Below are positions 1 to 64,000 of a DNA stretch of 64,000 nucleotides, one piece after another. How positions within the stretch are numbered: position 1 is the stretch's first letter; the number at the start of each line of letters is the position of its first letter. The translations under genes and the position numbers were made by a program. Below the pieces are notes generated by a model. The model saw only the letters and a program-made list of their open reading frames with translations. It was not told where the DNA came from and made no database searches. This DNA is from Cyanobium sp. PCC 7001 (lineage in GTDB: Bacteria; Cyanobacteriota; Cyanobacteriia; PCC-6307; Cyanobiaceae), in assembly GCF_000155635.1 (NCBI RefSeq), contig NZ_DS990556.1, positions 1,727,079 to 1,791,078 of the forward strand, given 5' to 3'.

Positions 1-408
1 CCGGCGTCCGGCGCTGCGGCGGTCGGAGCCCACCCACACCGGCACATCGGCCAGGCTGCCGATCAGCTCCAGGGCCTCATCCCCCACCCCCCGCAACAGC
101 CGGGGATCCCGCGTGGGCTCCAGCCGGATCGGCACGCGGCGCCCGCTGCCGTAGCCGCGGGTGAGCACCGCCACCCGGGTGCCGCGCCGCTGCAGCTCCC
201 GGGCCAGCCCGATCACCAGGGGCGTCTTGCCCGTGCCCCCCAGGGTGATGTTGCCGATCGACACCACCGGCACCGGCAGCCGCAGGGGTCTGACCCAGCC
301 GCGGTGCACCCCCGTGGCCAGGGCGTAGAGCAGGGCCAGGGGCCGCAACAGCTGCGCCCGCAGGGAGGGGCTGCGGCGATACCAGAACAGTGGCGTGATG
401 AACGGCAT
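1..408 (-). CDS. lpxK: Tetraacyldisaccharide 4'-kinase LpxK, C-terminus beyond window
   Basis: This gene encodes the inner-membrane kinase that phosphorylates the 4' position of the lipid A disaccharide. The visible N-terminal ~136 residues begin [12 protein letters not shown], continue through a hydrophobic membrane-anchoring stretch, and reach the Walker A region [14 protein letters not shown], which is the LpxK P-loop. Residues toward the window edge (LTRGYGSG, then VGDEALEL) also fit LpxK. The start ATG at 408 overlaps the stop of the upstream Kdo-transferase gene as TGATG, which indicates translational coupling. The rest of the gene lies to the left of base 1. Confidence 0.88.
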
Positions 409-1868
409 CAGGGGGAACCCGCAGGGTGTGCTCTGGCTGGGGAGGGCAGGGCGTCGAGCAGATGCCGGGCAATCCTCCGGCAGGGGCCGCGCAGGGCCAA
501 CGGCGGCGGCGGCGGCGGCGGAGCGCGCAGCAGCTCCAGCAGCGTGGGCCCCAGGGCCTCGGTGGAGGGCAGGCGGTGCAGCCAGCCACTGGCCTGGAGC
601 TCCTCGGTGAGGCCGATGAAGTTGGCCATGTCCGGGCCGCACACCACCTGGCGTCCGGCCCGGATCGGCTCCAGGGGGTTGTGGCCGCCCACGCAGCGGC
701 CGCCTGCGGCCAGGCTGCCGCCCATCAGCACCAGGTCCGCCACCGCCAGCCAGCTGCCCATGGCGCCGAGCCGATCCACCACGAGAGCATCGAAACCTTC
801 CTCGGGCCCTGCCTCGCCCGCCCCATCCCCTGGGCCATCGGATTCTCCAGGGGGACGGTCGGAGAGGGTGTCAGAGCGGTCGTCGGAGGGGTTGCTTGAG
901 CGGTTGCTGGAGCGACGACCCTGGTGCGTCGGCTCGATCGGCGCCAGATCGGTCCAGAGCAAGCTGCGCAGGCCGGCCTGCCGGGCTTGCCGCAGCACCG
1001 ACGCGGCCCGCTCCGGGTGGCGCGGCACCAGCAGCAGGGTCAGGCGGCCGAGCCCCTGCCGCAGCCGTGGCCAGGTCTGGAGCAGCAGCTGCTCCTCCCC
1101 CTGGTGGCTGCTGGCCAGCAGGAGCACCTTCCTGCCCCGCAGCCGGGGGAGCAGCCGCGCCACGATCGCCGCATCGGCCGCGGGGGGATCGGCATCCCGC
1201 TTGGTGGAGCCCACCGCCTCCACCCGTGGAGCTCCGAGCCGGCGCAGGCGGGCCGCATCCGCTTCCGACTGGGCCCAGCAGTGCCGGGCATGCCCATACA
1301 GCCAGGCGGCGAACCAGGGCAGACGGCGGTGGCGGCGGAACGACCGCTCACTCATCCGGGCATTGACCAGATGCAGCCGGGGCATGGAGCGCACCAGCTC
1401 CGGCCAGAGCTCCGCCTCCGCCAGCACCCCCAGATCGGGACGCCAGTGGCGGCGGAACAGGGCCAGGGCGAGCCAGTGATCCACCGGCGCGCACTGGTGG
1501 ATCACGCCCTGGGGCAGCAGCTGGGGAGCCATCCGGGCCGAGCTGCGGCTCACGCTGGTGACCAGCACCGCCGGCGGCGGCAGGCCGCGCTGGCGGCTCC
1601 CCTCGTCCAGCTCCCGCAGCAGGGGAACCAGCGCCGTGATCTCCCCCACGCTGGCGGCGTGGAGCCAGAGCAAGGGACCGGGGGGGCGGCGCCGGGCACA
1701 CCATCCCAGCCGCTCCGGCAGGCGCTGGCGGTCTTCCTTGCCCTGCCAGAGACGCACCAGCAGCACCACCGCGATGGCCGGGGTGAGCAGGGTCTGCGCT
1801 CCCCACAGGCCGAGCGCCAGGCCCGCCTCGAGCAGCCGGCGACCCGGTGGCGACGGCTCAAAGGGCAC
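408..1868 (-). CDS. waaA: 3-deoxy-D-manno-octulosonate (Kdo) transferase, GT30
   Basis: The product should transfer Kdo-like sugars onto lipid A precursor at the inner membrane. It has an N-terminal hydrophobic anchor (about residues 15-35), the GT30 motif LHAASVGEI with the catalytic glutamate, and a C-terminal nucleotide-sugar region with GGHNPLEP. I chose the GTG at 1868, which overlaps the stop of the upstream acyltransferase gene; an upstream in-frame start at 1973 would run deep into that gene. At about 486 residues it is longer than most family members because of a ~40-residue Ser/Asp/Gly-rich insertion in the C-terminal half (roughly bases 785-925). It sits between acyltransferase and lpxK genes, so a lipid A role is likely. 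The start is the least certain point. Confidence 0.82.
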
Positions 1869-2583
1869 GGATGGCCCGCTCCGAGGCGGCGTCCAGGGCC
1901 GCTTCCAGCTGCTCGGCCTGCAGGCCGAGGGTGCAGGCGTCCGGGGCGGGAGGCAACCACAGGGGGGGGCCAAGGGTGAGCACCACCCGGCCGAAGGGCA
2001 GCGGCAGCAGGGTGCGGTCCCAGGAGCGCAGCCGCCGCTGCCGCGTCGCGGCCAGGCCCATCGGCACCACGGCGCAGCCGGATTGCTGGGCCAGGTGCAC
2101 CACGCCAGGCTTCACCCGGCGCGCCGGTCCCCGCGGGCCATCCGGGGTGATGCACACGGAGCTGCCGCCGCGCAGCCGCTGGATCAGCTGCAGGTAGGCC
2201 CTCACGCCGCCCCGGGTGGAGGAGCCGGCCACGAGCTCCACCCCGCGCATGCGGGCCGCGACACCCACGATCTGGGCGTCCCGGTGGGCGCTGAGCAGCA
2301 CCGCCACCGGCTGGCGGCTGCTGAGCCGCAGCATCGGCATGAAGAACACGTGGCAGTGCCAGAGGGCATAGATCACCGGCACCCTCTGCTCCAGCACCAG
2401 CCGCGCGGTGGCGGGATCCCGCTGCACGGCGATGCGCGAGGTGAGCAGGATCAGCTGGCCGTAGGCGTTGAGCAGGGCACCCGCCAGCCAGGCCAGGGCG
2501 TCGTGATTCAGGAGGGTGCGCTTCTTCACCGGGAGGCGGCGGGGGAGCCGGGAAACGGCGTTCGACAGGGGAGGGCCCCACAT
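1858..2583 (-). CDS. DUF374 lysophospholipid acyltransferase family protein
   Basis: This is a predicted membrane acyltransferase of the DUF374 family, related to the LPLAT superfamily that adds acyl chains to lipid A or glycerolipid precursors. Diagnostic segments are LWHCHVFFMP, SAHRDAQ, AGSSTRGG and ITPDGPRGPA. The ATG at 2583 gives about 241 residues; a longer reading from 2682 would run into psbJ and is unlikely. The stop overlaps the GTG start of the Kdo-transferase gene. Its position in front of waaA and lpxK suggests outer-membrane lipid assembly, but the exact acyl donor and acceptor cannot be read from the sequence. Confidence 0.82.
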   Translation of the reverse strand: MWGPPLSNAVSRLPRRLPVKKRTLLNHDALAWLAGALLNAYGQLILLTSRIAVQRDPATARLVLEQRVPVIYALWHCHVFFMPMLRLSSRQPVAVLLSAHRDAQIVGVAARMRGVELVAGSSTRGGVRAYLQLIQRLRGGSSVCITPDGPRGPARRVKPGVVHLAQQSGCAVVPMGLAATRQRRLRSWDRTLLPLPFGRVVLTLGPPLWLPPAPDACTLGLQAEQLEAALDAASERAIRAL

Positions 2584-2653
2584 GCGGATCCCCCGGGGGC
2601 CAGCAGGGCTGACCGCCGGGGGACGGGGGCTGGTGCTGTCGTGGGTGGCCGGA

Positions 2654-2854
2654 TCAGGCCGAACCGACACCGGTGTAGGCACCGTAGAAGAAGAGGCCCA
2701 CCACGAAGATCACGGCCATGCCGCCGGCGGTGGCCACCATCCACAGGGGAAGCACGCCCTCGGTCCAGCGGGAGCGCCAGGCCACGGCCGGGCGGCCATC
2801 GGGCAGCCGGTCGGGGATCCGGCCGTCAGGCATGGAGGATTTCTTGCCGCTCAT
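2654..2854 (-). CDS. psbJ: Photosystem II protein J
   Basis: The 66-residue product is a single-span thylakoid membrane subunit of photosystem II located near cytochrome b559 and the plastoquinone channel. The sequence is unmistakable: the [16 protein letters not shown] region precedes one transmembrane helix ([20 protein letters not shown]) and the conserved tail [11 protein letters not shown]. It is the last gene of psbE-psbF-psbL-psbJ, in the usual order. The acyltransferase start lies 70 bp downstream. Confidence 0.97.
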
Positions 2855-2869
2855 GGGGTGCTCTCCGGA

Positions 2870-2989
2870 TCAGTTGAAGAAGTAGCTGGTGAACAGCACG
2901 CCGGTCACGAAGATCAGCAGCAGGCCCAGGTAGAGGCTGGTGCGGTTGAGCTCAACCGGCAGGTTGTTGGGGTTGGGGTTGCGTTGCAT
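2870..2989 (-). CDS. psbL: Photosystem II protein L
   Basis: This 39-residue subunit of photosystem II ([20 protein letters not shown], then one transmembrane helix ending TSYFFN) supports the quinone site and PSII dimer stability. It is read between psbF and psbJ with 11 bp and 15 bp gaps. The length and sequence match the family exactly. Confidence 0.97.
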
Positions 2990-3000
2990 GACAGCAGGCC

Positions 3001-3138
3001 TCAGCGACGGATGAACTGCATCGCGGCCAGGGCCCCCAGGAAGAACACCGTGGGGATGCCGAGGGCGTGCACAGACAGCCAGCGCACCGTGAAGATCGGG
3101 TAATTGCGCGGCGTGGTGGAAACGGGAGACTGGGTCAT
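3001..3138 (-). CDS. psbF: Cytochrome b559 subunit beta
   Basis: The 45-residue product contributes one of the two histidines that ligate the b559 heme in the PSII core. The sequence starts [20 protein letters not shown] and continues with [20 protein letters not shown], in which the His of AVHALG is the heme ligand. It follows psbE by 6 bp in the psbEFLJ operon. Confidence 0.97.
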
Positions 3139-3144
3139 GGCGTC

Positions 3145-3393
3145 TTATTGCATGCGCAGGTCGAGTTGGCTCTTGCCTTCGTAGCGCTGGCTCACGACCG
3201 GAGCCTTGCTCTCCTGGGCCTGGAAGTAGGCGTCAGGGCGGGGCGTACCGAAGGCGTCGTAGGCCAGGCCGGTGGACACGAAGAGGAAGCCAGCCAGGAA
3301 GATCGCGGGCAGGGTGACCGCATGGATCACCCAGTAGCGAATGCTGGTGATGATTTCGAAGAACGGGCGTTCCCCAGTGGAGCCGGCAGCCAT
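3145..3393 (-). CDS. psbE: Cytochrome b559 subunit alpha
   Basis: The 82-residue alpha subunit of cytochrome b559 is an early assembly nucleus of photosystem II. The heme-ligating His is in [19 protein letters not shown], the single transmembrane helix. The lumenal tail contains TPRPDAYF, as in other cyanobacteria. It is the first gene of psbEFLJ and follows ycf48, a conserved arrangement that links the cytochrome to its assembly factor. Confidence 0.97.
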
Positions 3394-3416
3394 AGCGACA
3401 AGCGTTCAGCCAGGTG

Positions 3417-3422
3417 ATCCTA
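3417..3422 (-). promoter_or_regulatory. Possible -10 element upstream of psbE
   Basis: The minus strand reads TAGGAT about 24 bp before the psbE start, a reasonable -10 hexamer for a cyanobacterial housekeeping promoter. No convincing -35 box is visible, so psbEFLJ may also be read through from ycf48. Confidence 0.3.
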
Positions 3423-3497
3423 GGGGGCTGGCCTGATCCAGCGGGAACGGCGGCCCCCCTTGGTTACAGAAGTTGGCGGGCGGCGTTGGCGAGCGGC

Positions 3498-4565
3498 TCA
3501 GCCGACCCAGCGGAGCAGGGAGCCCCGCTCTCCCAGCACGAAGCCCTTGCCGTCGGGCGTGAACACGATGCGGGTGAAGTTGGACGGCTGCTCGGCCCCC
3601 ACGGGGTCCTTCTGCCAGCTCCTGCCGCCGTCGTCGCTCACCAGCAGGGTGCCGCTGCCGCCCCCGGTCCAGATGGCCCCGCGGGGATCCCAGGCCATGT
3701 CGAGGTAGCCGTAGCCGTTGGTGATCGGGATCACGGGCTTGCTCCACTGCTCCGGATCGGCGGCGTCGGAGCCGAAACGGATCTGGGCCCCCCGGGCGAG
3801 CATCCAGAGGTTGCCGTCGGGCTGGAAGCCGATGGTCTGCAGGCGCTGGCTGCTCACCCGCTGGTGCACCTGCCACACGTCCTGGCCGGGATCCCAGGTG
3901 GAGAAGAAGTTGCCGAGACTGCTCACGCTCACGTAGCGGCCGTCGGGGCTGCGGCGCAGTTCCCGCACGGCGCCGGCGGCATCGCCCACCCGGGCCTGCC
4001 AGCTGTTGCCGCCGTCGCGGGTGTCGTAGATGGCCCCCACGTTCGTGGCCAGCTCGGCGCTGTTGCGGCCGAGGGCGGTGACCAGGTAGGGCTCGCCGGG
4101 CAGCTTGGTGTCCAGGAACAGGCGGCTCCAGTTGCGCCCCGCATCGGTGCTGTGCAGGAGCAGACCGGGCTGGCCCACGATCCAGCCTTCGTCACCGTTG
4201 AAGTCGATGCTGATCAGGCGGAAGTTCTCCTCCACCGGCAGGTCGAGCGCCCGCGGCTCCCAGTGGGCACCGCCGTCGTCGGTTTCCAGGATCAGCCGGT
4301 TGCTGCCCACCAGGAAGCCGTGACGGGCATCGGAGAAGGCCACCGAGAGGGGGTTGGCCGTGGTGGCCAGCGGCACCGCCTCCCAGGGGCTGGCGGCCGC
4401 CTCGGGCAGACCGGTGGTGACGCAGCCGCCCAGGCCGAAGGCGAGCACCACCACCAGCACCAGGGACAGCAGCGAGGGGAGCAGGCGGGAGGCCAGGCCG
4501 GGGCGATCGGCGGGAGCGTGAGCTGAAGCCTGAGCTGAACGGGGCTGGGGCGAGGGGCGGGTCAT
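3498..4565 (-). CDS. ycf48: Photosystem II assembly factor Ycf48 (HCF136)
   Basis: Ycf48 binds the precursor D1 protein and helps build the PSII reaction centre. The predicted 355-residue protein starts at the ATG at 4565, 10 bp after rubA. It has a hydrophobic signal segment ending in the lipobox LGGC (Cys near residue 48), so it is probably a lumenal lipoprotein. The rest is a seven-bladed propeller of repeats with sialidase-like Asp-box motifs (for example ETDDGGAHW, STDAGRNW, DTRDGGNSW, SDDGGRSW). The order rubA-ycf48-psbEFLJ is conserved in cyanobacteria and supports the call. Confidence 0.95.
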   Translation of the reverse strand: MTRPSPQPRSAQASAHAPADRPGLASRLLPSLLSLVLVVVLAFGLGGCVTTGLPEAAASPWEAVPLATTANPLSVAFSDARHGFLVGSNRLILETDDGGAHWEPRALDLPVEENFRLISIDFNGDEGWIVGQPGLLLHSTDAGRNWSRLFLDTKLPGEPYLVTALGRNSAELATNVGAIYDTRDGGNSWQARVGDAAGAVRELRRSPDGRYVSVSSLGNFFSTWDPGQDVWQVHQRVSSQRLQTIGFQPDGNLWMLARGAQIRFGSDAADPEQWSKPVIPITNGYGYLDMAWDPRGAIWTGGGSGTLLVSDDGGRSWQKDPVGAEQPSNFTRIVFTPDGKGFVLGERGSLLRWVG

Positions 4566-4575
4566 CGGCGCAGGG

Positions 4576-5088
4576 TCAACGCAGGGAATAGAGGGAGAGG
4601 AAGAAGGCGATGGCCAGGGCGAAGCCACCGAAGATCAGCACATTCTTCTGGCCCGGGGTGAGCCGGTTCACGCCAAGGCCGTAATTGAGGTTCTCCTCGA
4701 AGCCGCTGGGCTTGTTGCGAGGCCCGATGTCCTTGAAGGCCCCGATCTTGCTGCGGCACACCGGGCAGCGGAACGTGGCGGCATCGAGGCTGAGGAAGGG
4801 CGTGCCGGCGGGAATCGCCAGCTTCTTCAGGCCTTCCCCCGGGTCGTAGACGTAACCGCAGCTGCGGCACTCGAAACGATGGCAGTCGGGATCGTCGACC
4901 GACTCGACGGAATCAGCCGGCTCGACGGACTCAGCCGACTCGACAGAGGCAGAGGTTTCGGCGGATGCAGCGGTGTCGGATGCGGCGGTGTCGGATGCGG
5001 CGGTGCCGACGGGCGCGTCGGAGACGGCCTGGGGCGCCGTGTCCGGGTCGGCGGGCGGTTGCTCCTGCGGAGCGATCTCGTCGGTCAC
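4576..5088 (-). CDS. rubA: Membrane-anchored rubredoxin RubA
   Basis: This is a rubredoxin with a C-terminal transmembrane anchor, needed for photosystem assembly in cyanobacteria. The iron site is formed by two CxxC pairs, [11 protein letters not shown] and FRCPVCRSK, about residues 73-110. The last ~20 residues ([20 protein letters not shown]) form the membrane helix. The first ~68 residues are an acidic, Ala/Ser/Asp/Glu-rich low-complexity leader partly built of tandem repeats, longer than in many homologs. It heads the rubA-ycf48-psbEFLJ run. Confidence 0.93.
4964..5008. repeat. Three tandem copies of a 15-bp unit inside rubA
   Basis: Three adjacent 15-base units (4964-4978, 4979-4993, 4994-5008) differ by single bases and keep the reading frame. 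They encode the Ala/Ser/Asp repeat in the acidic leader of rubredoxin. An 18-base quasi-repeat encoding the Glu-Ser-Val-rich part lies next to it (about 4909-4945). Confidence 0.85.
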
Positions 5089-5195
5089 GGGACACGGGCA
5101 GGGAACGCAACTGTAGGAACCAGCCGTTGTGCCCAGTTGTGCCCATCGGAACCCGGCACAGGTGCCAGACTGCGCGCCACGTTGGCTGCGCCCGC

Positions 5196-5558
5196 ATGTT
5201 CGTGCTCTCCGGCTACGACGCCTTCCTGGGCTTTCTGCTGATTTCCGCCGCCGTTCCCGTTCTGGCTCTGGTGGCCAACAAGCTGCTGTCCCCCGACAGC
5301 CGCCAGGGAGAGAGGGAGCTCACCTATGAGTCCGGCATGGAGCCGATCGGCGGAGCCTGGATCCAGTTCAACATCCGCTACTACATGTTTGCGCTGGTCT
5401 TCGTCATCTTCGATGTCGAGACCGTGTTCCTCTATCCCTGGGCCGTGGCCTTCCACCGCCTCGGCCTGCTCGCCTTCATCGAAGCCCTGGTGTTCATCGC
5501 CATCCTGGTGGTGGCCCTGGCCTACGCCTGGCGCAAGGGCGCCCTCGAATGGAGCTGA
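5196..5558 (+). CDS. ndhC: NAD(P)H-quinone oxidoreductase subunit 3
   Basis: NdhC is a membrane subunit of the photosynthetic NDH-1 complex that takes part in cyclic electron flow and respiration. The 120-residue protein starts [13 protein letters not shown] and has three transmembrane helices. The family signature [22 protein letters not shown] spans about residues 45-66, and [12 protein letters not shown] follows. It begins a ndhC-ndhK-ndhJ operon divergent from rubA. Confidence 0.96.
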
Positions 5559-5569
5559 CGGATCCCACC

Positions 5570-6388
5570 ATGACCCTCACCCCCTCCTCCTCCAGCCCCA
5601 GCATCGACGCCCTGCGGGACGTCCGGGCGGCCAGCTGCGGGCCTGTCGGCTCCCCGGCGGTCACCTCCGATCTCTCGGAGAACGTGATCCTCACCACGCT
5701 CGACGACCTGCACAACTGGGCGCGGCTGAGCAGCCTCTGGCCCCTGCTCTACGGCACGGCCTGCTGCTTCATCGAGTTCGCGGCCCTGATCGGCTCCCGG
5801 TTCGACTTCGACCGCTTCGGCCTGGTGCCGCGCTCCAGCCCACGCCAGGCCGATCTGCTGATCGTGGCCGGCACCGTGACCATGAAGATGGCCCCGGCCC
5901 TGGTGCGGCTCTATGAGCAGATGCCCGAGCCCAAGTACGTGATCGCCATGGGCGCCTGCACCATCACCGGCGGCATGTTCTCGGCCGACTCCACCACGGC
6001 CGTGCGCGGCGTGGACAAGCTGATCCCCGTGGATCTCTACCTGCCCGGCTGCCCTCCGCGGCCGGAGGCGATCTTCGATGCGGTGATCAAGCTGCGCAAG
6101 AAGGTGGGCAACGAGGCCCTGGCCGAACGGGGCAGGATCCTTCCCACCCACCGCTACTGCACGGTGGCCCACCAGATGAAGGCGGTGGAGCCGATCGTGA
6201 CCGGCGCCTACCTGGCCGCTGAAACCCAGCGCCAGGCTCTGGCGGCCGCCGCCGGCCTGCCGCTCGGCACCCTCCGCGAGGAGGACGCCGCGGCCAAGGC
6301 GGCCATCGACGCCGCGTCGAGCCCCGCCGTCCAACCCTCCGCCAACAGCCCCGACTCCGACAGCCCCGCTTCCCAGACCGATGCCTGA
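5570..6388 (+). CDS. ndhK: NAD(P)H-quinone oxidoreductase subunit K
   Basis: NdhK carries the N2-type iron-sulfur cluster of the NDH-1 peripheral arm. Cluster ligands are visible in [10 protein letters not shown], in [10 protein letters not shown] and in [11 protein letters not shown] chose the ATG at 5570 (MTLTPSS); an ATG at 5549 would overlap ndhC by 10 bp and is possible. The last ~40 residues are a disordered Ala/Ser/Pro tail. The gene overlaps ndhJ by 8 bp. Confidence 0.94.
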
Positions 6389-6938
6389 GTCCTCCCCCAC
6401 CAGCGACGCCATCGCGGCCGTGGAACCCGGCCCAGTGAGCCAGTGGCTGCGGAGCCAGGGTTTCGACCATGAGGTTCTCCCTGCCGACCACCTCGGCGTG
6501 GAGGTGATCGGCGTGGAGCCGGCCTTCCTGCCGGTGCTGGCCACGGCCCTGAAGGCCCACGGCTTCGACTACCTCCAGTGTCAGGGCGGTTACGACGAGG
6601 GCCCCGGCGGCCGGCTGGTGAGCTTCTACCACCTGGTGAAGCTGGCGGTGCTGGCGGAGCAGAGCGCCGCCACCCCCAAGCTGCCCAGCGACGTGCGCCC
6701 CCAGGAGGTGCGTCTGAAGGTGTTCCTCGCGAGGGACGGCGATCTCACCATCCCCAGCCTCTACGGCCTGTTCCGCGGAGCGGACTGGCAGGAGCGCGAG
6801 ACCTTCGACATGTACGGCATCCAGTTCGCGGGGCATCCCCATCCGAAGCGGCTGCTGATGCCGGAGGACTGGAAGGGCTGGCCGCTGCGCAAGGACTATG
6901 TGCAGCCTGACTTCTACGAAATGCAGGACGCCTACTAG
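6381..6938 (+). CDS. ndhJ: NAD(P)H-quinone oxidoreductase subunit J
   Basis: NdhJ (185 residues) is a hydrophilic subunit of the NDH-1 connecting arm, homologous to the 30-kDa subunit of complex I. The family signature [17 protein letters not shown] lies near residues 138-154, followed by RLLMPEDW and the C-terminal [17 protein letters not shown]. It is the last gene of ndhCKJ. Confidence 0.95.
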
Positions 6939-6958
6939 GCACCCTCACTGAGGCACAT

Positions 6959-7768
6959 TCAGGGCACGAAGTGCCGCGGCCGGCGGGGTCCGCCCCGCCG
7001 CACCTTCTCCACGCTGAGCTCCCCGTCCAGCAGCCAGGGATAGAAGAGGCGGAAATCCTCGGCGTAACGCCGGCGCAGCAGGGCCACCAGCTCGGGCTGG
7101 GCCAGCAGGGCCTCCAGATCCGCCGTGTCGCCGCCGCGGCGGCTGTTGCGGGTGCCAAGACGCCGGGGCAACCCCTGCACACCGGCGCGCCGGGCCTTGC
7201 GCACCAGGAACGGCCAGTGGTCCTCCAGGCTCTCGGCGTAGGCCACCCAGGTGGGCACGGGCTCGTCCCCGAGGCAGAGGATGTCGCTCTGGGGCAGCAC
7301 ATGCACATCCAGATCGTCGCTGGAGGCGGCGCACACGCAGGCGAGGAACTGGGGCAGGGGCATACCGTGACGCACGCCGATGGCCTTCAGCCTGGCGGTG
7401 CAGTCAGGGATTTCGATCACTTTGTTGTTGTAGGCCGAGAGCACCCGGTCGAACGGGTTGCGCACCACCGCGAAGCTGAAGCACTGGCCGCGCAGGGCAC
7501 GCGCCGTGTCCCGGTCCACCGGGTTGGCGATCGCGCCCGGCAGCCGCTCCCAGTACTCATCCATCCGGCAGGACAAGCCCAGCCAGGAGCGGCTGGGCCA
7601 GAGCCGATGCAGCAGCCGCTGGCGCAGGCTCTGGCGTGAGTGTCGCAGCTCCGGGCGGATCAGAACGGTGAGGGCCGCCTTGACGCTGCTGTTGGCGGCC
7701 TTGGGAACGCGGCCGTAAAGCAGGTGGTGGCCGGGCAGGTGAAGGAAGTGCTGGTCGGAAGCCGCCAT
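6959..7768 (-). CDS. Sulfotransferase family 2 protein
   Basis: The 269-residue product looks like a carbohydrate-type sulfotransferase that uses PAPS. The 5'-phosphosulfate loop is seen in YGRVPKAANSSVKAAL near residue 18, and the 3'-phosphate motif in FAVVRNPFDRVLSAYNNK near residue 100. It has no signal peptide. A plausible acceptor is a surface polysaccharide, but nothing in the neighbouring ndh and yvcK genes specifies it. It converges on ndhJ with a 20-bp gap. Confidence 0.8.
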   Translation of the reverse strand: MAASDQHFLHLPGHHLLYGRVPKAANSSVKAALTVLIRPELRHSRQSLRQRLLHRLWPSRSWLGLSCRMDEYWERLPGAIANPVDRDTARALRGQCFSFAVVRNPFDRVLSAYNNKVIEIPDCTARLKAIGVRHGMPLPQFLACVCAASSDDLDVHVLPQSDILCLGDEPVPTWVAYAESLEDHWPFLVRKARRAGVQGLPRRLGTRNSRRGGDTADLEALLAQPELVALLRRRYAEDFRLFYPWLLDGELSVEKVRRGGPRRPRHFVP

Positions 7769-7777
7769 GGGCGGAGA

Positions 7778-9106
7778 CTACACGGCCCTCACGGCGGCCC
7801 GGTGGCGGCGGTAGAAGCGCATCACGGCCACCGCCAGGCTGCGGGGATCGTGCCGCAGGGTGGCGGTGGGCCGGCCCCCCTGCAGGGCCGCCTGCATCAC
7901 CTCGTAGCCCAGGCGCTGCAGCTGGCGCACGTCGCAGCGCACCGGCGTGGCTCCCTTCTGGCGGTAGCGGTCCAGCAGCGGTGTGTCCTCCAGATCCTCC
8001 TGGGCCAGCACCGCCGTGAACAGGCGGTCCTGCACGCCGAGGGTGGCCAGCTGGGCCTCGATCGCCCGCAGGTGCCCCTCCACATCGAGGCCATCGGTCT
8101 CGCCCGGCTGGGTCATCAGGTTGCAGATGTAGAGCCTCGGTGCCTTGCTGCGGGCGATGGCCGCCACCAGCTCCGGCACCAGCAGGTTGGGGAGCAGGGA
8201 GGTGTAGAGGCTGCCCGGGCCCAGCACGATCAGATCGGCATGGGCGATGGCCTCGAGCGCCCGGGGCAGGGCGGGGGGGCGCTCCGGCGTGCAGCCCAGC
8301 CTCACGATCCGGCTGGAAGCATGGCCGATCGCCGATTCCCCCTCGAGCCGCTCGCCGTTCTCCAGCTCGGCCCAGAGGCGCACGTCGGCATTGGTGGCGG
8401 GCACCACCTGGCCCTGCACCGCCAGCACGCGGCTGCTGGCGGTGATCGCCGACTCGAGGCTGCCTGTGATCGCCGTGAGGGCGGAGAGGAAGAGGTTGCC
8501 GAAGCTGTGGCCCTCCAGGCCGTTGCCCGCCTTGAAGCGGTACTGGAACAGACGGGTGAGCAGGGGCTCCTCCCTGGCCAGGGCGGCGAGGCAGTTGCGG
8601 ATGTCGCCGGGGGGCTGCACGCCCAGCTCCCGCCGCAGCACGCCGCTGCTGCCGCCGTCATCGGCCACGGTGACGATCGCCGTGAGGTTGCTGCTGTAGC
8701 GCTTGAGGCCGCTGAGCAGGGTGGAGAGCCCGGTGCCGCCGCCCACCGCCACGATGCTGGGGCCGCGGTTGAGCCGGCCCTGGGCGGCGAGGGCATCCAC
8801 CAGATGGGTGCCGCGATCGGGGGCCAGGGCCTGCTGGATGGTGCCGAAGCTGCGGCTCTGGCCCAGCCAGATGAGGGCGGCCCCGATCGCCAGCACCAGG
8901 GGACCGGTGATGCCGCGCGGCAGCACGGTGGTGATGTTCTTCAGCAGCCACTGGATGCCGGCGATGGTCCAGTAGATCGGCTGCAGATCCGCCCACACGG
9001 CCGCACCCAGCAGGGCGATCAGCAGCCCGAGGCCGGAGGTGAGCACCCAGCGCTTCACCACCAGACCCGGCTGCAGCCAGCGCACGGCACGGCGCGAGCG
9101 GCTCAC
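7778..9106 (-). CDS. yvcK: YvcK/CofD-like gluconeogenesis factor
   Basis: YvcK-family proteins bind UDP-GlcNAc and influence carbon partitioning and cell-envelope growth. Motifs include VAVGGGTGLSTLLSGLK, TVADDGGSSGVLRRELG, PPGDIRNCLAAL and LGPGSLYTSLLPNL. Two hydrophobic segments occupy about residues 20-80, as in cyanobacterial homologs that are membrane-tethered. The start is taken as GTG at 9106, and the open frame continues upstream, so the N-terminus is uncertain. The sulfotransferase gene follows 9 bp downstream. Confidence 0.86.
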   Translation of the reverse strand: MSRSRRAVRWLQPGLVVKRWVLTSGLGLLIALLGAAVWADLQPIYWTIAGIQWLLKNITTVLPRGITGPLVLAIGAALIWLGQSRSFGTIQQALAPDRGTHLVDALAAQGRLNRGPSIVAVGGGTGLSTLLSGLKRYSSNLTAIVTVADDGGSSGVLRRELGVQPPGDIRNCLAALAREEPLLTRLFQYRFKAGNGLEGHSFGNLFLSALTAITGSLESAITASSRVLAVQGQVVPATNADVRLWAELENGERLEGESAIGHASSRIVRLGCTPERPPALPRALEAIAHADLIVLGPGSLYTSLLPNLLVPELVAAIARSKAPRLYICNLMTQPGETDGLDVEGHLRAIEAQLATLGVQDRLFTAVLAQEDLEDTPLLDRYRQKGATPVRCDVRQLQRLGYEVMQAALQGGRPTATLRHDPRSLAVAVMRFYRRHRAAVRAV

Positions 9107-9310
9107 CAGATCGCGCTGGCGCAGTTCACCGCGCCCGACCCAGCTGGCCCGTGATCCGAACCGGCGGGACCGGCGCGGCCGGGGAGCCGACGCTGGGGAA
9201 GGGGTGGGCGTGGCTGAGGTGGGGATGCTGGGGTGACTGTAGGAGCAGTGCCCGGTGTCAGCTCTGGCAGACCCTGGCCCTGGAAGGCGTCAGGATGGCC
9301 CGGTGACGCT

Positions 9311-10123
9311 GTGATCCGCCTGGCTGCGACCGCCCCGCCCCAACCAGCCACGCCCCTGGTCGAACTGCAGAACCTCAGCGTGCGCTGGGGACGCAACACC
9401 GTGCTGGATGGGGTCAGCCTCACGGTTCAGCCGGGTGAGCGGCTGGTGGTGGTGGGGCCCTCGGGGGCGGGCAAGTCCACGATCCTGCGCCTGCTCGCCG
9501 GCCTGCAGCTGCCCAGCAGCGGCCGGCTGCTGCTGCATGGCCGCCCCCAGACCTACCTGCGGCTCGACCAGCACAACCCCCCGGACGTGCGCCTGGTGTT
9601 CCAGAATCCCGCGCTGCTCGGCTCCCTCACGGTGCGGGAGAACGTGGGCTTCCTGCTCTACCGGTTCGGCCGGCTGCCGGAGGCCGAGATCCGCCGCAAG
9701 GTGGCCGAGGCCCTGGAGGCGGTGGGCCTGGGCGGCATCGAGGAGCGCCTGCCCGGTGAGCTCAGCGGCGGCATGCAGAAGCGCGTGAGCTTCGCCCGCG
9801 CCCTGATCTCGGCCCCCCAGAAGGACGAGGACCAGATGCCGCTGCTGCTGTTCGACGAACCCACCGCCGGCCTCGATCCGGTGGCCTGCACCCGGATCGA
9901 GGATCTGATCGTGCGCACCACCGCGGTGGCCCAGGCCAGTTCGGTGGTGGTGAGCCATGTGCACAGCACGATCGAGCGCACCGGCGGCCAGGTGGTGCTC
10001 CTCTACGACGGGGCCTTCCGCTGGAGCGGCGACCTGGAGGCCTACCGACACACGGACAACCCTTATGTGGTGCAGTTCAGGAGCGGTAGTCTGCGCGGGC
10101 CCATGCAACCGGCCGAGGCCTGA
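9311..10123 (+). CDS. ABC transporter ATPase of Mla/lipid-transport type
   Basis: This is the ATPase of a predicted Mla-type lipid importer that maintains outer-membrane asymmetry or moves lipids between membranes. It shows Walker A GPSGAGKST, the signature LSGGMQKR and Walker B LLLFDEPTAGLDP, close to MlaF. I chose the GTG at 9311, which begins directly before the ABC domain; an upstream in-frame GTG at 9233 would add 26 unrelated residues. The next gene encodes an MlaD-like substrate-binding subunit and starts 3 bp after the stop. Confidence 0.87.
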   Translation: MIRLAATAPPQPATPLVELQNLSVRWGRNTVLDGVSLTVQPGERLVVVGPSGAGKSTILRLLAGLQLPSSGRLLLHGRPQTYLRLDQHNPPDVRLVFQNPALLGSLTVRENVGFLLYRFGRLPEAEIRRKVAEALEAVGLGGIEERLPGELSGGMQKRVSFARALISAPQKDEDQMPLLLFDEPTAGLDPVACTRIEDLIVRTTAVAQASSVVVSHVHSTIERTGGQVVLLYDGAFRWSGDLEAYRHTDNPYVVQFRSGSLRGPMQPAEA

Positions 10124-10126
10124 TTG

Positions 10127-11176
10127 ATGCGCCGCTCCGTGCGTGAGGCGATTGTGGGGTTCTCCCTGCTGGCAGCCGTGGCCGGCGCCGTGGGGTTCTC
10201 CCTGTGGTTGCGAGGGTTGTCGCTGACGCGCCAGTTCTGGACGGTGGAGGCCAGCTTCAACCAGGCCGCTGGCCTGGCGGCGCGCTCGCCGGTGGTGTTC
10301 CGGGGCGTGATGGTGGGCAGCGTGCGCTCGGTGCGGGTCACGCCGGAAGCCGTGATCGCGGAACTGGAGATCACCAATCCCAGCCTGAAGCTGGCGCTGC
10401 CGGCGAAGGCCGTGGTGGGCCAGGGCTCCCTGCTGGGGGGCGAGGCCCAGGTGTCGCTGGTGAGCACGGGCACACCGATGGAAACGTCGGCCCCGAGTCC
10501 GCGCTCAGCGGACTGCCCCCGCACCCGCATGCTCTGCAACGGTTCCCGGATCAAGGGCAGCGAGGAACCCACCCTCGGCTCGGTGATCAGCCGGATGGAG
10601 GCCCTGCTCCAGCAGGGCGACAAGGAACAGCTGGTGCAGAAATTCGCCGGTGTGGCCTCCAGCGTGGACAAGACGTCCAAGGACGCCGCCGCCTTCCTGG
10701 AGGAGGGCCGAGCCCTGGTGGGCAGCCTGGAGCAGTCGGTGCAGGAGGTGCAGCCCACGATCGCCAACCTCAACGCCAGCTCCGCCCATCTGCGCCGCCT
10801 GATGGCTGCGCTGGAGAACCCCAAAACCGTGGCCGAGCTGCAGCAGACGGTGAGCAACGCCGAGCAGCTCACCGCCCGCTGGGATGCGGTGGGGGGCGAT
10901 GTGAACAAGCTCACGGCCGATCCACGCTTCATGGACGGGCTGCGCAGCGTGGCGGTGGGGCTGGGGGCCTTCTTCGAGGAGCTCTATCCCGCCCGGACGG
11001 CAGCCGCCCAGGACAAGGCGGAGCGGGAGCGGGCGGCCAAGGGGAAGGGGAAGGAGAAGGAGACCGCTTCAGGGAAGGCCACAGGACAGGGTTCAGGCGC
11101 CCCGACCGAAGCAGCACAACAGGGCCGGTCCAGGGGCACCAAGCCCAAGGCCTTCCCGATGCCGTCGGATCCCTGA
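10127..11176 (+). CDS. MlaD-family (MCE domain) lipid transport protein
   Basis: The 349-residue product has an N-terminal transmembrane anchor (IVGFSLLAAVAGAVGFSLWL) and an MCE domain at about residues 38-115 (ASFNQAAGLAARSPVVFRGV, then VGSVRSV). A helical region follows, and the C-terminal ~55 residues are Lys/Glu/Gly-rich and likely disordered. It would hold lipids in the periplasm for the ATPase encoded just upstream. No permease (MlaE) gene lies next to the pair, so that subunit must be elsewhere. The ATG at 10127 is preferred over the adjacent TTG at 10124. Confidence 0.86.
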   Translation: MRRSVREAIVGFSLLAAVAGAVGFSLWLRGLSLTRQFWTVEASFNQAAGLAARSPVVFRGVMVGSVRSVRVTPEAVIAELEITNPSLKLALPAKAVVGQGSLLGGEAQVSLVSTGTPMETSAPSPRSADCPRTRMLCNGSRIKGSEEPTLGSVISRMEALLQQGDKEQLVQKFAGVASSVDKTSKDAAAFLEEGRALVGSLEQSVQEVQPTIANLNASSAHLRRLMAALENPKTVAELQQTVSNAEQLTARWDAVGGDVNKLTADPRFMDGLRSVAVGLGAFFEELYPARTAAAQDKAERERAAKGKGKEKETASGKATGQGSGAPTEAAQQGRSRGTKPKAFPMPSDP

Positions 11177-11191
11177 AGGCCGACCTCGGCC

Positions 11192-13336
11192 TCACACCCC
11201 GCTGATCGCCTCCATGGCGATGGCGGCGATCGCCTGGTCGCTGGCCTTGGGCAGCTGAACGTATTTGCCGCCGGCCGCCTGGGCCAGGTCCTTGCCCATG
11301 CCGCTGCCGATGAACTTGCGCTCGGTGTCGATCACCAGCAGCTTGATGCCCAGGGCCCGGTAGCGGCTGGCCACCTGCTTCACCTCCTCCTTGAGGTCCA
11401 CCGGCTCCTCCCCCTCCAGCTCCGGCTGGCCCAGGGAGCGGCTGAGCGGCACGTTGCCGCGGCCATCGGTGATCGCCACCACCACCACCTGGCCCAGATC
11501 GCCGGTGGCCAGGGCGTTGGCGGCCACCCGGGCCGCCTGGGAGAGGCCGTGGGCCAGGGGGGAACCGCCGCCGCAGGGCATCGATTCGAGCCGGCGGCGG
11601 GCGGCGGTGATCGAGCGGGTGGGGGGCAGCAGCACCTCGGCCTGCTCGCCGCGGAAGGGGATCAGGGCGACTTCGTCGCGGTTCTCATAGGCCTCGGTGA
11701 GCAGCCGGATCACGGCACCCTTGGCGCTCTGCATGCGGTTGAGGGCCATCGAGCCGCTGGCATCCACCAGGAAGATCACCAGGGCGCCGGCCTTGCGCTG
11801 CAGCTGCTTGGCGCGCAGATCGCCGTCCTCCACCACCACCCGGCGGTGGGGTTCCCGCTCGCGGCGGGATTTCTGGTACGGCGCCGCCGCCCGCAGGGTG
11901 GCATCCACGGCGATGCGCTTCACCGGCCCGCGGGGCAGCATCGGCTTCACGTAGCGGCCGCGGGAGTCGCTGAACACCACGGCGCGGCTGCCGCTGCCGC
12001 CGCTGCGGGCCTTGGCGGCGCCGAAGAGCAGCAGGTCGGGGTCGATGGCCACGGCCTCGGGATCGAGCATGAACTCCTCGGGCACCGAGGGGGGGGGCTG
12101 ATCCTCGGGGGTGTCGTCCTCGTCCTGATCCTGGTCGTCGTTCTGGTCCTCGTCCTGGTCCTCCTCGTCGGGGTCCTCCTGCTCGTTCTGCGGTGGCTCG
12201 GGCTCCTGCTCGGGCGGTTGCTCCCCCTGGGGCGGCGGTGGTGGCGGCGGCTCCAGCGGCTGATCGGGATCGGGCGGCGGCATCTGGCGGGCCCGGGGCG
12301 CGATCACCAGGCGCACGGCCACCTGCAGGTCGTCGGCATCGACGCGATCACGGCCGCTGAGGGCGGCGTGGGCCCGGGCCACCCGCACGGCGTAGAGCTC
12401 GGAGCGGTGCCCCTCCACACCGCCGCGCAGGGCCTCGTTCACCAGATAGGCGATCTGCTCGCGGCTGATCTGCACATCCGGCAGCCACTGGCGGGCCAGC
12501 AACAGCTGGGTGGCGAGGGCATCGGTTTCCTCCTGCCAGCGGCCGCGGAAGCTGTCGCTGGATTCGGCATGGTCGAGCGCCGAGCGGGTGATCGCCACCC
12601 GCTGCTCGAGATCCAGCACCTGGTTGGCGCTGAGGGCGATGGCGAAGCGATCGAGCAGGTGGTCGCGCACCGCCCCCTCCTCGGGGTTGTAGGTGGCGAT
12701 CAGCAGGCAGCGGCAAGGGTGGGAGAGGCTGAGGCCCTCCCGCTCGATCCGGTTCTCGCCGCTGCCCACCGCCGCCAGCAGCAGGTTGGTGATGCTGTCG
12801 TCGAGCAGGTTGAGCTCATCCACGTAGAGCACACCGCGGTGGGCCTCGGCGAGCAGCCCCGGCTGGAACACGGCCTGGCCGCTGGCCAGCGAGGCGGTCA
12901 CGTCCACCGAGCCCACCAGCCGGTCTTCGGTGATGCCCAGGGGCACCTGCACGAAGGGGGCGGGGATCACCCGGGTGGGCAGCAGGGCATCGGCAGCGCT
13001 GCCGCTGGGATCGGCGCCGAGCTGCTGCAGGCGCTCGCGGATGGTGGCGTCCCAGTCCTCGGGGCGGCGGGGATCCACGTTGAGGGCCTGGGCGGGGGCG
13101 CTGCCCAGATCGAGCACATCGATCGGCGGCAGCAGGGCATGGAGGCCGCGGGCCAGCACCGACTTGCCGGTGCCGCGGCCGCCGGCGATCACCACACCGC
13201 CGAGGCCCGGGTCCACCGCCGCCAGCAGCAGGGCCAGCTTCAGGGTGCCGTGGCCGGTGATGGCCGCCAGCGGGAAGGAGCGGGCACCGTCCTGGCCGGC
13301 CTGGGCCGAAGGCGCTGCGGAGCCGCTGACAACCAT
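11192..13336 (-). CDS. chlD: Magnesium chelatase subunit D
   Basis: ChlD works with ChlI and ChlH to insert magnesium into protoporphyrin IX, the first committed step of chlorophyll synthesis. The 714-residue protein has an N-terminal AAA+ domain (degenerate P-loop [13 protein letters not shown], then [11 protein letters not shown]). An acidic/proline-rich linker spans about residues 350-405 (tracts such as [18 protein letters not shown]). The C-terminal VWA domain has a MIDAS motif, [13 protein letters not shown]. Length and architecture are normal. It is transcribed alone, converging on the mlaD-like gene. Confidence 0.95.
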
Positions 13337-13451
13337 GAAGCGGGGCCTGGTGCACTGAGGGCTGCAGTCTGGCCGATGGGGGCGCCACGGCAGCTTTCAG
13401 AGCGGATCCGGCCCCTAGCCTGACGATCCCGTCGATCCGCTGGCCCGCCCC

Positions 13452-13961
13452 ATGCAGCTCACCATGCATCAGGCCGCCGTGCCTCCCCTGCGCCGCACCC
13501 TCACCAACCTGATCGGGGTGCTGGCCAAGGCCCAGGCCCATGCCGAGAGCCAGGGCCTCGATCCGGCCGTGCTGCTGGGCAGCCGCCTCTATCCGGACAT
13601 GTTCCCCCTCACCCGGCAGGTGCAGATCGCCGCCGACATCGCCCGCCGAGGCGTAGCCCGCCTGGCCGGGGTGGAGGCGGCAGCGGTGGCCGACGATGAA
13701 ACCAGCTTCGAGCAGCTGATCGTGCGACTCCGGAACGCCATCGGCGAGCTCGACGGCTACAGCCCCGAGCAGCTGGAGGGCAGCGCCGGGCGGCAGGTGA
13801 CCGTGCCGGTGGGCCGGGGCCAGACGATCACGATGGAGGGCTGGCCGTTCCTCTCCAGCTTCGTGCTGCCGAACGTGTACTTCCACGTGACCACCGCCTA
13901 CGGGATCCTGCGCCACAACGGCGTGGTGCTGGGCAAACGCGACTACCTCGGCGAGCCCTGA
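13452..13961 (+). CDS. DUF1993 domain protein
   Basis: The 169-residue product belongs to the DUF1993 family, helical-bundle proteins related to the DinB/metal-binding fold with no established role. Typical features are the N-terminal helix with LTNLIGVLAKAQAHAE, MFPLTRQVQIAADIA, and the C-terminal FHVTTAYGILRHNGV. It is the first gene of an apparent operon with folK and a large membrane protein, each overlapping the next by 4 bp. Confidence 0.82.
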   Translation: MQLTMHQAAVPPLRRTLTNLIGVLAKAQAHAESQGLDPAVLLGSRLYPDMFPLTRQVQIAADIARRGVARLAGVEAAAVADDETSFEQLIVRLRNAIGELDGYSPEQLEGSAGRQVTVPVGRGQTITMEGWPFLSSFVLPNVYFHVTTAYGILRHNGVVLGKRDYLGEP

Positions 13962-14479
13962 GCACCGCCATCGCCCTGGGGGCGAACCTCGCCGACCCGA
14001 TCGCCACGCTCCTCGCCGTGCGGCCGCGGCTGGCCGAGGTGCTGCGCGCCTGGGCCGCCGGTGGGGAGCGCTGCGCGGAAGCCCCGCCACTGCGCTGGTC
14101 GCCCCTGTTCCGCACGGCGCCGGTGGGGGGGCCGCCGGGCCAGCCGCCCTATGTGAATGCCGTGGTGCTGACGGAGGGCACGACCGGTGCCGATCCCATG
14201 GCGCTGCTGCTGGCGCTGCAGAGCCTGGAGGCGGCCTTCGGCCGGCAGCGCCTGGTGCGCTGGGGTCCGCGCAGCCTCGATCTCGACCTGCTCTGGTGCG
14301 ATGGGCACCGCCGTGAGAGCGCGGCCCTGTGGCTGCCCCATCCCCGCTGGCGGCAGCGGGCCTTCGTGCGGACGCCGCTGGCGGCCCTGGCACCGGAGCG
14401 GGTGGCCGCCCTGCCGGCGCTGGAGAGCGCCGAGCCGGCTCCCGAGCGGCTGCCCCCCCGGCCCGGCTGGCCCGAATGA
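13958..14479 (+). CDS. folK: 2-amino-4-hydroxy-6-hydroxymethyldihydropteridine pyrophosphokinase
   Basis: FolK pyrophosphorylates hydroxymethyl-dihydropterin in folate synthesis. The signature RWGPRSLDLDLLW is near residue 107, and LPHPRWRQRAFVRTPLAALAP follows. The conserved N-terminal strand and loop (TAIALGANLADP) lie upstream of the first GTG at 14018. The only plausible initiator that includes them is a CTG at 13958, which overlaps the DUF1993 stop as CTGA. Without it the substrate-binding N-terminus would be lost. I infer non-canonical CTG initiation by translational coupling; a sequencing error is the alternative. Confidence 0.82.
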   Translation: MSTAIALGANLADPIATLLAVRPRLAEVLRAWAAGGERCAEAPPLRWSPLFRTAPVGGPPGQPPYVNAVVLTEGTTGADPMALLLALQSLEAAFGRQRLVRWGPRSLDLDLLWCDGHRRESAALWLPHPRWRQRAFVRTPLAALAPERVAALPALESAEPAPERLPPRPGWPE

Positions 14480-16173
14480 CGTCCTTGAATGGGCCGAGCC
14501 CCATCGCCACCCCCTCCGCGTTGCCCCCCGCTCCCTGGCGCGGTGCCGAACGACTCATCCCCAGCCGCTGGCGCAGCGCTCTGGCGATCACCCTGGTGGT
14601 GGGCGCCCTGTGCCTGTTCGACGGCAACCTGGACAGCAATGAGGCCGGCAAGCTGGCCCTGGCGCGGCAGGCGGTGGATCCGGGCTGGATCCCGGCCGAC
14701 TGGTATCTCAACGACAGCCAGGGCTACCAGTGGCTGTTCCAGCAGCTGAGCGGCCGGATCGTGGCGTGGCTGGGCTTCGGGCCCGGGTCGCTGCTGGTGC
14801 GGCTGCTGGGCTACGGCCTCTGGGGCTGGGCCCTGGCCGGCGTCACGGTGCCGCTGGGGCTGCCGCCGGCGCTGGCGGCCCTGGCGGCGGGACTGTTCAG
14901 CCTGCAGCAGGGGGTGCTGGCGGCCGAGTGGATGGTGGGCAGCGCCGAACCCAAGACCTTCGCCTACGCCGCCCTGCTGCTGGCCTATGCGGCCTGGCGG
15001 CAGCGGCGCTGGTGGGCCTGCGGACTGGCCAGCGGCCTGGCCTGTTCCTTCCACCTGCTGGTGGGGGGCTTCGGGGTGCTGGCCCTGGCGGGGCTCACCG
15101 TGCTGCGGGGTGGCGGGCCCTGGAGCTGGCGCCGCCTGGGCCCGTGGCTCTGGGGTTGCGGGCTGGCCGGCCTGCCGGCGGGGCTGGCGGTGGCCGAGCA
15201 GCTGCTGGGGCGGGCCACGGCCCCGCTGGAGCCCGCCGGGGCGGCCCTGCCGCCGGCGAGCTGGATCTATGTGGTGCTGCGCAATCCGCACCACCTGCTG
15301 CCCGCCAGCTGGTCGGCGGGCGACTGGGCCCGCCTGGCCCTGATGCTGGGGCTGTTCAGCCTGGCGGCGGCCGCCGCCGGCGTGGGCCGCCCCGGCCGCG
15401 ACCGGCAGCGGCAGGCCAGCCGCGACCTGGCCCTGTGGGTGGTGATGAGCTGGCCTCTGGCGCTGCTGGGCCTGCTGGCGGGGGTGGGCGTTTCCGCCAG
15501 CGCGGCGGAGGCGCCGGCGGGGGACACCCCGGCGCTGCTGCTGCTGAGCCTGTATCCCTTCCGCGTGGCCGACACGCTGCTGATGCTGGGCCTGTGGCTG
15601 CTGCTGGCGGCAGCCCTGGCGCGGTGGCTGGCCCGGGGGCCGCTCGGCACGGCGGGCCGGCGGCGGCTGCAGCGGGGCCTGGTGGGCCTGGCGCTGCTGC
15701 TGAGCCTGGCGGGCCTGTTGCGGAAGCTGCCCCAGGCCGCAGCGCGGGGCAGCCGGGGCTTCGTGGACACGCCGGAGCGGGCCGAGCTCTACGCCTGGAT
15801 CCGGAGCCGCAGCGCGCCCTCAGCCCTGGTGGTGGCCCCCCCCACGGGCTTCGAAGACCTGGCCCTCCAGACCGGCCGCCCCGGCTTCGTGCAGTTCAAG
15901 CAGGTGCCCACGGCCAGCAGCGCCCTGCACATCTGGTTCATGCGCCTCACGGCCCTGGCCGGGGGCGAGGCCGGCGTGTGGCGGGGGCCCGGGGGCTGGG
16001 AGGCCAGCGACCGGCTGATGCGGGCCTACGGCGGGCTGTCGCCGGCGGCGCTGGCGGCCCTGGCGGAGCGCCATGGGGCGACGCTGCTGATCACTGCCAC
16101 GCCCCAGCCGGGCCCGCCGGGGTGGCGCCCGGCCGCGCGCAACGGAGCCTGGACCCTGTGGCAGCGCCCCTGA
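14476..16173 (+). CDS. Polytopic membrane protein, DUF6798-like
   Basis: The 565-residue protein is dominated by about ten transmembrane segments rich in Leu/Ala/Gly (residues ~30-430). A soluble C-terminal domain of about 120 residues follows, with the segments TPERAELYAWIRSRS, APPTGFEDLALQTGRPGFVQFKQVP and LITATPQPGPPGW. This layout resembles cyanobacterial DUF6798 membrane proteins and, more loosely, GT-C type glycosyltransferases. The substrate is unknown. The ATG at 14476 overlaps the folK stop. Confidence 0.68.
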   Translation: MTSLNGPSPIATPSALPPAPWRGAERLIPSRWRSALAITLVVGALCLFDGNLDSNEAGKLALARQAVDPGWIPADWYLNDSQGYQWLFQQLSGRIVAWLGFGPGSLLVRLLGYGLWGWALAGVTVPLGLPPALAALAAGLFSLQQGVLAAEWMVGSAEPKTFAYAALLLAYAAWRQRRWWACGLASGLACSFHLLVGGFGVLALAGLTVLRGGGPWSWRRLGPWLWGCGLAGLPAGLAVAEQLLGRATAPLEPAGAALPPASWIYVVLRNPHHLLPASWSAGDWARLALMLGLFSLAAAAAGVGRPGRDRQRQASRDLALWVVMSWPLALLGLLAGVGVSASAAEAPAGDTPALLLLSLYPFRVADTLLMLGLWLLLAAALARWLARGPLGTAGRRRLQRGLVGLALLLSLAGLLRKLPQAAARGSRGFVDTPERAELYAWIRSRSAPSALVVAPPTGFEDLALQTGRPGFVQFKQVPTASSALHIWFMRLTALAGGEAGVWRGPGGWEASDRLMRAYGGLSPAALAALAERHGATLLITATPQPGPPGWRPAARNGAWTLWQRP

Positions 16174-16230
16174 GCACCACCCCTCAGCAACCCCGAGCGC
16201 CATGCTGGGGCTGAGCCGACGTCCTGCCCC

Positions 16231-16797
16231 ATGGCGCCCCTGCCCGCCCCCGAGCCCGCGCGCCATCTGGAAACCACCGCCGCCCTGCAGGCCCGCAAGC
16301 TGCGCTTCGAGGTGAACCGGATCGCGCTGCCGATCGGGGTGGAGGGCACCTTCGGCGTGATCCGCCACCCCGGCGCCGCCCTGGCGGTGCCGTTGCTGGA
16401 TGACGGCCGCGTGGTGGTGCTGCGCCAGTACCGCTTCGCCGTGGCCACGCGCCTGCTGGAATTTCCGGCCGGCACCCTCGATCCCGGGGAGACGCCGCTG
16501 AGCACGATGCAGCGGGAACTGCAGGAGGAGGCGGGCTATGCGGCAGAGTGCTGGGATCCGCTGGGGACGCTGCTGCCCTGCCCCGGCTATTCCGATGAGG
16601 TGATCCACCTGTTCCTGGCCCGGGGATTGACCCTGCTGGCGGAGCGGGAGCAACCGCCGGGCGATGACGACGAAGACCTGGAGGTGCTGCTGCTGCAGCC
16701 GGACGAACTGGACGCGGCCCTGGCCAGCGGCGATGAGTACCTCGACGGCAAGAGCGTGACGGCCTGGCTGCGGGCCAAGCAGCTGCTGGGGCTCTGA
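16231..16797 (+). CDS. NUDIX hydrolase, ADP-ribose pyrophosphatase type
   Basis: The 188-residue product has a complete Nudix box (GTLDPGETPLSTMQRELQEE, then AGY), which coordinates metal for hydrolysis of nucleoside diphosphate compounds. The preceding RQYRFAVATRLLEFPAG and following CPGYSDEVIHLFLA match the ADP-ribose pyrophosphatase (NudF) subgroup. The stop overlaps the photolyase start as TGATG, so the two genes are coupled; a nucleotide-repair or housecleaning theme is plausible. Confidence 0.87.
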   Translation: MAPLPAPEPARHLETTAALQARKLRFEVNRIALPIGVEGTFGVIRHPGAALAVPLLDDGRVVVLRQYRFAVATRLLEFPAGTLDPGETPLSTMQRELQEEAGYAAECWDPLGTLLPCPGYSDEVIHLFLARGLTLLAEREQPPGDDDEDLEVLLLQPDELDAALASGDEYLDGKSVTAWLRAKQLLGL

Positions 16798-18311
16798 TGG
16801 CGGCGGAAACCGGGGCTGAGCGCTGGCTGTTCTGGCACCGCCGCGACCTGCGGCTGGCCGACAACCTGGGGCTGGCGGCGGCGGCGGCGGCCACCCCGGC
16901 GGTGACGGGGGTGTTCGTGCTGGATCCGGGGATCCTGGAGGCGGCGGACCTGGCCCCGGCGCGGCTGTGGTTCCTGGCCGAGAGCCTGCGGGAGCTGGCG
17001 GAGCGCTGGCGGGCCGCCGGCAGCCGCCTGTTGGTGCTGCGGGGGGATCCGGCCGTGGTGCTGCCGCAGCTGGCCGCGGCGCTGCGGGCACCGGTGCTGG
17101 CCTGGAACCGGGATGTGGAGCCCTACGGCCGCGAGCGCGACCGGCGGGTGGCGGCGGCGCTGCAGGCCGAGGGGCGGCGGGTGCTGGTGGACTGGGACCA
17201 GCTTCTGATCGCCCCGGAGGCCCTGCGCACCGGCCAGGGCGATCCCTACCGGGTGTACGGCCCCTTCTGGCGCAACTGGCGCGGCCAGGTGGCGGCCAGG
17301 GCCGACCTGGGCAGCGCCGCCGCAGGGGGCCTGGAGCCGGTGGCGGCGCCCACGGGCCTGCGGGATCTGGGCGAGCCGGAGCTCCAGGCGCTGCACCGAT
17401 CCACTGCGTCGCCCCTGCCCCTGGTGGAGCCCGACGCCGCCACGGGCCTGCATCTGCCCCACAGCTTCCCCGGCGCCGACCTCTGCCCCTGCCGCCCCGG
17501 CGAGGCCGCCGCCCAGGAGCAGCTGCAGGCCTTCTGCGATGGCGGCTGCGATGGCGGGCCGCTGCTGGCCTATGAGCAGGGCCGCAACCTGCCGGGCGAG
17601 GCTGGCACCTCGGGGCTGAGCGCGGCGCTCAAGTTCGGCACCCTGAGCCCGCGCCAGGCCTGGGCGGCGGCCCAGCAGGCGCGGGCGCTGGCCCGCAGCA
17701 CCGAGGCCGAGCAGTCGATCACGGTGTGGGAGCAGGAGCTGGCCTGGCGCGAGTTCTACCAGCAGGCCCTGTTCCATTTCCCGGAGCTGGCCGAGGGCCC
17801 CTACCGGCCCCAGTGGAAGCGGTTCCCCTGGGAGAACGACGAAGGGCGCTTCGAGGCCTGGCGGCAGGGGCTCACCGGCATGCCGATCGTGGATGCGGCG
17901 ATGCGCCAGCTCAATGAGAGCGGCTGGATGCACAACCGCTGCCGCATGATCGTGGCCTCCTTCCTGGTGAAGGACCTGATCTGCGATTGGCGCTGGGGCG
18001 AGCGGGCCTTCATGGCCCAGCTGGTGGACGGTGATCTGGCGGCCAACAACGGCGGCTGGCAGTGGAGCGCCAGCAGCGGCATGGACCCCAAACCGCTGCG
18101 CATCTTCAACCCCGCCACCCAGGCGACCAAGTTCGATCCGGAGGCCAGCTACATCCGCACCTGGCTGCCGGAGCTGCGCCATGTGGCCACGGCCGATCTG
18201 ATCAGCGGCGCCATTCCACCCCTGGAGCGGCGCGGCTACCCCGAGCCGATCGTGGAGCACAAGATCCAGCAGGCCAGGTTCAAGGCCCTGTACGCGGCGC
18301 TGCCACGTTGA
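16797..18311 (+). CDS. phrA: Deoxyribodipyrimidine photolyase
   Basis: This 504-residue class I CPD photolyase repairs UV dimers using light. The N-terminal alpha/beta antenna domain starts LFWHRRDLRLADNLGL. The C-terminal FAD domain contains GTSGLSAALKFGTLSPRQ, ELAWREFYQQ, TGMPIVDAAMRQL, GWMHNRCRM and NNGGWQWSASSGMD, which bind FAD and the lesion. Domain order is the normal one, unlike the rearranged relative at 30626-31948. Confidence 0.94.
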   Translation: MAAETGAERWLFWHRRDLRLADNLGLAAAAAATPAVTGVFVLDPGILEAADLAPARLWFLAESLRELAERWRAAGSRLLVLRGDPAVVLPQLAAALRAPVLAWNRDVEPYGRERDRRVAAALQAEGRRVLVDWDQLLIAPEALRTGQGDPYRVYGPFWRNWRGQVAARADLGSAAAGGLEPVAAPTGLRDLGEPELQALHRSTASPLPLVEPDAATGLHLPHSFPGADLCPCRPGEAAAQEQLQAFCDGGCDGGPLLAYEQGRNLPGEAGTSGLSAALKFGTLSPRQAWAAAQQARALARSTEAEQSITVWEQELAWREFYQQALFHFPELAEGPYRPQWKRFPWENDEGRFEAWRQGLTGMPIVDAAMRQLNESGWMHNRCRMIVASFLVKDLICDWRWGERAFMAQLVDGDLAANNGGWQWSASSGMDPKPLRIFNPATQATKFDPEASYIRTWLPELRHVATADLISGAIPPLERRGYPEPIVEHKIQQARFKALYAALPR

Positions 18312-18682
18312 AACAGAGCTGAAAAAGAGGGGCACAGGTGTGAGGAGTGCCCCGGCACGAGCCGAACCCCCTAGGACCTTGGCGGGCGGTGAGGACCGGC
18401 GCCGCGAGGTGGAGAACGCTCTGGACCCAGCATCCAACAACCGTGGGCGACCTACAGATTCGCTTCACAAGACGCAAGGGCATCCGCACACGGATCCCCA
18501 AAGCCCACGCCGAAACTGTCACGCCTGGAGCCCACCCGCCTGGCCAGGCCTGCACTCACGTTTCAGCCAGCACTGTCATTTTCGCTACCTCAATCACAAC
18601 AATTCACACGGCCAGGTGGCTTCCCGCCCCTCCAGGTTGCGCCCCGTAGGGTGAATGAAATGGATGCGGACATCGCCCCCTC
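18312..18682. other. 371-bp intergenic region before the FG-GAP exoprotein gene
   Basis: This gap separates two plus-strand genes. It holds a Yfr1-like motif and hairpin on the minus strand near 18322-18366 and no convincing ORF. The 18590-18660 part is less GC-rich (runs such as ctcaatcacaacaattcaca) and probably contains the promoter of the downstream gene, but no clear -35/-10 pair was found. Confidence 0.6.
18322..18366 (-). ncRNA. Yfr1-like small RNA candidate
   Basis: Read on the minus strand, the segment shows a short hairpin (CGGC-TCGT-GCCG, 18364-18353). Then comes ACTCCTCACAC, identical to the ultra-conserved 11-base core of cyanobacterial Yfr1. The core is flanked by a 7-bp stem (GGGGCAC/GTGCCCC, 18353-18347 and 18335-18329) and followed by TCTTTTT, a terminator-like tail. 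Against the call, canonical yfr1 usually lies near trxA/guaB, and here the core sits inside the terminal loop rather than between two hairpins. Confidence 0.42.
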
Positions 18683-21600
18683 GTGAAGCCGATCAAGCTC
18701 ATCTCCCGCATCACCGTTGACGGCAACCGCCTGGTGCTGCGCTTCAAGAGGCCGGCCAACATCAGGGGTCTGCGCGGCAACAAGCGCTTCCGCATCTTCC
18801 TCAACGGCCAGCGCATCACCCTCTCGGGCAAGCCCAGGCTCAGCCGCAACCGCCGCTCCCTCAGGCTCAACCTGGCCAGCGCCGCCCGTTTCGGGGACAG
18901 CCTGCTCGTCACCTACAAGGACCCCAGGGGCGATCAGAAGAAAGGCGTCATCCAGAACACCAAGGGCCGCGACCAGAAGACCCTCAAGAACAGGGCTGCC
19001 ACCAACCTCACCGCCGCACCACCGCCACCACCCCCTGCTCCTGCTCCAGCGCCAGCTCCGGCTCCGGCTCCGGCTCCGGCTCCGCCACCGCCGGACACCA
19101 CACCGCCGGCAGCGCCCCTGATCACCTCCGGCGACCGCACCACCGACACCACACCCACCATCTCCGGCACTGCGGAAGCCGGCAGCACCGTTCGCCTCTT
19201 CAGCGGCGCACAGCTGCTCGGTTCCACCACGGCCGCCGCCAACGGCGCCTGGGCCTTCACCCCCGCCAGCCCCTTCAGCGCAGGCGCCGTGGTGGCGCTC
19301 GCCGCCACCGCCACCGACGCCGCCGGCAACGTCTCCGCAGCGGCGCAGCAGACCCTGCGCCTCTACGCCCCGATCGAGCTCTCCGCCATCGCCAACGGCT
19401 CCGGCGGCTTCGTCATCAATGGCGAATCAGGTGGCGACTACAGCGGCCGCAGCGTCAGCGCCGCCGGCGATGTCAACGGCGATGGTCTCGCCGATCTCCT
19501 CATCGGTGCTCCCTACGCCGATCCCAATGGCCAAACTTATGCCGGCCGCAGCTATGTGGTCTTCGGCAAGACCGGCACCACAGCCATCGACCTCGCCACC
19601 ATCACCGCAGGAAGCACAGACGGCTTCGTCATCAATGGCGAAACCGCTAACGACTTCAGCGGCCGCAGCGTCAGCGCCGCCGGTGATGTCAACGGCGATG
19701 GACTCGCCGATCTCCTCATCGGCGCCTCCCGCGCCGACAGCTCTGCCGGTCGCAGCTATGTGGTCTTCGGCACTGCAGCCACCACCGCCATCGAGCTGTC
19801 CGCCATCGCAGAAGGCACAGGCGGCTTCGTCATCAATGGCGAAAACACCTCCGACAACAGCGGCTACAGCGTCAGCGCCGCCGGTGATGTCAACGGCGAT
19901 GGACTCGCCGATCTCCTCATCGGCGCCTACAGCGCCGATGGCTTGACCGGCCGCAGCTATGTGGTCTTCGGCAAGACCGGCACCACAGCCATCGACCTCG
20001 CCACCATCACCGCAGGAAGCACAGACGGCTTCGTCATCAATGGCGAAACCGCTAACGACTTCAGCGGCCGCAGCGTCAGCGCCGCCGGTGATGTCAACGG
20101 CGATGGCCTCGCCGATCTCCTCATCGGCGCCTCCCGCGCCGACAGCTCTGCCGGTCGCAGCTATGTGGTCTTCGGCACTGCAGCCACCACCGCCATCGAG
20201 CTGTCCGCCATCGCAGAAGGCACAGGCGGCTTCGTCATCAATGGCGAAAACACCTCCGACAACAGCGGCCGCAGCGTCAGCGCCGCCGGCGATGTCAACG
20301 GCGATGGACTCGCCGATCTCCTCATCGGTGCTCCCTACGCCGATCCCAATGGCCAAACTTATGCCGGCCGCAGCTATGTGGTCTTCGGCAAGACCGGCAC
20401 CACAGCCATCGACCTCGCCGCCATCACCGCCGGAAGCACAGACGGCTTCGTCATCAATGGCGAATCAGCTGGCGCCCCCCCCTTCTTCTCTGATAGCGAC
20501 CGCAGCGGCTTCAGCGTCAGCGCCGCCGGTGATGTCAACGGCGATGGACTCGCCGATCTCCTCATCGGTGCACCCAGCGCCGATTTCAGTAGCAGTGCCG
20601 GCCGCAGTTATGTGGTCTTCGGTACCACAGACACCAGCCCCATCGAGCTCTCCGCCATCGCGGCAGGCTCAGGTGGCTTCGTCATCAATGGCGAATCAGG
20701 TGGCGACCGCAGCGGCATCAGCGTCAGCGCCGCCGGCGATGTCAACGGCGATGGTCTCGCCGATCTCATCATCGGTGCTGAAGACGCCGATAGCTTCGTC
20801 GGTCGCAGCTATGTGGTCTTCGGGTCCACGTCGGGGGCCTTCTTCCAGACCGCCGTCGATCAGCTCGGCACCAGCGGTGACGACACCCTCACCGGCACTG
20901 CGGCCGCTGAAACCCTCGTCGGCGGGGATGGCGATGACACCCTCAGCGGCAATGGCGCCGATGTGCTGCTGGGGGGTGCCGGCAACGACACCTTCATCCT
21001 CACCACCTCCATGCTCTCGGCCCTCACTGAGCCCCTTGGCTCTGGGGGGAATATCAACCAGCTGGCCCGCATCGATGGTGGCTCGGGGTTCGATACGATT
21101 TCTATTTCAGCAACTTCAGAAGAAATCCCTCTAACTACGCTTGGCCTCAACATCATTGCCAATCAGGGGGCTTCGGCACCCTTCTCGGCGTCACGGCTGG
21201 CATCCATCGAGCAGATTGTATTCTCCGGCTCAAGCATTGGACTCCTCTTCCTAAACCCCAACGACATCAGTGACCTGAGTGGTTTCAATACCCTCAACAG
21301 CTCATCGGCTTCCGACCTTGGCTTCTCGAATGGAAGTTATGCATTCCAGGCCATAGAGCAGCGCCACCAACTGGTCGTCAGCGGTGATGGCACAGACCAA
21401 CTCTTCGGGGGGAGTGGCAACTGGATGGACCAGGGCACGGTCCTTGGCCCCACTGGGACCTATCGGGTCTACAACGAAAGCTCCAGTGCAACCCAGCTGA
21501 TCGTCGATGAAGACATCATTCGCGCTGGCTTGTTTCTCACTTCCCCGCTGGTGCTCGATCTCGATGGTGGCGGCATCAGCACCACCGCCCCCGATCCGGC

Positions 21601-22465
21601 CGGTTCTCTGGCCTTTGATCTCAACGCTGATGGAACGCCCGAATCGACGGGGTGGCTCTCCCCAGCCGATGCCTTCCTGGTGCTCGATCGCGATGGCGAT
21701 GGCCTGATCTCCTCGGGCGCCGAGCTTTTCGGCAGCAGCACCCTGCTGCCTGATGGCACAACGGCGCGCAACGGCTTCGAGGCCCTGGCCGTGTTCGACA
21801 GCACTGGGCAGGGCGGCAACGGCGATCAACAGATCACAGCTGACGACACCATCTTCTCCAGCCTCCGCCTCTGGCAGGACAGCAACGGCGACGCCATCTC
21901 CCAGGCCGAGGAGCTGAGCACCCTCGACGCTCACCAGATCACCTCGCTCTCGCTTAGCTACACCACCACCGAATCCAGCAGCGACAACGGCAACCTCATC
22001 CGCGAAACCAGCAGCTACACCAGTGCCGACGGCTCCACCGCCCTGCTCGCCGATGTCTGGTTCGCCACCACAACGTCCGGCAGCGAGAACCTCGATCCGA
22101 TCACCGGGCTGAGCACCACCAGCCCCACCTTGGCCTCCAGCGAACCCAGCCCTGCTCAGACAGAGGACACCACGGGCCTCTCCACCACCAGCTCCTCCAC
22201 CACCTCCAGCGCCGATCCCATCACCGGGGAACCGCTGACCGCTCAGCCGCCCGAGGAGATCAGCGAGCCCCTCACCACCACAGAGACGGCCGCGACCCCA
22301 ACCAGCAGCGAGAGTTTCACCAGCGAGCCCCTCACCTTCACCCCGCCTCCCAGCGAACCCCTGCTCACTCCTCCATCCAGCAGCAGAACCGCCAGCTCCG
22401 ATCCCTTCAACAGCCAGACCCTGGCCAGCGATCCCCTCGATCCCAACCAGGCGCTGGTGCTCTGA
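18683..22465 (+). CDS. Large Ca-binding exoprotein with FG-GAP repeats and SWM-like N-terminus
   Basis: The 1260-residue protein lacks a Sec signal. Domains in order: a basic N-terminal domain (residues ~1-100) resembling the SWM repeat of SwmB ([12 protein letters not shown], then [12 protein letters not shown]); a Pro/Ala linker (~112-140); a bacterial Ig-like domain (~140-228); seven FG-GAP-type repeats (~231-714, [14 protein letters not shown]), each with a Ca-binding loop; RTX-like GDDTLTG/GGDGDD repeats (~727-775); an EF-hand-like calcium region (~954-1090, [25 protein letters not shown]); and a Ser/Thr/Pro tail. Type I secretion to the cell surface is inferred. The start is GTG at 18683; no in-frame ATG was found close by. 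No transporter genes are adjacent. Confidence 0.8.
19542..20268 (+). repeat. Long near-identical direct repeat (405-bp period) within the exoprotein gene
   Basis: Bases 19542-19863 and 19947-20268 are the same over about 322 bp with only one difference noticed (gatggactc versus gatggcctc). The period of 405 bp equals 135 codons, or two FG-GAP repeats. A further copy of 19501-19600 recurs from 20323. Such identity at synonymous sites indicates recent duplication or gene conversion. Confidence 0.88.
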
Positions 22466-22481
22466 TTCCAGCTTCGATCGT

Positions 22482-22892
22482 TCAGGCAGACGCCCAATCC
22501 ACGAGCTGGAGGCCCTGCACCCGCTGGAACTCGCGCAGGTTGTGGCTCACCAATGTGGCCCCGAGCGCCAGGGCATGGCAGGCGATCCAAAGATCGTTGG
22601 CTCCGATCGGGGTGGCACGACGCCGCAGAGCAGTGGCCTGCTCGGCGTAGTGCCGGCAGATCGCAGGGCAATCGGGATAGAGCACGGGCACCACCCGAGC
22701 CAGAGAGTCCAGTCTTCGCAATGTGGCTTCACGCCGCAGGCTGCCTTCCGCGCCCTGGAGGAGCTCCGCCCAGGTCACATACGACATCGCCAGGGAGTCC
22801 CCAGCGCTGAGAGTGTTGATGCGATCGGCCACCTCTGGAGGTTGGTTCTTGATCAGATAGATCAGGATGTTGGTATCGAGCAGGTAAATCAC
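22482..22892 (-). CDS. vapC: VapC-type PIN-domain toxin
   Basis: The 136-residue product is a PIN ribonuclease. Acidic residues of the active site are visible: Asp in YLLDTNILIYLIK (residue ~6), Glu in VTWAELLQGA (~43), and Asp in GANDLWIACHALA (~98). VapC toxins typically cleave tRNA or other RNA when unmasked. Its ATG overlaps the antitoxin stop by 4 bp (ATGA), the usual vapBC arrangement. It converges on the exoprotein gene with a 16-bp gap. Confidence 0.9.
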   Translation of the reverse strand: MIYLLDTNILIYLIKNQPPEVADRINTLSAGDSLAMSYVTWAELLQGAEGSLRREATLRRLDSLARVVPVLYPDCPAICRHYAEQATALRRRATPIGANDLWIACHALALGATLVSHNLREFQRVQGLQLVDWASA

Positions 22893-23152
22893 AGAGGCTC
22901 CCGCTCTTGCAGCGGCAGCCTCTGAGCCTGCTGCTGCTCCAGAACAGCAAGGAAATCGGCATCGAAACCGCGCAGAGCCCGCAGCAGGGCCTCCCCGCGA
23001 CGGGCGGGGCAGGGATGGATGAGCAGGTCACCCTCGGCTGTGCGACTGATCTGCACCTGATCCGTACTGAGGCGGAACTCGGCGGGGATGCGAACAGCCT
23101 GGCTGTTGCCGTTCATGAACACCCGGCTGGGGAGCACGTCCATCGGCCACAT
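22889..23152 (-). CDS. vapB: VapB-type antitoxin (AbrB-like)
   Basis: The 87-residue antitoxin has the swapped-hairpin AbrB/MazE-type DNA-binding start (VFMNGNSQAVRIPAEFRL) and a C-terminal toxin-binding tail. I chose the ATG at 23152 because a GGAG box lies 8 bases before it; an internal ATG at 23143 is the alternative. The pair is bicistronic with vapC and probably autoregulated at the repeat overlapping its promoter region. Confidence 0.85.
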   Translation of the reverse strand: MWPMDVLPSRVFMNGNSQAVRIPAEFRLSTDQVQISRTAEGDLLIHPCPARRGEALLRALRGFDADFLAVLEQQQAQRLPLQEREPL

Positions 23153-23155
23153 CGT

Positions 23156-23175
23156 GTGTACTCCAAAGTGTAGAC
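23156..23175. promoter_or_regulatory. Candidate vapBC operator
   Basis: Directly before the vapB start lie two GTGTA direct repeats (23156-23160 and 23168-23172). On the other strand they form an imperfect inverted repeat GTCTAC-N8-GTACAC. Such elements bind VapBC complexes in autoregulated modules; here it would also cover the ribosome-binding site. Confidence 0.4.
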
Positions 23176-23282
23176 GCCGTCGCTGCCGGCCTGGCAGCCT
23201 GCACGCCACAGCCGGCAGAGTGGCGCCTGCCCGTGGCAATGGCGAACGTGGCGCGCTGGCCCCCATTCCATGAGGTTCCGGA

Positions 23283-23954
23283 ATGAGCCCAACCCCACCC
23301 GACTACTACGGGCGCATCAATCCTGATCTGCTCCAGCTCATCCCTCCGGATGCCCGTTGCATTCTCGAGGTGGGCTGTGGGGCCGGCGCCATGGGAGCGG
23401 CGTTCAAGGCCAGCCATCCCCAGGCCCGCTACATCGGCCTGGAAGCGATGGAGGAGCCCGCCCGGCGCGCCCGCGAGGTGCTGGATCTGGTGATCTGCGC
23501 CGATGTGGAGTCACCCGCCCTGCAGCTCTCCACGCTCCCCAACGTGGATTGCCTGATCTATGGCGATGTTCTCGAACATCTGCGCGATCCCTGGGCCTGC
23601 CTCCAGCACCACGTGCAGCTCCTCAACAGCAGCGGCACCCTGCTGGCCTGCATCCCGAACGTTCAGCACTGGAGTGCCCTGCTGGCCCTGCTGCGCGGTG
23701 AGTGGCCCGTGATGGAGGAAGGCCTGTTCGATCGCACCCATCTGCGCTGGTTCACCCGTTCCGGCATCGAGAAGCTGCTGCAGTCCTCTGGGCTCACGCT
23801 GCAGGAGATCCACCCGCGCATCTTCCAGCCCGACCAGGCGCGGGCGTTCGTGCAGGCACTCCTGCCCGCCCTGCCCGCTCTGGCAGTGGATCCCCAGCGC
23901 CTGCTCGAGGGTGTGGCACCCCTGCAATACGTGGTGGTGGCCACCCGGCGGTGA
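23283..23954 (+). CDS. SAM-dependent methyltransferase
   Basis: The 223-residue product is a class I methyltransferase. The SAM-binding glycine loop is ILEVGCGAGAMGAAFK (~residue 27), followed by the acidic end of strand 2 (IGLEAMEEPA) and the UbiE/Methyltransf_11-like DCLIYGDVLEHLRDP. It sits directly before a GT41 glycosyltransferase and a glycosyltransferase fusion, so it probably modifies a sugar or glycan precursor; the acceptor is unknown. Confidence 0.85.
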   Translation: MSPTPPDYYGRINPDLLQLIPPDARCILEVGCGAGAMGAAFKASHPQARYIGLEAMEEPARRAREVLDLVICADVESPALQLSTLPNVDCLIYGDVLEHLRDPWACLQHHVQLLNSSGTLLACIPNVQHWSALLALLRGEWPVMEEGLFDRTHLRWFTRSGIEKLLQSSGLTLQEIHPRIFQPDQARAFVQALLPALPALAVDPQRLLEGVAPLQYVVVATRR

Positions 23955-24022
23955 TCCTGCTCCCAGCAACCCGGCGGAACACAGCCGGCCACCACGACAA
24001 TGGAGCGCAACACCTGCCTGCC

Positions 24023-26266
24023 ATGGGCACCTCCGAGCCGGATGCCACGGCGCACTCCACCCGCAGCAGCGCCCAGCACATCGCGGCGCTCTGGCGGGAG
24101 CTGCGCGCCCAGCCGATCCAGCCAGGCCCCTGGCTGAGCCTCAGCCGCGCCTACCGCCAACAGCAGCTCGCCTGGCAGGCCGCCGCCACCGCCCGCCAGG
24201 CCTGCCGGCTGGATCCCCGCCTGGAAGCCCAGCTGGCGGCTGAGGACCTGGCGCCGCCGGCTTCCGCGCTGGTCTACCCCGATCCCCTGCCCCAGCTCAC
24301 CCCTGCAGCCCTGGAAGCCCTGGGGCCGTGGCTGGATCAGGCCCCGGGCGACTGGCTCAGCGCCCTGCTCTGGCTGCGCTGGGGGGATGGCGAGGGTTCC
24401 GCCCCAGACAACGCCAGCAACCCTGACCCCATCGCCCTTGCCAGAGCCGTCAGCCACGAGCCGATCGCCGGCGAAACCCTCCACTGGCTCGGCCTCTGGC
24501 GGCTGCAGGCCGGTGATCCCCAGGGAGCCGTGGAGGCCTTCAAGGGGCTGGTGAACCTGCAGCCCCAGCGCCATGGCTCGATGCTCTACCTCGGCGAGGC
24601 CCTGCTGCAGCTGGGCAACACCACCGCCGCCGAGAAGGCCTTCACCCGCGCCTCCCACTCCCGCAATCCAGCCTTCCTGCGGCTGCTGGCCGAGCGCGTG
24701 TACGCCAACAACTACTGGCAGGAGGCGATCCCGGTCCTGGAGCGGGCCCTCGAGCTCCAGCCAGCCGACGTGCCCACCCTGGTGCAGCTGGCCAAGCTGC
24801 ACTGGGAGGTCTACAACCTCAGCCAGGCCCAGGACCTCGGCCGCCAGGTGCTGGCGATCGATCCGGCCAACGCCGAGATCCCCTATCTGCTCAATGCCCT
24901 GCCGGGCCGGCTGGGCGACGCCCGCGCCCATTTCGAGGCGGTGCAGGCGCACCACGCCCGCCTCGGCGATCCAGGCTCCCGCCTGGCCTCCAGCATCGCC
25001 ATGGCCTCGCTCTACTGCGATCACCTCGAGCCGGGCCAGGTGGCCGCGCTGCACCGCGAGCTCTGCGCTCCGATCAGCGCCAGGCTCGAGCCGGCCAGGC
25101 CCTTCCCCAGCCCTGCCGATCCGCACCGCCGCCCGCTGCGGCTGGGGCTGCTGTCGGCGGATTTCCACCGCCAGCACCCGGTGAACCTGTTCATGCTGCC
25201 GCTGCTGCAGCGCTTCAACCGCGAGGAGCTCGAGGTCAGCGTGTATGCCACCGGCGGCATGGTGGACGTGTACACCCGCCAGGCCCGCCAGGCCGCCGCC
25301 CACTGGGTGGAGGCCGCCCCGCTGGATGATGGGGCCCTGCAGCGGCGCATCCGCGACGACGGGATCGACATCCTGCTCGATCTGGCCGGCCATACCAGCA
25401 GCCATCGCCTCGGCGTGCTGGCCCTGCGCGCCGCCCCGGTGCAGGCCACCTTCCTGGGCTATCCCCACTCCACCGGGCTCACCAGCATCGACTGGCTGAT
25501 CGGCGACCCGGTGGTGTCGCCCGCCGAGCACGCCCACCTCTTCTCCGAGGGCATCGCCCAGCTGCCCCACAGCGTGTTCTGCTGGGCGCCGGTGGATGCC
25601 TACCCCCTGCCGCGCCCCAGGGCCGAGACGGCGCCGGTGGTGTTCGGCTGCTTCAACAACGTGATGAAGCTCTCCCCCAGCACCATCGCCCTCTGGGCCC
25701 GGATCCTTCAGGCGGTGCCGGAGTCGAGCCTGCTGCTCAAGGCCCCCTCCCTGCGGGATGGCCTGGTGCGGCACTCCTTCCAGGAGCGCTTTGCGGCCCA
25801 CGGCATCGGGCCCCACCGCCTGCGGCTCGAGGGGCCCACTGAGCTCAGCGTCATGATGCAGACCTACGGCCAGATCGACATCGGCCTCGATCCCTTCCCC
25901 TACAACGGCGGCACCACCACCCTGCAGGCCCTCTGGATGGGGGTGCCGGTTGTCGTGCTGGAGGGGGGCAACTTCGTGAGCCGTATGGGCGCCAGCTTTC
26001 TCACCAGCCTCGGCCGGCCCGAGTGGATCGGCGCCGACCCCGACAGCTACGCGCGCATCGCCGTGGCCCTGGCCAGCCAGGTGCACACCCTGCGCCGCCA
26101 GCGCGCCGAGCTCCGCGAGCGCCTGGCCCGCTCCCCCCTGGGCGACATCGAGGCCTACAGCCGCGATTTCGAGCGGCTGCTCGGCCGCCTCTGGCGCGCC
26201 CACACCGAGGATCCGGGCTGCAGGCTGCTGATGGCCGAGCCCGCCACAACAGCAGCCCAGCCATGA
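24023..26266 (+). CDS. TPR-containing O-GlcNAc transferase-like protein (GT41)
   Basis: The 747-residue product combines N-terminal TPR helices (~residues 20-330, for example ALELQPADVPTLVQLAKLHW) with the SPINDLY/OGT catalytic region. Landmarks are GLLSADFHRQHPVN (~378, the OGT-type His), DILLDLAGHT, FLGYPHSTGLTSIDW, LLLKAPSLRDG (~570, the UDP-binding Lys) and FPYNGGTTTLQALWMGVPVV (~625). It probably glycosylates protein Ser/Thr residues in the cytoplasm. The ATG at 24023 is preferred; a GTG overlapping the methyltransferase stop would add ~24 residues. It overlaps the next gene by 4 bp. Confidence 0.87.
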   Translation: MGTSEPDATAHSTRSSAQHIAALWRELRAQPIQPGPWLSLSRAYRQQQLAWQAAATARQACRLDPRLEAQLAAEDLAPPASALVYPDPLPQLTPAALEALGPWLDQAPGDWLSALLWLRWGDGEGSAPDNASNPDPIALARAVSHEPIAGETLHWLGLWRLQAGDPQGAVEAFKGLVNLQPQRHGSMLYLGEALLQLGNTTAAEKAFTRASHSRNPAFLRLLAERVYANNYWQEAIPVLERALELQPADVPTLVQLAKLHWEVYNLSQAQDLGRQVLAIDPANAEIPYLLNALPGRLGDARAHFEAVQAHHARLGDPGSRLASSIAMASLYCDHLEPGQVAALHRELCAPISARLEPARPFPSPADPHRRPLRLGLLSADFHRQHPVNLFMLPLLQRFNREELEVSVYATGGMVDVYTRQARQAAAHWVEAAPLDDGALQRRIRDDGIDILLDLAGHTSSHRLGVLALRAAPVQATFLGYPHSTGLTSIDWLIGDPVVSPAEHAHLFSEGIAQLPHSVFCWAPVDAYPLPRPRAETAPVVFGCFNNVMKLSPSTIALWARILQAVPESSLLLKAPSLRDGLVRHSFQERFAAHGIGPHRLRLEGPTELSVMMQTYGQIDIGLDPFPYNGGTTTLQALWMGVPVVVLEGGNFVSRMGASFLTSLGRPEWIGADPDSYARIAVALASQVHTLRRQRAELRERLARSPLGDIEAYSRDFERLLGRLWRAHTEDPGCRLLMAEPATTAAQP

Positions 26267-28086
26267 GCGCGGCGCTTGCACCCCTGCAGCTCGTGTCGGC
26301 CACACGCTCTTCCCCGCAGGCCTTTGTCACCGGCACCCTGCTGGGCCGCTCCCTGGCCCTGCCGCAGCACCGCCACTACGGGCAGCGCATCAGCTTCCAC
26401 AACCACCAGGGGCTGGGGGCCCTCTACCAAGCCGCCCTGGCGGAGGCCCGGCCCGAGAGTCTCGTGGTGTTCTGCCACGACGACGTGTGGCTCGGTGATC
26501 AACCCCTCGATGCGCTGCTGGAGACGGCGCTGCAGAACTTCGATCTGGTGGGAGTGGCCGGCAACAGCCGCCTGACGCCTGGGCAGATGGGCTGGTGGCT
26601 GCAGCCCCACAGCGACGCCTGGGACACGCCCCATCTGGTGGGCCGGATCCGCCACGGTGCCCCCCAGGCCAGTGAGCTCAGCACCTACGGCCCCAGCCCC
26701 GCGGCGGCCCGCCTGCTCGATGGTGTGTTCCTCGCCGCCCGCGCCGGCATGCTGCAGGCGGCAGGGGTGGGCTTCGATCCGGCCTTCGAGTTCCACTTCT
26801 ACGACCTCGATCTCTGCCGCACCGCCCTGGCCGCCGGGCTGCGGCTGGGGGTGTGGCCGATCGAGCTGATCCATGCCAGTGGCGGCCAGGCCGGCAGCCC
26901 CGGCTGGTGGCATGGGCTGGAGCGCTACCGCCGCAAGTGGGAACCGGGGCTGCCGTTGCCCACCGGGCGCGCCGGGCCCTCCTCCGGAGGTGCCGATTCC
27001 TTGCCAGCCCGCCAGCCCCCATCCCCAGCCCCGCCGATGTCCAGCGCCGCTCCGGCCTTCGAGATCACCACCTCCCGCCAGCTGCTGGCCTGGCTGGCCG
27101 AGCAGCAGCTCTCGATCGCCCTCACCACTTACCAGATCGGCAAGCTCTTCACCCTCGGCCTCAAGCCGAACGGCGAACTCTCGGTGTTCGAGCGCAGCTT
27201 CAACCGCTGCATGGGGCTCTGCGGCACGTCCAACGGCTTCTACCTCAGCAGCCTCTACCAGATCTGGCGCTTCGAGAACGTGTTCAGCCCCGGCGAGAGC
27301 CAGAACGGCTACGACCGCCTCTACGTGCCCCAGGTGGGCTACACCACCGGCGACTGCGACATCCATGACATGGCCGTCGCTGGCGACGGCCAGCTGGTGT
27401 TCGTCAACACCCTGTTCAGCTGCCTGGCCACCCTCAGCACCACCCACAGCTTCCGGCCCCTCTGGCACCCCCCCTTCATCAGCCGGCTGGCGGCGGAAGA
27501 CCGCTGCCACCTCAACGGCCTGGCCCTGAAAGGTGGCCGGCCCGCCTACGTGAGCGCCGTGAGCCGCTCCGATGCCACCGACGGCTGGCGCGAGCACCGC
27601 AGAGACGGCGGCGTGGTGCTCGATGTGGCCAGTGGCGAGGTGGTGGCCGCCGGCCTCTCGATGCCCCATTCACCCCGCTGGTACCAGGACCGCCTCTGGC
27701 TGTGCAATTCCGGCAGCGGCGAATTCGGCTGGGTCGACCTGGCCAGCGGCCGCTTCCAGCCCCTCACCTTCTGCGCCGGCTACCTGCGCGGCGTGGCCTT
27801 CCACGGCGACTACGCCCTGCTCGGCACCTCCAAACCGCGCCACAACAAAACCTTCTCCGGCCTCCCCCTCGATGAGGCCCTCGCCAGCCGCCAGGCCGAA
27901 CCCCGCTGCGGCATTCAGGTGGTGGATCTGCGCAGCGGCGATGCCGTGCACTGGATCCGCTTCGAGGGGCTGGTGGAGGAGCTCTACGACGTGATCACCC
28001 TCCCCGGGGTGCGCAACCCGATGCTGCTCGGCTTCGTGAGCGATGAGATCCGCCGCGTGATCAGCCTGGAGGAGGCCACCGGCTGA
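26263..28086 (+). CDS. Glycosyltransferase fused to TIGR03032 domain
   Basis: This 607-residue protein has two parts. Residues ~1-235 look like a GT2-related glycosyltransferase (StrF/Glyco_tranf_2_5 type): VVFCHDDVWLGDQ, DLVGVAGNSRL, DGVFLAARAGML and FEFHFYDLDLCRTAL. A Pro/Ser linker (~240-262) follows. Residues ~265-605 match the TIGR03032/DUF4915 family (LTTYQIGKLFTLGL, RCMGLCG, GDCDIHDMAV, HLNGLALKGGRPAYVSAV, MPHSPRWYQDRLWL), a probable beta-propeller of unknown role. One continuous frame joins them. The overlap with the GT41 gene suggests both act on one glycoconjugate. Confidence 0.82.
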   Translation: MSAALAPLQLVSATRSSPQAFVTGTLLGRSLALPQHRHYGQRISFHNHQGLGALYQAALAEARPESLVVFCHDDVWLGDQPLDALLETALQNFDLVGVAGNSRLTPGQMGWWLQPHSDAWDTPHLVGRIRHGAPQASELSTYGPSPAAARLLDGVFLAARAGMLQAAGVGFDPAFEFHFYDLDLCRTALAAGLRLGVWPIELIHASGGQAGSPGWWHGLERYRRKWEPGLPLPTGRAGPSSGGADSLPARQPPSPAPPMSSAAPAFEITTSRQLLAWLAEQQLSIALTTYQIGKLFTLGLKPNGELSVFERSFNRCMGLCGTSNGFYLSSLYQIWRFENVFSPGESQNGYDRLYVPQVGYTTGDCDIHDMAVAGDGQLVFVNTLFSCLATLSTTHSFRPLWHPPFISRLAAEDRCHLNGLALKGGRPAYVSAVSRSDATDGWREHRRDGGVVLDVASGEVVAAGLSMPHSPRWYQDRLWLCNSGSGEFGWVDLASGRFQPLTFCAGYLRGVAFHGDYALLGTSKPRHNKTFSGLPLDEALASRQAEPRCGIQVVDLRSGDAVHWIRFEGLVEELYDVITLPGVRNPMLLGFVSDEIRRVISLEEATG

Positions 28087-28107
28087 AGCGGCCCGCCAGA
28101 CCGGCCC

Positions 28108-29358
28108 TCAGGCCGCGCAGCTGCTGCGCTCGGCCGGGCTGGGGGCTGTCGCGGCCACAGGCGGGGCCAGCACCTGGGCCAGCACCTCCACCACCCGCTC
28201 CTGCTGCACCACGGCCAGTTCCGGGAAGATCGGCAGGCTCAGCACCTCGGTGCACAGCCGCTCGGTGATCGGCAGGCTGCCCGGGCCATAGCCCAGTTCG
28301 GCGTAGGCCGGCTGGCGGTGGATCGGGATCGGGTAGTAGATGATCGTGTTCACCCCGGCCTGCTGCAACTGCTGCTTGAGCCAGTCGCGGCAGCAGGCCT
28401 CCGGCAGGCCATGGCTGGCGCTGTCGGCGGAGGGGGCGCAGGGCACGCCGCCGGCCGCACCGCAGGCCGGCAGGCCCAGCGGACAGGCGGGCACCCGCAC
28501 CACGAACTGGTTCCAGCTGTGGCCCTCCGGGCCCTCGGCCGGCAGCACCACGCCGGGCAGTCCGGCCAGCTGGCCGTGGTAGCGGGCGGCAATCGCCCGG
28601 CGGGCCTCCAGCCAGCGGGGCAGATGGGGCAGCTTCACGCCCAGCACCGCCGCCTGCAGGGCATCGAGGCGGCTGTTGTAGCCGAGCTCGGTGTGCAGAT
28701 AGCGGCGCGGCATGCCGTGCACCGCCAGTTCCCGCACCCGCTGGGCCAGGGCCGGATCGTGGCAGGTCACGGCGCCGCCATCGCCGGCGGCACCGAGGTT
28801 CTTGGTGGGGAAGAAGCTGAAGCAGCCCGCATCGCCCCAGCTGCCCACGGGCTTGCCCGCCCAGGAGGCACCGGTGGCCTGGGCGCAGTCTTCCACCACC
28901 TGCAGGCCGTGGCGCTCGGCGATGGCGCACACCCGCTCCATGTCCACCGGCCGGCCGAACAGGTGCACCGGCAGCAGCACCCGCGTGGCCGGCGTGATCG
29001 CCGCCTCCAGTTGCTCCAGATCGATCAGGTAGGTGGCCGGGTCCACATCCACGAACACCGGTGTGGCGCCCACGCTGCTGATCGCCTCGGCGGTGGCGAA
29101 GAAGCTGAAGGAGGTGGTGATCACCTCATCGCCCGCACCCACCCCCAGGGCGCGCAGGGCCAGGATGAGGGCATCGGTGCCGCTGTTGCACCCCACGGCG
29201 TGGGGCACCTCGCAGGCCTCGGCGAAGGCCGCCTCGAAGCCCGCGATGGCGGGGCCGCCGATGTACTGGCCGCTGCGCAGGACCTCGAGCACAGCGGCTT
29301 CGAGCGACCCACCCAGCTCCTGGATCTGCTCGCCGAGGCTGAAGGGGGGCACATTCAT
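28108..29358 (-). CDS. DegT/DnrJ/EryC1 sugar aminotransferase
   Basis: The 416-residue product is a PLP-dependent aminotransferase of the kind that makes amino sugars for surface glycans. The PLP-lysine is in SFFPTKNLGAAGDGGAV (~residue 190), with YIGGPAIAGFEAAFA, VGCNSGTDALILALRALG and EDCAQATGA upstream and YYPIPIHRQPAY near the C-terminus. A ~35-residue Cys/Ala/Pro-rich insert (CPLGLPACGAAGG onwards, ~300-335) interrupts the C-terminal domain. The thioredoxin-like gene lies 33 bp upstream on the same strand. Confidence 0.9.
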   Translation of the reverse strand: MNVPPFSLGEQIQELGGSLEAAVLEVLRSGQYIGGPAIAGFEAAFAEACEVPHAVGCNSGTDALILALRALGVGAGDEVITTSFSFFATAEAISSVGATPVFVDVDPATYLIDLEQLEAAITPATRVLLPVHLFGRPVDMERVCAIAERHGLQVVEDCAQATGASWAGKPVGSWGDAGCFSFFPTKNLGAAGDGGAVTCHDPALAQRVRELAVHGMPRRYLHTELGYNSRLDALQAAVLGVKLPHLPRWLEARRAIAARYHGQLAGLPGVVLPAEGPEGHSWNQFVVRVPACPLGLPACGAAGGVPCAPSADSASHGLPEACCRDWLKQQLQQAGVNTIIYYPIPIHRQPAYAELGYGPGSLPITERLCTEVLSLPIFPELAVVQQERVVEVLAQVLAPPVAATAPSPAERSSCAA

Positions 29359-29391
29359 GCAGCAGACCTTAAGTGCCCCGCAAGCCCCGGA

Positions 29392-30018
29392 TCACCGCCC
29401 CCATTCCGGTTCTGCACCTGGATGCCACTTGATGTTGCAGCCGATCGCCGGCTGCTGGTCTGGATCGGGCTGGCGGCCATCGGCCAGGGCCACCAGGGCG
29501 GCCCGAAGATCGCGGCCATCCAGGGGCACCCCATTGCCAGGACGGCTGCCATCGAACTGGCCGCGGTACGCCAGCTGCAGCTCGCCCTGCCGCGAGGGGC
29601 TGAACAGGTAGGGATCGGGAGTGCAGGCGGCCCGGAAGGCGCGGGCAATCTGCTGGTCAGCGTCGAAGAGATAGGGGAAACGCCAGCCATGGCGCTCCGC
29701 CTGGGCCCGCAGACCCTCGGGCCCGTCCTGCGGGTGGGTCTGCACGCTGTTGCTGGAGATCGCCAGGATCTGCAGCCGCGGTCGCGCGCCGGGGCCGCTG
29801 AAGTCGCTCTGGAGCCGGCTGATCTCCGGCTCCACGTGCTTCACGAAGGGGCAGTGGGCGCACAGAAACAGCACCAGCAACGGCTCGCTGCCCAGGGCGT
29901 CGAGCCGGAGGGGGTCACCGCTCACCTGCCGGACGGAGCCGCTGGCCAGCTGGGCGCTGATCACTCCGAACGGCAGCGGCGTGCCGAGGGGCAGCATGGT
30001 GGACGGCGTCAGCGCCAT
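29392..30018 (-). CDS. Thioredoxin-fold protein (peroxiredoxin/TlpA-like)
   Basis: The 208-residue product has a thioredoxin-like fold with the redox motif LFLCAHCPFVKHVE (CxxC), followed by FRAACTPDPYLF, typical of the redoxin/AhpC-TSA family. It has no signal peptide and is probably a cytoplasmic thiol oxidoreductase. I chose the ATG at 30018 because a GGAG box lies 8 bases upstream; a GTG at 30027 would overlap that box. It is divergent from the lipoprotein gene at 30037. Confidence 0.82.
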   Translation of the reverse strand: MALTPSTMLPLGTPLPFGVISAQLASGSVRQVSGDPLRLDALGSEPLLVLFLCAHCPFVKHVEPEISRLQSDFSGPGARPRLQILAISSNSVQTHPQDGPEGLRAQAERHGWRFPYLFDADQQIARAFRAACTPDPYLFSPSRQGELQLAYRGQFDGSRPGNGVPLDGRDLRAALVALADGRQPDPDQQPAIGCNIKWHPGAEPEWGR

Positions 30019-30036
30019 GGGCTGCACTCCTCATCA

Positions 30037-30594
30037 ATGCCAAGCCCCACGCTACGGATCTCCCGCCGCCGGGCGCTGCTGCCGGCGGCGCTGCTGCTCA
30101 CCGCGCTGGCTCCCCTCAGCGGCTGCATGCCGGCCCATCGCCAGGCGAGCTGGGCGATCTACCCACTGCAGCGCCGCGTGCCCCACGACGGCCTGGCGGT
30201 GGTGAGCCAGCCCGACGGCTACGGCCTGCACATCTGGGTGGACACCGACACCCGCCAGAGCGGCGTGTGCCAGCCGCGCTGGACCCCCGATGCCGCCCGC
30301 CTGTTCAACGGCAACGGCACGGCCCCCTTCAGTTCCGGCCTGGTGCCGCGGGAGGAGTTCTTCCAGGTGGTGGCCCGCCAGGATGTGCGCCGGGCCCTGA
30401 AGGAGCAGAGCGAAGCCCTCTGCCTGGCCCGTGATCCCCGCCGCAGCTTCCGCTGGCTGGAGCCGCCCCTGAGCCAGGCCCAGGTGAAGGAGGAGAAGTT
30501 CCCGCTGCTGGAGGAGCCCGATCTGCTCAGCGAGCCGGCCGAGGTGCGCAAACGGGAGGAGGCCCTGCTCAACGGCGCCGGCCCCGAGGAGTGA
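30037..30594 (+). CDS. Predicted lipoprotein, unknown function
   Basis: The 185-residue product starts with a Tat-like N-terminus (ISRRRALLPAALLLTAL) and a lipobox LSGC (~residue 32), so it should be a lipid-anchored envelope protein. The mature part is hydrophilic with no domain I recognise; the C-terminal ~30 residues are Glu-rich. Homologs of this size occur as conserved hypotheticals in picocyanobacteria, as far as I can judge. Confidence 0.7.
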   Translation: MPSPTLRISRRRALLPAALLLTALAPLSGCMPAHRQASWAIYPLQRRVPHDGLAVVSQPDGYGLHIWVDTDTRQSGVCQPRWTPDAARLFNGNGTAPFSSGLVPREEFFQVVARQDVRRALKEQSEALCLARDPRRSFRWLEPPLSQAQVKEEKFPLLEEPDLLSEPAEVRKREEALLNGAGPEE

Positions 30595-30625
30595 GGGCCG
30601 CTGGCGGAGGCGGCCTTGGCGGGTC

Positions 30626-31948
30626 TCAGCTGAACTGGCGCCACACCAGCGGTTCGGCCCGGCGCCAGTAGCGGGAGAAGCGGCGCAGATCGGGCGGGGT
30701 CTCCAGGCTCACGAACGGCTCCGGCTCCAGCACCTGCACCGGCAGCCGGGGCTCCAGGCGCTCCCGGATGCGGGCAAAACGGGGATCCACCGCCGCCGAG
30801 GTCACCACCCCGTCGGCCCCGTGCTCCGCCGCGAAGGCGAGCAGCTGCTCGGCCCCATCGCCCCGCCGCACGGTGACAGGCAATTCCTGCAGGCACTCCT
30901 GCAGAAACAGCAGCCGCTTGCGGCTCAGGCCGGCGGAGGTGATGAGGGCGTCGTCGAACACGAACAGGGCCGGTGCCGAGGGCCAGGAGCGCAGGGCGGG
31001 GTTGGCGGGGCCCAGGGCCTCCCCGTGCACCCACACGATCGGCCGCCGGAACGCCGCGGCGGGCGATGGCGGCGCGGGGGCCAGCGCCGCAGTGGCGGCA
31101 GCGCCAAAAGGGGCGGCTTCCGGAGAGGCGGGCGCCGGCTCGGGCCGGAACAGCCGCTGCTGCAGGCTCTCGTAGCTGGCCTGGAACGGGCAGCCGCCAG
31201 CGGCCAGGGGGCAGGTGCGGCAGTGGCGATCGCCGGCGTAACGCTCCAGGTTGGCCCGGCTGAAGATGTAGGGCTTGCTGCTGAAGCTGCTGGCCACCCA
31301 CTGCCAGCTGAGGTTGTTGCTGGCCGGGTCGCCGTCGAGCAGGTGCTGCAGGAACCAGCGGGCCCCGGCCTGCCAGCGCACCCGCCGCCAGTGCACCACG
31401 TAGCTGGCCAGCCACATCCGGGCATGGTTGTGCAGCCAGCCGCTGGTGCGGAGCTCGGCGGCGAAGGCATCGATGCAGGCCAGGCCCGTGCGGGCCTCAG
31501 TGATGTCGGGCGGCAGCTCGGCGGCATAGGCCTCGGCGGGATGGCCGGTGCGGAGCGGCTCCAGGTCGTGCCAGATGCCGTCGCCCAGCAGCCGCCAGAG
31601 CCGCTGCCAGTAGTCACGCCAGCCCAGCTCGTTGATCAGCTTGCCGGCCAGCTGCTGCGCCTCGGCCCGCCGCCCGGGCTCGCCGTAGCCCCGCTGCCTC
31701 AGCCAGCCGAACACCGCATCGCGAACCTCGGCCAGGCTGAGCACCCCATGGCGGATGTAGGGCGAAAGGCCGGTCACGGCCCCATCGAGGTGGTTGCGGC
31801 TGCAGCCGTAGGCGATCGGATCGATGGCGGCGAGGCGCTGCCGGGCCGCCGCCACGCCTCCTTGGATCGGGCTCGGGTCTCCTTCGGCCTGGGGGAACCA
31901 GGCGGCGAGGGTGGCCTGCAGGGCCTGGCGCTGCTGGGTGGACGTCAT
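30626..31948 (-). CDS. Photolyase/cryptochrome-like protein with swapped domain order
   Basis: The 440-residue product begins directly with the photolyase FAD-binding helical domain (residues ~10-275): GLSPYIRHGVLSLAEV, INELGWRDYWQ, TGLACIDAFAAEL, GWLHNHARMWLASYV and DGDPASNNLSWQWVASSFSS. The C-terminal ~150 residues (PIVWVHGEALGPANPAL, FVFDDALIT, KRLLFLQECLQELPVTVRRGDG) resemble the alpha/beta antenna domain that normally comes first. This is a circular-permutation-like arrangement; the Cys-rich turn CRTCPLAAGGCPF between the halves could bind metal. Function (repair or light sensing) is unknown. The ATG at 31948 overlaps the upstream gene. Confidence 0.82.
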   Translation of the reverse strand: MTSTQQRQALQATLAAWFPQAEGDPSPIQGGVAAARQRLAAIDPIAYGCSRNHLDGAVTGLSPYIRHGVLSLAEVRDAVFGWLRQRGYGEPGRRAEAQQLAGKLINELGWRDYWQRLWRLLGDGIWHDLEPLRTGHPAEAYAAELPPDITEARTGLACIDAFAAELRTSGWLHNHARMWLASYVVHWRRVRWQAGARWFLQHLLDGDPASNNLSWQWVASSFSSKPYIFSRANLERYAGDRHCRTCPLAAGGCPFQASYESLQQRLFRPEPAPASPEAAPFGAAATAALAPAPPSPAAAFRRPIVWVHGEALGPANPALRSWPSAPALFVFDDALITSAGLSRKRLLFLQECLQELPVTVRRGDGAEQLLAFAAEHGADGVVTSAAVDPRFARIRERLEPRLPVQVLEPEPFVSLETPPDLRRFSRYWRRAEPLVWRQFS

Positions 31949-32706
31949 GGCCAGCCCAGCAAGCTCACCGCGCCGCAGTACCCCGGAGGCAGCGCCAGGC
32001 ACCACAGCCGCTGCTCCACCAGCTGCTCCACCAACGGCTCCAGGCGCTCGAGGCCCTGTTCCCCAGGCGCTCGTGCGCCGGCCTGGGCGCCCACGGAGGC
32101 GAAGCCGGTGCCGCGGGCCTTGAGCGAGGCCTCCAGCAGGCACCACTGCTGCAGAAAGGCCTCGCGGCGTTGAAGAGCAGGGAGCTGCTCCAGCCACTCC
32201 ACCGTGGCCGGTGGGAGCACGCGGCGGGCGATCGGCCGCCAGGCCAGCTGGGGGCGGCTCTGCTCCACGTCCACCCCCACGGGGCTGGCGGCATGGAACG
32301 CCAGCACCACGAGATCGCCGGAATGGGCCACGTTGAACGCCGGACCCGCCGGCCCGTGCTCCACGCTCAGCTCTGGCTTGCCGTGCAGCCCGGCGTTCAG
32401 GACCAGGCGGCGGGGATCCCGCTCCAGCCAGCTGCCCAGCATCTGCCGCAGGACCGCGCGTCCCAGCAGAAACCGCTCCCGGTCGTCGTGCTGGCGGAAG
32501 GCCTCGTGGCGGGCCCGCTCCTGCGGCGGCAGCAGGTCGAGCAGGTCGGGCAGAGCCGCGCGCACCGGCGGCTGGCGGCGGTCGATCAGCCAGAGGCTGG
32601 GAAGCGGCCCCTGATCGGGGCGAGGGGCACGCAGCCCTGGATGCCAGGTCCTGGGCTCCAGGTCAGCCGCTGCGGGAGAATCGCTCGAACGCCACGGTTC
32701 CCGCAT
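31945..32706 (-). CDS. Sfp-type 4'-phosphopantetheinyl transferase
   Basis: The 253-residue product should attach phosphopantetheine from CoA to carrier proteins. It shows the ACPS-superfamily motif VGVDVEQSRP (~residue 135) and the second motif WCLLEASLKARGTGF (~185). In most Sfp enzymes that second motif reads W-x-x-K-E-[AS]; here the first Lys is Leu, so activity should be checked. It starts at the ATG at 32706 and overlaps the photolyase-like gene by 4 bp. Targets in this window could include the carrier protein at 55805. Confidence 0.8.
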   Translation of the reverse strand: MREPWRSSDSPAAADLEPRTWHPGLRAPRPDQGPLPSLWLIDRRQPPVRAALPDLLDLLPPQERARHEAFRQHDDRERFLLGRAVLRQMLGSWLERDPRRLVLNAGLHGKPELSVEHGPAGPAFNVAHSGDLVVLAFHAASPVGVDVEQSRPQLAWRPIARRVLPPATVEWLEQLPALQRREAFLQQWCLLEASLKARGTGFASVGAQAGARAPGEQGLERLEPLVEQLVEQRLWCLALPPGYCGAVSLLGWP

Positions 32707-32745
32707 CGGTCTCTCCGCTGCAGCCGGCACTCGCTCCTCCCCCTC

Positions 32746-33528
32746 ATGCTCCTCGATCTTCGCGGCAAGAAGGCCCTCGTCACCGGCATCGCCAACAACC
32801 GCTCGATCGCCTGGGGCATCGCCCAGCAGCTGGCGGCGGCCGGCTGCGAGCTGGGCGTCACCTTCCTGCCGGATGAGAAGGGACGCTTCGAGGCCAAGGT
32901 GCGGGAACTCACCGCGCCCCTGAACCCCACCCTGTTCGAGCCCCTCAACGTGCAGGACCCGGCCCAGATCGCGGCGGTGTTCCAACGGGTTCAGGAGCAG
33001 TGGGGCAGCCTGGATGTGCTGGTGCACTGCCTGGCCTTTGCGGGCAAGGAGGAGCTGGTGGGCGACTACTCCGCCATCACCCCCGAGGGCTTCGCCCGCG
33101 CCCTGGAGGTGAGCGCCTACTCCCTGGCCCCCCTCTGCCGCCACGCCAAACCGCTGTTCAGCGAGGGGGCGAGCGTGATCACCCTCAGCTACCTGGGCGC
33201 CGAGCGGGCCATCCCCAACTACAACGTGATGGGTGTGGCCAAGGCGGCCCTGGAGGCCTCGGTGCGCTACCTGGCGGCCGAGCTGGGCCCCGAGAAGCAG
33301 GTGCGGGTGAACGCCATCAGCGCCGGCCCGATCCGCACCCTGGCCAGCTCCGCCATCGGCGGCATTCTCGAGATGATCCACAACGTGGAGGAGAAGGCGC
33401 CCCTGCGCCGCACCGTGACCCAGGACGAGGTGGGCAGCACCGCCGCCTTCCTGGCCAGCCCGCTGGCCTCGGGCATCACCGGCCAGGTGCTCTACGTGGA
33501 TGCCGGCTACTGCATCACCGGGATGTGA
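32746..33528 (+). CDS. fabI: Enoyl-ACP reductase FabI
   Basis: FabI carries out the last reduction of each fatty-acid elongation cycle. The 260-residue SDR protein has the cofactor loop ALVTGIANNRSIAWGIA, the catalytic Tyr/Lys in NYNVMGVAKAALEAS and the substrate-loop region AGPIRTLASSAIGG. The start ATG at 32746 is divergent from the transferase gene. Its stop codon lies within a tandem 14-bp duplication and is directly followed by the convergent stop of the beta-glucosidase gene. Confidence 0.96.
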   Translation: MLLDLRGKKALVTGIANNRSIAWGIAQQLAAAGCELGVTFLPDEKGRFEAKVRELTAPLNPTLFEPLNVQDPAQIAAVFQRVQEQWGSLDVLVHCLAFAGKEELVGDYSAITPEGFARALEVSAYSLAPLCRHAKPLFSEGASVITLSYLGAERAIPNYNVMGVAKAALEASVRYLAAELGPEKQVRVNAISAGPIRTLASSAIGGILEMIHNVEEKAPLRRTVTQDEVGSTAAFLASPLASGITGQVLYVDAGYCITGM

Positions 33529-33541
33529 TCACCGGGATGTG
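33514..33541. repeat. Tandem 14-bp duplication at the fabI/beta-glucosidase junction
   Basis: Two perfect adjacent copies of atcaccgggatgtg occupy 33514-33527 and 33528-33541. The first copy forms the end of fabI; the stop of the convergent glucosidase gene (33529-33531) lies at the beginning of the second copy. Confidence 0.95.
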
Positions 33542-34911
33542 AGGCCCGCCGGCCGAGCGGCCGCGTCGCGCAGCAGCGCAGCGAGGCGCCGGAACTCGGC
33601 CACGCCGGGCGTGGCGATGCGGCGCTGGCTTGGGAAATCCACCCGGTAGAGGCCGAACCGCAGCGTGTAGCCGTCCGTCCACTCGAAGTTGTCCAGCAGC
33701 GACCAGTGGAAGTAGCCCTGCACGGGAATGCCCTCGGCGACGGCCCGGGCCAGCCCATGGGCATGGACCCGCAGGTAGGTGGGCCGCAGCTGGCCGCTGG
33801 CATCGGCGACGCCGTTCTCGGTGACGATCAACGGCAGGCGATAGCGCCGCCAGGCCTGGCGCAGCAGCTGCAGCAGGCCAGCCGGATGCATTTCCACGCC
33901 GGCGTCGCTGCGCAGGCCAGGCCCCTGGTGCAGCGAGGCCCAGCCGGGTGAGCGGGGATCGAACGCCACCAGGTTGCGCCGGTAATAGTTGATGCCCACG
34001 AAATCGGCGGAGCCCAGCAGCTCCGCCATGGGCTCCTCCAATCGGGGGAAGCCGGGCAACCGCAGCCGGATCACCCCGTCGCGGACGGCGTCGTAGAAGG
34101 GCCAGTTGAAGCCGCGGCGCACCTGGGCGGCCGCCAGGTGATCGGGAGGCCACCAGCTCCGCAGCGGTTCGGCCAGCACCAGATGCACGGCAGCACCGAT
34201 GCGGGCGTCGGGGCGGTGCCGCCGCACGGCCGCGGCGGCCAGGGCATGGCCCTTGAGCAGTCCGGCAAAGGCGCGGGCGGCCAGCTCCGGATCCCGCCGG
34301 CAGGGGGGCCACTGGCCGGTGACGTAGCCGAAGACCATCTGCACATTCGGCTCGTTCACGGTGCACCACAGCCGCACCCGCCCCGCCAGACGCCGCGCCG
34401 CCTCGTTGGCAAAGCGCTCCAGTCGCCGGGGGAACTCCGGGGCCGCGATGCCGCCGCGGTCGGCCAGCCAGAGCGGCAGGGTGAAGTGGAGCAGCGTCAG
34501 CATCGGCGCGATGCCGGCCTGTTCGAGCAAGGCCAGCTCCAGCTCGGCATGCTCCCAGGCGGCGGCGTCCCAGCGGCCGGGCTCCGGCTCGAGCCGGCTC
34601 CACTCCAGCGACAGCCGGTGGGCGTTGGCGCCCAGATCGCGGATCAGGGCGGTGTCGTCCTCCAACCGGTTCCAGTGATCGGCCGCCGGCCCGCTCACCG
34701 CACCCTCGGCGATCACCCCGGGCTGGGCCTCGAAGCGGGACCAGTCGTTGCCGACCGTGTGACCGTCCACCTGGTGCGCGGAGGTGGCAACGCCCCACAG
34801 GAAGTCCGCGGGCATGGGACCCACGAAGGGATTCTCCGGAACATCCGCGAAGCCCTCGACGTCCGTGAAGCCCGGCGCGGCGGTGTCGGGAGGTTCAGCG
34901 GGTGTGGCCAT
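33529..34911 (-). CDS. Glycoside hydrolase family 1 beta-glucosidase
   Basis: The 460-residue product is a GH1 enzyme that hydrolyses beta-glucosides or related glycosides. The acid/base Glu is in CTVNEPNVQ and the nucleophile in [23 protein letters not shown] at the N-terminus and [16 protein letters not shown] near the C-terminus complete the signature. There is no signal peptide, so it is probably cytoplasmic. The ATG at 34911 gives a typical GH1 length. Confidence 0.92.
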
Positions 34912-34986
34912 CCCCCAAACTGGCCGGAGCACGGGAATTGGGCAAGGATCAGGGCGCCCTGGGACGGGCTCGGCCATGATCAGCAC

Positions 34987-35616
34987 ATGAACAACGGCAG
35001 TTCCGCCAGCCAGGCCCGCAGCGGATCGGTGCATCGCGTCACCGGTGAAACCGATGTGCGCGTGCAGCTCAACCTCGACGGCACGGGCCAGTGCAAGGCC
35101 GGCACCGGCGTGCCGTTCCTCGACCACATGCTTCACCAGATCGCCAGCCACGGCCTGCTGGACCTGGAGATCAGCGCCGTGGGCGACACCCACATCGACG
35201 ATCACCACACCAACGAGGATGTGGGCATCGCCTTCGGCCAGGCCCTGGCCCAGGCCCTGGGTGAGCGGCGCGGCATCCACCGCTTCGGCCACTTCGTGGC
35301 CCCCCTCGATGAGGCGCTGGTGCAGGTGGCGCTCGATTGCAGCGGCCGGCCCCACCTCAGCTTCGGCCTGCGGATCCCGGCCCAGAAGATCGGCAGCTAC
35401 GACACCGAGCTGGTGAAGGAGTTCTTCGTGGCGGTGGTGAACAATTCCGGCCTCACCCTCCACATCCGCCAGCTCGAGGGGGCCAATTCCCACCACATCG
35501 TGGAGGCCTGCTTCAAGGCCTTCGCCCGGGCCCTGCGCCTGGCCACCGAGATCGATCCGCGCCGCGCCGGCGCCGTGCCCAGCAGCAAGGGGGTGCTGGA
35601 GCAAGCCGGCGCCTGA
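34987..35616 (+). CDS. hisB: Imidazoleglycerol-phosphate dehydratase
   Basis: HisB dehydrates imidazoleglycerol phosphate in histidine synthesis. The 209-residue protein contains the metal-binding His motifs [13 protein letters not shown] and [11 protein letters not shown], and the C-terminal [17 protein letters not shown]. Length is standard for the monofunctional enzyme. It stands alone, convergent with lpxI. Confidence 0.96.
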
Positions 35617-35631
35617 GGGCGTCCCTGCTGC

Positions 35632-36462
35632 TCAGCGGATCGGCTGCCGCGCCCAGAGGAACAGGCCCAGCCGCTCGGCATCGGCCATGGTGCGCTCGGC
35701 ATCGAGCAGCAGGGCGCCGCGGGCCTCCCAGGCGATGCCGCTCAGGCCCGCTGCCGCGGCCTTGGCCACCGTGGTGGGACCGATGGCCGGAAGGTCCATG
35801 CGGCGATCCTGCTGCAGCTTCGGCGCCTTGTAGAGCACGCCGGAACGAGGGGCCTCGGGGCCCAGGGCCCGGCTGCTGGCCACCCAGTCGAGCATGGCAT
35901 CGGTGCCGGGCAGCGCCTCGGTGGCGAGGCACAGGCCGCCGGCCACCACCGCCCCCTGCCCCACATCCACCATCGAGATGGCTTCCACGATGTGGGCCGC
36001 CCGCTCCACATCGGCGCGGTCGGCCTCACTCGGCAGGCGGCTGGCGTAGAGGCCGGGTTCAGGCAGCAGGTTCGGGGCCACCTCCTCCACACCCACCACC
36101 TCCAGGCCCAGTTCCTCGATGATCTCGGCCAGGGCCCGCAGGGAGGCGTCATCACCCTTGCGCAGGGAGGCGAGGATGCGCGGGGCGGCCATCAGGGTGC
36201 TCCCCTCGAAGCGCATGATGTTGAGGGCGCGGGGGCGGTGGAACTTGCCCACCATCACCACCTGCCGGATGCCCCGCTGCTCGAGGGACCGGAAAAAGGA
36301 GATCGAGCGCTCGAAGTAGAACTCCTCGGCGTCGTCGATCTCCACCTCCAGCCCATGGGGACGGCAGACGAGATGCGGACGCCCCGATGCCGTGAGTGCC
36401 TGTGAAAGCATCCTGGGCAACACGCCGGCACCGGCAATGATCGCGAGGGTCGGGTCACCCAT
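35632..36462 (-). CDS. lpxI: LpxI-family UDP-2,3-diacylglucosamine hydrolase
   Basis: LpxI hydrolyses UDP-2,3-diacylglucosamine to lipid X in lipid A synthesis, replacing LpxH in some bacteria. The 276-residue DUF1009 protein starts LAIIAGAGVLPRMLSQAL and contains RSISFFRSLEQRGIRQVVMVGK, HIVEAISMVDVGQGAVVAGG and the C-terminal PAIGPTTVAKAAAAGLSGIA. Its presence fits lpxK and waaA at the left end of the window. hisS lies upstream on the same strand. Confidence 0.82.
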   Translation of the reverse strand: MGDPTLAIIAGAGVLPRMLSQALTASGRPHLVCRPHGLEVEIDDAEEFYFERSISFFRSLEQRGIRQVVMVGKFHRPRALNIMRFEGSTLMAAPRILASLRKGDDASLRALAEIIEELGLEVVGVEEVAPNLLPEPGLYASRLPSEADRADVERAAHIVEAISMVDVGQGAVVAGGLCLATEALPGTDAMLDWVASSRALGPEAPRSGVLYKAPKLQQDRRMDLPAIGPTTVAKAAAAGLSGIAWEARGALLLDAERTMADAERLGLFLWARQPIR

Positions 36463-36553
36463 CTAGGCCGGCTGTCACATCCCAGTCATGGTTTGCGCAG
36501 TCAACTGCCCGCAGGCCGGGGCTGACCGCCTGGAGTGGACACGTCCTCGGTCG

Positions 36554-37819
36554 TCATCGGCCCTCCCGCAAGGCCGCCAGGAGCTGCTCCGGACTGAGGC
36601 GCCGGTCCGCTCCGTCCCCGCGCAGCTCCCGCAGGATCACCACCCCGGCGGCCGCCTCCTCGTCGCCGATCACGGCCGCGTGGGGCGCCCCCGAGCGGTC
36701 GGCCCGCCTGAACTGCTTGCTGAAGGCCGCGCCGCTGGGATCGATCTCCACCACCAGCCCCGCCTGGCGGCAGAGCCGGGCCAGGGGCAGGGCCAGGGCT
36801 TCGGCCTGCACGCCGCGGCTCACCACGTAGAGATCCGGGGGCGCCACGGAGGCCGAGGCAGCCTCGGCCGAGCGCTGCAGCAGCAGCACCAGCCGCTCCA
36901 TCCCCATCGCCCAGCCGATCGCCGGCGTGGGAGCGCCGCCCAGCTGCTGCACCAGGCCGTCGTAACGGCCGCCGCCGCACACCGTGGCCTGGGCACCGAG
37001 CTGGGAGCTGGTGATCTCGAAGGCGGTGTGGCTGTAGTAATCGAGGCCGCGCACCAGGCGCGGATTGAGCGTGAAGGGGATGCCGAGCGCTTCGAGCCCC
37101 TGGCGCACTTGGGAGAAGCGCTCATGGCTCTCGCCGCTGAGGGCGTCGGCAAGGCTGGGGGCCCCCTCCAGCAGCTCCTGGGTGGCCGGGTGCTTGGAAT
37201 CGAGCACCCGCAGGGGATTGGTGCTGATCCGCTGCTGGGAGTCGGCATCGAGCTGATCGCGGTGGGCCTCCAGCCAGGCCACCAGCTCAGCGCGATAACG
37301 GGCCCGGTCGTCCGGGCTGCCGAGGGTGTTGAGCTCCAGCGCCAGGCCGCCCACGCCCAAGTCGGCCAGCAGGTCCCAGGCGATGGCGATCGCCTCCACG
37401 TCGCTGCGGGGATCGGCGAAACCCAGCAGCTCCAGGCCGATCTGGTGGAACTGCCGCTGCCGGCCCGCCTGGGGCCGCTCGTAGCGGAACATCGGCCCGC
37501 CATACCAGAGCCGCTGCGGCCCCTGGCTCAGCAGGCCGTGCTGGATGGCGGCCCGCACCACCGAGGCCGTGCCCTCGGGCCGCAGGGTGCAGCTGCGCTC
37601 ACCGCGATCGAGGAAGGTGTACATCTCCTTGCCCACCACGTCGGTGGCCTCACCGATGCCGCGGGCGAACAGCTCGGTGACCTCCAGCAGCGGCGTGCGG
37701 ATCTCCCGGATCGCCGCCCGGCGGAAATGGGCCGCCGCCGTGGCCTCCACGTGCTGCCACAGGGGGGTGTGCTCCGGCAGCAGGTCGACCATGCCACGCA
37801 GGCTCTGGAGCGGTTGCAC
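36554..37819 (-). CDS. hisS: Histidyl-tRNA synthetase
   Basis: HisRS charges tRNA-His. The 421-residue class II synthetase shows the N-terminal [15 protein letters not shown], motif 2 ([20 protein letters not shown]), histidine motif 1 ([16 protein letters not shown] with small changes) and motif 3 ([14 protein letters not shown]). A C-terminal anticodon-binding domain follows. Length is normal. Confidence 0.95.
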
Positions 37820-37866
37820 GGATCAGCGCCACACAGGGCTTCCCAGTGTGCCGGGCGAAGCAGGGA

Positions 37867-38897
37867 TCAGACCGCGCCGTTGGAGGCCCAGTCGCTCAGG
37901 TACCAGTGCGCGAACCGCTCCACGCCCTGCTCCAGCGGCGTGAACGGCCGGAATCCCACCCAGGCCTCCAGCAAAGAGGTGTCGGCGGCGGTGGCCTCCA
38001 CATCCCCGGGCTGCATGGGAAGCAACACCTTGATGGCCGGCCGGCCGAGGGCCTGCTCCAGCAGGGCGATGAAGCAGAGCAGCTCCACCGGCTGGCTGTT
38101 GCCGATGTTGAAGACGCGGTGCGGCGCCCAGCTGGTGGCCGGGTCCGGGTGCATGGCCTCGAAGCCGGGGTCGGGAGTGGCCGGCTTGTCCAGGCAGCGG
38201 ATCACCCCCTCCACCACGTCGTCGATGTAGGTGAAATCGCGGCGCATGCGGCCGTGGTTGAACACCTGGATCGGTTCGCCGGCCAGGATCGCGCGGGCGA
38301 ACAGCATCGGCGCCATGTCGGGGCGGCCCCAGGGGCCATACACGGTGAAGAAGCGCAGCCCGGTGGCCGGCAGCCCGTAGAGATGGCTGTAGCTGTGGGC
38401 CATCAGCTCGTTGGCCTTCTTGGTGGCGGCGTAGAGGCTCACCGGATGGTTCACCGCCTGGGCCTCGCTGAACGGCAGGTTGGTGTTCCCGCCGTACACC
38501 GAGCTGCTGGAGGCATACACCAGATGCTCCACGCCATGGTGCCGGCAGGCTTCGAGCACATGGCCGAAACCGAGCAGGTTGCTGCTCAGGTAGGCCGCAG
38601 GGTTCTCGATCGAGTGGCGCACCCCGGCCTGGGCGGCCAAGTGCACCACGCGGTTGGGGCGTTCGGCCTGGAAGAGGGCCTCGATCGCCGCGGCATCCTC
38701 CAGCGCCTGGGGAACGAAGCCCCACTGCTGCGGGGCGGCGAGGGTCGCGAGCCGGGCAAGGCGAGCCCGCTTGAGGGCCGGGTCGTAGTAGGCGTTGAGG
38801 TTGTCGAAGCCCAGCACCCGTTCGCCTCGGGCCAGCAGGCGTTCGCAGACGGCCGCCCCGATGAAGCCCGCGGCCCCCGTCACCAGCACGGGCGGGC

Positions 38898-38901
<4 letters not shown>
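37867..38901 (-). CDS. NAD-dependent epimerase, likely UDP-glucuronate 4-epimerase
   Basis: The 344-residue extended SDR has the NAD loop [12 protein letters not shown], the catalytic motif YAATKKANE, and [16 protein letters not shown] and [11 protein letters not shown], typical of the UDP-glucuronate 4-epimerase (LpsL/GAE) group. It would convert UDP-glucuronate to UDP-galacturonate for surface polysaccharides. It overlaps the decarboxylase gene by 4 bp and is third in a ugd-uxs-epimerase operon that provides its substrate. Confidence 0.88.
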
Positions 38902-39845
<944 letters not shown>

Positions 39846-39849
39846 CGCC

Positions 39850-41229
39850 CTAGCCCTGCCCCACGCGCCAGACGCTGAGCCCGGCCGCCCGTGCCGCGGC
39901 CTCATCGGCGCTGCCACGGGCGTCGAACAGCCAGGCCGGCTGACGCATCACCGCCACCACAGCCGACCAGTCGATCGCGCCGAACTGCTCCCACTCCGTC
40001 ACCAGCACCAGAGCATCGGCCCCCTGCGCGGCCTGCTCCACCGAGGGCGCGAGCTGCCAGCTGCCCTCCCCCTGGCCGGCCGGCTGGCCCAGATCGCGCT
40101 GAATCTGCTGCTCACGCACCTTGGGGTCCACGATCTGGAGCAGGGCCCCTTCTTCCAGCAGATCGCGGCAGATGCGGATCGCGGGCGACTCGCGCGTGTC
40201 GTTGGTGTCGGCCTTGAAGGCGAAGCCCAGGATGGCGAGCCGCTTCCCGGTCACCGTGCCGAACAGCCGGGTCACCACCAGGCGAGCGATCCGATGCTGC
40301 TGCCAGGTGTTGAGCGCCACCACCTGCTCCCAGTAGGCCGCCACCTCCTCGAGGCCGTAGTGGCGGCAGAGGTACACCAGGTTGAGGATGTCCTTCTGGA
40401 AGCAACTGCCTCCGAAGCCCGGTCCGGCCTTGAGGAACTTCGACCCGATGCGGCTGTCGGCCCCGATGGCGCGGGCCACCTCCTGCACATCGGCCCCTGT
40501 GACCTCACAGAAGGCGGCGATGCCGTTGATCGAACTGATCCGCTGCGCCAGAAAGGCATTGGCGGTGAGCTTGCTGAGCTCACTGCTCCAGAGGTTGGTG
40601 CGCAGGATCCGGTCCTGCGGCACCCAGTGGGCGTAGATGGCGGCGAGCACATCGATGGCGTCGGGATCATCGCCACCGATGAGCACCCGGTCGGGATCCT
40701 CGAGGTCGCGGATGGCCGTGCCCTCCGCCAGGAATTCGGGATTGGAGAGCACCGAAAAGGTCTTGCCGGCCACCCCGGAGCCAAGAATCGCCTTCACCGC
40801 TTCGGCGGTGCGCACGGGCAGGGTGCTCTTCTCCACCACGATCGTGTGACCGCTGGCGGCCTTGGCCACGGTGCGGGCGCTGGCCTCCACCCACTTGAGA
40901 TCGCTGGCCTGGCCGGCACCGAGCCCCCGGGTCTTGGTGGGGGTGTTCACCGAGAGGAACACCATGTCGGCAGCGGCGATCGCGTCCTCCACGGCCGTGG
41001 AGAAGACCAGGTTGCGGCCGCGGCAACGGCCCACCACCGCATCGAGGCCGGGTTCGTAGACCGGCAGACGGCCCAGGTCGGGATCATTCCAGGCCGCGAT
41101 CCGCTCCGCGTTCAGATCCACCACGGTCACCGCGATGTCGGGACAGCGATCGGCGATGACCGCCATGGTGGGCCCTCCCACATAGCCCGCGCCGATGCAG
41201 CAGATGCGACGCGGAAGGGGTGGGGCCAC
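39850..41229 (-). CDS. ugd: UDP-glucose 6-dehydrogenase
   Basis: Ugd oxidises UDP-glucose to UDP-glucuronate. The 459-residue protein contains the NAD loop [38 protein letters not shown], the catalytic Cys in [15 protein letters not shown], and [14 protein letters not shown]. Its N-terminus and length resemble the longer animal-type UGDs. The start is a GTG at 41229. It heads the nucleotide-sugar operon. Confidence 0.93.
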
Positions 41230-41306
41230 GCTGGCTGGAGATCAGCTGGCCGTGACGGTAGGACAGCTCCCCGACGCCGCCCCGCCAGTCCTCTCGGGGT
41301 GCCGCT

Positions 41307-42254
41307 TCAGGGCTGGGGCGGCGTTCCCGGAGTAGGGGTTCCAGGCGAAGGCAGCATCGGCGACGAAGGAGCCGGTGATGGGGGCACTCCAGGTTCCAGC
41401 TCGGGCATGAACGTCCTCCAGCCCAGGACATGAATCGGGTTGAGCACCTCGTAGGGCCCGTCATCGATGGCCACGTCCAGCAGGTCGGGGCGGCCGGCCC
41501 GGACCTTCAGGCCCTCTTGCAGGGGAATACGTTGCTGCTCGCCCTTCTTCAGGGTGTCGAAGTAAACCACCTCTCCCTCCAGGGTCTGGACCTCGAGCCA
41601 GGCCGTTCCCCTGGACCGCAGCGTGAGGTCCTGATCCTGGCGACGTGGTGGTGCCGGTTGTTGGGTCGCGGGAGTCACCGTCCGCGGCGCTGTCCCCGTG
41701 GTGGGCGCAGCACCCTGACGCCGCAGACCCTCCACCCCGATCACCAGGGCAGCCACCCCGAAGGCGGAAACGACAGCCACCAGCGGCAGGCGCAGCCGGG
41801 GAGACACCGACGACCGCAGGGCGCGGCTGCGCTGAAGGGCACCATCACGCACGCGGTGCCAGCTGCGGCCCATCCCACGCTGCCAGCGCCGCAGCCTCAG
41901 GGAGGCCGGCCGACGCGATCGCGGCTCCTCCGCTGGGGGCAGTCCTCCCTCCACCGGCTCCAGCACAACCGGTGGCAGGGCCGGACGATCTGGGGGCGCC
42001 GAGGGCAGCGCCCCGTCCAACTGGCTCTGCAACGCACGGCGCTCATCGAGCAGGCGTTTGATGTCCTGGGCCAGACCCTGCACCTGATGGCGAAACTTCG
42101 CTTCGTAGATGGCTGGGAGTTCGTCGATCAGGGCCTGGTACTCGGCCAGCTCGGTGCGGGCCAGATCGAGTTCCCGCTCCAGCGTCTCGATCGACTCCGC
42201 CTCGGAGGGGCCTGGCTCCTCAGGGCGTGAGTTCGGCGTTGGCGCTTGCTCCAT
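41307..42254 (-). CDS. Coiled-coil membrane protein with RodZ-C-like domain
   Basis: The 315-residue product has an N-terminal coiled coil (~25-80, ELDLARTELAEYQALIDELP), a basic Arg-rich region, one transmembrane helix (~155-175, LPLVAVVSAFGVAALVIGV), and a periplasmic beta domain (~210-285). That domain contains GTAWLEVQTLEGEVVYFDTLKKGEQ, reminiscent of the RodZ C-terminal DUF4115 domain. The end is Pro/Ser-rich. It follows pilQ on the same strand by 95 bp, so a role at the pilus or envelope is plausible but unproven. Confidence 0.62.
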   Translation of the reverse strand: MEQAPTPNSRPEEPGPSEAESIETLERELDLARTELAEYQALIDELPAIYEAKFRHQVQGLAQDIKRLLDERRALQSQLDGALPSAPPDRPALPPVVLEPVEGGLPPAEEPRSRRPASLRLRRWQRGMGRSWHRVRDGALQRSRALRSSVSPRLRLPLVAVVSAFGVAALVIGVEGLRRQGAAPTTGTAPRTVTPATQQPAPPRRQDQDLTLRSRGTAWLEVQTLEGEVVYFDTLKKGEQQRIPLQEGLKVRAGRPDLLDVAIDDGPYEVLNPIHVLGWRTFMPELEPGVPPSPAPSSPMLPSPGTPTPGTPPQP

Positions 42255-42349
42255 GGCAGGGGGGCGCAGGACGGCACCAGCAGAACAACAGACAGTGGCG
42301 AGCAGTGGCGAGACCGGAGGGTCTCGACCCTGAAGGCGGGGGCTACAGG

Positions 42350-44875
42350 CTAGAAGCTGCTGGTGCCCAGGAAATCGCGCACCTGGCGGGTACCGGGCTG
42401 ATAGCCGTAGCCGAAGGCGCCGCCCTGCTCATCATTGATGATGCGCGGTGTCACCATGATCACGAGTTCGCGCTTCTCCTTCTGATTGGAGGTGCTGCGG
42501 AAGAACTGACCGATCAGGGGGATATCGCCGAGGATCGGCCACTTGCTCACCACCGAGCGATCGAAGTCGGAAATCACACCCGTGAGGATCAGCGTCTGGC
42601 CATCCCGCACGCGCACGGCGCCGGTGTCGAGGCGACGGACGCTGAGAATGTTCAGGTTGGAGCCACAACCTTCTGGCGCCTGCTCCTGGCCGGTGATGGC
42701 GGAGACACTTGGAGAGAGCGCGAACGTGACAAAGCCGTTGTCGTCAATCTTCTCGATCCGGGCGCCGAGCACCAGGCCGGCCGTGGACACTTCGGGATCG
42801 CAGACGATGTTTCCACCGCCCTCAGGCGTGGTGACCTGATAGTTCGTCACCACGTTGGTGCCGACCCGAACAACACCCTCGTTGGCACGGCGCCGACCGA
42901 TGGGGGAATCCGGGCTGTATTCATCCAGTCCGCCAGGGGAGTCCGTGCTGCCGGTGATTCCAGCGCCACGCAATTCAGCGGCATTCTCCTGGAGGATGAG
43001 GGTGGGGCTGGCCAACAACTTGGTCGAGCCAGACGTGATCTGGGCACGAACGAAGTCGTAGAACGTGTCTTCGGCGTAATTGTTGCCTGGATTGCCTGGC
43101 GTGCTTGCCACATCAAGACGGTTGGAGAAACCACCGTTGTTGCTTGATCTTGTCCTTGAAACCGTACCATTTCGCCCAAGGATTCGTTGAACCGTGCGCT
43201 CAACTCGATTGAGGTTGTTCTGTGAGGGAGTCAGAACGAAGCTTTCTGCGCCAGTCGTCGGATCTGTGATCCGCTCAAGGGTACTGCCCGTTTCATTTTC
43301 AATCCGGCTGAGAATATTCCGGTTGAGAGATCGATTCCGAGTTGCAGTAATCGAAAGCGAACGGGCAAACCCACTGTTATTTCCGCCGGCGGTCAGTCGC
43401 TGATTGGGAGGGCCATTTTCAGTGGTGAATTGACCATCGCTGAACTCGATGCTATCCGGCTGATTACGTCGGAAGGCATCGGCCTGAGGCGGCAGATTTC
43501 TCCCAAATGCTCCAAGCAGAGCGCCATTGTCATTCACAATGAAGTTATTGCCGAAGCGGAACGCGAACGAGTTGTCGATCGCGGCATCGTTCTCGAGGCT
43601 CACATCCAGGAGCTTCACGTTGAGCGCCACCTGGCGCTGCCGCAGGTCCAGTTGCCGGAGGTATTGCTCGGCGATGGTCACAATGGCCGGATCACCCACC
43701 ATGGTGATGGTGCCCAAGCGGGTGTCGGTGGTGGCACGCAGGCCGATCAGGGGACCGGTGGACGCCCCGTAGGCCTCCACGGTGGTGACGCTGCTGGCCT
43801 GGGTGGTCTGGGCATTGGGGGCCGAGGAGATGGCTTCTCCCTGGGACACGCCCTGGGTCACCGAGGTGGTGATGGTGTTGGTCTTGGTGACGGAAGCACC
43901 GAGGTTGGCCAGATAGTCAGCCGCCGCATTCGGCCCCACCTGGTTGAGGCGATAGACCTTGGACACCTGGGCCCCGAAGCTCTTGGAGAGGGCATTGGGG
44001 CCGGCGAAGATCATGTTGCCCTCCAGCTTGCCCTGCAGACCGGCCGCCAGCAGGGTGGTGTTGAGGGCTCGGGAGTAGGACTCTCCCCGGAAGGAGATCG
44101 AGAGGGGCCGGGTTCCAGGATTCGTGGCAGCGGCGTTCTGTGCCGCGCCGGCCAGGGGCTCATCCACATAGGCGAAGCCGTAACCGCCGAGCTGGGCAAG
44201 GGCCATCAGGGCATCACGGGCCGGCGCATTCTTGAGCGTCATCGTGACCGAAGGACCGGACACGTTCACATAGCCGGGATTCCGCAGCGTCATCGTGCCC
44301 ACGGCCATGTCCCCCAGCGGCGGGGCCACAGCCCTGGGCTGAAGCGGCGGGGCATAGCTGGGCAGCGGCACCGCACCAGGCTGGGTGAGATTCACCCGGT
44401 TCACCTGCAGCGAAGCCTGGGGAACCGGTGAGGGGAAGGCGATGATCAGGTTCTGACCATCGGCGCTCACCACGGGCCGGCTCAGCGTCACGCCGGGCAT
44501 GGGGGTGACGCCGATCGAGAAGCTGCTGCCACCGCCATCGAAGCTGATGGTCTGCAGTCCCACCTCCGGGAGGGAAAGCCTCTGGGGGCCGAGCTTGAGA
44601 GCCGAAGGGGTAGCCGTGAACAACTGCCCCTGCCATCCAGCGGCATCACTGGATTGCTGCAACTGGGGAGAGATGCCGGTGCCCTCGATCAGCAGCTCCA
44701 CGGAATCGGGAAGCCGCCTCACCTTCAGCTGCACCGCTCCGGTGATCTCCGGCTGCGCGCCTGCTGAGGGTGCCGTGGCCGCAGGCACCCTGGGCGCCGC
44801 GTTGCCGACGGGTGCCAACCAAGCGATGGCAAGGCATCCGGTAACCCAGCCTGAAAGCAGCAGGCGAGAACTCAT
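42350..44875 (-). CDS. pilQ: Type IV pilus secretin PilQ
   Basis: PilQ forms the outer-membrane channel for type IV pili. The 841-residue protein has a signal peptide (LLLSGWVTGCLAIAWLAPVGNAA), an AMIN-like N-terminal domain (~60-200), STN/secretin N domains (~230-460; VTMTLKNAPARDALMALAQL, TVEAYGASTGPLIGLRATTD), and the C-terminal secretin beta domain (~560-835; VRVRDGQTLILTGVISDFDR, WPILGDIPLIGQFFR, ELVIMVTPRII). The ATG at 44875 is placed just before the signal peptide. It ends the pilM-N-O-Q cluster. The middle (43140-43440) contains AT-richer, repeat-poor sequence encoding Asn/Arg-rich segments. Confidence 0.93.
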   Translation of the reverse strand: MSSRLLLSGWVTGCLAIAWLAPVGNAAPRVPAATAPSAGAQPEITGAVQLKVRRLPDSVELLIEGTGISPQLQQSSDAAGWQGQLFTATPSALKLGPQRLSLPEVGLQTISFDGGGSSFSIGVTPMPGVTLSRPVVSADGQNLIIAFPSPVPQASLQVNRVNLTQPGAVPLPSYAPPLQPRAVAPPLGDMAVGTMTLRNPGYVNVSGPSVTMTLKNAPARDALMALAQLGGYGFAYVDEPLAGAAQNAAATNPGTRPLSISFRGESYSRALNTTLLAAGLQGKLEGNMIFAGPNALSKSFGAQVSKVYRLNQVGPNAAADYLANLGASVTKTNTITTSVTQGVSQGEAISSAPNAQTTQASSVTTVEAYGASTGPLIGLRATTDTRLGTITMVGDPAIVTIAEQYLRQLDLRQRQVALNVKLLDVSLENDAAIDNSFAFRFGNNFIVNDNGALLGAFGRNLPPQADAFRRNQPDSIEFSDGQFTTENGPPNQRLTAGGNNSGFARSLSITATRNRSLNRNILSRIENETGSTLERITDPTTGAESFVLTPSQNNLNRVERTVQRILGRNGTVSRTRSSNNGGFSNRLDVASTPGNPGNNYAEDTFYDFVRAQITSGSTKLLASPTLILQENAAELRGAGITGSTDSPGGLDEYSPDSPIGRRRANEGVVRVGTNVVTNYQVTTPEGGGNIVCDPEVSTAGLVLGARIEKIDDNGFVTFALSPSVSAITGQEQAPEGCGSNLNILSVRRLDTGAVRVRDGQTLILTGVISDFDRSVVSKWPILGDIPLIGQFFRSTSNQKEKRELVIMVTPRIINDEQGGAFGYGYQPGTRQVRDFLGTSSF

Positions 44876-45039
44876 GAGCTTGGCCAACGTGCCCGACACC
44901 AGTTGTGGGCGGATCTTACCGACCAAAATTTGACGCCACTACCACCGCGCTGGCAGCTGCTGCACTGCCACGACCAACACTGCTGCTGCAAGCCAGGCCA
45001 TGGCGGGCGATTGTCACCACCAGAACGGCAGCGACCTGC

Positions 45040-45807
45040 TCAGGGCTGGGCCGGAGGCGGGGCTGCGGGAGCTCCTTCAGCCGGAGCAGCGGGAGGCTTC
45101 GCTGGCGGCGGTGGCTTCAACCCACCTTCGGGAGCCTTGTAATAGGTCAGCAGCAGCTTGAGTTCAGGGATCGTGGCCTTGGCAGCTGCAGCACCCCCCG
45201 TCTGGGGGGCGCCGGGTTTCTCCACCAGGGCCATGGTGAACTGGCTGGGCACCGCCAGCAGACTGAGTTTCTCCACCGCGCGGAGGAACGTGAGCAGGCT
45301 TGGGGTGTTGCCCCGGGCGGTGACCAGAACACGCTCGGAGCTGAGGCCCGCTTCCTCCAGGGGTGGCTTGGGAGGTGGTGGTGCCGCTGCAGCTCCCGGC
45401 TGCTGGGCCGGCTGTGCCTCGGCCGCGGCGGGCTGGGCTGGCACGGGCTCGTACAGCTCCAGCTGCACCGCCGCCCGGGTGGCCTCCCGGTCGATCTGGG
45501 AGAGGAAGGTGAGGAACTCTCCACTGCCCTCGATCAGGTTGAGGATGCGCCGTTGCTGCCGCTCCGCTTTCTCCTGGTTCTGGGCCGTCTGATCGATCTG
45601 GCCCCGGAGCAGAGGAATCCGCTGCTGGAGTGCCAGCAGTTCATCGAGGCGTTCGGAATCGGTGCGAAGCCGCAGCCATTGGGGCACGACAAGAGCTCCG
45701 ATCACCAGCGCGGCCAGAAGGCCGCCGGCGGCGATGGGCAGCCCGAGAAGCAGGCGCTGACGCAGCTGCAGCTGCTGCGGACTGACGGAGGCCTGAAGAT
45801 TGGTCAT
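45040..45807 (-). CDS. pilO: Type IV pilus inner-membrane protein PilO
   Basis: The 255-residue product has one N-terminal transmembrane helix (LPIAAGGLLAALVIGALVVP) followed by a coiled coil (RLDELLALQQRIPLLRGQID) and a ferredoxin-like periplasmic domain split by a Pro/Ala-rich loop. The C-terminal ~30 residues are Pro/Ala. PilO pairs with PilN in the alignment complex that links PilM to the secretin. It overlaps pilN by 4 bp, and a 164-bp gap separates it from pilQ. Confidence 0.85.
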   Translation of the reverse strand: MTNLQASVSPQQLQLRQRLLLGLPIAAGGLLAALVIGALVVPQWLRLRTDSERLDELLALQQRIPLLRGQIDQTAQNQEKAERQQRRILNLIEGSGEFLTFLSQIDREATRAAVQLELYEPVPAQPAAAEAQPAQQPGAAAAPPPPKPPLEEAGLSSERVLVTARGNTPSLLTFLRAVEKLSLLAVPSQFTMALVEKPGAPQTGGAAAAKATIPELKLLLTYYKAPEGGLKPPPPAKPPAAPAEGAPAAPPPAQP

Positions 45808-46505
45808 GGCAGCAGTCCTTCCTTCTGAAGCAGGGCAAGGCGGCGGGCGAGGCCCTCGGCACCGAGCTGCTCAAGGATCAGCTTCTCGGAGGCCGGCGGC
45901 AATCCCTCCCGGAAGGAGAAGCGCAACTCGAAGGCCACGGCAGGGGCGAGAAGGTTGCTGTTGGCATTGCTGCGGTCACGGGAGGCCTTCAGGAGCGTGA
46001 CGCCCTTGGCGGAATCCACCAGAGGAGATCGCTTCAGATCGAGCTGGAGCGCGTTGATCCGCACGAAGGCCTGGGGATCGTTGGCCACTCCTTTGAGCAC
46101 CATGTCCTGCTCCTGCTGCTGGGCATCGGTGAGCTGCACCCCCTCAGGCACCCGCAGCTGCAGGTCGCGCATCAAGGCCGAGGAGGAGCGGGTGCCGATC
46201 AGTCCTTGCACCAGCTTGCGGTTGGCATCCTGCACCTGCTTGAGCTTGGCGTTGCTGGCGATCAGCCTGCTCTGCAGTTGCTGCTCCTCGGCCTCCACCG
46301 TGGCCAGCCGGTCCAGTTCACCCCGCACATACAGCCCCCTCAGGAAGAGGAGGGCACTGATGCCGAGGGTCAGGCCGAGGATGCCGGAACCGATGGCGAC
46401 CCCCTTGAGCAGGGTCTGACGGGTGGTTTGCTGCGCCTCTGCGGGTTCGGGCAGGCCCAGAGATTCGCGCTTGTCGCGAAGAAGATCGAATGGTGTTGTG
46501 ATCAT
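45804..46505 (-). CDS. pilN: Type IV pilus inner-membrane protein PilN
   Basis: The 233-residue product starts with a cytoplasmic segment (MITTPFDLLRDKRESLGLPE), a transmembrane helix (GVAIGSGILGLTLGISALLFL) and a coiled coil (TVEAEEQQLQSRLIASNAKLK), then a periplasmic domain with LMRDLQLRVPEGVQLTD, the PilN signature. The short N-terminus should bind PilM. It overlaps both pilM and pilO by 4 bp. Confidence 0.87.
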   Translation of the reverse strand: MITTPFDLLRDKRESLGLPEPAEAQQTTRQTLLKGVAIGSGILGLTLGISALLFLRGLYVRGELDRLATVEAEEQQLQSRLIASNAKLKQVQDANRKLVQGLIGTRSSSALMRDLQLRVPEGVQLTDAQQQEQDMVLKGVANDPQAFVRINALQLDLKRSPLVDSAKGVTLLKASRDRSNANSNLLAPAVAFELRFSFREGLPPASEKLILEQLGAEGLARRLALLQKEGLLP

Positions 46506-47407
46506 CGGGCTCTGTCCAGCTCAGCCAGACCCTTCAGGCCAAGCGTACCGAAGCCGGCCAGTTCGATCTGCTGGAACTCCAGTCCCATCGCCTGCTCCAC
46601 AGCCTCGAGGCCCTCGAGCGGCTGGGTCACCAGCAGACGCGAACGGGTACAACCGAACTGGGCCTCGCAGAACGCAAGCGCCCGTTTCAACTCGGGAATC
46701 AGCTCCTGGGAGGACAGGGGGAGCGTGCGTTCGAACTCCGGGGCACCTGCCACCCACACATCGAGGTGACAGTGGCTGCTGGTGGGTTGCAGCACTCCCA
46801 CCATGGTGCCAGGAGTCGTCGTATCGATCTGGTCCCGCAGGGCCAGGATCTGGCACGCCTGGGCCGGAAGCAGGTGGCGGAACCTGCCGCCGGCGATCGC
46901 GAACAGGTCGATCCAGGCCTCCACCGTGCTGGTGGGCGCGGCCACCAGCAGCGAACGGGCCGTTCTGCCGGGCAGGGGCTGAAGATCGATGGCCGCGGAG
47001 CGCAGGGCGAAGGGAAGCCGCAGATCAGGATTCAGCTCCCGCAGGGCGGCGACCGGCTCCTCGGGGCAGACACCACCCGGCCAGGTGATCACCCGCCAGG
47101 CACTGGCCTGGCGCGGGAGCGCCACCACCAGATTGGCCATCACCGTGGCGTGCTCCAGCAGCAGGTCACCCACGAAATCACCGAGCGCGTCAGGGGCGAT
47201 GGGCACCCCGTCCCGAAGGGTGCGGGCCGGAACGGGCGCTTGCCAGGTGGGCGGATCGGCATTGCCCGTCTTCATGGTCTGCCCCACCAGCAACTGGGGG
47301 TCGGAGAAATCGAGCAGCACCGTGCGCGGAAAAATGTCCGCCCTCAGGGGGCGTAACCGTTCCCTGATCCCCGCGAGTACCAAGGGTGTCCACGTCGATT
47401 GCGGCAA
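46502..47407 (-). CDS. pilM: PilM-like actin-fold pilus assembly protein
   Basis: The 301-residue protein is placed and sized as PilM, the cytoplasmic actin-like ATPase-fold protein that binds the PilN N-terminus. The sequence is divergent: LLVAAPTSTVEAWIDLFAIAG and PELKRALAFCEAQFGCTRSRLLVTQPLEG fit the family, but the usual phosphate loops are weak. The start is a TTG at 47407; the next downstream candidates would trim conserved-looking sequence. The call depends strongly on the operon pilM-N-O-Q. Confidence 0.72.
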   Translation of the reverse strand: MPQSTWTPLVLAGIRERLRPLRADIFPRTVLLDFSDPQLLVGQTMKTGNADPPTWQAPVPARTLRDGVPIAPDALGDFVGDLLLEHATVMANLVVALPRQASAWRVITWPGGVCPEEPVAALRELNPDLRLPFALRSAAIDLQPLPGRTARSLLVAAPTSTVEAWIDLFAIAGGRFRHLLPAQACQILALRDQIDTTTPGTMVGVLQPTSSHCHLDVWVAGAPEFERTLPLSSQELIPELKRALAFCEAQFGCTRSRLLVTQPLEGLEAVEQAMGLEFQQIELAGFGTLGLKGLAELDRAR

Positions 47408-47446
47408 AGCTACCGAACTTTCGGAAACCGGCCACCACGAAAGGCA

Positions 47447-48652
<1,206 letters not shown>

Positions 48653-48661
48653 CTGTGCTGT

Positions 48662-49483
48662 TCAGCGGCCATCTCCCAATCCTGCCGTCCCGCGCCGCAA
48701 CCGCCAGCGGCCGTCCCCGATCGGCTCCACCCGCCAGTCGCGCCACGTCCAGGGCCTGGTGCGGCGCTCCAGGTTGCGCAGGGGCTGCTCCACCAACTGG
48801 GCCAGTTCCACCAGGGTGAGGCCGTAGGCCTGCTCAGCCACCCGATCGGCCCATTCGAGCCGGCTCAGCAGCTGCTGCAACGCCGCCGGAGCCGGATCCT
48901 CACCAGACGCATCACCCAGTGCAGTCGGCTCGCGCCCGGGCCGGGGCTCCACCGCCTCTGGGGCCATGGCGGGAACGTCGGCCTCCAGCCGCGCCATCCC
49001 GAGCACCTCACCCTCCTGCAAGGGAGGAATGCGTCCGCGGGAGAAGGCCACGGCGATGGTGTCGCAGCGCTCGTTGTCGGGATCGCCGCTGTGCCCCCTC
49101 ACGTGGCGCAGCGGCACGTCAGCCAGCCGGGCCCGATCCAGCTTCTCCCAGAGATCGCGGTTCAGCACGGCGCCGCCGGACGCCGTGCGCCATCCCTTCC
49201 GTTTCCACCCCTGGATCCACTTGCCCAGGCCATCGATCAGATAACGGCTGTCGGTGCGGATGGCCAGGTCGGGGTGACGGGGCAGATCGCGCAGGGCCTC
49301 CAGCAGCGCCAGGGCGGCGGTGAGCTCCATGCGGTTGTTGGTGGTGTCCGCTTCGGCACCCCCCATTTCGTGAACCGACCCATCCTCGAAACGCAGCAGA
49401 GCCCCCCAGCCCCCCGGCCCCGGATTGCCGCTGCAGGCCCCATCACAGGCCGCCGCCACCACTCTCACCGGCCGACTCGCCAC
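48662..49483 (-). CDS. rnhA: Ribonuclease HI with C-terminal extension
   Basis: RNase HI cleaves RNA in RNA:DNA hybrids. Catalytic acids are visible in [42 protein letters not shown] and [11 protein letters not shown]. The RNase H domain covers about residues 1-150. The remaining ~120 residues are an unusual extension with a short helical unit ([20 protein letters not shown]) and the C-terminal [20 protein letters not shown], seen in some cyanobacterial homologs; its job is unknown. Confidence 0.93.
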
Positions 49484-49505
49484 TGGACACTCCTGAAATC
49501 TTCGC

Positions 49506-49520
49506 TAGAGAGACTCTCTA
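49506..49520. promoter_or_regulatory. Perfect 15-base palindrome in the rnhA/DUF3747 divergent promoter region
   Basis: TAGAGAG-A-CTCTCTA forms two 7-base arms around one base, midway in the 67-bp gap between the divergent starts of rnhA (49483) and the DUF3747 gene (49551). The position and symmetry fit an operator for a dimeric regulator of one or both genes; it does not resemble the cyanobacterial LexA box. Confidence 0.5.
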
Positions 49521-49550
49521 ATCTGTGCTGCCCTCCGGGCAGAAAGGGCC

Positions 49551-50354
49551 ATGGCCAGCACACCAACCCCACCCCTCCTGCCGTCATCCTCCCGCCTGCG
49601 GTCCCTGCGTCTGCCGCTGGCCCTCGGCGCCACGGCCCTGGGCACGGGCGCCGCTGCCCTGCTGGGCAGTGCCCCGTCCGAGCGCGCCCAGGCGGCCAAT
49701 CTGTTCGGCAGCCAGCCGATCGCCGCAGGCCAGGCCATCGCCCTGGCCCAGCCTCTGGCAGGAGGCCGCTGGAACCTGATCGTGCTGGAACAGCTCCAGC
49801 CCGAGCCTCCGTGCTGGCGTGAATTCCCCGATGGGTCAGTGGTGTCCTACGACGGCGACGTGGCTGAGGGGGTCTGCGGCCGCTACCTCTCAAGCAGCGC
49901 CTACTCCCTGCGGGTCAACGACAGCGACCTCAGCAGCCCCTGGCGGCTGAGGGTCGAGAGCACCAACGGGGAGCTGCGGCTGATGGCCAGCAATCCCCAG
50001 CACACCACCCTGATTCCCGTGGCCACGGGCCGGGCTGCCGCCAACGGCCTGTCCGCCCTGCAGCTGGCCCCGGGCTGGAGTTTCCAGCGCCGCACCTACG
50101 GCAGCGAAACCCTGCGGCACCTCTACATGGCCCATGCCGAGCCCCTGCCGGTGCTGATCGCCCGGGCCCGGGGCGGCGGCGAGCTGGCGTCCCTGCCGGC
50201 GGTGACCCCACCCCCCTCGGTGGCCTCCGCCAGCCGGCTGGAGCGCACCAGCCGCCTCGGCCGACTGGATTCGCGGGTGTCGCGCACCACCAGCCGCCCC
50301 ACCTCCCGCCCCACCGGCGTGGTGGCCCTGGAGGTGGTGCCGTACGGCAGCTAG
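49551..50354 (+). CDS. DUF3747 domain secreted protein
   Basis: The 267-residue product has an N-terminal signal segment (RLPLALGATALGTGAAALLG, then a likely AQA cleavage site near residue 48). The DUF3747 domain follows, with NLFGSQPIAAGQAIALAQPL, GGRWNLIVLEQL, PPCWREFPDGSVVSYD and VAEGVCGRYLSSSAYSLRVN. The family is confined mostly to cyanobacteria and has no known role. The last ~60 residues are a Ser/Arg/Pro-rich tail. A purine-rich ribosome site (agaaaggg) precedes the ATG. Confidence 0.85.
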   Translation: MASTPTPPLLPSSSRLRSLRLPLALGATALGTGAAALLGSAPSERAQAANLFGSQPIAAGQAIALAQPLAGGRWNLIVLEQLQPEPPCWREFPDGSVVSYDGDVAEGVCGRYLSSSAYSLRVNDSDLSSPWRLRVESTNGELRLMASNPQHTTLIPVATGRAAANGLSALQLAPGWSFQRRTYGSETLRHLYMAHAEPLPVLIARARGGGELASLPAVTPPPSVASASRLERTSRLGRLDSRVSRTTSRPTSRPTGVVALEVVPYGS

Positions 50355-50435
50355 CCGGAAACCCGGGGGCACGGGACAGCTGGACAACCGTCACGCCCGC
50401 ACCCCTTTCCCGGAGAGCCCCCCTTAAGTTCATGG

Positions 50436-50532
50436 GGTGTGAGGAGTGCGGAACGTCTCTTCAGGGTCGAAACGAGGACAGACTCCCGAAGATCGTTCCA
50501 ACGTCCTGCCCCGCCTTCGGCGGGGCTTTTTT
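50436..50532 (+). ncRNA. Structured small RNA candidate with terminator
   Basis: The segment starts with a single-stranded-looking GGTGTGAGGAGTGC (50436-50449). A long hairpin follows, with arms 50450-50466 and 50485-50499 pairing as GGAACG/CGTTCC, TCTTC/GAAGA and GGG/CCC around an 18-base loop. An 8-bp GC terminator stem with a TTC loop and six T residues closes it. No plausible ORF occupies it. It lies between the convergent DUF3747 and rplL genes. It could be a free small RNA or a processed 3' end of the DUF3747 mRNA; I could not assign it to a known family. Confidence 0.6.
50508..50532 (+). terminator. Rho-independent terminator
   Basis: GCCCCGCC-TTC-GGCGGGGC followed by TTTTTT is a textbook intrinsic terminator on the plus strand. 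It ends the small RNA candidate and any read-through from the DUF3747 gene. Confidence 0.9.
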
Positions 50533-50578
50533 CTTGGCTGCCTACCGGCACTGGCGTCACTGACGATCAGCCGACACA

Positions 50579-50608
50579 ACAAAGCCGGCCCCAAGGGGCC
50601 GGCTTTGT
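50579..50608 (-). terminator. Probable terminator of rplJL
   Basis: A 14-bp inverted repeat (ACAAAGCCGGCCCC, loop AA, complementary arm) lies about 40 bp beyond the rplL stop. On the minus strand the 3' arm ends GGCTTTGTTGTG, a moderately T-rich tail, so it should terminate rplL transcription and may also work from the other side. Confidence 0.75.
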
Positions 50609-50649
50609 GCTCGGAAGCGGGGGGCCGGACATGCCGGCCCCGGCTGCGA

Positions 50650-51033
50650 TCACTTGATCGAAACCTTGCCGCCGGCTTCCTCGATGGCCTTCTTGAGGGC
50701 CTCGGCATCGGCCTTGGCGATACCCTCCTTCACCGCCTTGGGAGCGGCTTCCACCAGTGACTTCGCGTCACCCAGGCCCAGGCCGGTGGCTTCGCGCACG
50801 GCCTTCAGCACCTTGATCTTGGCCGCGGCATCGAAGGATTCGAGAATCACATCGAATTCGGTCTTCTCTTCGGCAGCCTCAGCGGCAGCTGCCGGAGCAG
50901 CGGCCATCACGACACCGGCAGAAGCGGCGGCGGACACGCCGAAGGCCTCTTCAATCTGCTTGACGAGCTCGGAAGCTTCCAGCAGGGAGAGGGATTTGAG
51001 TTGTTCGAGAATCTGGTCGGTCGTAGCAGACAT
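50650..51033 (-). CDS. rplL: Ribosomal protein bL12 (L7/L12)
   Basis: bL12 forms the flexible stalk of the 50S subunit that recruits translation factors. The 127-residue protein has the N-terminal dimerisation domain ([21 protein letters not shown]), an Ala-rich hinge (~40-55) and the conserved C-terminal domain ([38 protein letters not shown]). It follows rplJ by 80 bp. Confidence 0.97.
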
Positions 51034-51113
51034 GGTTGGGAATCAGCAACAGATCTGTGGGAAACAGTCGGATCGGTTGAGCTCAACAGCGGCGAGCGGG
51101 ATGAAGCCTGGCC

Positions 51114-51647
51114 TCAGGAGGCCTGGCCTTCCCCACCGGCGTGCTGCTGGAGGGCCCGAGCGAGACCGGAAGGAACCTCGTTGATGCCCACGGCCAGCTT
51201 GGTGGCCACGGCATTGATCGCACCGGCGATCTGGGCCATGAGCACCTCCTTGGAGGGCAGATCCCCGATGGCCTTGATCTCGGTCTGGGAGAGGAGCTTG
51301 CCTTCGAAAAGGCCGCCCTTGGTCTCAGACTTCTTCGTGTCCTTCTGGAAGGACTGCACGGCCTTCACCGCACCACCAACGTCGCCCTTGACGAGCACGA
51401 AGGCATTGGTGCCGGTGAGCAGGGATTCGAGTTCCGACCAGGCGCTGTTGCCATCAATGGCCCGGCGCATGAGGGTGTTTTTGGTCACCTTGCACACGCC
51501 GTTGCTGGCCTGCAGACGGGTCCGCAGATCAGACATTTCCTTGATGGAGAGGCCCTTGAAATCGAGGACCAGCGCCATTTCGGCCTCGCCGAGGAGCCCC
51601 TTGAGCTCTTCGACGATCTGTTGCTTGTTCTCCAGCGTGCGGCCCAT
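51114..51647 (-). CDS. rplJ: Ribosomal protein uL10
   Basis: uL10 anchors the bL12 stalk to 23S rRNA. The 177-residue protein starts at the ATG at 51647 ([19 protein letters not shown]) and contains [17 protein letters not shown] and [11 protein letters not shown], plus the C-terminal bL12-binding helix. It is separated from rplA, its usual neighbour, by the inserted gene group at 52007-56125, so it needs its own promoter in the 51648-52006 gap. Confidence 0.96.
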
Positions 51648-52006
51648 AGGAAAGGATCGGATCGGGGGAACAAGCCGGGTACGCGGCCCGGGACGCCGGC
51701 AAGGTGATCCAGGGGAGGATCGCCTCAGGCCAGCTCGAGGCCGCTGCATGCTCCTGACCGATCAGACCGTCGGCGGCTGCACACCGCTGAAGACCTGGGG
51801 CCGAAACCTGTCGCGTTCACCTCGGCAGGGCTTACGGATGGGAATGCCGCCGGGGTACCGGAGGATTCCAGGCCAACCTGCTGTCTGGGGTTGGGCGCGT
51901 GCCCATCTGGCCAATAGAGGCCAGCAAATCACCTTACCACCACAGCTGTTCTTTGCTTTTCAGAAATCCAGGCTTGAATGGGCTTCGTCTTCGCAGCAAA
52001 AGCACC
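51648..52006. promoter_or_regulatory. 359-bp intergenic region: probable rplJ leader and divergent promoters
   Basis: The gap separates rplJ (minus) and the 66-residue peptide gene (plus). The part near rplJ is long enough for an L10-type autoregulatory mRNA leader, which normally precedes rplJ, but I could not verify the kink-turn elements by eye. The part near the peptide gene (about 51925-51995) is clearly less GC-rich, with runs such as ttctttgcttttcag, and is the best place for its promoter. No strong ribosome-binding site precedes the ATG at 52007. Confidence 0.45.
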
Positions 52007-52207
52007 ATGGACAACCTGTTCGGTTTCAAGCTGATGGTTCGCCAGCCCCACGACGCCGCGGCCATGCAGGGCGCAGCCGAGTCGGTTGGCCTGCGCTCCG
52101 CGGTCAGCGCCAAGTTCGGCACCGAGCCCCAAACGACCGCCTGCACCATGAGCTCTTCGGTTTCCGCCAAGGTGGGCGGTGAGCCCACGGGCGCCCAACG
52201 TCGCTGA
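52007..52207 (+). CDS. 66-residue peptide with repeated motif, candidate RiPP precursor
   Basis: The peptide begins MDNLFGFKLMVRQPHD and has an N-terminal helix-prone part (~1-30) and a C-terminal part with two copies of an 11-residue motif, SAVSAKFGTEP (31-41) and SSVSAKVGGEP (50-60). The copies are 19 residues apart and separated by QTTACTMS. The tail is TGAQRR. This leader-plus-repeated-core layout is typical of ribosomal peptides with multiple modified cores. The next gene, starting 16 bp later, encodes an HExxH peptide-hydroxylase-like enzyme. I do not recognise the peptide family; a non-modified small protein remains possible. Confidence 0.62.
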   Translation: MDNLFGFKLMVRQPHDAAAMQGAAESVGLRSAVSAKFGTEPQTTACTMSSSVSAKVGGEPTGAQRR

Positions 52208-52223
52208 CGAACCTCCGGGATCC

Positions 52224-53258
52224 GTGCCGGTGACGTCGCACCCAAACCTGGCCGACGACGCCGTCCTGACAGCCTGTGTCGAGCACAATGCTCGCAAGGG
52301 GGAGCACGATCTGCTCGACTCGTTCCAGCAGTTGAGCAACGCTGCTCCCCAGCTGAACCTCGGCCCACTCGTGCTGGCCCTGCGACAGCGGCTGCAGGCA
52401 GCCCACAGCCCCCTCTCCCCGTGGGTGTATCTGGGCTACTACCTCCTCGGCCGGCAGATCCTCACCGGCCAGGGTGACCTTCTTCCCAGGTTCCACGACC
52501 TCCTCCTCGCTGAGATCGAGCGCCCCCAGCCGGTGGGCCAGATCGTGGAGTTCTGGAACCCGGCCCGGGCGGACCCGGCCCTCTGGCAGGCTGCCCTCGA
52601 CCTCTTTCAGGAAGGCGGCGACTTCTCTGGCGGCATGGAGCCACCTTCCGCCGAGGTGGGGGATCAGTACCGGACGGTGATTCCCGAAGCCCGCGGTCTG
52701 ATCCGGACCCTCGATCCCCCCCTGGCAGACCTGATGGACCGGCTTCAGCCGCTGCTGGTGCTCTGCGCGCCAGGCTCCAACGCCCGGTTCAGCGGAGAGG
52801 GCTTCGGCAATGCCACCTGCTTCTTCTTCCGCGGCGCCAGCCTCTTCAACGCCTCACGGCCCACGAATCCCATCCAGATGACGGAACGCCTGGTGCATGA
52901 GTATGCCCATGCGGAGCTGTTCGTGCTGGCCCAGGACGGTCCGCTCTGTCTGAATGGTGATGACGAGCGGCACAGCGTGAGGATCCGGCCGGACCCACGA
53001 CCGATGAACGGCATTCTTCACGCTCTGCATGTGGTGTCCAGGGTGTGCCCCGTGCTGCAACGGGCGCTGAGCCGCGGCATCCCCCCGAGCGATGCGTTCG
53101 AAGAGCTCACCGCTTCCTGCAGGCTGCTCATCGCCCAACAGCAGGAGTACGGAGCCTCCTCGCTCGCCGTGATCCGGAGCCATGCCCAGCTCACAACCCT
53201 GGGGGAGGCGGTGGTGGAGGCGGCAGCGGCCCGGCTGGCCAGCGGCGTGCCGGCCTGA
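52224..53258 (+). CDS. HExxH protein, likely alpha-ketoglutarate-type peptide beta-hydroxylase
   Basis: The ~344-residue protein has the metal motif HEYAH at residues 225-229 (context RLVHEYAHAELFVL), then DGPLCLNGDDERHSVRIRPDPRPMNGILHALHVVSRV with candidate third ligands at His266 and His269. This pattern matches the HEXXH putative peptide-modification family (TIGR04267-type), members of which hydroxylate Asp/Asn/Lys side chains in RiPP precursors. No zinc-protease features beyond HExxH were seen. I chose GTG 52224; an in-frame GTG at 52179 would overlap the peptide gene, and one at 52230 is also possible. It is followed by acyl-activation genes. Confidence 0.72.
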   Translation: MPVTSHPNLADDAVLTACVEHNARKGEHDLLDSFQQLSNAAPQLNLGPLVLALRQRLQAAHSPLSPWVYLGYYLLGRQILTGQGDLLPRFHDLLLAEIERPQPVGQIVEFWNPARADPALWQAALDLFQEGGDFSGGMEPPSAEVGDQYRTVIPEARGLIRTLDPPLADLMDRLQPLLVLCAPGSNARFSGEGFGNATCFFFRGASLFNASRPTNPIQMTERLVHEYAHAELFVLAQDGPLCLNGDDERHSVRIRPDPRPMNGILHALHVVSRVCPVLQRALSRGIPPSDAFEELTASCRLLIAQQQEYGASSLAVIRSHAQLTTLGEAVVEAAAARLASGVPA

Positions 53259-53275
53259 ACTCCGGCACAGCAGCC

Positions 53276-54829
53276 ATGGCTCCTGCCCTGATCCGTCAGC
53301 TGAAGCGCGACACCGCACGGACCCTCGGCCGGAATCCCGCCGAGGTGATGGTCGACTGGGCGGGGCGTCCAGTCACGGCGGCGGAACTGCTGGAGCGGTT
53401 GCAGGCGGAGTGCGCCTGGTTCGAGGCCTGGCGGGCCATGTTCAAGGACGGATCCAGCCCCTGCATCGCCCACCTTGCCCCGGATGGCCTGCCCCTGCTG
53501 ATCAGCACGATCGCCTGCCTGCTCAGCGGAGTCAGGCAGGCGATCGTGCCCCACGATGCCTCCAGCGTGGAGCGCGCCAGCCTCGCTCAGCGGTACGGCC
53601 TCACCCACTGGCTGGTGGGCCAGGCGTGGCAGGGCCGGACTTCTGAGCTGGCGGGGGAAGGGGACTGGGAGGGCGCCCCCGCCAGTCCGGAGCAGTTCGA
53701 CGTGGTGCCGCTCTCCGCAGGTCTCCAATCCGATGGTTCCCCCGAGGCCCATGCCGCCTTTGGAGAAGCGGAGGAGGCCCTCCTGCTCTCCACCACCTCG
53801 GGAACCAGCTCAGGGCGCCCCGGCATCAACCGAACGACCGCCTCCCAGATCCTGAGCGGTGTGCAGCGGCTGGACTGGTCGCCCTATCAGCTGCTGCACA
53901 GACCCCTGCTCGGACCCGGTCTGCAGCACCACAGCTCCCGGCTGTTCAAGCTGACATGCGTCATGCAGGGGACTGGCCTGGTGGTGCGCGATCCCCTCGC
54001 TCCGATCGGCCCGGATGTGCTCGCCCAGGGCTGCACCGGCACGCCGATGGCGCCACTGGCCCTGCGACGGCGGCTTGAGGCAGGGCAGCTGGATCGGCTG
54101 CCCGGTTCCTTCCTCGTCGTCACAGGGGCCGACCGGGTGCCGATGGCCCTGCGGGAGGCCGTGCGGCGGCTCCACAGCTGCAGCCTGGGGATCACCTACG
54201 CCACCAGCCAGTGCGGCCCGATCAGCTGGCTGAGCCCCGAGGCGCTGCTGGACCACCGCGAAGGCCTGGGCCATCCGCTGGACAACGTGAGGCTGGCGCT
54301 GATCGGCGCGCCCCGACTGCAGCGTGATGGGCTCGGCTTCCACGAGGTGCTGGTCAGCAAGGTCACGCGCTGGCAGGTGGAGCGGGAGGGGGGCGGCATG
54401 GAGGTGCAGCAGGCCGTGCAGGAGCCGTTCAACCCGAACGACCTGATCGCCCGCAGCGCCGACGGCGCACTCATCTTCGGCGGCCGCTCCAACGACGTGT
54501 TTCTGTTCAGCTCCCTGCTGATTTCCCCCCTGGAGATCGAGGATGTGCTGCGCGCCGACCCGCGCGTGCGCGACTGCGTGGCGTTCGGAGCCAATTCCGA
54601 ACACTATGGTGCCGTTCCCATGGCGGCTGTGGTGCTGCAACCCCGGAGTGCTGCAGGGTCCGGTGACGGGGAGACGGCCACGCTGCTGGCCGCATTGATG
54701 GAGCGGTGCCGCACGGCTCTGGGCCCGCGGCGGCCGCACCGCATCGTGCCGCTGGAGGCGCTGCCGCTCGGCCCCACCGGCAAACCGCTGCGGCGGGTGC
54801 TGGCGGAACGCTTCGCGTTGCGCTCATGA
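53276..54829 (+). CDS. AMP-forming acyl-activating enzyme (acyl/aryl ligase)
   Basis: The 517-residue product belongs to the adenylate-forming ANL superfamily. The ATP loop is LLLSTTSGTSSGRPGINRTT (~165-185), in which the usual TGxPK is changed to SGRPG. Motif A5 reads YATSQCGPISWL. The hinge region is LIFGGRSNDVFLFSSLLISPLEIEDVL, and the C-terminal lysine is in LGPTGKPLRRVL, so the catalytic Lys is kept. It would adenylate a carboxylic acid, then load CoA or the neighbouring carrier protein. It starts 17 bp after the HExxH gene and overlaps the hydrolase gene by 4 bp, indicating one operon. Confidence 0.82.
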   Translation: MAPALIRQLKRDTARTLGRNPAEVMVDWAGRPVTAAELLERLQAECAWFEAWRAMFKDGSSPCIAHLAPDGLPLLISTIACLLSGVRQAIVPHDASSVERASLAQRYGLTHWLVGQAWQGRTSELAGEGDWEGAPASPEQFDVVPLSAGLQSDGSPEAHAAFGEAEEALLLSTTSGTSSGRPGINRTTASQILSGVQRLDWSPYQLLHRPLLGPGLQHHSSRLFKLTCVMQGTGLVVRDPLAPIGPDVLAQGCTGTPMAPLALRRRLEAGQLDRLPGSFLVVTGADRVPMALREAVRRLHSCSLGITYATSQCGPISWLSPEALLDHREGLGHPLDNVRLALIGAPRLQRDGLGFHEVLVSKVTRWQVEREGGGMEVQQAVQEPFNPNDLIARSADGALIFGGRSNDVFLFSSLLISPLEIEDVLRADPRVRDCVAFGANSEHYGAVPMAAVVLQPRSAAGSGDGETATLLAALMERCRTALGPRRPHRIVPLEALPLGPTGKPLRRVLAERFALRS

Positions 54830-55824
54830 GCCAGGCACCGGCGCTGCCTTGGGAGGATCTTGAATGGGAGTTGCGGGGAGAAGCCCCGGCCCGGTGGGTC
54901 TCGCGGTTGGCAGGGATCAGCCTGAACCGCCTGCATCAGCACCAGCTGGTGATCAACCGGTTTGCCACCGGTCAGCAGCTGAGGAAGCTACTGAAGCTTG
55001 CCCGCGCGCGCGGCATCAACTCCGAGTGGCGCCGGCAATGGGCCGCACAGTCCCTGCTCTATTCCCCCCGGTTACGTCAGCAGGGCCCCCGGTACCGCCG
55101 GATCGACCATCCGGCCGCCAACCACTGGATCTCCCATTACCGCAGCCTGGATCGGGCCGGGGCAGCACAGAGGCCCGGGAGTCAGCGCCTCCGACGCCAT
55201 CTGGTGATCGGCTTCACGGGCAACCTCGGCCTGCTGATGGCTCCTATCCCCTACGTGCTGAGCGCCCTCGACGCCAGCGGTTATGACCTGCTGCTGGTGC
55301 GACGCCACAGCCTGGCGGGCTACTTCTCCCAGAACGGCCAGGTGCTCCTGGAGATCGAGCAGCACCTTCGCCGGCTGCTGCAAGGCCTTCAGGCCAAGGG
55401 GCTGGAGACAGAACAGATCTGCAGCCTGGGCACCAGCAGCGGAGGCCTGCCGGCCCTTGTGGTCGCCCGCAACCTGGGGTTGCCGCTCGGTATTGCCATC
55501 GGGGCTGGAGCCAGCCCGCCCCTGCTTGAGCCGGGCGGCCTCCTCGATCGGCTTCAGCCCGTCCGAACAACCGGAACCCCGCAGGATCACACCACCGACC
55601 TGATCCTGGCGTTCGCCGCAGAGAACGGCCAGGACAGCACTTGTGCCGAGCTCCTCCAGCACTACTACCGGGCGCGGCAGTGGCTGCAGGTCACACCGTC
55701 GCCCAGGGCCTATCCCGGCTGCGCAGCCCACGCCCTGTTCATTGATCTCGTGGCTCAGGGCTGCACACTTGATCAGGCGCTGAGCGATCTGCTGGCCCAT
55801 CCCCCTAGGGATCCTGGGGCCTGA
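54826..55824 (+). CDS. Alpha/beta-hydrolase-like protein
   Basis: The 332-residue product has a probable alpha/beta-hydrolase core from residue ~125: strand HLVIGFTGNLGLLMAPIPYVL, nucleophile elbow SLGTSSGGLPALVVARNL (Ser204 in GxSxG), and a C-terminal His candidate in PGCAAHALFIDLVAQG. The first ~120 residues are helical and basic. The closest roles in such a setting are thioesterase or acyltransferase acting on a carrier-bound acyl group; this is inference from context. Its 3' end overlaps the convergent carrier-protein gene by 20 bp. Confidence 0.68.
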   Translation: MSQAPALPWEDLEWELRGEAPARWVSRLAGISLNRLHQHQLVINRFATGQQLRKLLKLARARGINSEWRRQWAAQSLLYSPRLRQQGPRYRRIDHPAANHWISHYRSLDRAGAAQRPGSQRLRRHLVIGFTGNLGLLMAPIPYVLSALDASGYDLLLVRRHSLAGYFSQNGQVLLEIEQHLRRLLQGLQAKGLETEQICSLGTSSGGLPALVVARNLGLPLGIAIGAGASPPLLEPGGLLDRLQPVRTTGTPQDHTTDLILAFAAENGQDSTCAELLQHYYRARQWLQVTPSPRAYPGCAAHALFIDLVAQGCTLDQALSDLLAHPPRDPGA

Positions 55825-56125
55825 GCCGGGCGATCAGCTCCTGCACGGTCTGCATGCCCAGCAGGTCCGCTGGCGTGATCACAACGCCGTGGTCGAGCTC
55901 GAGGTGGATGCAGAGCTCCATGGATCCCAGGCTGTCAAGCCCAAGGCGCTGCATGGGGATGGAGGCCAGGTCTCCCTGCAGGTCAGTCTCGATGGCGCCC
56001 AGGTCGGACGGCGGGATCGACAAGGCCTGCAGAGCAGACATCAGGCGGGCTACGCCCGCCTGGTTGGCCTCCGCCCCAGGGGGCGGGGGATCTGTCTGCT
56101 CGGCCGCTGGTCGCCCCTGTTCCAC
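55805..56125 (-). CDS. Acyl carrier protein
   Basis: The product contains a phosphopantetheine attachment site in RLGLDSLGSMELCIHLE (Ser65 if read from GTG 56125). A helical carrier fold follows (VVITPADLLGMQTVQELIARL). From GTG 56125 it is 106 residues; an internal ATG at 56041 would give 78 residues, the usual ACP size. The gene lies 21 bp behind rplA on the same strand with no terminator between, and its end overlaps the hydrolase gene. The ligase and hydrolase on the other strand are its likely partners. Confidence 0.83.
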   Translation of the reverse strand: MEQGRPAAEQTDPPPPGAEANQAGVARLMSALQALSIPPSDLGAIETDLQGDLASIPMQRLGLDSLGSMELCIHLELDHGVVITPADLLGMQTVQELIARLRPQDP

Positions 56126-56146
56126 GAGCCCGTCACGGTGTTGATG

Positions 56147-56854
56147 TCAGCCCTCCTGCTTGAGGTCCTGCAGCGCCGAGAAGTCCACCTGCACCGAGGG
56201 GCCCATGGTGGAGGTCACGTACAGGGAGCGCCAGTAGCGGCCCTTGGCACCGCTGGGCTTGTTGCGGTCGATGGTCTCCTGCAGGGCCTTGAGGTTCTCC
56301 AGCAGCTTGGTGGGCTCGAAGCTGGCCTTGCCGAAGCGCACGTGCACGATGCCGGTGCGGTCGGCGCGGAACTCCAGCTTGCCCGCCTTGAACTCGGCGA
56401 TGGCGCCGGCCAGATCGGTGGTCACGGTGCCGGCCTTGGGGTTCGGCATCAAGCCGCGGGGACCGAGCACCCGGCCGAGCTTGGCCACCTTGGGCATCAT
56501 GTCGGGGGTGGCGATCAGCAGGTCGAAATCCATGGCACCGCCGGCGATCTGATCCACCAGATCGTCGTCGCCGGCCAGATCGGCACCGGCGGCCTTGGCG
56601 GCGGCCACGGCCTCACCGCGGGCGATCACGGCGATGCGGATGCTCTGGCCAGTGCCGTGGGGCAGGGCCACGGTGGTGCGCAGTTGCTGGTCGGTGTACT
56701 TGGGATCGATGCCGAGGCGCACATGGGCCTCGATCGTTTCGTCGAACTTGGCGTTGGCGTTGGCCTTCACCAGTTCGATGGCCTCCAGGGGCTCGTAGGC
56801 GCGCTCGGCGACCTTGGCCTGGAGGGAGGAAAAGCGCTTGGAAACGTTGGGCAT
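56147..56854 (-). CDS. rplA: Ribosomal protein uL1
   Basis: uL1 forms the mobile L1 stalk of the large subunit and commonly represses its own operon. The 235-residue protein starts at ATG 56854 ([15 protein letters not shown]) and contains [55 protein letters not shown] and the C-terminal [10 protein letters not shown]. It is normally followed by rplJ; here a carrier-protein gene follows. Confidence 0.97.
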
Positions 56855-56948
56855 GGCGGTGATGGGGTGCGGGCGATGCAGGACTGCCAGGGGCGCTGGG
56901 CGCCGGCGGCGGCTGGCTGGATCTCCCCCGGTGATGGGAACGGAAGGA

Positions 56949-57374
56949 TCAGTCGCTGACGGCGACGCCCATGTTGCGGGCGGTGCCTTCGATGATGCGC
57001 ATGGCCGATTCAACGCTGGTGCAGTTGAGGTCGGGCAGCTTGGTCTTGGCGATCTCCTCGAGCTGGGCACGGCTGATGGCACCCACGGCCCCCTTGGAGG
57101 AGGTGGCGGCGCCCTTCTCGATGCCGGCCGCCTTGGAGATCAGCACGGAGGCGGGAGGGGTCTTGGTGATGAAGGTGAAGCTGCGGTCTTCGAAGACCGA
57201 GATCTCCACCGGGATCACGTAACCGGCCTTGTCCTGCGTGCGGGCGTTGTACTCCTTGCAGAACGCCATGATGTTGACGCCGTGCTGACCGAGGGCAGGG
57301 CCCACGGGTGGCGCCGGGTTGGCTTTGCCGGCCTGGAGGGCCAGCTTGATCACGGCTACGACTTTCTTGGCCAT
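56949..57374 (-). CDS. rplK: Ribosomal protein uL11
   Basis: uL11 (141 residues) forms part of the GTPase-associated centre with 23S rRNA. It shows [26 protein letters not shown] and the C-terminal RNA-binding domain with [19 protein letters not shown] and [12 protein letters not shown]. It stands between nusG and rplA in the standard order. Confidence 0.97.
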
Positions 57375-57477
57375 CGTCTCGAACTACTGGGCGGGTCTGC
57401 GGATCGCCTCCGGGTGGAAGGCGGTGATGGAACGGCCGCCCTCCGCAGGGAGACGGCCGCTGAGCGGAGCCTGGAGC

Positions 57478-58173
57478 TCAGCTCTGCTTGCTGATCTGGG
57501 CGAACTCGAGCTCCACGGGGGTCTCGCGGCCGAAGATCGAGAGCAGGGCCTTGAGCTTGTTGCGCTCGCCCGACACCTCGATCACCTCGCCCTGGAAGTC
57601 CTTGAACGGACCGGCGGTGACGAGGATCTGGTCGCCCTCGCTGAGGTCGACCTTCACCACGGGTTTCTTCTCCGCGGCCCGCTTGAAGATGCGGTCCACC
57701 TCCTGGCGGCTGAGCGGGCGGGGCTTGATGTGGCCGCGGGCCCGGGCGGTGGCGCGACGCTCCTCGGCCCCCACGAAGTTGATCACGTTGGGGGTGCTGC
57801 GCACCGCCATCATCGTGTCCTCATCGAGCACCATCCGCACCAGCACGTAGCCGGGGAACACCTTCTCCTCGGTGCTCTGGCGGCTGCCGTCCTTCTTCAG
57901 CTTGACGCCCGGGGTCTGGGGGATCTCGATCTCGAGGATGCGGTTGTCCACGCCGAGGGTCACGGCCCGCTGCTCCAGGGTGGCCTTCACCTTCTTCTCG
58001 CAGCTGGACGCCACCTGCACCGCGTACCAGCGGGCCACCTGGCGCTTCTCGCCGGCCGCTTCGGTGGACGCGGTGTCGGCTCCGGCGGCCGGCAGCTCCA
58101 GTCCGGCATCAGCCGCGGGGTCGGCTTCGCTGGCGACGTTGTCGACTTGGCTTTCGGACAGGGTCTCGGACAC
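57478..58173 (-). CDS. nusG: Transcription termination/antitermination protein NusG
   Basis: NusG binds RNA polymerase and couples transcription to Rho or ribosomes. The NGN domain starts near residue 45 (ARWYAVQVASSCEKKVKATLE), with VFPGYVLVRMVLDEDTM, and the KOW domain ends the protein (GDQILVTAGPFKDFQGEVIEV). The first ~45 residues form an acidic Ala/Glu-rich leader. It lies between secE and rplK. Confidence 0.95.
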   Translation of the reverse strand: MSETLSESQVDNVASEADPAADAGLELPAAGADTASTEAAGEKRQVARWYAVQVASSCEKKVKATLEQRAVTLGVDNRILEIEIPQTPGVKLKKDGSRQSTEEKVFPGYVLVRMVLDEDTMMAVRSTPNVINFVGAEERRATARARGHIKPRPLSRQEVDRIFKRAAEKKPVVKVDLSEGDQILVTAGPFKDFQGEVIEVSGERNKLKALLSIFGRETPVELEFAQISKQS

Positions 58174-58260
58174 GGGGCTTCAGGCTGGGGAGGCGGGAAC
58201 GACGGAAGAGGGAGGGAGCGGAGGTTCGGAGCGGAGGCGGGCAGGGGGTCGGTCTGGGGG

Positions 58261-58566
58261 TCAGCCGAACACCTGGGCAGCCGCCCAGCCGTAGAAGCGG
58301 TCGATGGCGGCGATGGCCGCGGCCGACAGACCCACCATCAGGATCACCGCCACCGATTCGCTGAAGAGCTGCTGACGGCTGGGCCAGACCACCTTCCGCA
58401 GCTCCGCCAGGGTGGCGGCTCCGAAGCCGGCCGGTGCCGGGGCTTCGGCCGTTCCAGCCTCCAGAGAAACCTGCCCATCCGCAGCCTGATCGACGGCGGC
58501 CTTCGAGGCTGGCGCAGCGGACTTGGAATCAGCTGGGGTTGGATCAGGGGTTGGTTCGGACACCAC
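58261..58566 (-). CDS. secE: Preprotein translocase subunit SecE
   Basis: SecE stabilises the SecY channel. The 101-residue protein has the conserved amphipathic segment LAELRKVVWPSRQQLFSESV followed by a single C-terminal transmembrane helix (VAVILMVGLSAAAIAAIDRF). A ~45-residue Ala/Pro/Asp-rich leader precedes it. It comes first in secE-nusG-rplK-rplA. Confidence 0.94.
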   Translation of the reverse strand: MVSEPTPDPTPADSKSAAPASKAAVDQAADGQVSLEAGTAEAPAPAGFGAATLAELRKVVWPSRQQLFSESVAVILMVGLSAAAIAAIDRFYGWAAAQVFG

Positions 58567-58608
58567 GGGTGCAGGCGCACGCGGGCATCCGCGCGACTCG
58601 GCAAACGA

Positions 58609-61464
58609 TCACCCTACCGGACGCCCCTCCCGGCCTGGCTCCGCCACGGGCTCGAAGCACAGCGATCCACCCGGCTCCGCCCCGGCCCTCACCCGCACCC
58701 CGCGGGCACCGCTGTAGCGCTCCTCCAGCAACTCGGTGGCCAGGGGGTTCTCCAGCCGGCGCCGCAGCACCCGCCGCAGCGGACGGGCGCCGTATTCGGG
58801 CTCATAGCCCTGCAGGGCCAGCGCCTCGATCACGGGCTCGTCCACCTGCAGCTCCAGCTGCTGCTCCGCCAGCAAGGCGGCCAGCTCCGCCAGCTGCAGC
58901 CTCACGATCCGCGCCAGATCGGCTTCCGCCAGCGGCCGGAACCGGATCACCTCATCGATGCGGTTGAGGAATTCCGGCCGGAAGCGGGCCGCCAGGGCCT
59001 GGTCCACCGCCTGCTCCAGCTGGGTGGCATCCAGACCGCCGCGGGCATGGTCGAGGATCGAGCGGCTGGCCAGATTGCTGGTCATGATCACCACGGTGTG
59101 GCGGAAGCCCACGGTGCGGCCCTGGGAATCGGTGAGGCGGCCGTCATCGAGCACCTGCAGCAGCAGGTTGAACACCTCGGGGTGGGCCTTCTCCACCTCG
59201 TCGAGCAGCACCACCGCGTAGGGGCGGCGGCGCACGGCCTCGGTGAGCTGCCCCCCCTCCTCGTAGCCCACGTAGCCCGGCGGAGCCCCCACCAGGCGGG
59301 CCACGGCGTTGCGCTCCATGAATTCGCTCATGTCGAGCCGCACCAGGGCCTCCTCCTCGTCGAACAGCGCCGCCGCCAGGGCCTTGGCCAGTTCGGTCTT
59401 GCCCACACCCGTGGGGCCGAGGAAGAGGAAGGACCCCACCGGCCGCCGCGGCGACTGCATGCCGGCCCGGGCGCGACGGATCGCTGCTGCCACGGCGGCC
59501 ACGGCCTCGGGCTGGCCGATCACCCGCTCGCCCAGACGCCGGTCGAGCTCCAGCAGCTTCTGTCGCTCGCCGGCCAGCAGGCGCTGCACCGGAATGCCGG
59601 TCCAGCGGGCCACCACGTCGGCGATGTCGCCGGGCTCCACCTGCTCCCGCAGCATGGCGTCGGTCTGCATCTCCGCCTCCAGGGCCAGGCGGCGCTGCTG
59701 CACCCCGTGCAGCTGGTCGTACTGCAGGCGGGCCGCCTCCTCCAGATCCCCGCAGCGCTCGGCCTCGGCGATGGCATGGCGCAGGTCTTCGTCCTGCTGC
59801 AGCAGGTCCCGCAGCTCCGCCACCCGTTCCCGCTCGGCCTGCCAGCGCTGCTGCAGGTGCTGGAGCGCCTGCACGGCCTGGCGGCGCTGCTCCTGCAGGG
59901 CGATGCGTTCGGCCTCGGGGGCCGCCTCGGCCGAGAGCAGGGCCAGTTCCACCCGCCGCAGGGCCACTTCGGCATCCTCCACGGGCTGGGGCTTGGACGT
60001 GACCTCCATGCGCAGGTTGGCGGCCGCCTCGTCCACCAGATCGATGGCGGAATCGGGCAGGCAGCGGTCGGCGATGTAGCGATCGGCCAGGCGGGCCGCC
60101 GCCGCCAGGGCGGCGTCGCTGATGGTGACGCCGTGGTGCAGCTCGTAGCGCTCCTTGAGCCCGCGCAGGATCTCCACGCTGGTCTCCAGCCCCGGCTCGC
60201 GGATCACCACCTGCTGGAAGCGGCGCTCCAGGGCCGGATCCTTCTCGATGCTGCGGCGGTACTCCTCCGGCGTGGTGGCCCCCACGCAGCGGAGCTCCCC
60301 CCGGGCCAGGGCCGGCTTGAGGATGCTGCCGGCATCGGCATTGGAGCGATCCCCGCTCACCACGGTGTGCAGCTCGTCGATGAACACGATCACGCCGGGT
60401 TCGGCGTCGCGCACCTCCGCCAGCACCGTGCGCAGGCGCTCCTCGAACTGGCCGCGGAACTTGGCGCCGGCGATCAGGGCGCCCAGATCCAGCGCCACCA
60501 GCCGCTGGCCCCGCAGGGCATCGGGCACCTCGCCGGCCACGATCCGCTGGGCCAGGCACTCGGCCACGGCCGTCTTGCCCACCCCGGGCTCACCGATCAG
60601 CACCGGATTGTTCTTGCTCCGGCGCGACAGCACCTGGATCAGCCGGCGGATCTCGGCATCACGGCCGATCACCGGATCCAGTTCCCCGGCCCGGGCGGCG
60701 GCGGTGAGGTCGCGGCCGTAACGCTCCAGGGCCATCGGCTCGGGGGCCTCGGCCTCCAGCTGCAGGGCGGGAGCGGCGGGCGCCGCCGCGGCGGGCGGCG
60801 TGGGCCGGCCGGGACTGCGCAGGCCGGGGGCGGCATCGATCCAGTCGTCCGCTCCGGCCCAGGGATCGGCGGCAGGCGTGGGAGAGGTCGGGACGGCCGC
60901 GGCAGGGGGTGGAGGGGAAGTGGGCGGTGGCGCGGCGGCTGACGCCGGAGCGGCCGGCAAGGGCATGGCAGCTGGAGCCGGAGCCGCGGTGGGACGGGCC
61001 GGTGCCGCTGGACGCAGCTGGCGCAGCAGAACGTCCTCCGTGAGTCCCTCGCGGGCCAGCAGCCGCTCCCCGATGCGGGGCTCCTCCACCAGGGCCAGCA
61101 GCAGGTGGGGCACATCCAGCAGGCGTGAGCCCCAGCCGGTGCGGCGCCGGTCGGCCTCCTCGAGCAGATCCTCGAGGGCATCTCCGATGAAGAGCTCCCC
61201 ATCGGGAGCACTGGGCTGCTCGGCGCAGAAGGCCTCGAGCCGGTCGAGCAGACGGTCGGAATCGAGGGGCAGGCGATCGACCCACTGACCGAAACGGCGA
61301 TCCAGCAGCAGGGTCTGGAGCAGATGCTCCACATCCATCACACCGTGGCGCCAGCGGCGGGCCGTGTCCTGGCTGGCCAGCAGCAGGTTCCAGGCCTCCT
61401 CGCTGAAGCGATCGGGCTCGCTGGTGAGGCTGACGCCGTAGCCGGCACGCACATCGGTGGGCAT
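58609..61464 (-). CDS. clpB: ATP-dependent disaggregase ClpB, ClpB2-like
   Basis: ClpB disaggregates proteins together with DnaK. The 951-residue protein has a Clp N domain (~15-150), a ~90-residue Pro/Ala-rich linker (~150-240), and NBD1 with Walker [13 protein letters not shown] and Walker [12 protein letters not shown]. The coiled-coil M domain (~485-620) sets it apart from ClpC or ClpA. NBD2 has [12 protein letters not shown] and [15 protein letters not shown]. The divergent N domain and long linker resemble the cyanobacterial ClpB2 branch rather than the heat-induced ClpB1. It overlaps gloA as TGATG. Confidence 0.9.
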
Positions 61465-61868
61465 CAGGCTGCACCACCGGCGCGGGAGCCGAGCTCGATC
61501 AGCTCCACCTTGTAGCCATCGGGATCCTCCACGAAGGCGATCACGGTGCTGCCGTGCTTCATCGGGCCGGGTTCGCGCACCACACGGGCCCCCATGGCCC
61601 GGATCGCATCACAGGTGGCATGGATGTCGTCCACGCCGAGAGCGATGTGGCCGTAACCCTCGCCGAGGTCATACGCCTCGGTGTCCCAGTTGTGGGTGAG
61701 CTCCAGCACGGTGTGATCCGACTCCGGGCCATAACCCACGAACGCCAGGGTGAAGCGGCCGCTGGGATAGTCCTTGCGACGCAGCAGCGTCATGCCGAGC
61801 ACCTCGGTGTAGAAGGCAAGGGAGCGGTCCAGGTTCCCCACCCGGAGCATGGTGTGCAGCAGGCGCAT
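61464..61868 (-). CDS. gloA: Lactoylglutathione lyase (glyoxalase I)
   Basis: GloA converts the methylglyoxal-glutathione hemithioacetal to lactoylglutathione. The 134-residue VOC protein starts [20 protein letters not shown] (metal His5) and contains [40 protein letters not shown] (Glu and His ligands), and [15 protein letters not shown] (final Glu). It is the first gene of a coupled gloA-clpB pair. Confidence 0.94.
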
Positions 61869-61980
61869 GGGCAGACCGGCGCGGGCGTTGGGTGCGGAGC
61901 CATTCTGGCCAGCAAGCGGGCCGGCAGTGCCCGTTGCCACACCGGAGCGGGAGGGGGTGGCCCATAGGATCCTGCCCTGA

Positions 61981-63291
<1,311 letters not shown>

Positions 63292-63316
63292 GCAGGGCCC
63301 GGGGCAAGGAAGGACC

Positions 63317-64000
63317 TCAGTCCGTCGCAGCGCTGGACTGGGGCTGGGATGCCTGGGCCGACGGGGAGGCGCTGGTGGCGGCCATGCCGGGAATCTGATC
63401 CAGGCGGCCATCCCGAGACAGGCGGGCCTGCAGCTTCAGCCAGCCCAGGCCCACCGGCAGCCCCGCCAGCAGGGGCACGGCCACCAGGGCCGGCTGGCGG
63501 CTGGCGGCCAGCACGGCGGCCGCCACGGCCAGACCGGCCAGGAGCATGGCCTGGCCGGCCGACTGCTGCGCCAGGGCGAGACGGCGCAGCAGCCGGTCGG
63601 TTTCCCCGGCGCGGATCTGCACCTGCAGGTCGCCCTGCTCGATGCGGGCCAGGTTCTCATCGAGCCGGCGCGGGATGCCGAGGGCCCGGCTGCCCACCGC
63701 GGCGGCCTGGCGGGAGAGTTCACCGAACAGATCGCCGCCGTTGCCGCTGGAGGTCATCAGGGGGAGCAGGTAAGGGCGGGCAATGGCCACCAGGCTAAAG
63801 CCGGGATCGAGGCTGCGACCCACCCCCTCGAAGGTGGAGAGGGCCCGCATCACGAAGATCAGCTCCGGCGGCACCCGGAAGGGCTGGCCGTACACGAGGT
63901 CGTAGAGATCTCCGGAGAGCTTCTCCAGCACGTTGGCGGAGAAGGGGGGCGTGAGGGCGTCGTTGAGCATCACCCGCACCAGCCGGCGCACCGGGCCGGG
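63317..64000 (-). CDS. ABC1/UbiB-family atypical kinase, C-terminal part
   Basis: Only the C-terminal ~227 residues are inside the window; the frame runs off the right edge. The segment PPELIFVMRALSTFEGVGRSLDP followed by FSLVAIARPYLLPLM is characteristic of cyanobacterial AarF/ABC1 kinases, which influence quinone and tocopherol metabolism. One hydrophobic stretch near the C-terminus (AMLLAGLAVAAAVLAA onward) suggests membrane attachment. The tail is Ser/Gln/Ala-rich. It converges on eno. Confidence 0.85.
   Translation of the reverse strand, partial: PGPVRRLVRVMLNDALTPPFSANVLEKLSGDLYDLVYGQPFRVPPELIFVMRALSTFEGVGRSLDPGFSLVAIARPYLLPLMTSSGNGGDLFGELSRQAAAVGSRALGIPRRLDENLARIEQGDLQVQIRAGETDRLLRRLALAQQSAGQAMLLAGLAVAAAVLAASRQPALVAVPLLAGLPVGLGWLKLQARLSRDGRLDQIPGMAATSASPSAQASQPQSSAATD

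Follow-up and report, generated by a model that had tools for sequence, protein, structure and literature searches.

A putative gene cluster for a hydroxylated and perhaps acylated RiPP between rplA and rplJ of Cyanobium sp. PCC 7001

Pathways of the NRPS and PKS type possess stand-alone modules made up of an adenylation enzyme, a carrier protein and a thioesterase. Among the enzymes that modify ribosomal peptides, those of the aKG-HExxH family beta-hydroxylate His, Asp, Phe, Gln and Pro residues of precursor peptides (PMC13060819, PMC12636437), and PflC/PosC, which belong to this family, also cleave the peptide backbone (PMC12636437). Partners recorded for HExxH enzymes in RiPP biosynthesis include radical SAM, MNIO, nitroreductase and asparagine-synthetase-like proteins (PMC12636437, PMC13060819). 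RiPPs lipidated by GNAT enzymes are also known from cyanobacteria (PMC13060382).

Here we describe a five-gene locus from a 64,000-nucleotide stretch of the Cyanobium sp. PCC 7001 genome (hereafter, the window), in which a short peptide and an HExxH protein are encoded beside an AMP-forming ligase, an alpha/beta-hydrolase-fold protein and a carrier protein. We read it as a cluster for a RiPP that would be hydroxylated and then acylated by the latter trio, and we place the probability of this whole reading at roughly 60%; that the product is a hydroxylated RiPP is, judging from family membership and conservation, very probable. The locus shares with ChlBH, BpmH, PflC/PosC and PesO the enzyme family, the fold, the metal signature and the pairing with a precursor, and beta-hydroxylation would be expected from that likeness (PMC12636437, PMC13060819). 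Unlike the HExxH enzymes of known systems, that of the window is not fused to a radical SAM protein, has neither MNIO nor nitroreductase in its cluster, and is partnered instead by ligase, carrier and hydrolase; its precursor also differs from the leader of NHLP type that was reported for the pfl system. A second likeness is to the selidamides and GNAT-lipidated RiPPs (kamptornamide, nostolysamides), in that a RiPP is thought to be acylated, possibly on Lys. Unlike the selidamide loci, the window cluster has no lanthionine synthetase and no GNAT (a GNAT gene is present in one related cluster, L023, and a remnant in another, L008), and the acyl group would come from a ligase and carrier dedicated to this purpose. 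The separate adenylating ligase, carrier and alpha/beta-hydrolase resemble the stand-alone modules of NRPS/PKS pathways as these are generally described; unlike such modules, they are placed with a ribosomal precursor and a hydroxylase, and the insert contains no condensation or ketosynthase domains. Finally, ATP-grasp ligases of the graspetide/cyanophycin-synthetase type, which are used at the related loci L009 and L071, are absent from the window insert.

The five genes occupy an insert of 4,220 bp between rplJ and rplA, both on the minus strand (the rplA stop lies at 56147), compared to 64 bp in the nearest congener, G002 (blastn). Homology to G002 breaks at position 51926 and restarts at 56147, the G002 rplA gene being 97% identical; in blastn alignments of four cluster-free congeners to the window, the right-hand alignments restart at 56147 in all and the left-hand ones end between 51904 and 51926. 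Among the 12 congeners with an rplA match, rplA and rplJ are adjacent in nine, about 250–340 bp apart, and the cluster is present in three (the window, G004 and G005). The rplA–rplJ junction is a patchily filled slot, here containing a metabolic island within the ribosomal operon, and the alignment to G002 bears out the placing of these genes inside that operon by an earlier, sequence-only reading of the window. All five genes named in that reading (66-aa peptide, HExxH protein, AMP-forming ligase, hydrolase and carrier) were found at the positions it gave (Table 1), and with the spacing it described: 16 bp from the peptide stop to the HExxH start codon (GTG 52224), 17 bp from the HExxH stop to the ligase, and an ATGA overlap between ligase and hydrolase. 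Use of the alternative in-frame GTG at 52179 would make the HExxH gene overlap the peptide gene. The hydrolase and carrier genes are convergent and overlap by 20 bp at their 3' ends. Scanning the region with Rfam produced no match at E <= 0.1, promoter and terminator consensus scans of it produced nothing useful, and the cluster contains no gene for a leader protease or an exporter.

Table 1. Features of the rplA–rplJ insert, in window coordinates.
Feature	Position	Strand	Basis or remark
Whole insert	51927..56146	.	From rplJ leader region to rplA stop codon
Precursor peptide, 66 aa	52007..52207	+	Counterparts adjoin HExxH in L006, L007, L008, L023, L024, L025
Leader-like motif LFGFKL	52016..52033	+	LFGF[KQR]L in all 7 cluster peptides
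Core repeat 1, SAVSAKFGTEP	52097..52129	+	[ST]xx[ST]AK[VIMF]G..EP common to orthologous peptides
Core repeat 2, SSVSAKVGGEP	52154..52186	+	[ST]xx[ST]AK[VIMF]G..EP common to orthologous peptides
aKG-HExxH peptide beta-hydroxylase (predicted)	52224..53258	+	GTG start 52224; alternative GTG 52179
Divergent AMP-forming (adenylating) ligase	53276..54829	+	PF13193 40 bits; PDB profile matches
Alpha/beta-hydrolase-fold protein, putative thioesterase/acyltransferase	54826..55824	+	Structure model and invariant triad
Carrier protein (PP-binding)	55805..56125	-	PF00550 35 bits, cut-off 20.8

The peptides have no usable match in Pfam or NCBIfam. At all seven loci the orthologous peptides carry LFGF[KQR]L near the start, followed by one to three repeats of the form [ST]xx[ST]AK[VIMF]G..EP, some of them degenerate; in the window peptide the repeat is present in two copies, S[AS]VSAK[FV]G[TG]EP. 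LFGF[KQR]L occurs seven times in 467,622 residues of six-frame translation, once in each peptide of the seven clusters. A chance origin of the peptide reading frame is excluded by its conservation in six other genomes. Two features by which a RiPP cluster is recognised are in evidence at 7/7 loci, namely a short precursor conserved beside a modifying enzyme and composed of a leader-like segment and core repeats. Conservation of the peptide next to the HExxH gene, on which the sequence-only reading turned, thus holds throughout the close loci, and an altered form of the peptide adjoins more distant HExxH genes (see below). L008 also contains a second precursor-like reading frame (LGFKL...TSKVGGLEP; L008:782–925) between the first peptide and the HExxH gene.

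The HExxH protein scores 87 bits against TIGR04267 (IPR026337; cut-off 40) and matches ChlH with an E value of 0.0015 (phmmer), its RxDxRPxxGxxHA signature aligning with that of ChlH; HExAH and RxDPRPMxGxxH are invariant across ten HExxH homologues. The AlphaFold2 model (pLDDT 86.2, pTM 0.87) has as its best Foldseek match the HExxH domain of ChlBH (8s5f; E 2.6e-12, TM 0.65/0.70) and as its second SjiH (22ob; E 2.9e-6), with the next match at 0.63. By sequence and modelled fold the protein is an aKG-HExxH peptide beta-hydroxylase, its activity being predicted, and it groups, as had been proposed, with the peptide hydroxylases, no metalloprotease being found among the significant fold matches.

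The families that had been assigned to the HExxH, ligase and carrier proteins from the letters of the sequence were likewise right (TIGR04267, AMP-binding_C PF13193 and PP-binding PF00550), and the alpha/beta-hydrolase, which matches no Pfam or NCBIfam family, was recovered as a fold in its structure model. Among PDB structures, MenE and fatty-acyl-CoA ligases were matched by a profile built on the ligase, with a best E value of 2.3e-18; the ligase has no match to PF00501 at E <= 1, and a related ligase of L023 matches that family marginally. The SGT loop, GRxND and the C-terminal GKxLR are invariant across seven ligase sequences, as is the C-terminal Lys503. Other core motifs are altered, with YATSQ in place of the usual YGxTE and no Lys after the SGT loop, and these unusual motifs mean that ligase activity is not assured. 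The hydrolase model (pTM 0.79) has 880 PDB matches at E <= 0.001, the matches listed being alpha/beta hydrolases; Ser204, Asp270 and His302, assigned as the catalytic triad from their invariance and order, are unchanged in seven sequences. In the carrier, the serine of [DE]SLG (Ser65, the phosphopantetheine site) is invariant in 7/7 aligned sequences.

The rplA–rplJ junction of six other genomes carries the gene set as well, these being L006 (G362), L007 (G005), L008 (G004), L023 (G079), L024 (G342) and L025 (G337), the contigs of L008 and L024 covering the rplA side of the junction only. All five genes are contained in one insert in six of the seven genomes, which are related, such that these counts are not independent. 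The L006 insert comprises peptide, HExxH and ligase only; its carrier–hydrolase pair is located on another contig and is of the type seen in G178 (hydrolase 66% identical), and this genome has one ligase of the cluster type. In samples of 300 genomes of the family, strong ligase and hydrolase matches fell in the same five genomes, and in the window, L008, L023, L024 and L025 both genes lie directly 3' of the HExxH gene, overlapping or nearly so. Identities of the HExxH, ligase, hydrolase and carrier proteins correlate at 0.93–0.96, but this depends on one close pair (L024–L025) and is given no weight here. The rplA–rplJ insert of L023 also encodes an additional ligase and an acetyltransferase of the GNAT type, beside a transposase-like reading frame (L023:4486–8051), and broken remnants of both genes persist in L008; this is consistent with the loss of parts of an acylating pathway from the window cluster. 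A gene for an amino-acid ABC transporter, with binding protein fused to permease, is found between the peptide and rplJ in L023 (12997–14538) and was not seen in the other clusters examined. Elsewhere, the neighbourhood of a CTP-synthase gene in G178 (L047:7861–12035) contains genes for carrier, ligase, hydrolase and ATP-grasp proteins, with no HExxH gene and no peptide of the cluster pattern; hence the trio can serve another acceptor.

Precursors of a related kind are found beside more distant HExxH genes. A search with the relaxed pattern of GF followed by [SATQ]K[VIMF][GA] retrieved 20 reading frames from 314 kb, and ten Markov-shuffled copies of the same 314 kb returned 0, 1, 0, 5, 0, 0, 0, 0, 1 and 1; one of the 20 (L009 6771–7100) resembles a chance match. 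L026 and L071 each have four such precursors beside the HExxH gene, L009 has two and L028 has one. The L026 cluster (G180; 5275–11728), which is related to that of the window but distinct, has its four precursors (GFS...[SA]KIGxGEGG) upstream of the HExxH gene, followed by a fused AMP-ligase–carrier gene that overlaps the HExxH stop and by an ATP-grasp gene. Comparison of the C-terminal domain of the fused protein with the hydrolase family by profile was not significant and it matched no PDB chain, and so a fused counterpart is claimed for ligase and carrier only. In L009 and L028, from the same family as the window, and in L071 (G434), from another family of the class, the precursors have the form L[HL]GF ... 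K[VI]G and an ATP-grasp ligase replaces the trio. L071 (5825–9806) has four precursors (KLLGF...QAKIG) upstream of its HExxH gene and a cyanophycin-synthetase-like ATP-grasp, and L009 (5759–9582) has an HExxH gene, two precursors (HGFRL...AKIG) and a convergent ATP-grasp gene of the same kind. What is constant across the precursor loci is the HExxH protein, the GF segment and the K-[VIMF]-G segment. A TIGR04267 search of 194 genomes of the class found, among the loci inspected, a precursor at L071 and none at L072–L075, and L027, whose HExxH belongs to the distant group, has no precursor of the pattern. Taken together, the conserved precursor, the family assignment of the HExxH protein and the related precursors at distant HExxH loci support well a RiPP cluster with a peptide hydroxylase.

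We propose that the precursor is recognised through its N-terminal LFGFKL segment and that the HExxH enzyme, as an iron/alpha-ketoglutarate oxygenase, binds it and would beta-hydroxylate residues in the core repeats, most likely within the invariant K-[VIMF]-G segment or at the EP proline. A carboxylic acid would be adenylated by the ligase and loaded on the carrier protein, from which the hydrolase-fold enzyme would pass the acyl group to the peptide by a Ser-His-Asp mechanism; the acceptor may be the new hydroxyl, giving an ester, or the invariant Lys, giving an amide. For this sequence of loading and transfer we consider the chances about even. Perhaps the trio acylates the peptide, which is the best reading of the gene order, the co-occurrence of the genes and the fused ligase–carrier of L026. 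Leader removal and export would fall to genes elsewhere, because none are present in the cluster.

Several other explanations were weighed against this. The peptide reading frame might be an ordinary small protein, or spurious, with the cluster devoted to non-peptidic metabolism; the peptide's lack of a family match is compatible with that, but the motif and repeats at 7/7 loci and the tandem precursor arrays of L026 and L071 leave it scarcely credible. A processing rather than oxidising role for the HExxH protein, as a metalloprotease, is suggested by the HExxH sequence itself, which is the zincin motif, and by the hydrolytic action of the related aKG-HExxH enzyme PflC on a leaderless substrate (PMC12636437). 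Set against the 87-bit TIGR04267 score, this is very improbable, and it was rejected on fold, the only significant matches being the ChlBH HExxH domain and SjiH, with no zincin protease among them.

More serious is the view that peptide and HExxH enzyme constitute the entire pathway and the trio, merely sharing the locus, makes a separate small molecule. Such a division would accommodate G178, where trio and ATP-grasp occur in the absence of HExxH or a recognisable peptide, and the L006 genome, where the carrier and hydrolase are unlinked from the peptide. We nonetheless think it unlikely, since five clusters (the window, L008, L023, L024 and L025) have ligase and hydrolase directly after the HExxH gene, six genomes keep the five genes in a single insert, and the fused ligase–carrier gene of L026 overlaps the HExxH stop. 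A different question concerns the acceptor. Our preferred reading, hydroxylation followed by acylation, includes a sub-case that differs from the ester model, in which an amide is formed on the Lys of AK[VI]G, through the carrier/hydrolase trio in the window and through the ATP-grasp ligases of L009, L028 and L071, and a neighbouring residue is hydroxylated. None of the precursors found lacks the Lys of K[VIMF][GA], though the partner ligases differ, and GNATs are known to acylate Lys residues of RiPPs (PMC13060382); the sole enzyme common to all loci is HExxH, however, and the target or recognition site of that enzyme may thus be what the invariant segment represents. As a complete account of the family, with the amide made in these two ways, we regard the Lys version as rather unlikely.

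No description of this five-gene set was found in the openly licensed literature, which is weak evidence of absence. It is possible, and we advance it tentatively, that the cluster represents a new class of RiPP, in which aKG-HExxH hydroxylation would be followed by acylation of the new hydroxyl or the conserved Lys by a stand-alone adenylation–carrier–thioesterase module, within a wider cyanobacterial GF...AK[VI]G family in which the second tailoring enzyme would have been exchanged between this module and ATP-grasp ligases. If true, the modification of ribosomal peptides would be joined to carrier-protein chemistry, and acylation would proceed with a dedicated acyl supply instead of a GNAT using cellular acyl donors. 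A defined precursor would also become available for an orphan subfamily within the young aKG-HExxH family. As members of the precursor family occur in two or more cyanobacterial families, alongside second enzymes that differ, the K-[VI]-G site and its role can be tested by comparison.

Follow-up and report, generated by a model that had tools for sequence, protein, structure and literature searches.

What a 66-amino-acid peptide with an internal repeat might do inside a row of ribosomal protein genes is the question raised by this locus of Cyanobium sp. PCC 7001, which we analyzed as a stretch of 64,000 nucleotides (hereafter the window). The peptide is encoded on the forward strand at 52007..52207, from an ATG at 52007 to a TGA at 52205-52207 (product: MDNLFGFKLMVRQPHDAAAMQGAAESVGLRSAVSAKFGTEPQTTACTMSSSVSAKVGGEPTGAQRR). 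The frame is open upstream of this ATG as far as a GTG at 51899, and the ATG start is supported by homologs that carry LFGF within about 3-14 residues of their own start. The two 11-residue repeats claimed in the preliminary description were found exactly at residues 31-41 (SAVSAKFGTEP, 52097..52129, forward strand) and 50-60 (SSVSAKVGGEP, 52154..52186, forward strand), identical at 8 of 11 residues. When the residues of the peptide were shuffled 20,000 times, a single shuffle reached at least 8 identities. The P-value is post hoc in that the ORF was picked by a reader from the 64-kb window; the recurrence of the motif in peptides of six other genomes, within the same cassette, is stronger evidence. 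At the DNA level the two copies share 23 of 33 bases, and three of the eight identical residues use different codons (e.g. Ser AGC and Ser TCC), which is more in keeping with protein-level selection or an ancient duplication than with a recent one. The Cys is indeed single (C46), lies outside both motifs, and is absent from the invariant columns of the homologs; with no Cys in either core and no match to a LanB/LanC/LanM-type enzyme among the five cassette proteins, lanthionine or disulfide cores can be dropped and the peptide is set apart from lanthipeptides. No Pfam or NCBIfam family was matched by the peptides tested.

The peptide gene is the first of a cassette set between rplJ/rplL and rplA/rplK, in which it is followed on the forward strand by genes for an HExxH hydroxylase, an AMP-forming ligase, and an alpha/beta-hydrolase-like protein, and then by an acyl carrier protein (ACP) gene converging from the reverse strand. 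The flanking rplJ (51114..51650) and rplA (56147..56890) both lie on the reverse strand, and the rplJ protein is 89-97% identical in eight cassette-free relatives. The enzyme next to the peptide (52224..53258, forward strand, with possible GTG starts at 52179, 52224, and 52230) is predicted to be an alpha-ketoglutarate-dependent HExxH peptide beta-hydroxylase, with a TIGR04267 score of 87 bits, above the cut-off of 40. Its AlphaFold2 model (pLDDT 88.4) matched ChlH (8s5f), an enzyme of this type with a solved structure, in Foldseek with an E-value of 2e-11 and a TM-score of 0.64, and SjiH (22ob) more weakly; a literature search on SjiH returned nothing relevant. The HExxH residues (HEYAH, 52896..52910, forward strand) and those of an R-x-D-x-RP-x-x-G-x-x-H motif align with ChlH, and both motifs are present in all seven close enzymes and in 4/5 distant ones, the fifth (L030) deviating as R-x-E-x-RP.

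The remaining three proteins would form an acyl-activating set. The 517-residue ligase (53276..54829, forward strand) belongs to the AMP-forming (ANL) type, with a PF13193 match of 40 bits, no PF00501 match, and a C-terminal GK kept in 7/7 cassette genomes; many acyl-CoA ligase models also match, all of them, among the matches listed, far below the curated NCBIfam cut-offs. Its stop is overlapped by the start of the 332-residue hydrolase-like protein (54826..55824, forward strand), for which no match was found in Pfam or NCBIfam and whose assignment comes from predicted structure: the model (pLDDT 84.7) resembles esterases and other alpha/beta hydrolases, with TM-scores of only 0.37-0.49 on the model's length among the 50 matches listed. 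The ACP (106 residues, 55805..56125, reverse strand) matches PF00550 at 35 bits. Both the Ser-Asp-His of the hydrolase-like protein and the carrier Ser of the ACP, in a [DE]SLG context, are kept in 7/7 genomes, counting copies that in one genome (G362) lie on another contig. The cassette enzymes thus look active, judging from intact active-site residues. We identified neither a transporter, a protease, nor a RiPP recognition element within the cassette, and no Rfam RNA family was found in 50500-57600. Beyond rplL, at 49551-50354 of the window, lies a DUF3747 protein (117 bits), whose position is kept in loci L015, L016, and L017.

A search of 60 relatives with the 66-residue peptide alone returned only the window's own copy, and relatives were found through the HExxH neighbor. 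Among 400 genomes of the family, 11 matched the HExxH protein, comprising seven close genomes (the window's own, G000, with G362, G079, G005, G004, G337, and G342) and four distant ones (G180, G284, G192, and G035). Overlapping genome sets were also covered: G460 and G533 came in addition from 388 genomes of the class, G927 and G942 (neither among the loci described here) from 386 genomes of the phylum searched with TIGR04267, and 42 genomes of one genus gave five matches, none of them new. A plasmid collection yielded four records for the L030 enzyme and one for the window's enzyme, and a scan of viral contigs found no match. The cassette is thus found in 7/400 family genomes, and all seven have such a peptide. 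A peptide profile matched eight of the 400 genomes, namely these seven and one weak match, a concordance that is partly by construction, the profile having been built from the seven. The weak match (G264, E 0.007) was dropped, since none of the three frames that were translated contains LFGF. A second match in G342 (C188) was traced to a neighboring contig whose end overlaps over 149 bp (100% identity), with rplJ lying further on.

The site of the cassette is also shared, so far as it is visible. Both flanks of the rplJ-rplA site lie on one contig in five cases (the window, L015, L016, L017, and L019), in G342 they span two overlapping contigs, and G004 shows the rplA side only. In all eight cassette-free relatives examined, rplJ adjoins rplA, with 276-932 bp between aligned ends; in the window the distance is 4,499 bp. 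Within the cassette, the ligase gene follows the HExxH gene in six of the seven and follows the peptide in L017, where the peptide gene has a shifted place but is retained. The G362 cassette itself is without ACP and hydrolase, and those two genes adjoin each other on a different contig, away from the peptide, which argues that the two work together and may serve more than one pathway. Side observations at the site include, in G079, a second AMP-ligase relative located in this same rplA-rplJ gap (L016:1486-3069), with 31% identity to the ligase of the window, and, in the G004 cassette region, a stretch that looks like a decayed copy of such a ligase (L018:5360-6130) and two overlapping frames that by eye resemble a frameshifted GNAT acetyltransferase (L018:4970-5452).

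The peptides of the close genomes are only 30-52% identical to that of the window, and all eight intact ones combine an N-terminal LFGF with one to three SxxSAKxG-like motifs. There is one motif copy in L015 (SAVSAKVGEP), in L017 (SALSAKVGADEP), and in each of L019 and L020 (SALSAKVGGPEP), whereas L016 has two (SALHPKVGTEP and SRISAKIGEP) with a degenerate third (SAVLDKMGD). L018 encodes one peptide with two copies (TPVTAKMGNGDWPIEP and SALTAKVADPVEP), another with one (SHTTAKVSSDTEP), and a third peptide-like stretch (782-928) that by eye has no ATG, GTG, or TTG ahead of the motif; we counted the last as a remnant and kept it in the alignment of nine. In that alignment the invariant columns, in window numbering, are L4, G6, F7, S50, K55, and P60, the first three falling in the putative leader motif LFGFKL (residues 4-9, 52016..52033, forward strand) and the others in the second core copy.

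These comparisons bear on several points of the preliminary description. It had proposed to follow whether motif number varies over a constant leader, and this is the case, as one, two, or three motifs occur while LFGF stays. Its leader of 30 N-terminal residues holds as to a leader motif and fails as to length, since only residues 4-9 are conserved and the core of L015 begins a few residues past LFGFQL. Duplicate cores in the precursor of a modified peptide are borne out by the variable copies and the adjoining HExxH gene, but two copies are not essential: in four of the seven cassette genomes a single-motif peptide is the sole one. Homologs lacking any repeat, which had been named as evidence against the proposal, therefore do occur in part. 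Conservation over the whole length, as in an ordinary small structural protein, had been named likewise and is not seen; it is confined to the two short motifs, and the rest of the peptide is variable. As for the Lys and Glu singled out as conserved, the Lys is kept in 9/9 aligned peptides, while the Glu, which follows as Glu-Pro in almost every peptide of the close group, is not kept in the L030 peptides.

Five distant HExxH loci (L021, L022, L023, L024, and L030) also have peptides upstream of the HExxH gene, with GF and an [AS]-[KR]-[IVL]-G motif. There are four tandem peptides in L021 (e.g. ...GQYGFS...SLIAKIGLGEGG), five in L030 (LLGFK...QAKIG), two in L024 (LHGFRL...AKIGE and LHGFRL...AAKIGAKVG), and one each in L022 and L023 (LHGFRL...GARLGxKVG), where the motif Lys is replaced by Arg. 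Small ORFs with the motif pair make up 19/73 of those near HExxH genes (just upstream, or in L017 at its peptide) as against 3/1303 elsewhere in the same sequences and 1/305 in control loci, counts to be read in the light of a pattern written after the peptides had been seen. One of the three ORFs elsewhere is the second L024 peptide, and the pattern missed the L019 peptide, whose mechanical ORF begins far upstream. Around L021-L024, the stretch read showed none of the ribosomal genes that flank the cassette. In all five distant loci ATP-grasp domains lie beside the peptides, several of them matching below Pfam gathering scores, and the L030 protein is most like cyanophycin synthetase, although its best score of 247.9 bits is far below the cut-off of 877. 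In four of the five, the ORFs examined include an ATP-grasp enzyme and no ligase/ACP set. In L021, the HExxH gene is directly followed by one for an 845-residue protein that combines an AMP-binding domain (86 bits) with a carrier domain (17 bits, cut-off 20.8) and a further region; at the sequence level no relation between this C-terminal region and the hydrolase of the window could be detected (hhalign E 0.12), so that the A-T-hydrolase parallel with the window is one of architecture only.

In L030 (6855-9014), the five tandem peptide genes precede a single HExxH gene whose third-position G+C of 0.33 is well below that of most neighbors, which suggests recent arrival. A further candidate, L031 (G533, 6795-9051), was set aside as another type, as no motif-pair peptide was found there and the gene setting is different; its HExxH gene adjoins one that reads by eye as radical SAM.

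In all seven cassettes, then, a short gene lies beside that of a peptide-modifying enzyme, and its product has a conserved leader motif and a separate core, as RiPP precursors do. We consider that these peptides probably constitute a RiPP family that has not been described before and in which the number of cores varies. The reading that we favor, with moderate confidence, is that the window encodes a RiPP precursor with two cores, hydroxylated in the core by the HExxH enzyme and acylated there, probably in the region of the invariant Lys, by a relay of ligase, ACP, and hydrolase. In this scheme, LFGFKL would be the recognition sequence bound by the HExxH enzyme, which with Fe(II), alpha-ketoglutarate, and O2 would add a hydroxyl group to one residue in each SxVSAKxGxEP core. 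The ligase would then presumably turn a carboxylic acid into an adenylate and load it onto the ACP, from which the hydrolase-like protein, acting as a transferase, would pass the acyl group to the core Lys amine, or to a Ser or the newly made hydroxyl; two motifs would yield two modified units per precursor. The parts of this scheme differ in strength. It is very likely that the peptide is a substrate of the HExxH enzyme, and the core motif is a likely site of modification. That the relay acylates the peptide seems to us somewhat better founded than not, and the motif Lys as acyl acceptor is a tentative assignment; the modified residue may be this Lys, invariant in the close group and Arg in L022/L023, or a Ser, also invariant in the close group. 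The earlier proposal of hydroxylation or acylation is therefore reasonable from the gene set, whereas its placement on a given residue goes beyond the sequence.

It is also conceivable, and by our estimate has perhaps one chance in a few, that the peptide is a precursor of the HExxH enzyme while ligase, ACP, and hydrolase serve to make or unload a small acid of its own kind, or join that acid to the released peptide, rather than acylate the precursor Lys. The separation of ACP and hydrolase from the peptide genes in G362 would fit such a division of labor, as would the likeness of the hydrolase to esterases and the four distant loci with ATP-grasp enzymes in place of a ligase/ACP set among the examined ORFs; against it, the ligase gene keeps its place after the HExxH gene in six cassettes and after the peptide in L017, and the ligase-carrier fusion of L021 directly follows the HExxH gene.

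An ordinary small regulatory or structural protein, for instance of the neighboring ribosomal genes, whose repeat is unrelated to modification, is improbable. The rplJ-rplA position in every cassette with visible flanks and a peptide without family match are what one would expect of it, but the same ribosomal genes adjoin without a cassette in 8/8 relatives, conservation is restricted to two short motifs, and related peptides adjoin HExxH genes in L021-L024, away from any such ribosomal genes in the stretch read. That the ORF is merely a chance open frame in GC-rich DNA is a thought prompted by the window's G+C of 0.70 and its many spurious overlapping ORFs; the motif pair kept in the same cassette of seven genomes contradicts it, and we regard it as highly improbable.

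Returning to the two-core precursor with hydroxylation and acylation, a broader and more speculative extension, which we think rather unlikely as a whole, is that of a new RiPP class. HExxH hydroxylation in a Ser-x-x-Ser-Ala-Lys-x-Gly core would be followed by acylation of the same Lys or the new hydroxyl, through a split NRPS-like A-T-transferase relay or, elsewhere, a cyanophycin-synthetase-like ATP-grasp enzyme, and the core repeats would set how many finished units there are. If true, this would mean ribosomal peptides finished by carrier-protein chemistry; the association with a relay in one lineage and with ATP-grasp ligases elsewhere would, if confirmed, link ribosomal peptides to NRPS-like acyl chemistry. 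The family of HExxH peptide hydroxylases is young, and which transformations its members carry out is not yet predictable (PMC13060819); a fixed short leader with a countable core motif makes the HExxH target testable here. Moreover, a cassette inside the ribosomal protein gene row of small cyanobacteria sits at a spot that genome miners may overlook.

In the literature searched, with most subscription journals outside the coverage, no title or abstract treats this peptide family, and no paper brings together an HExxH enzyme, an ACP, and a precursor peptide. Among lipidated RiPPs, the selidamides, reportedly described by Hubrich et al. in 2022, are said to be acylated by GNAT acyltransferases. 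They resemble the window in that a Lys or amine of the peptide may be acylated, but the cassette proteins gave no GNAT match and a ligase-ACP-hydrolase set stands in its place. Likeness to graspetides and cyanophycin synthetase belongs to the distant HExxH loci and not to the window cassette, among whose proteins no ATP-grasp enzyme was found. Hydroxylation of RiPP precursors by HExxH enzymes is itself established in the literature available to us in part: PflC and PosC act on Gln (PMC12636437), PesO acts on Pro and earlier members on His, Asp, Phe, and Gln (PMC13060819), and BipH is a further precursor hydroxylase (PMC12707348). Lys is not named as a target in the accessible portions of these three articles, and the characterized targets are His, Asp, Phe, Gln, and Pro (PMC13060819), whereas the invariant core residues of the window precursor are Ser, Lys, and Pro. 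The window enzyme is like ChlH/ChlB-HExxH, PflC/PosC, BipH/BpmH, and PesO in its TIGR04267 match, ChlH-like predicted fold, motifs, and adjoining precursor gene, as far as those systems are described in the excerpts available. Characterized clusters in the same excerpts pair the HExxH enzyme with radical SAM, MNIO, nitroreductase, GNAT, or Asn-synthetase-like enzymes, whereas that of the window is accompanied by a ligase, an ACP, and a hydrolase.
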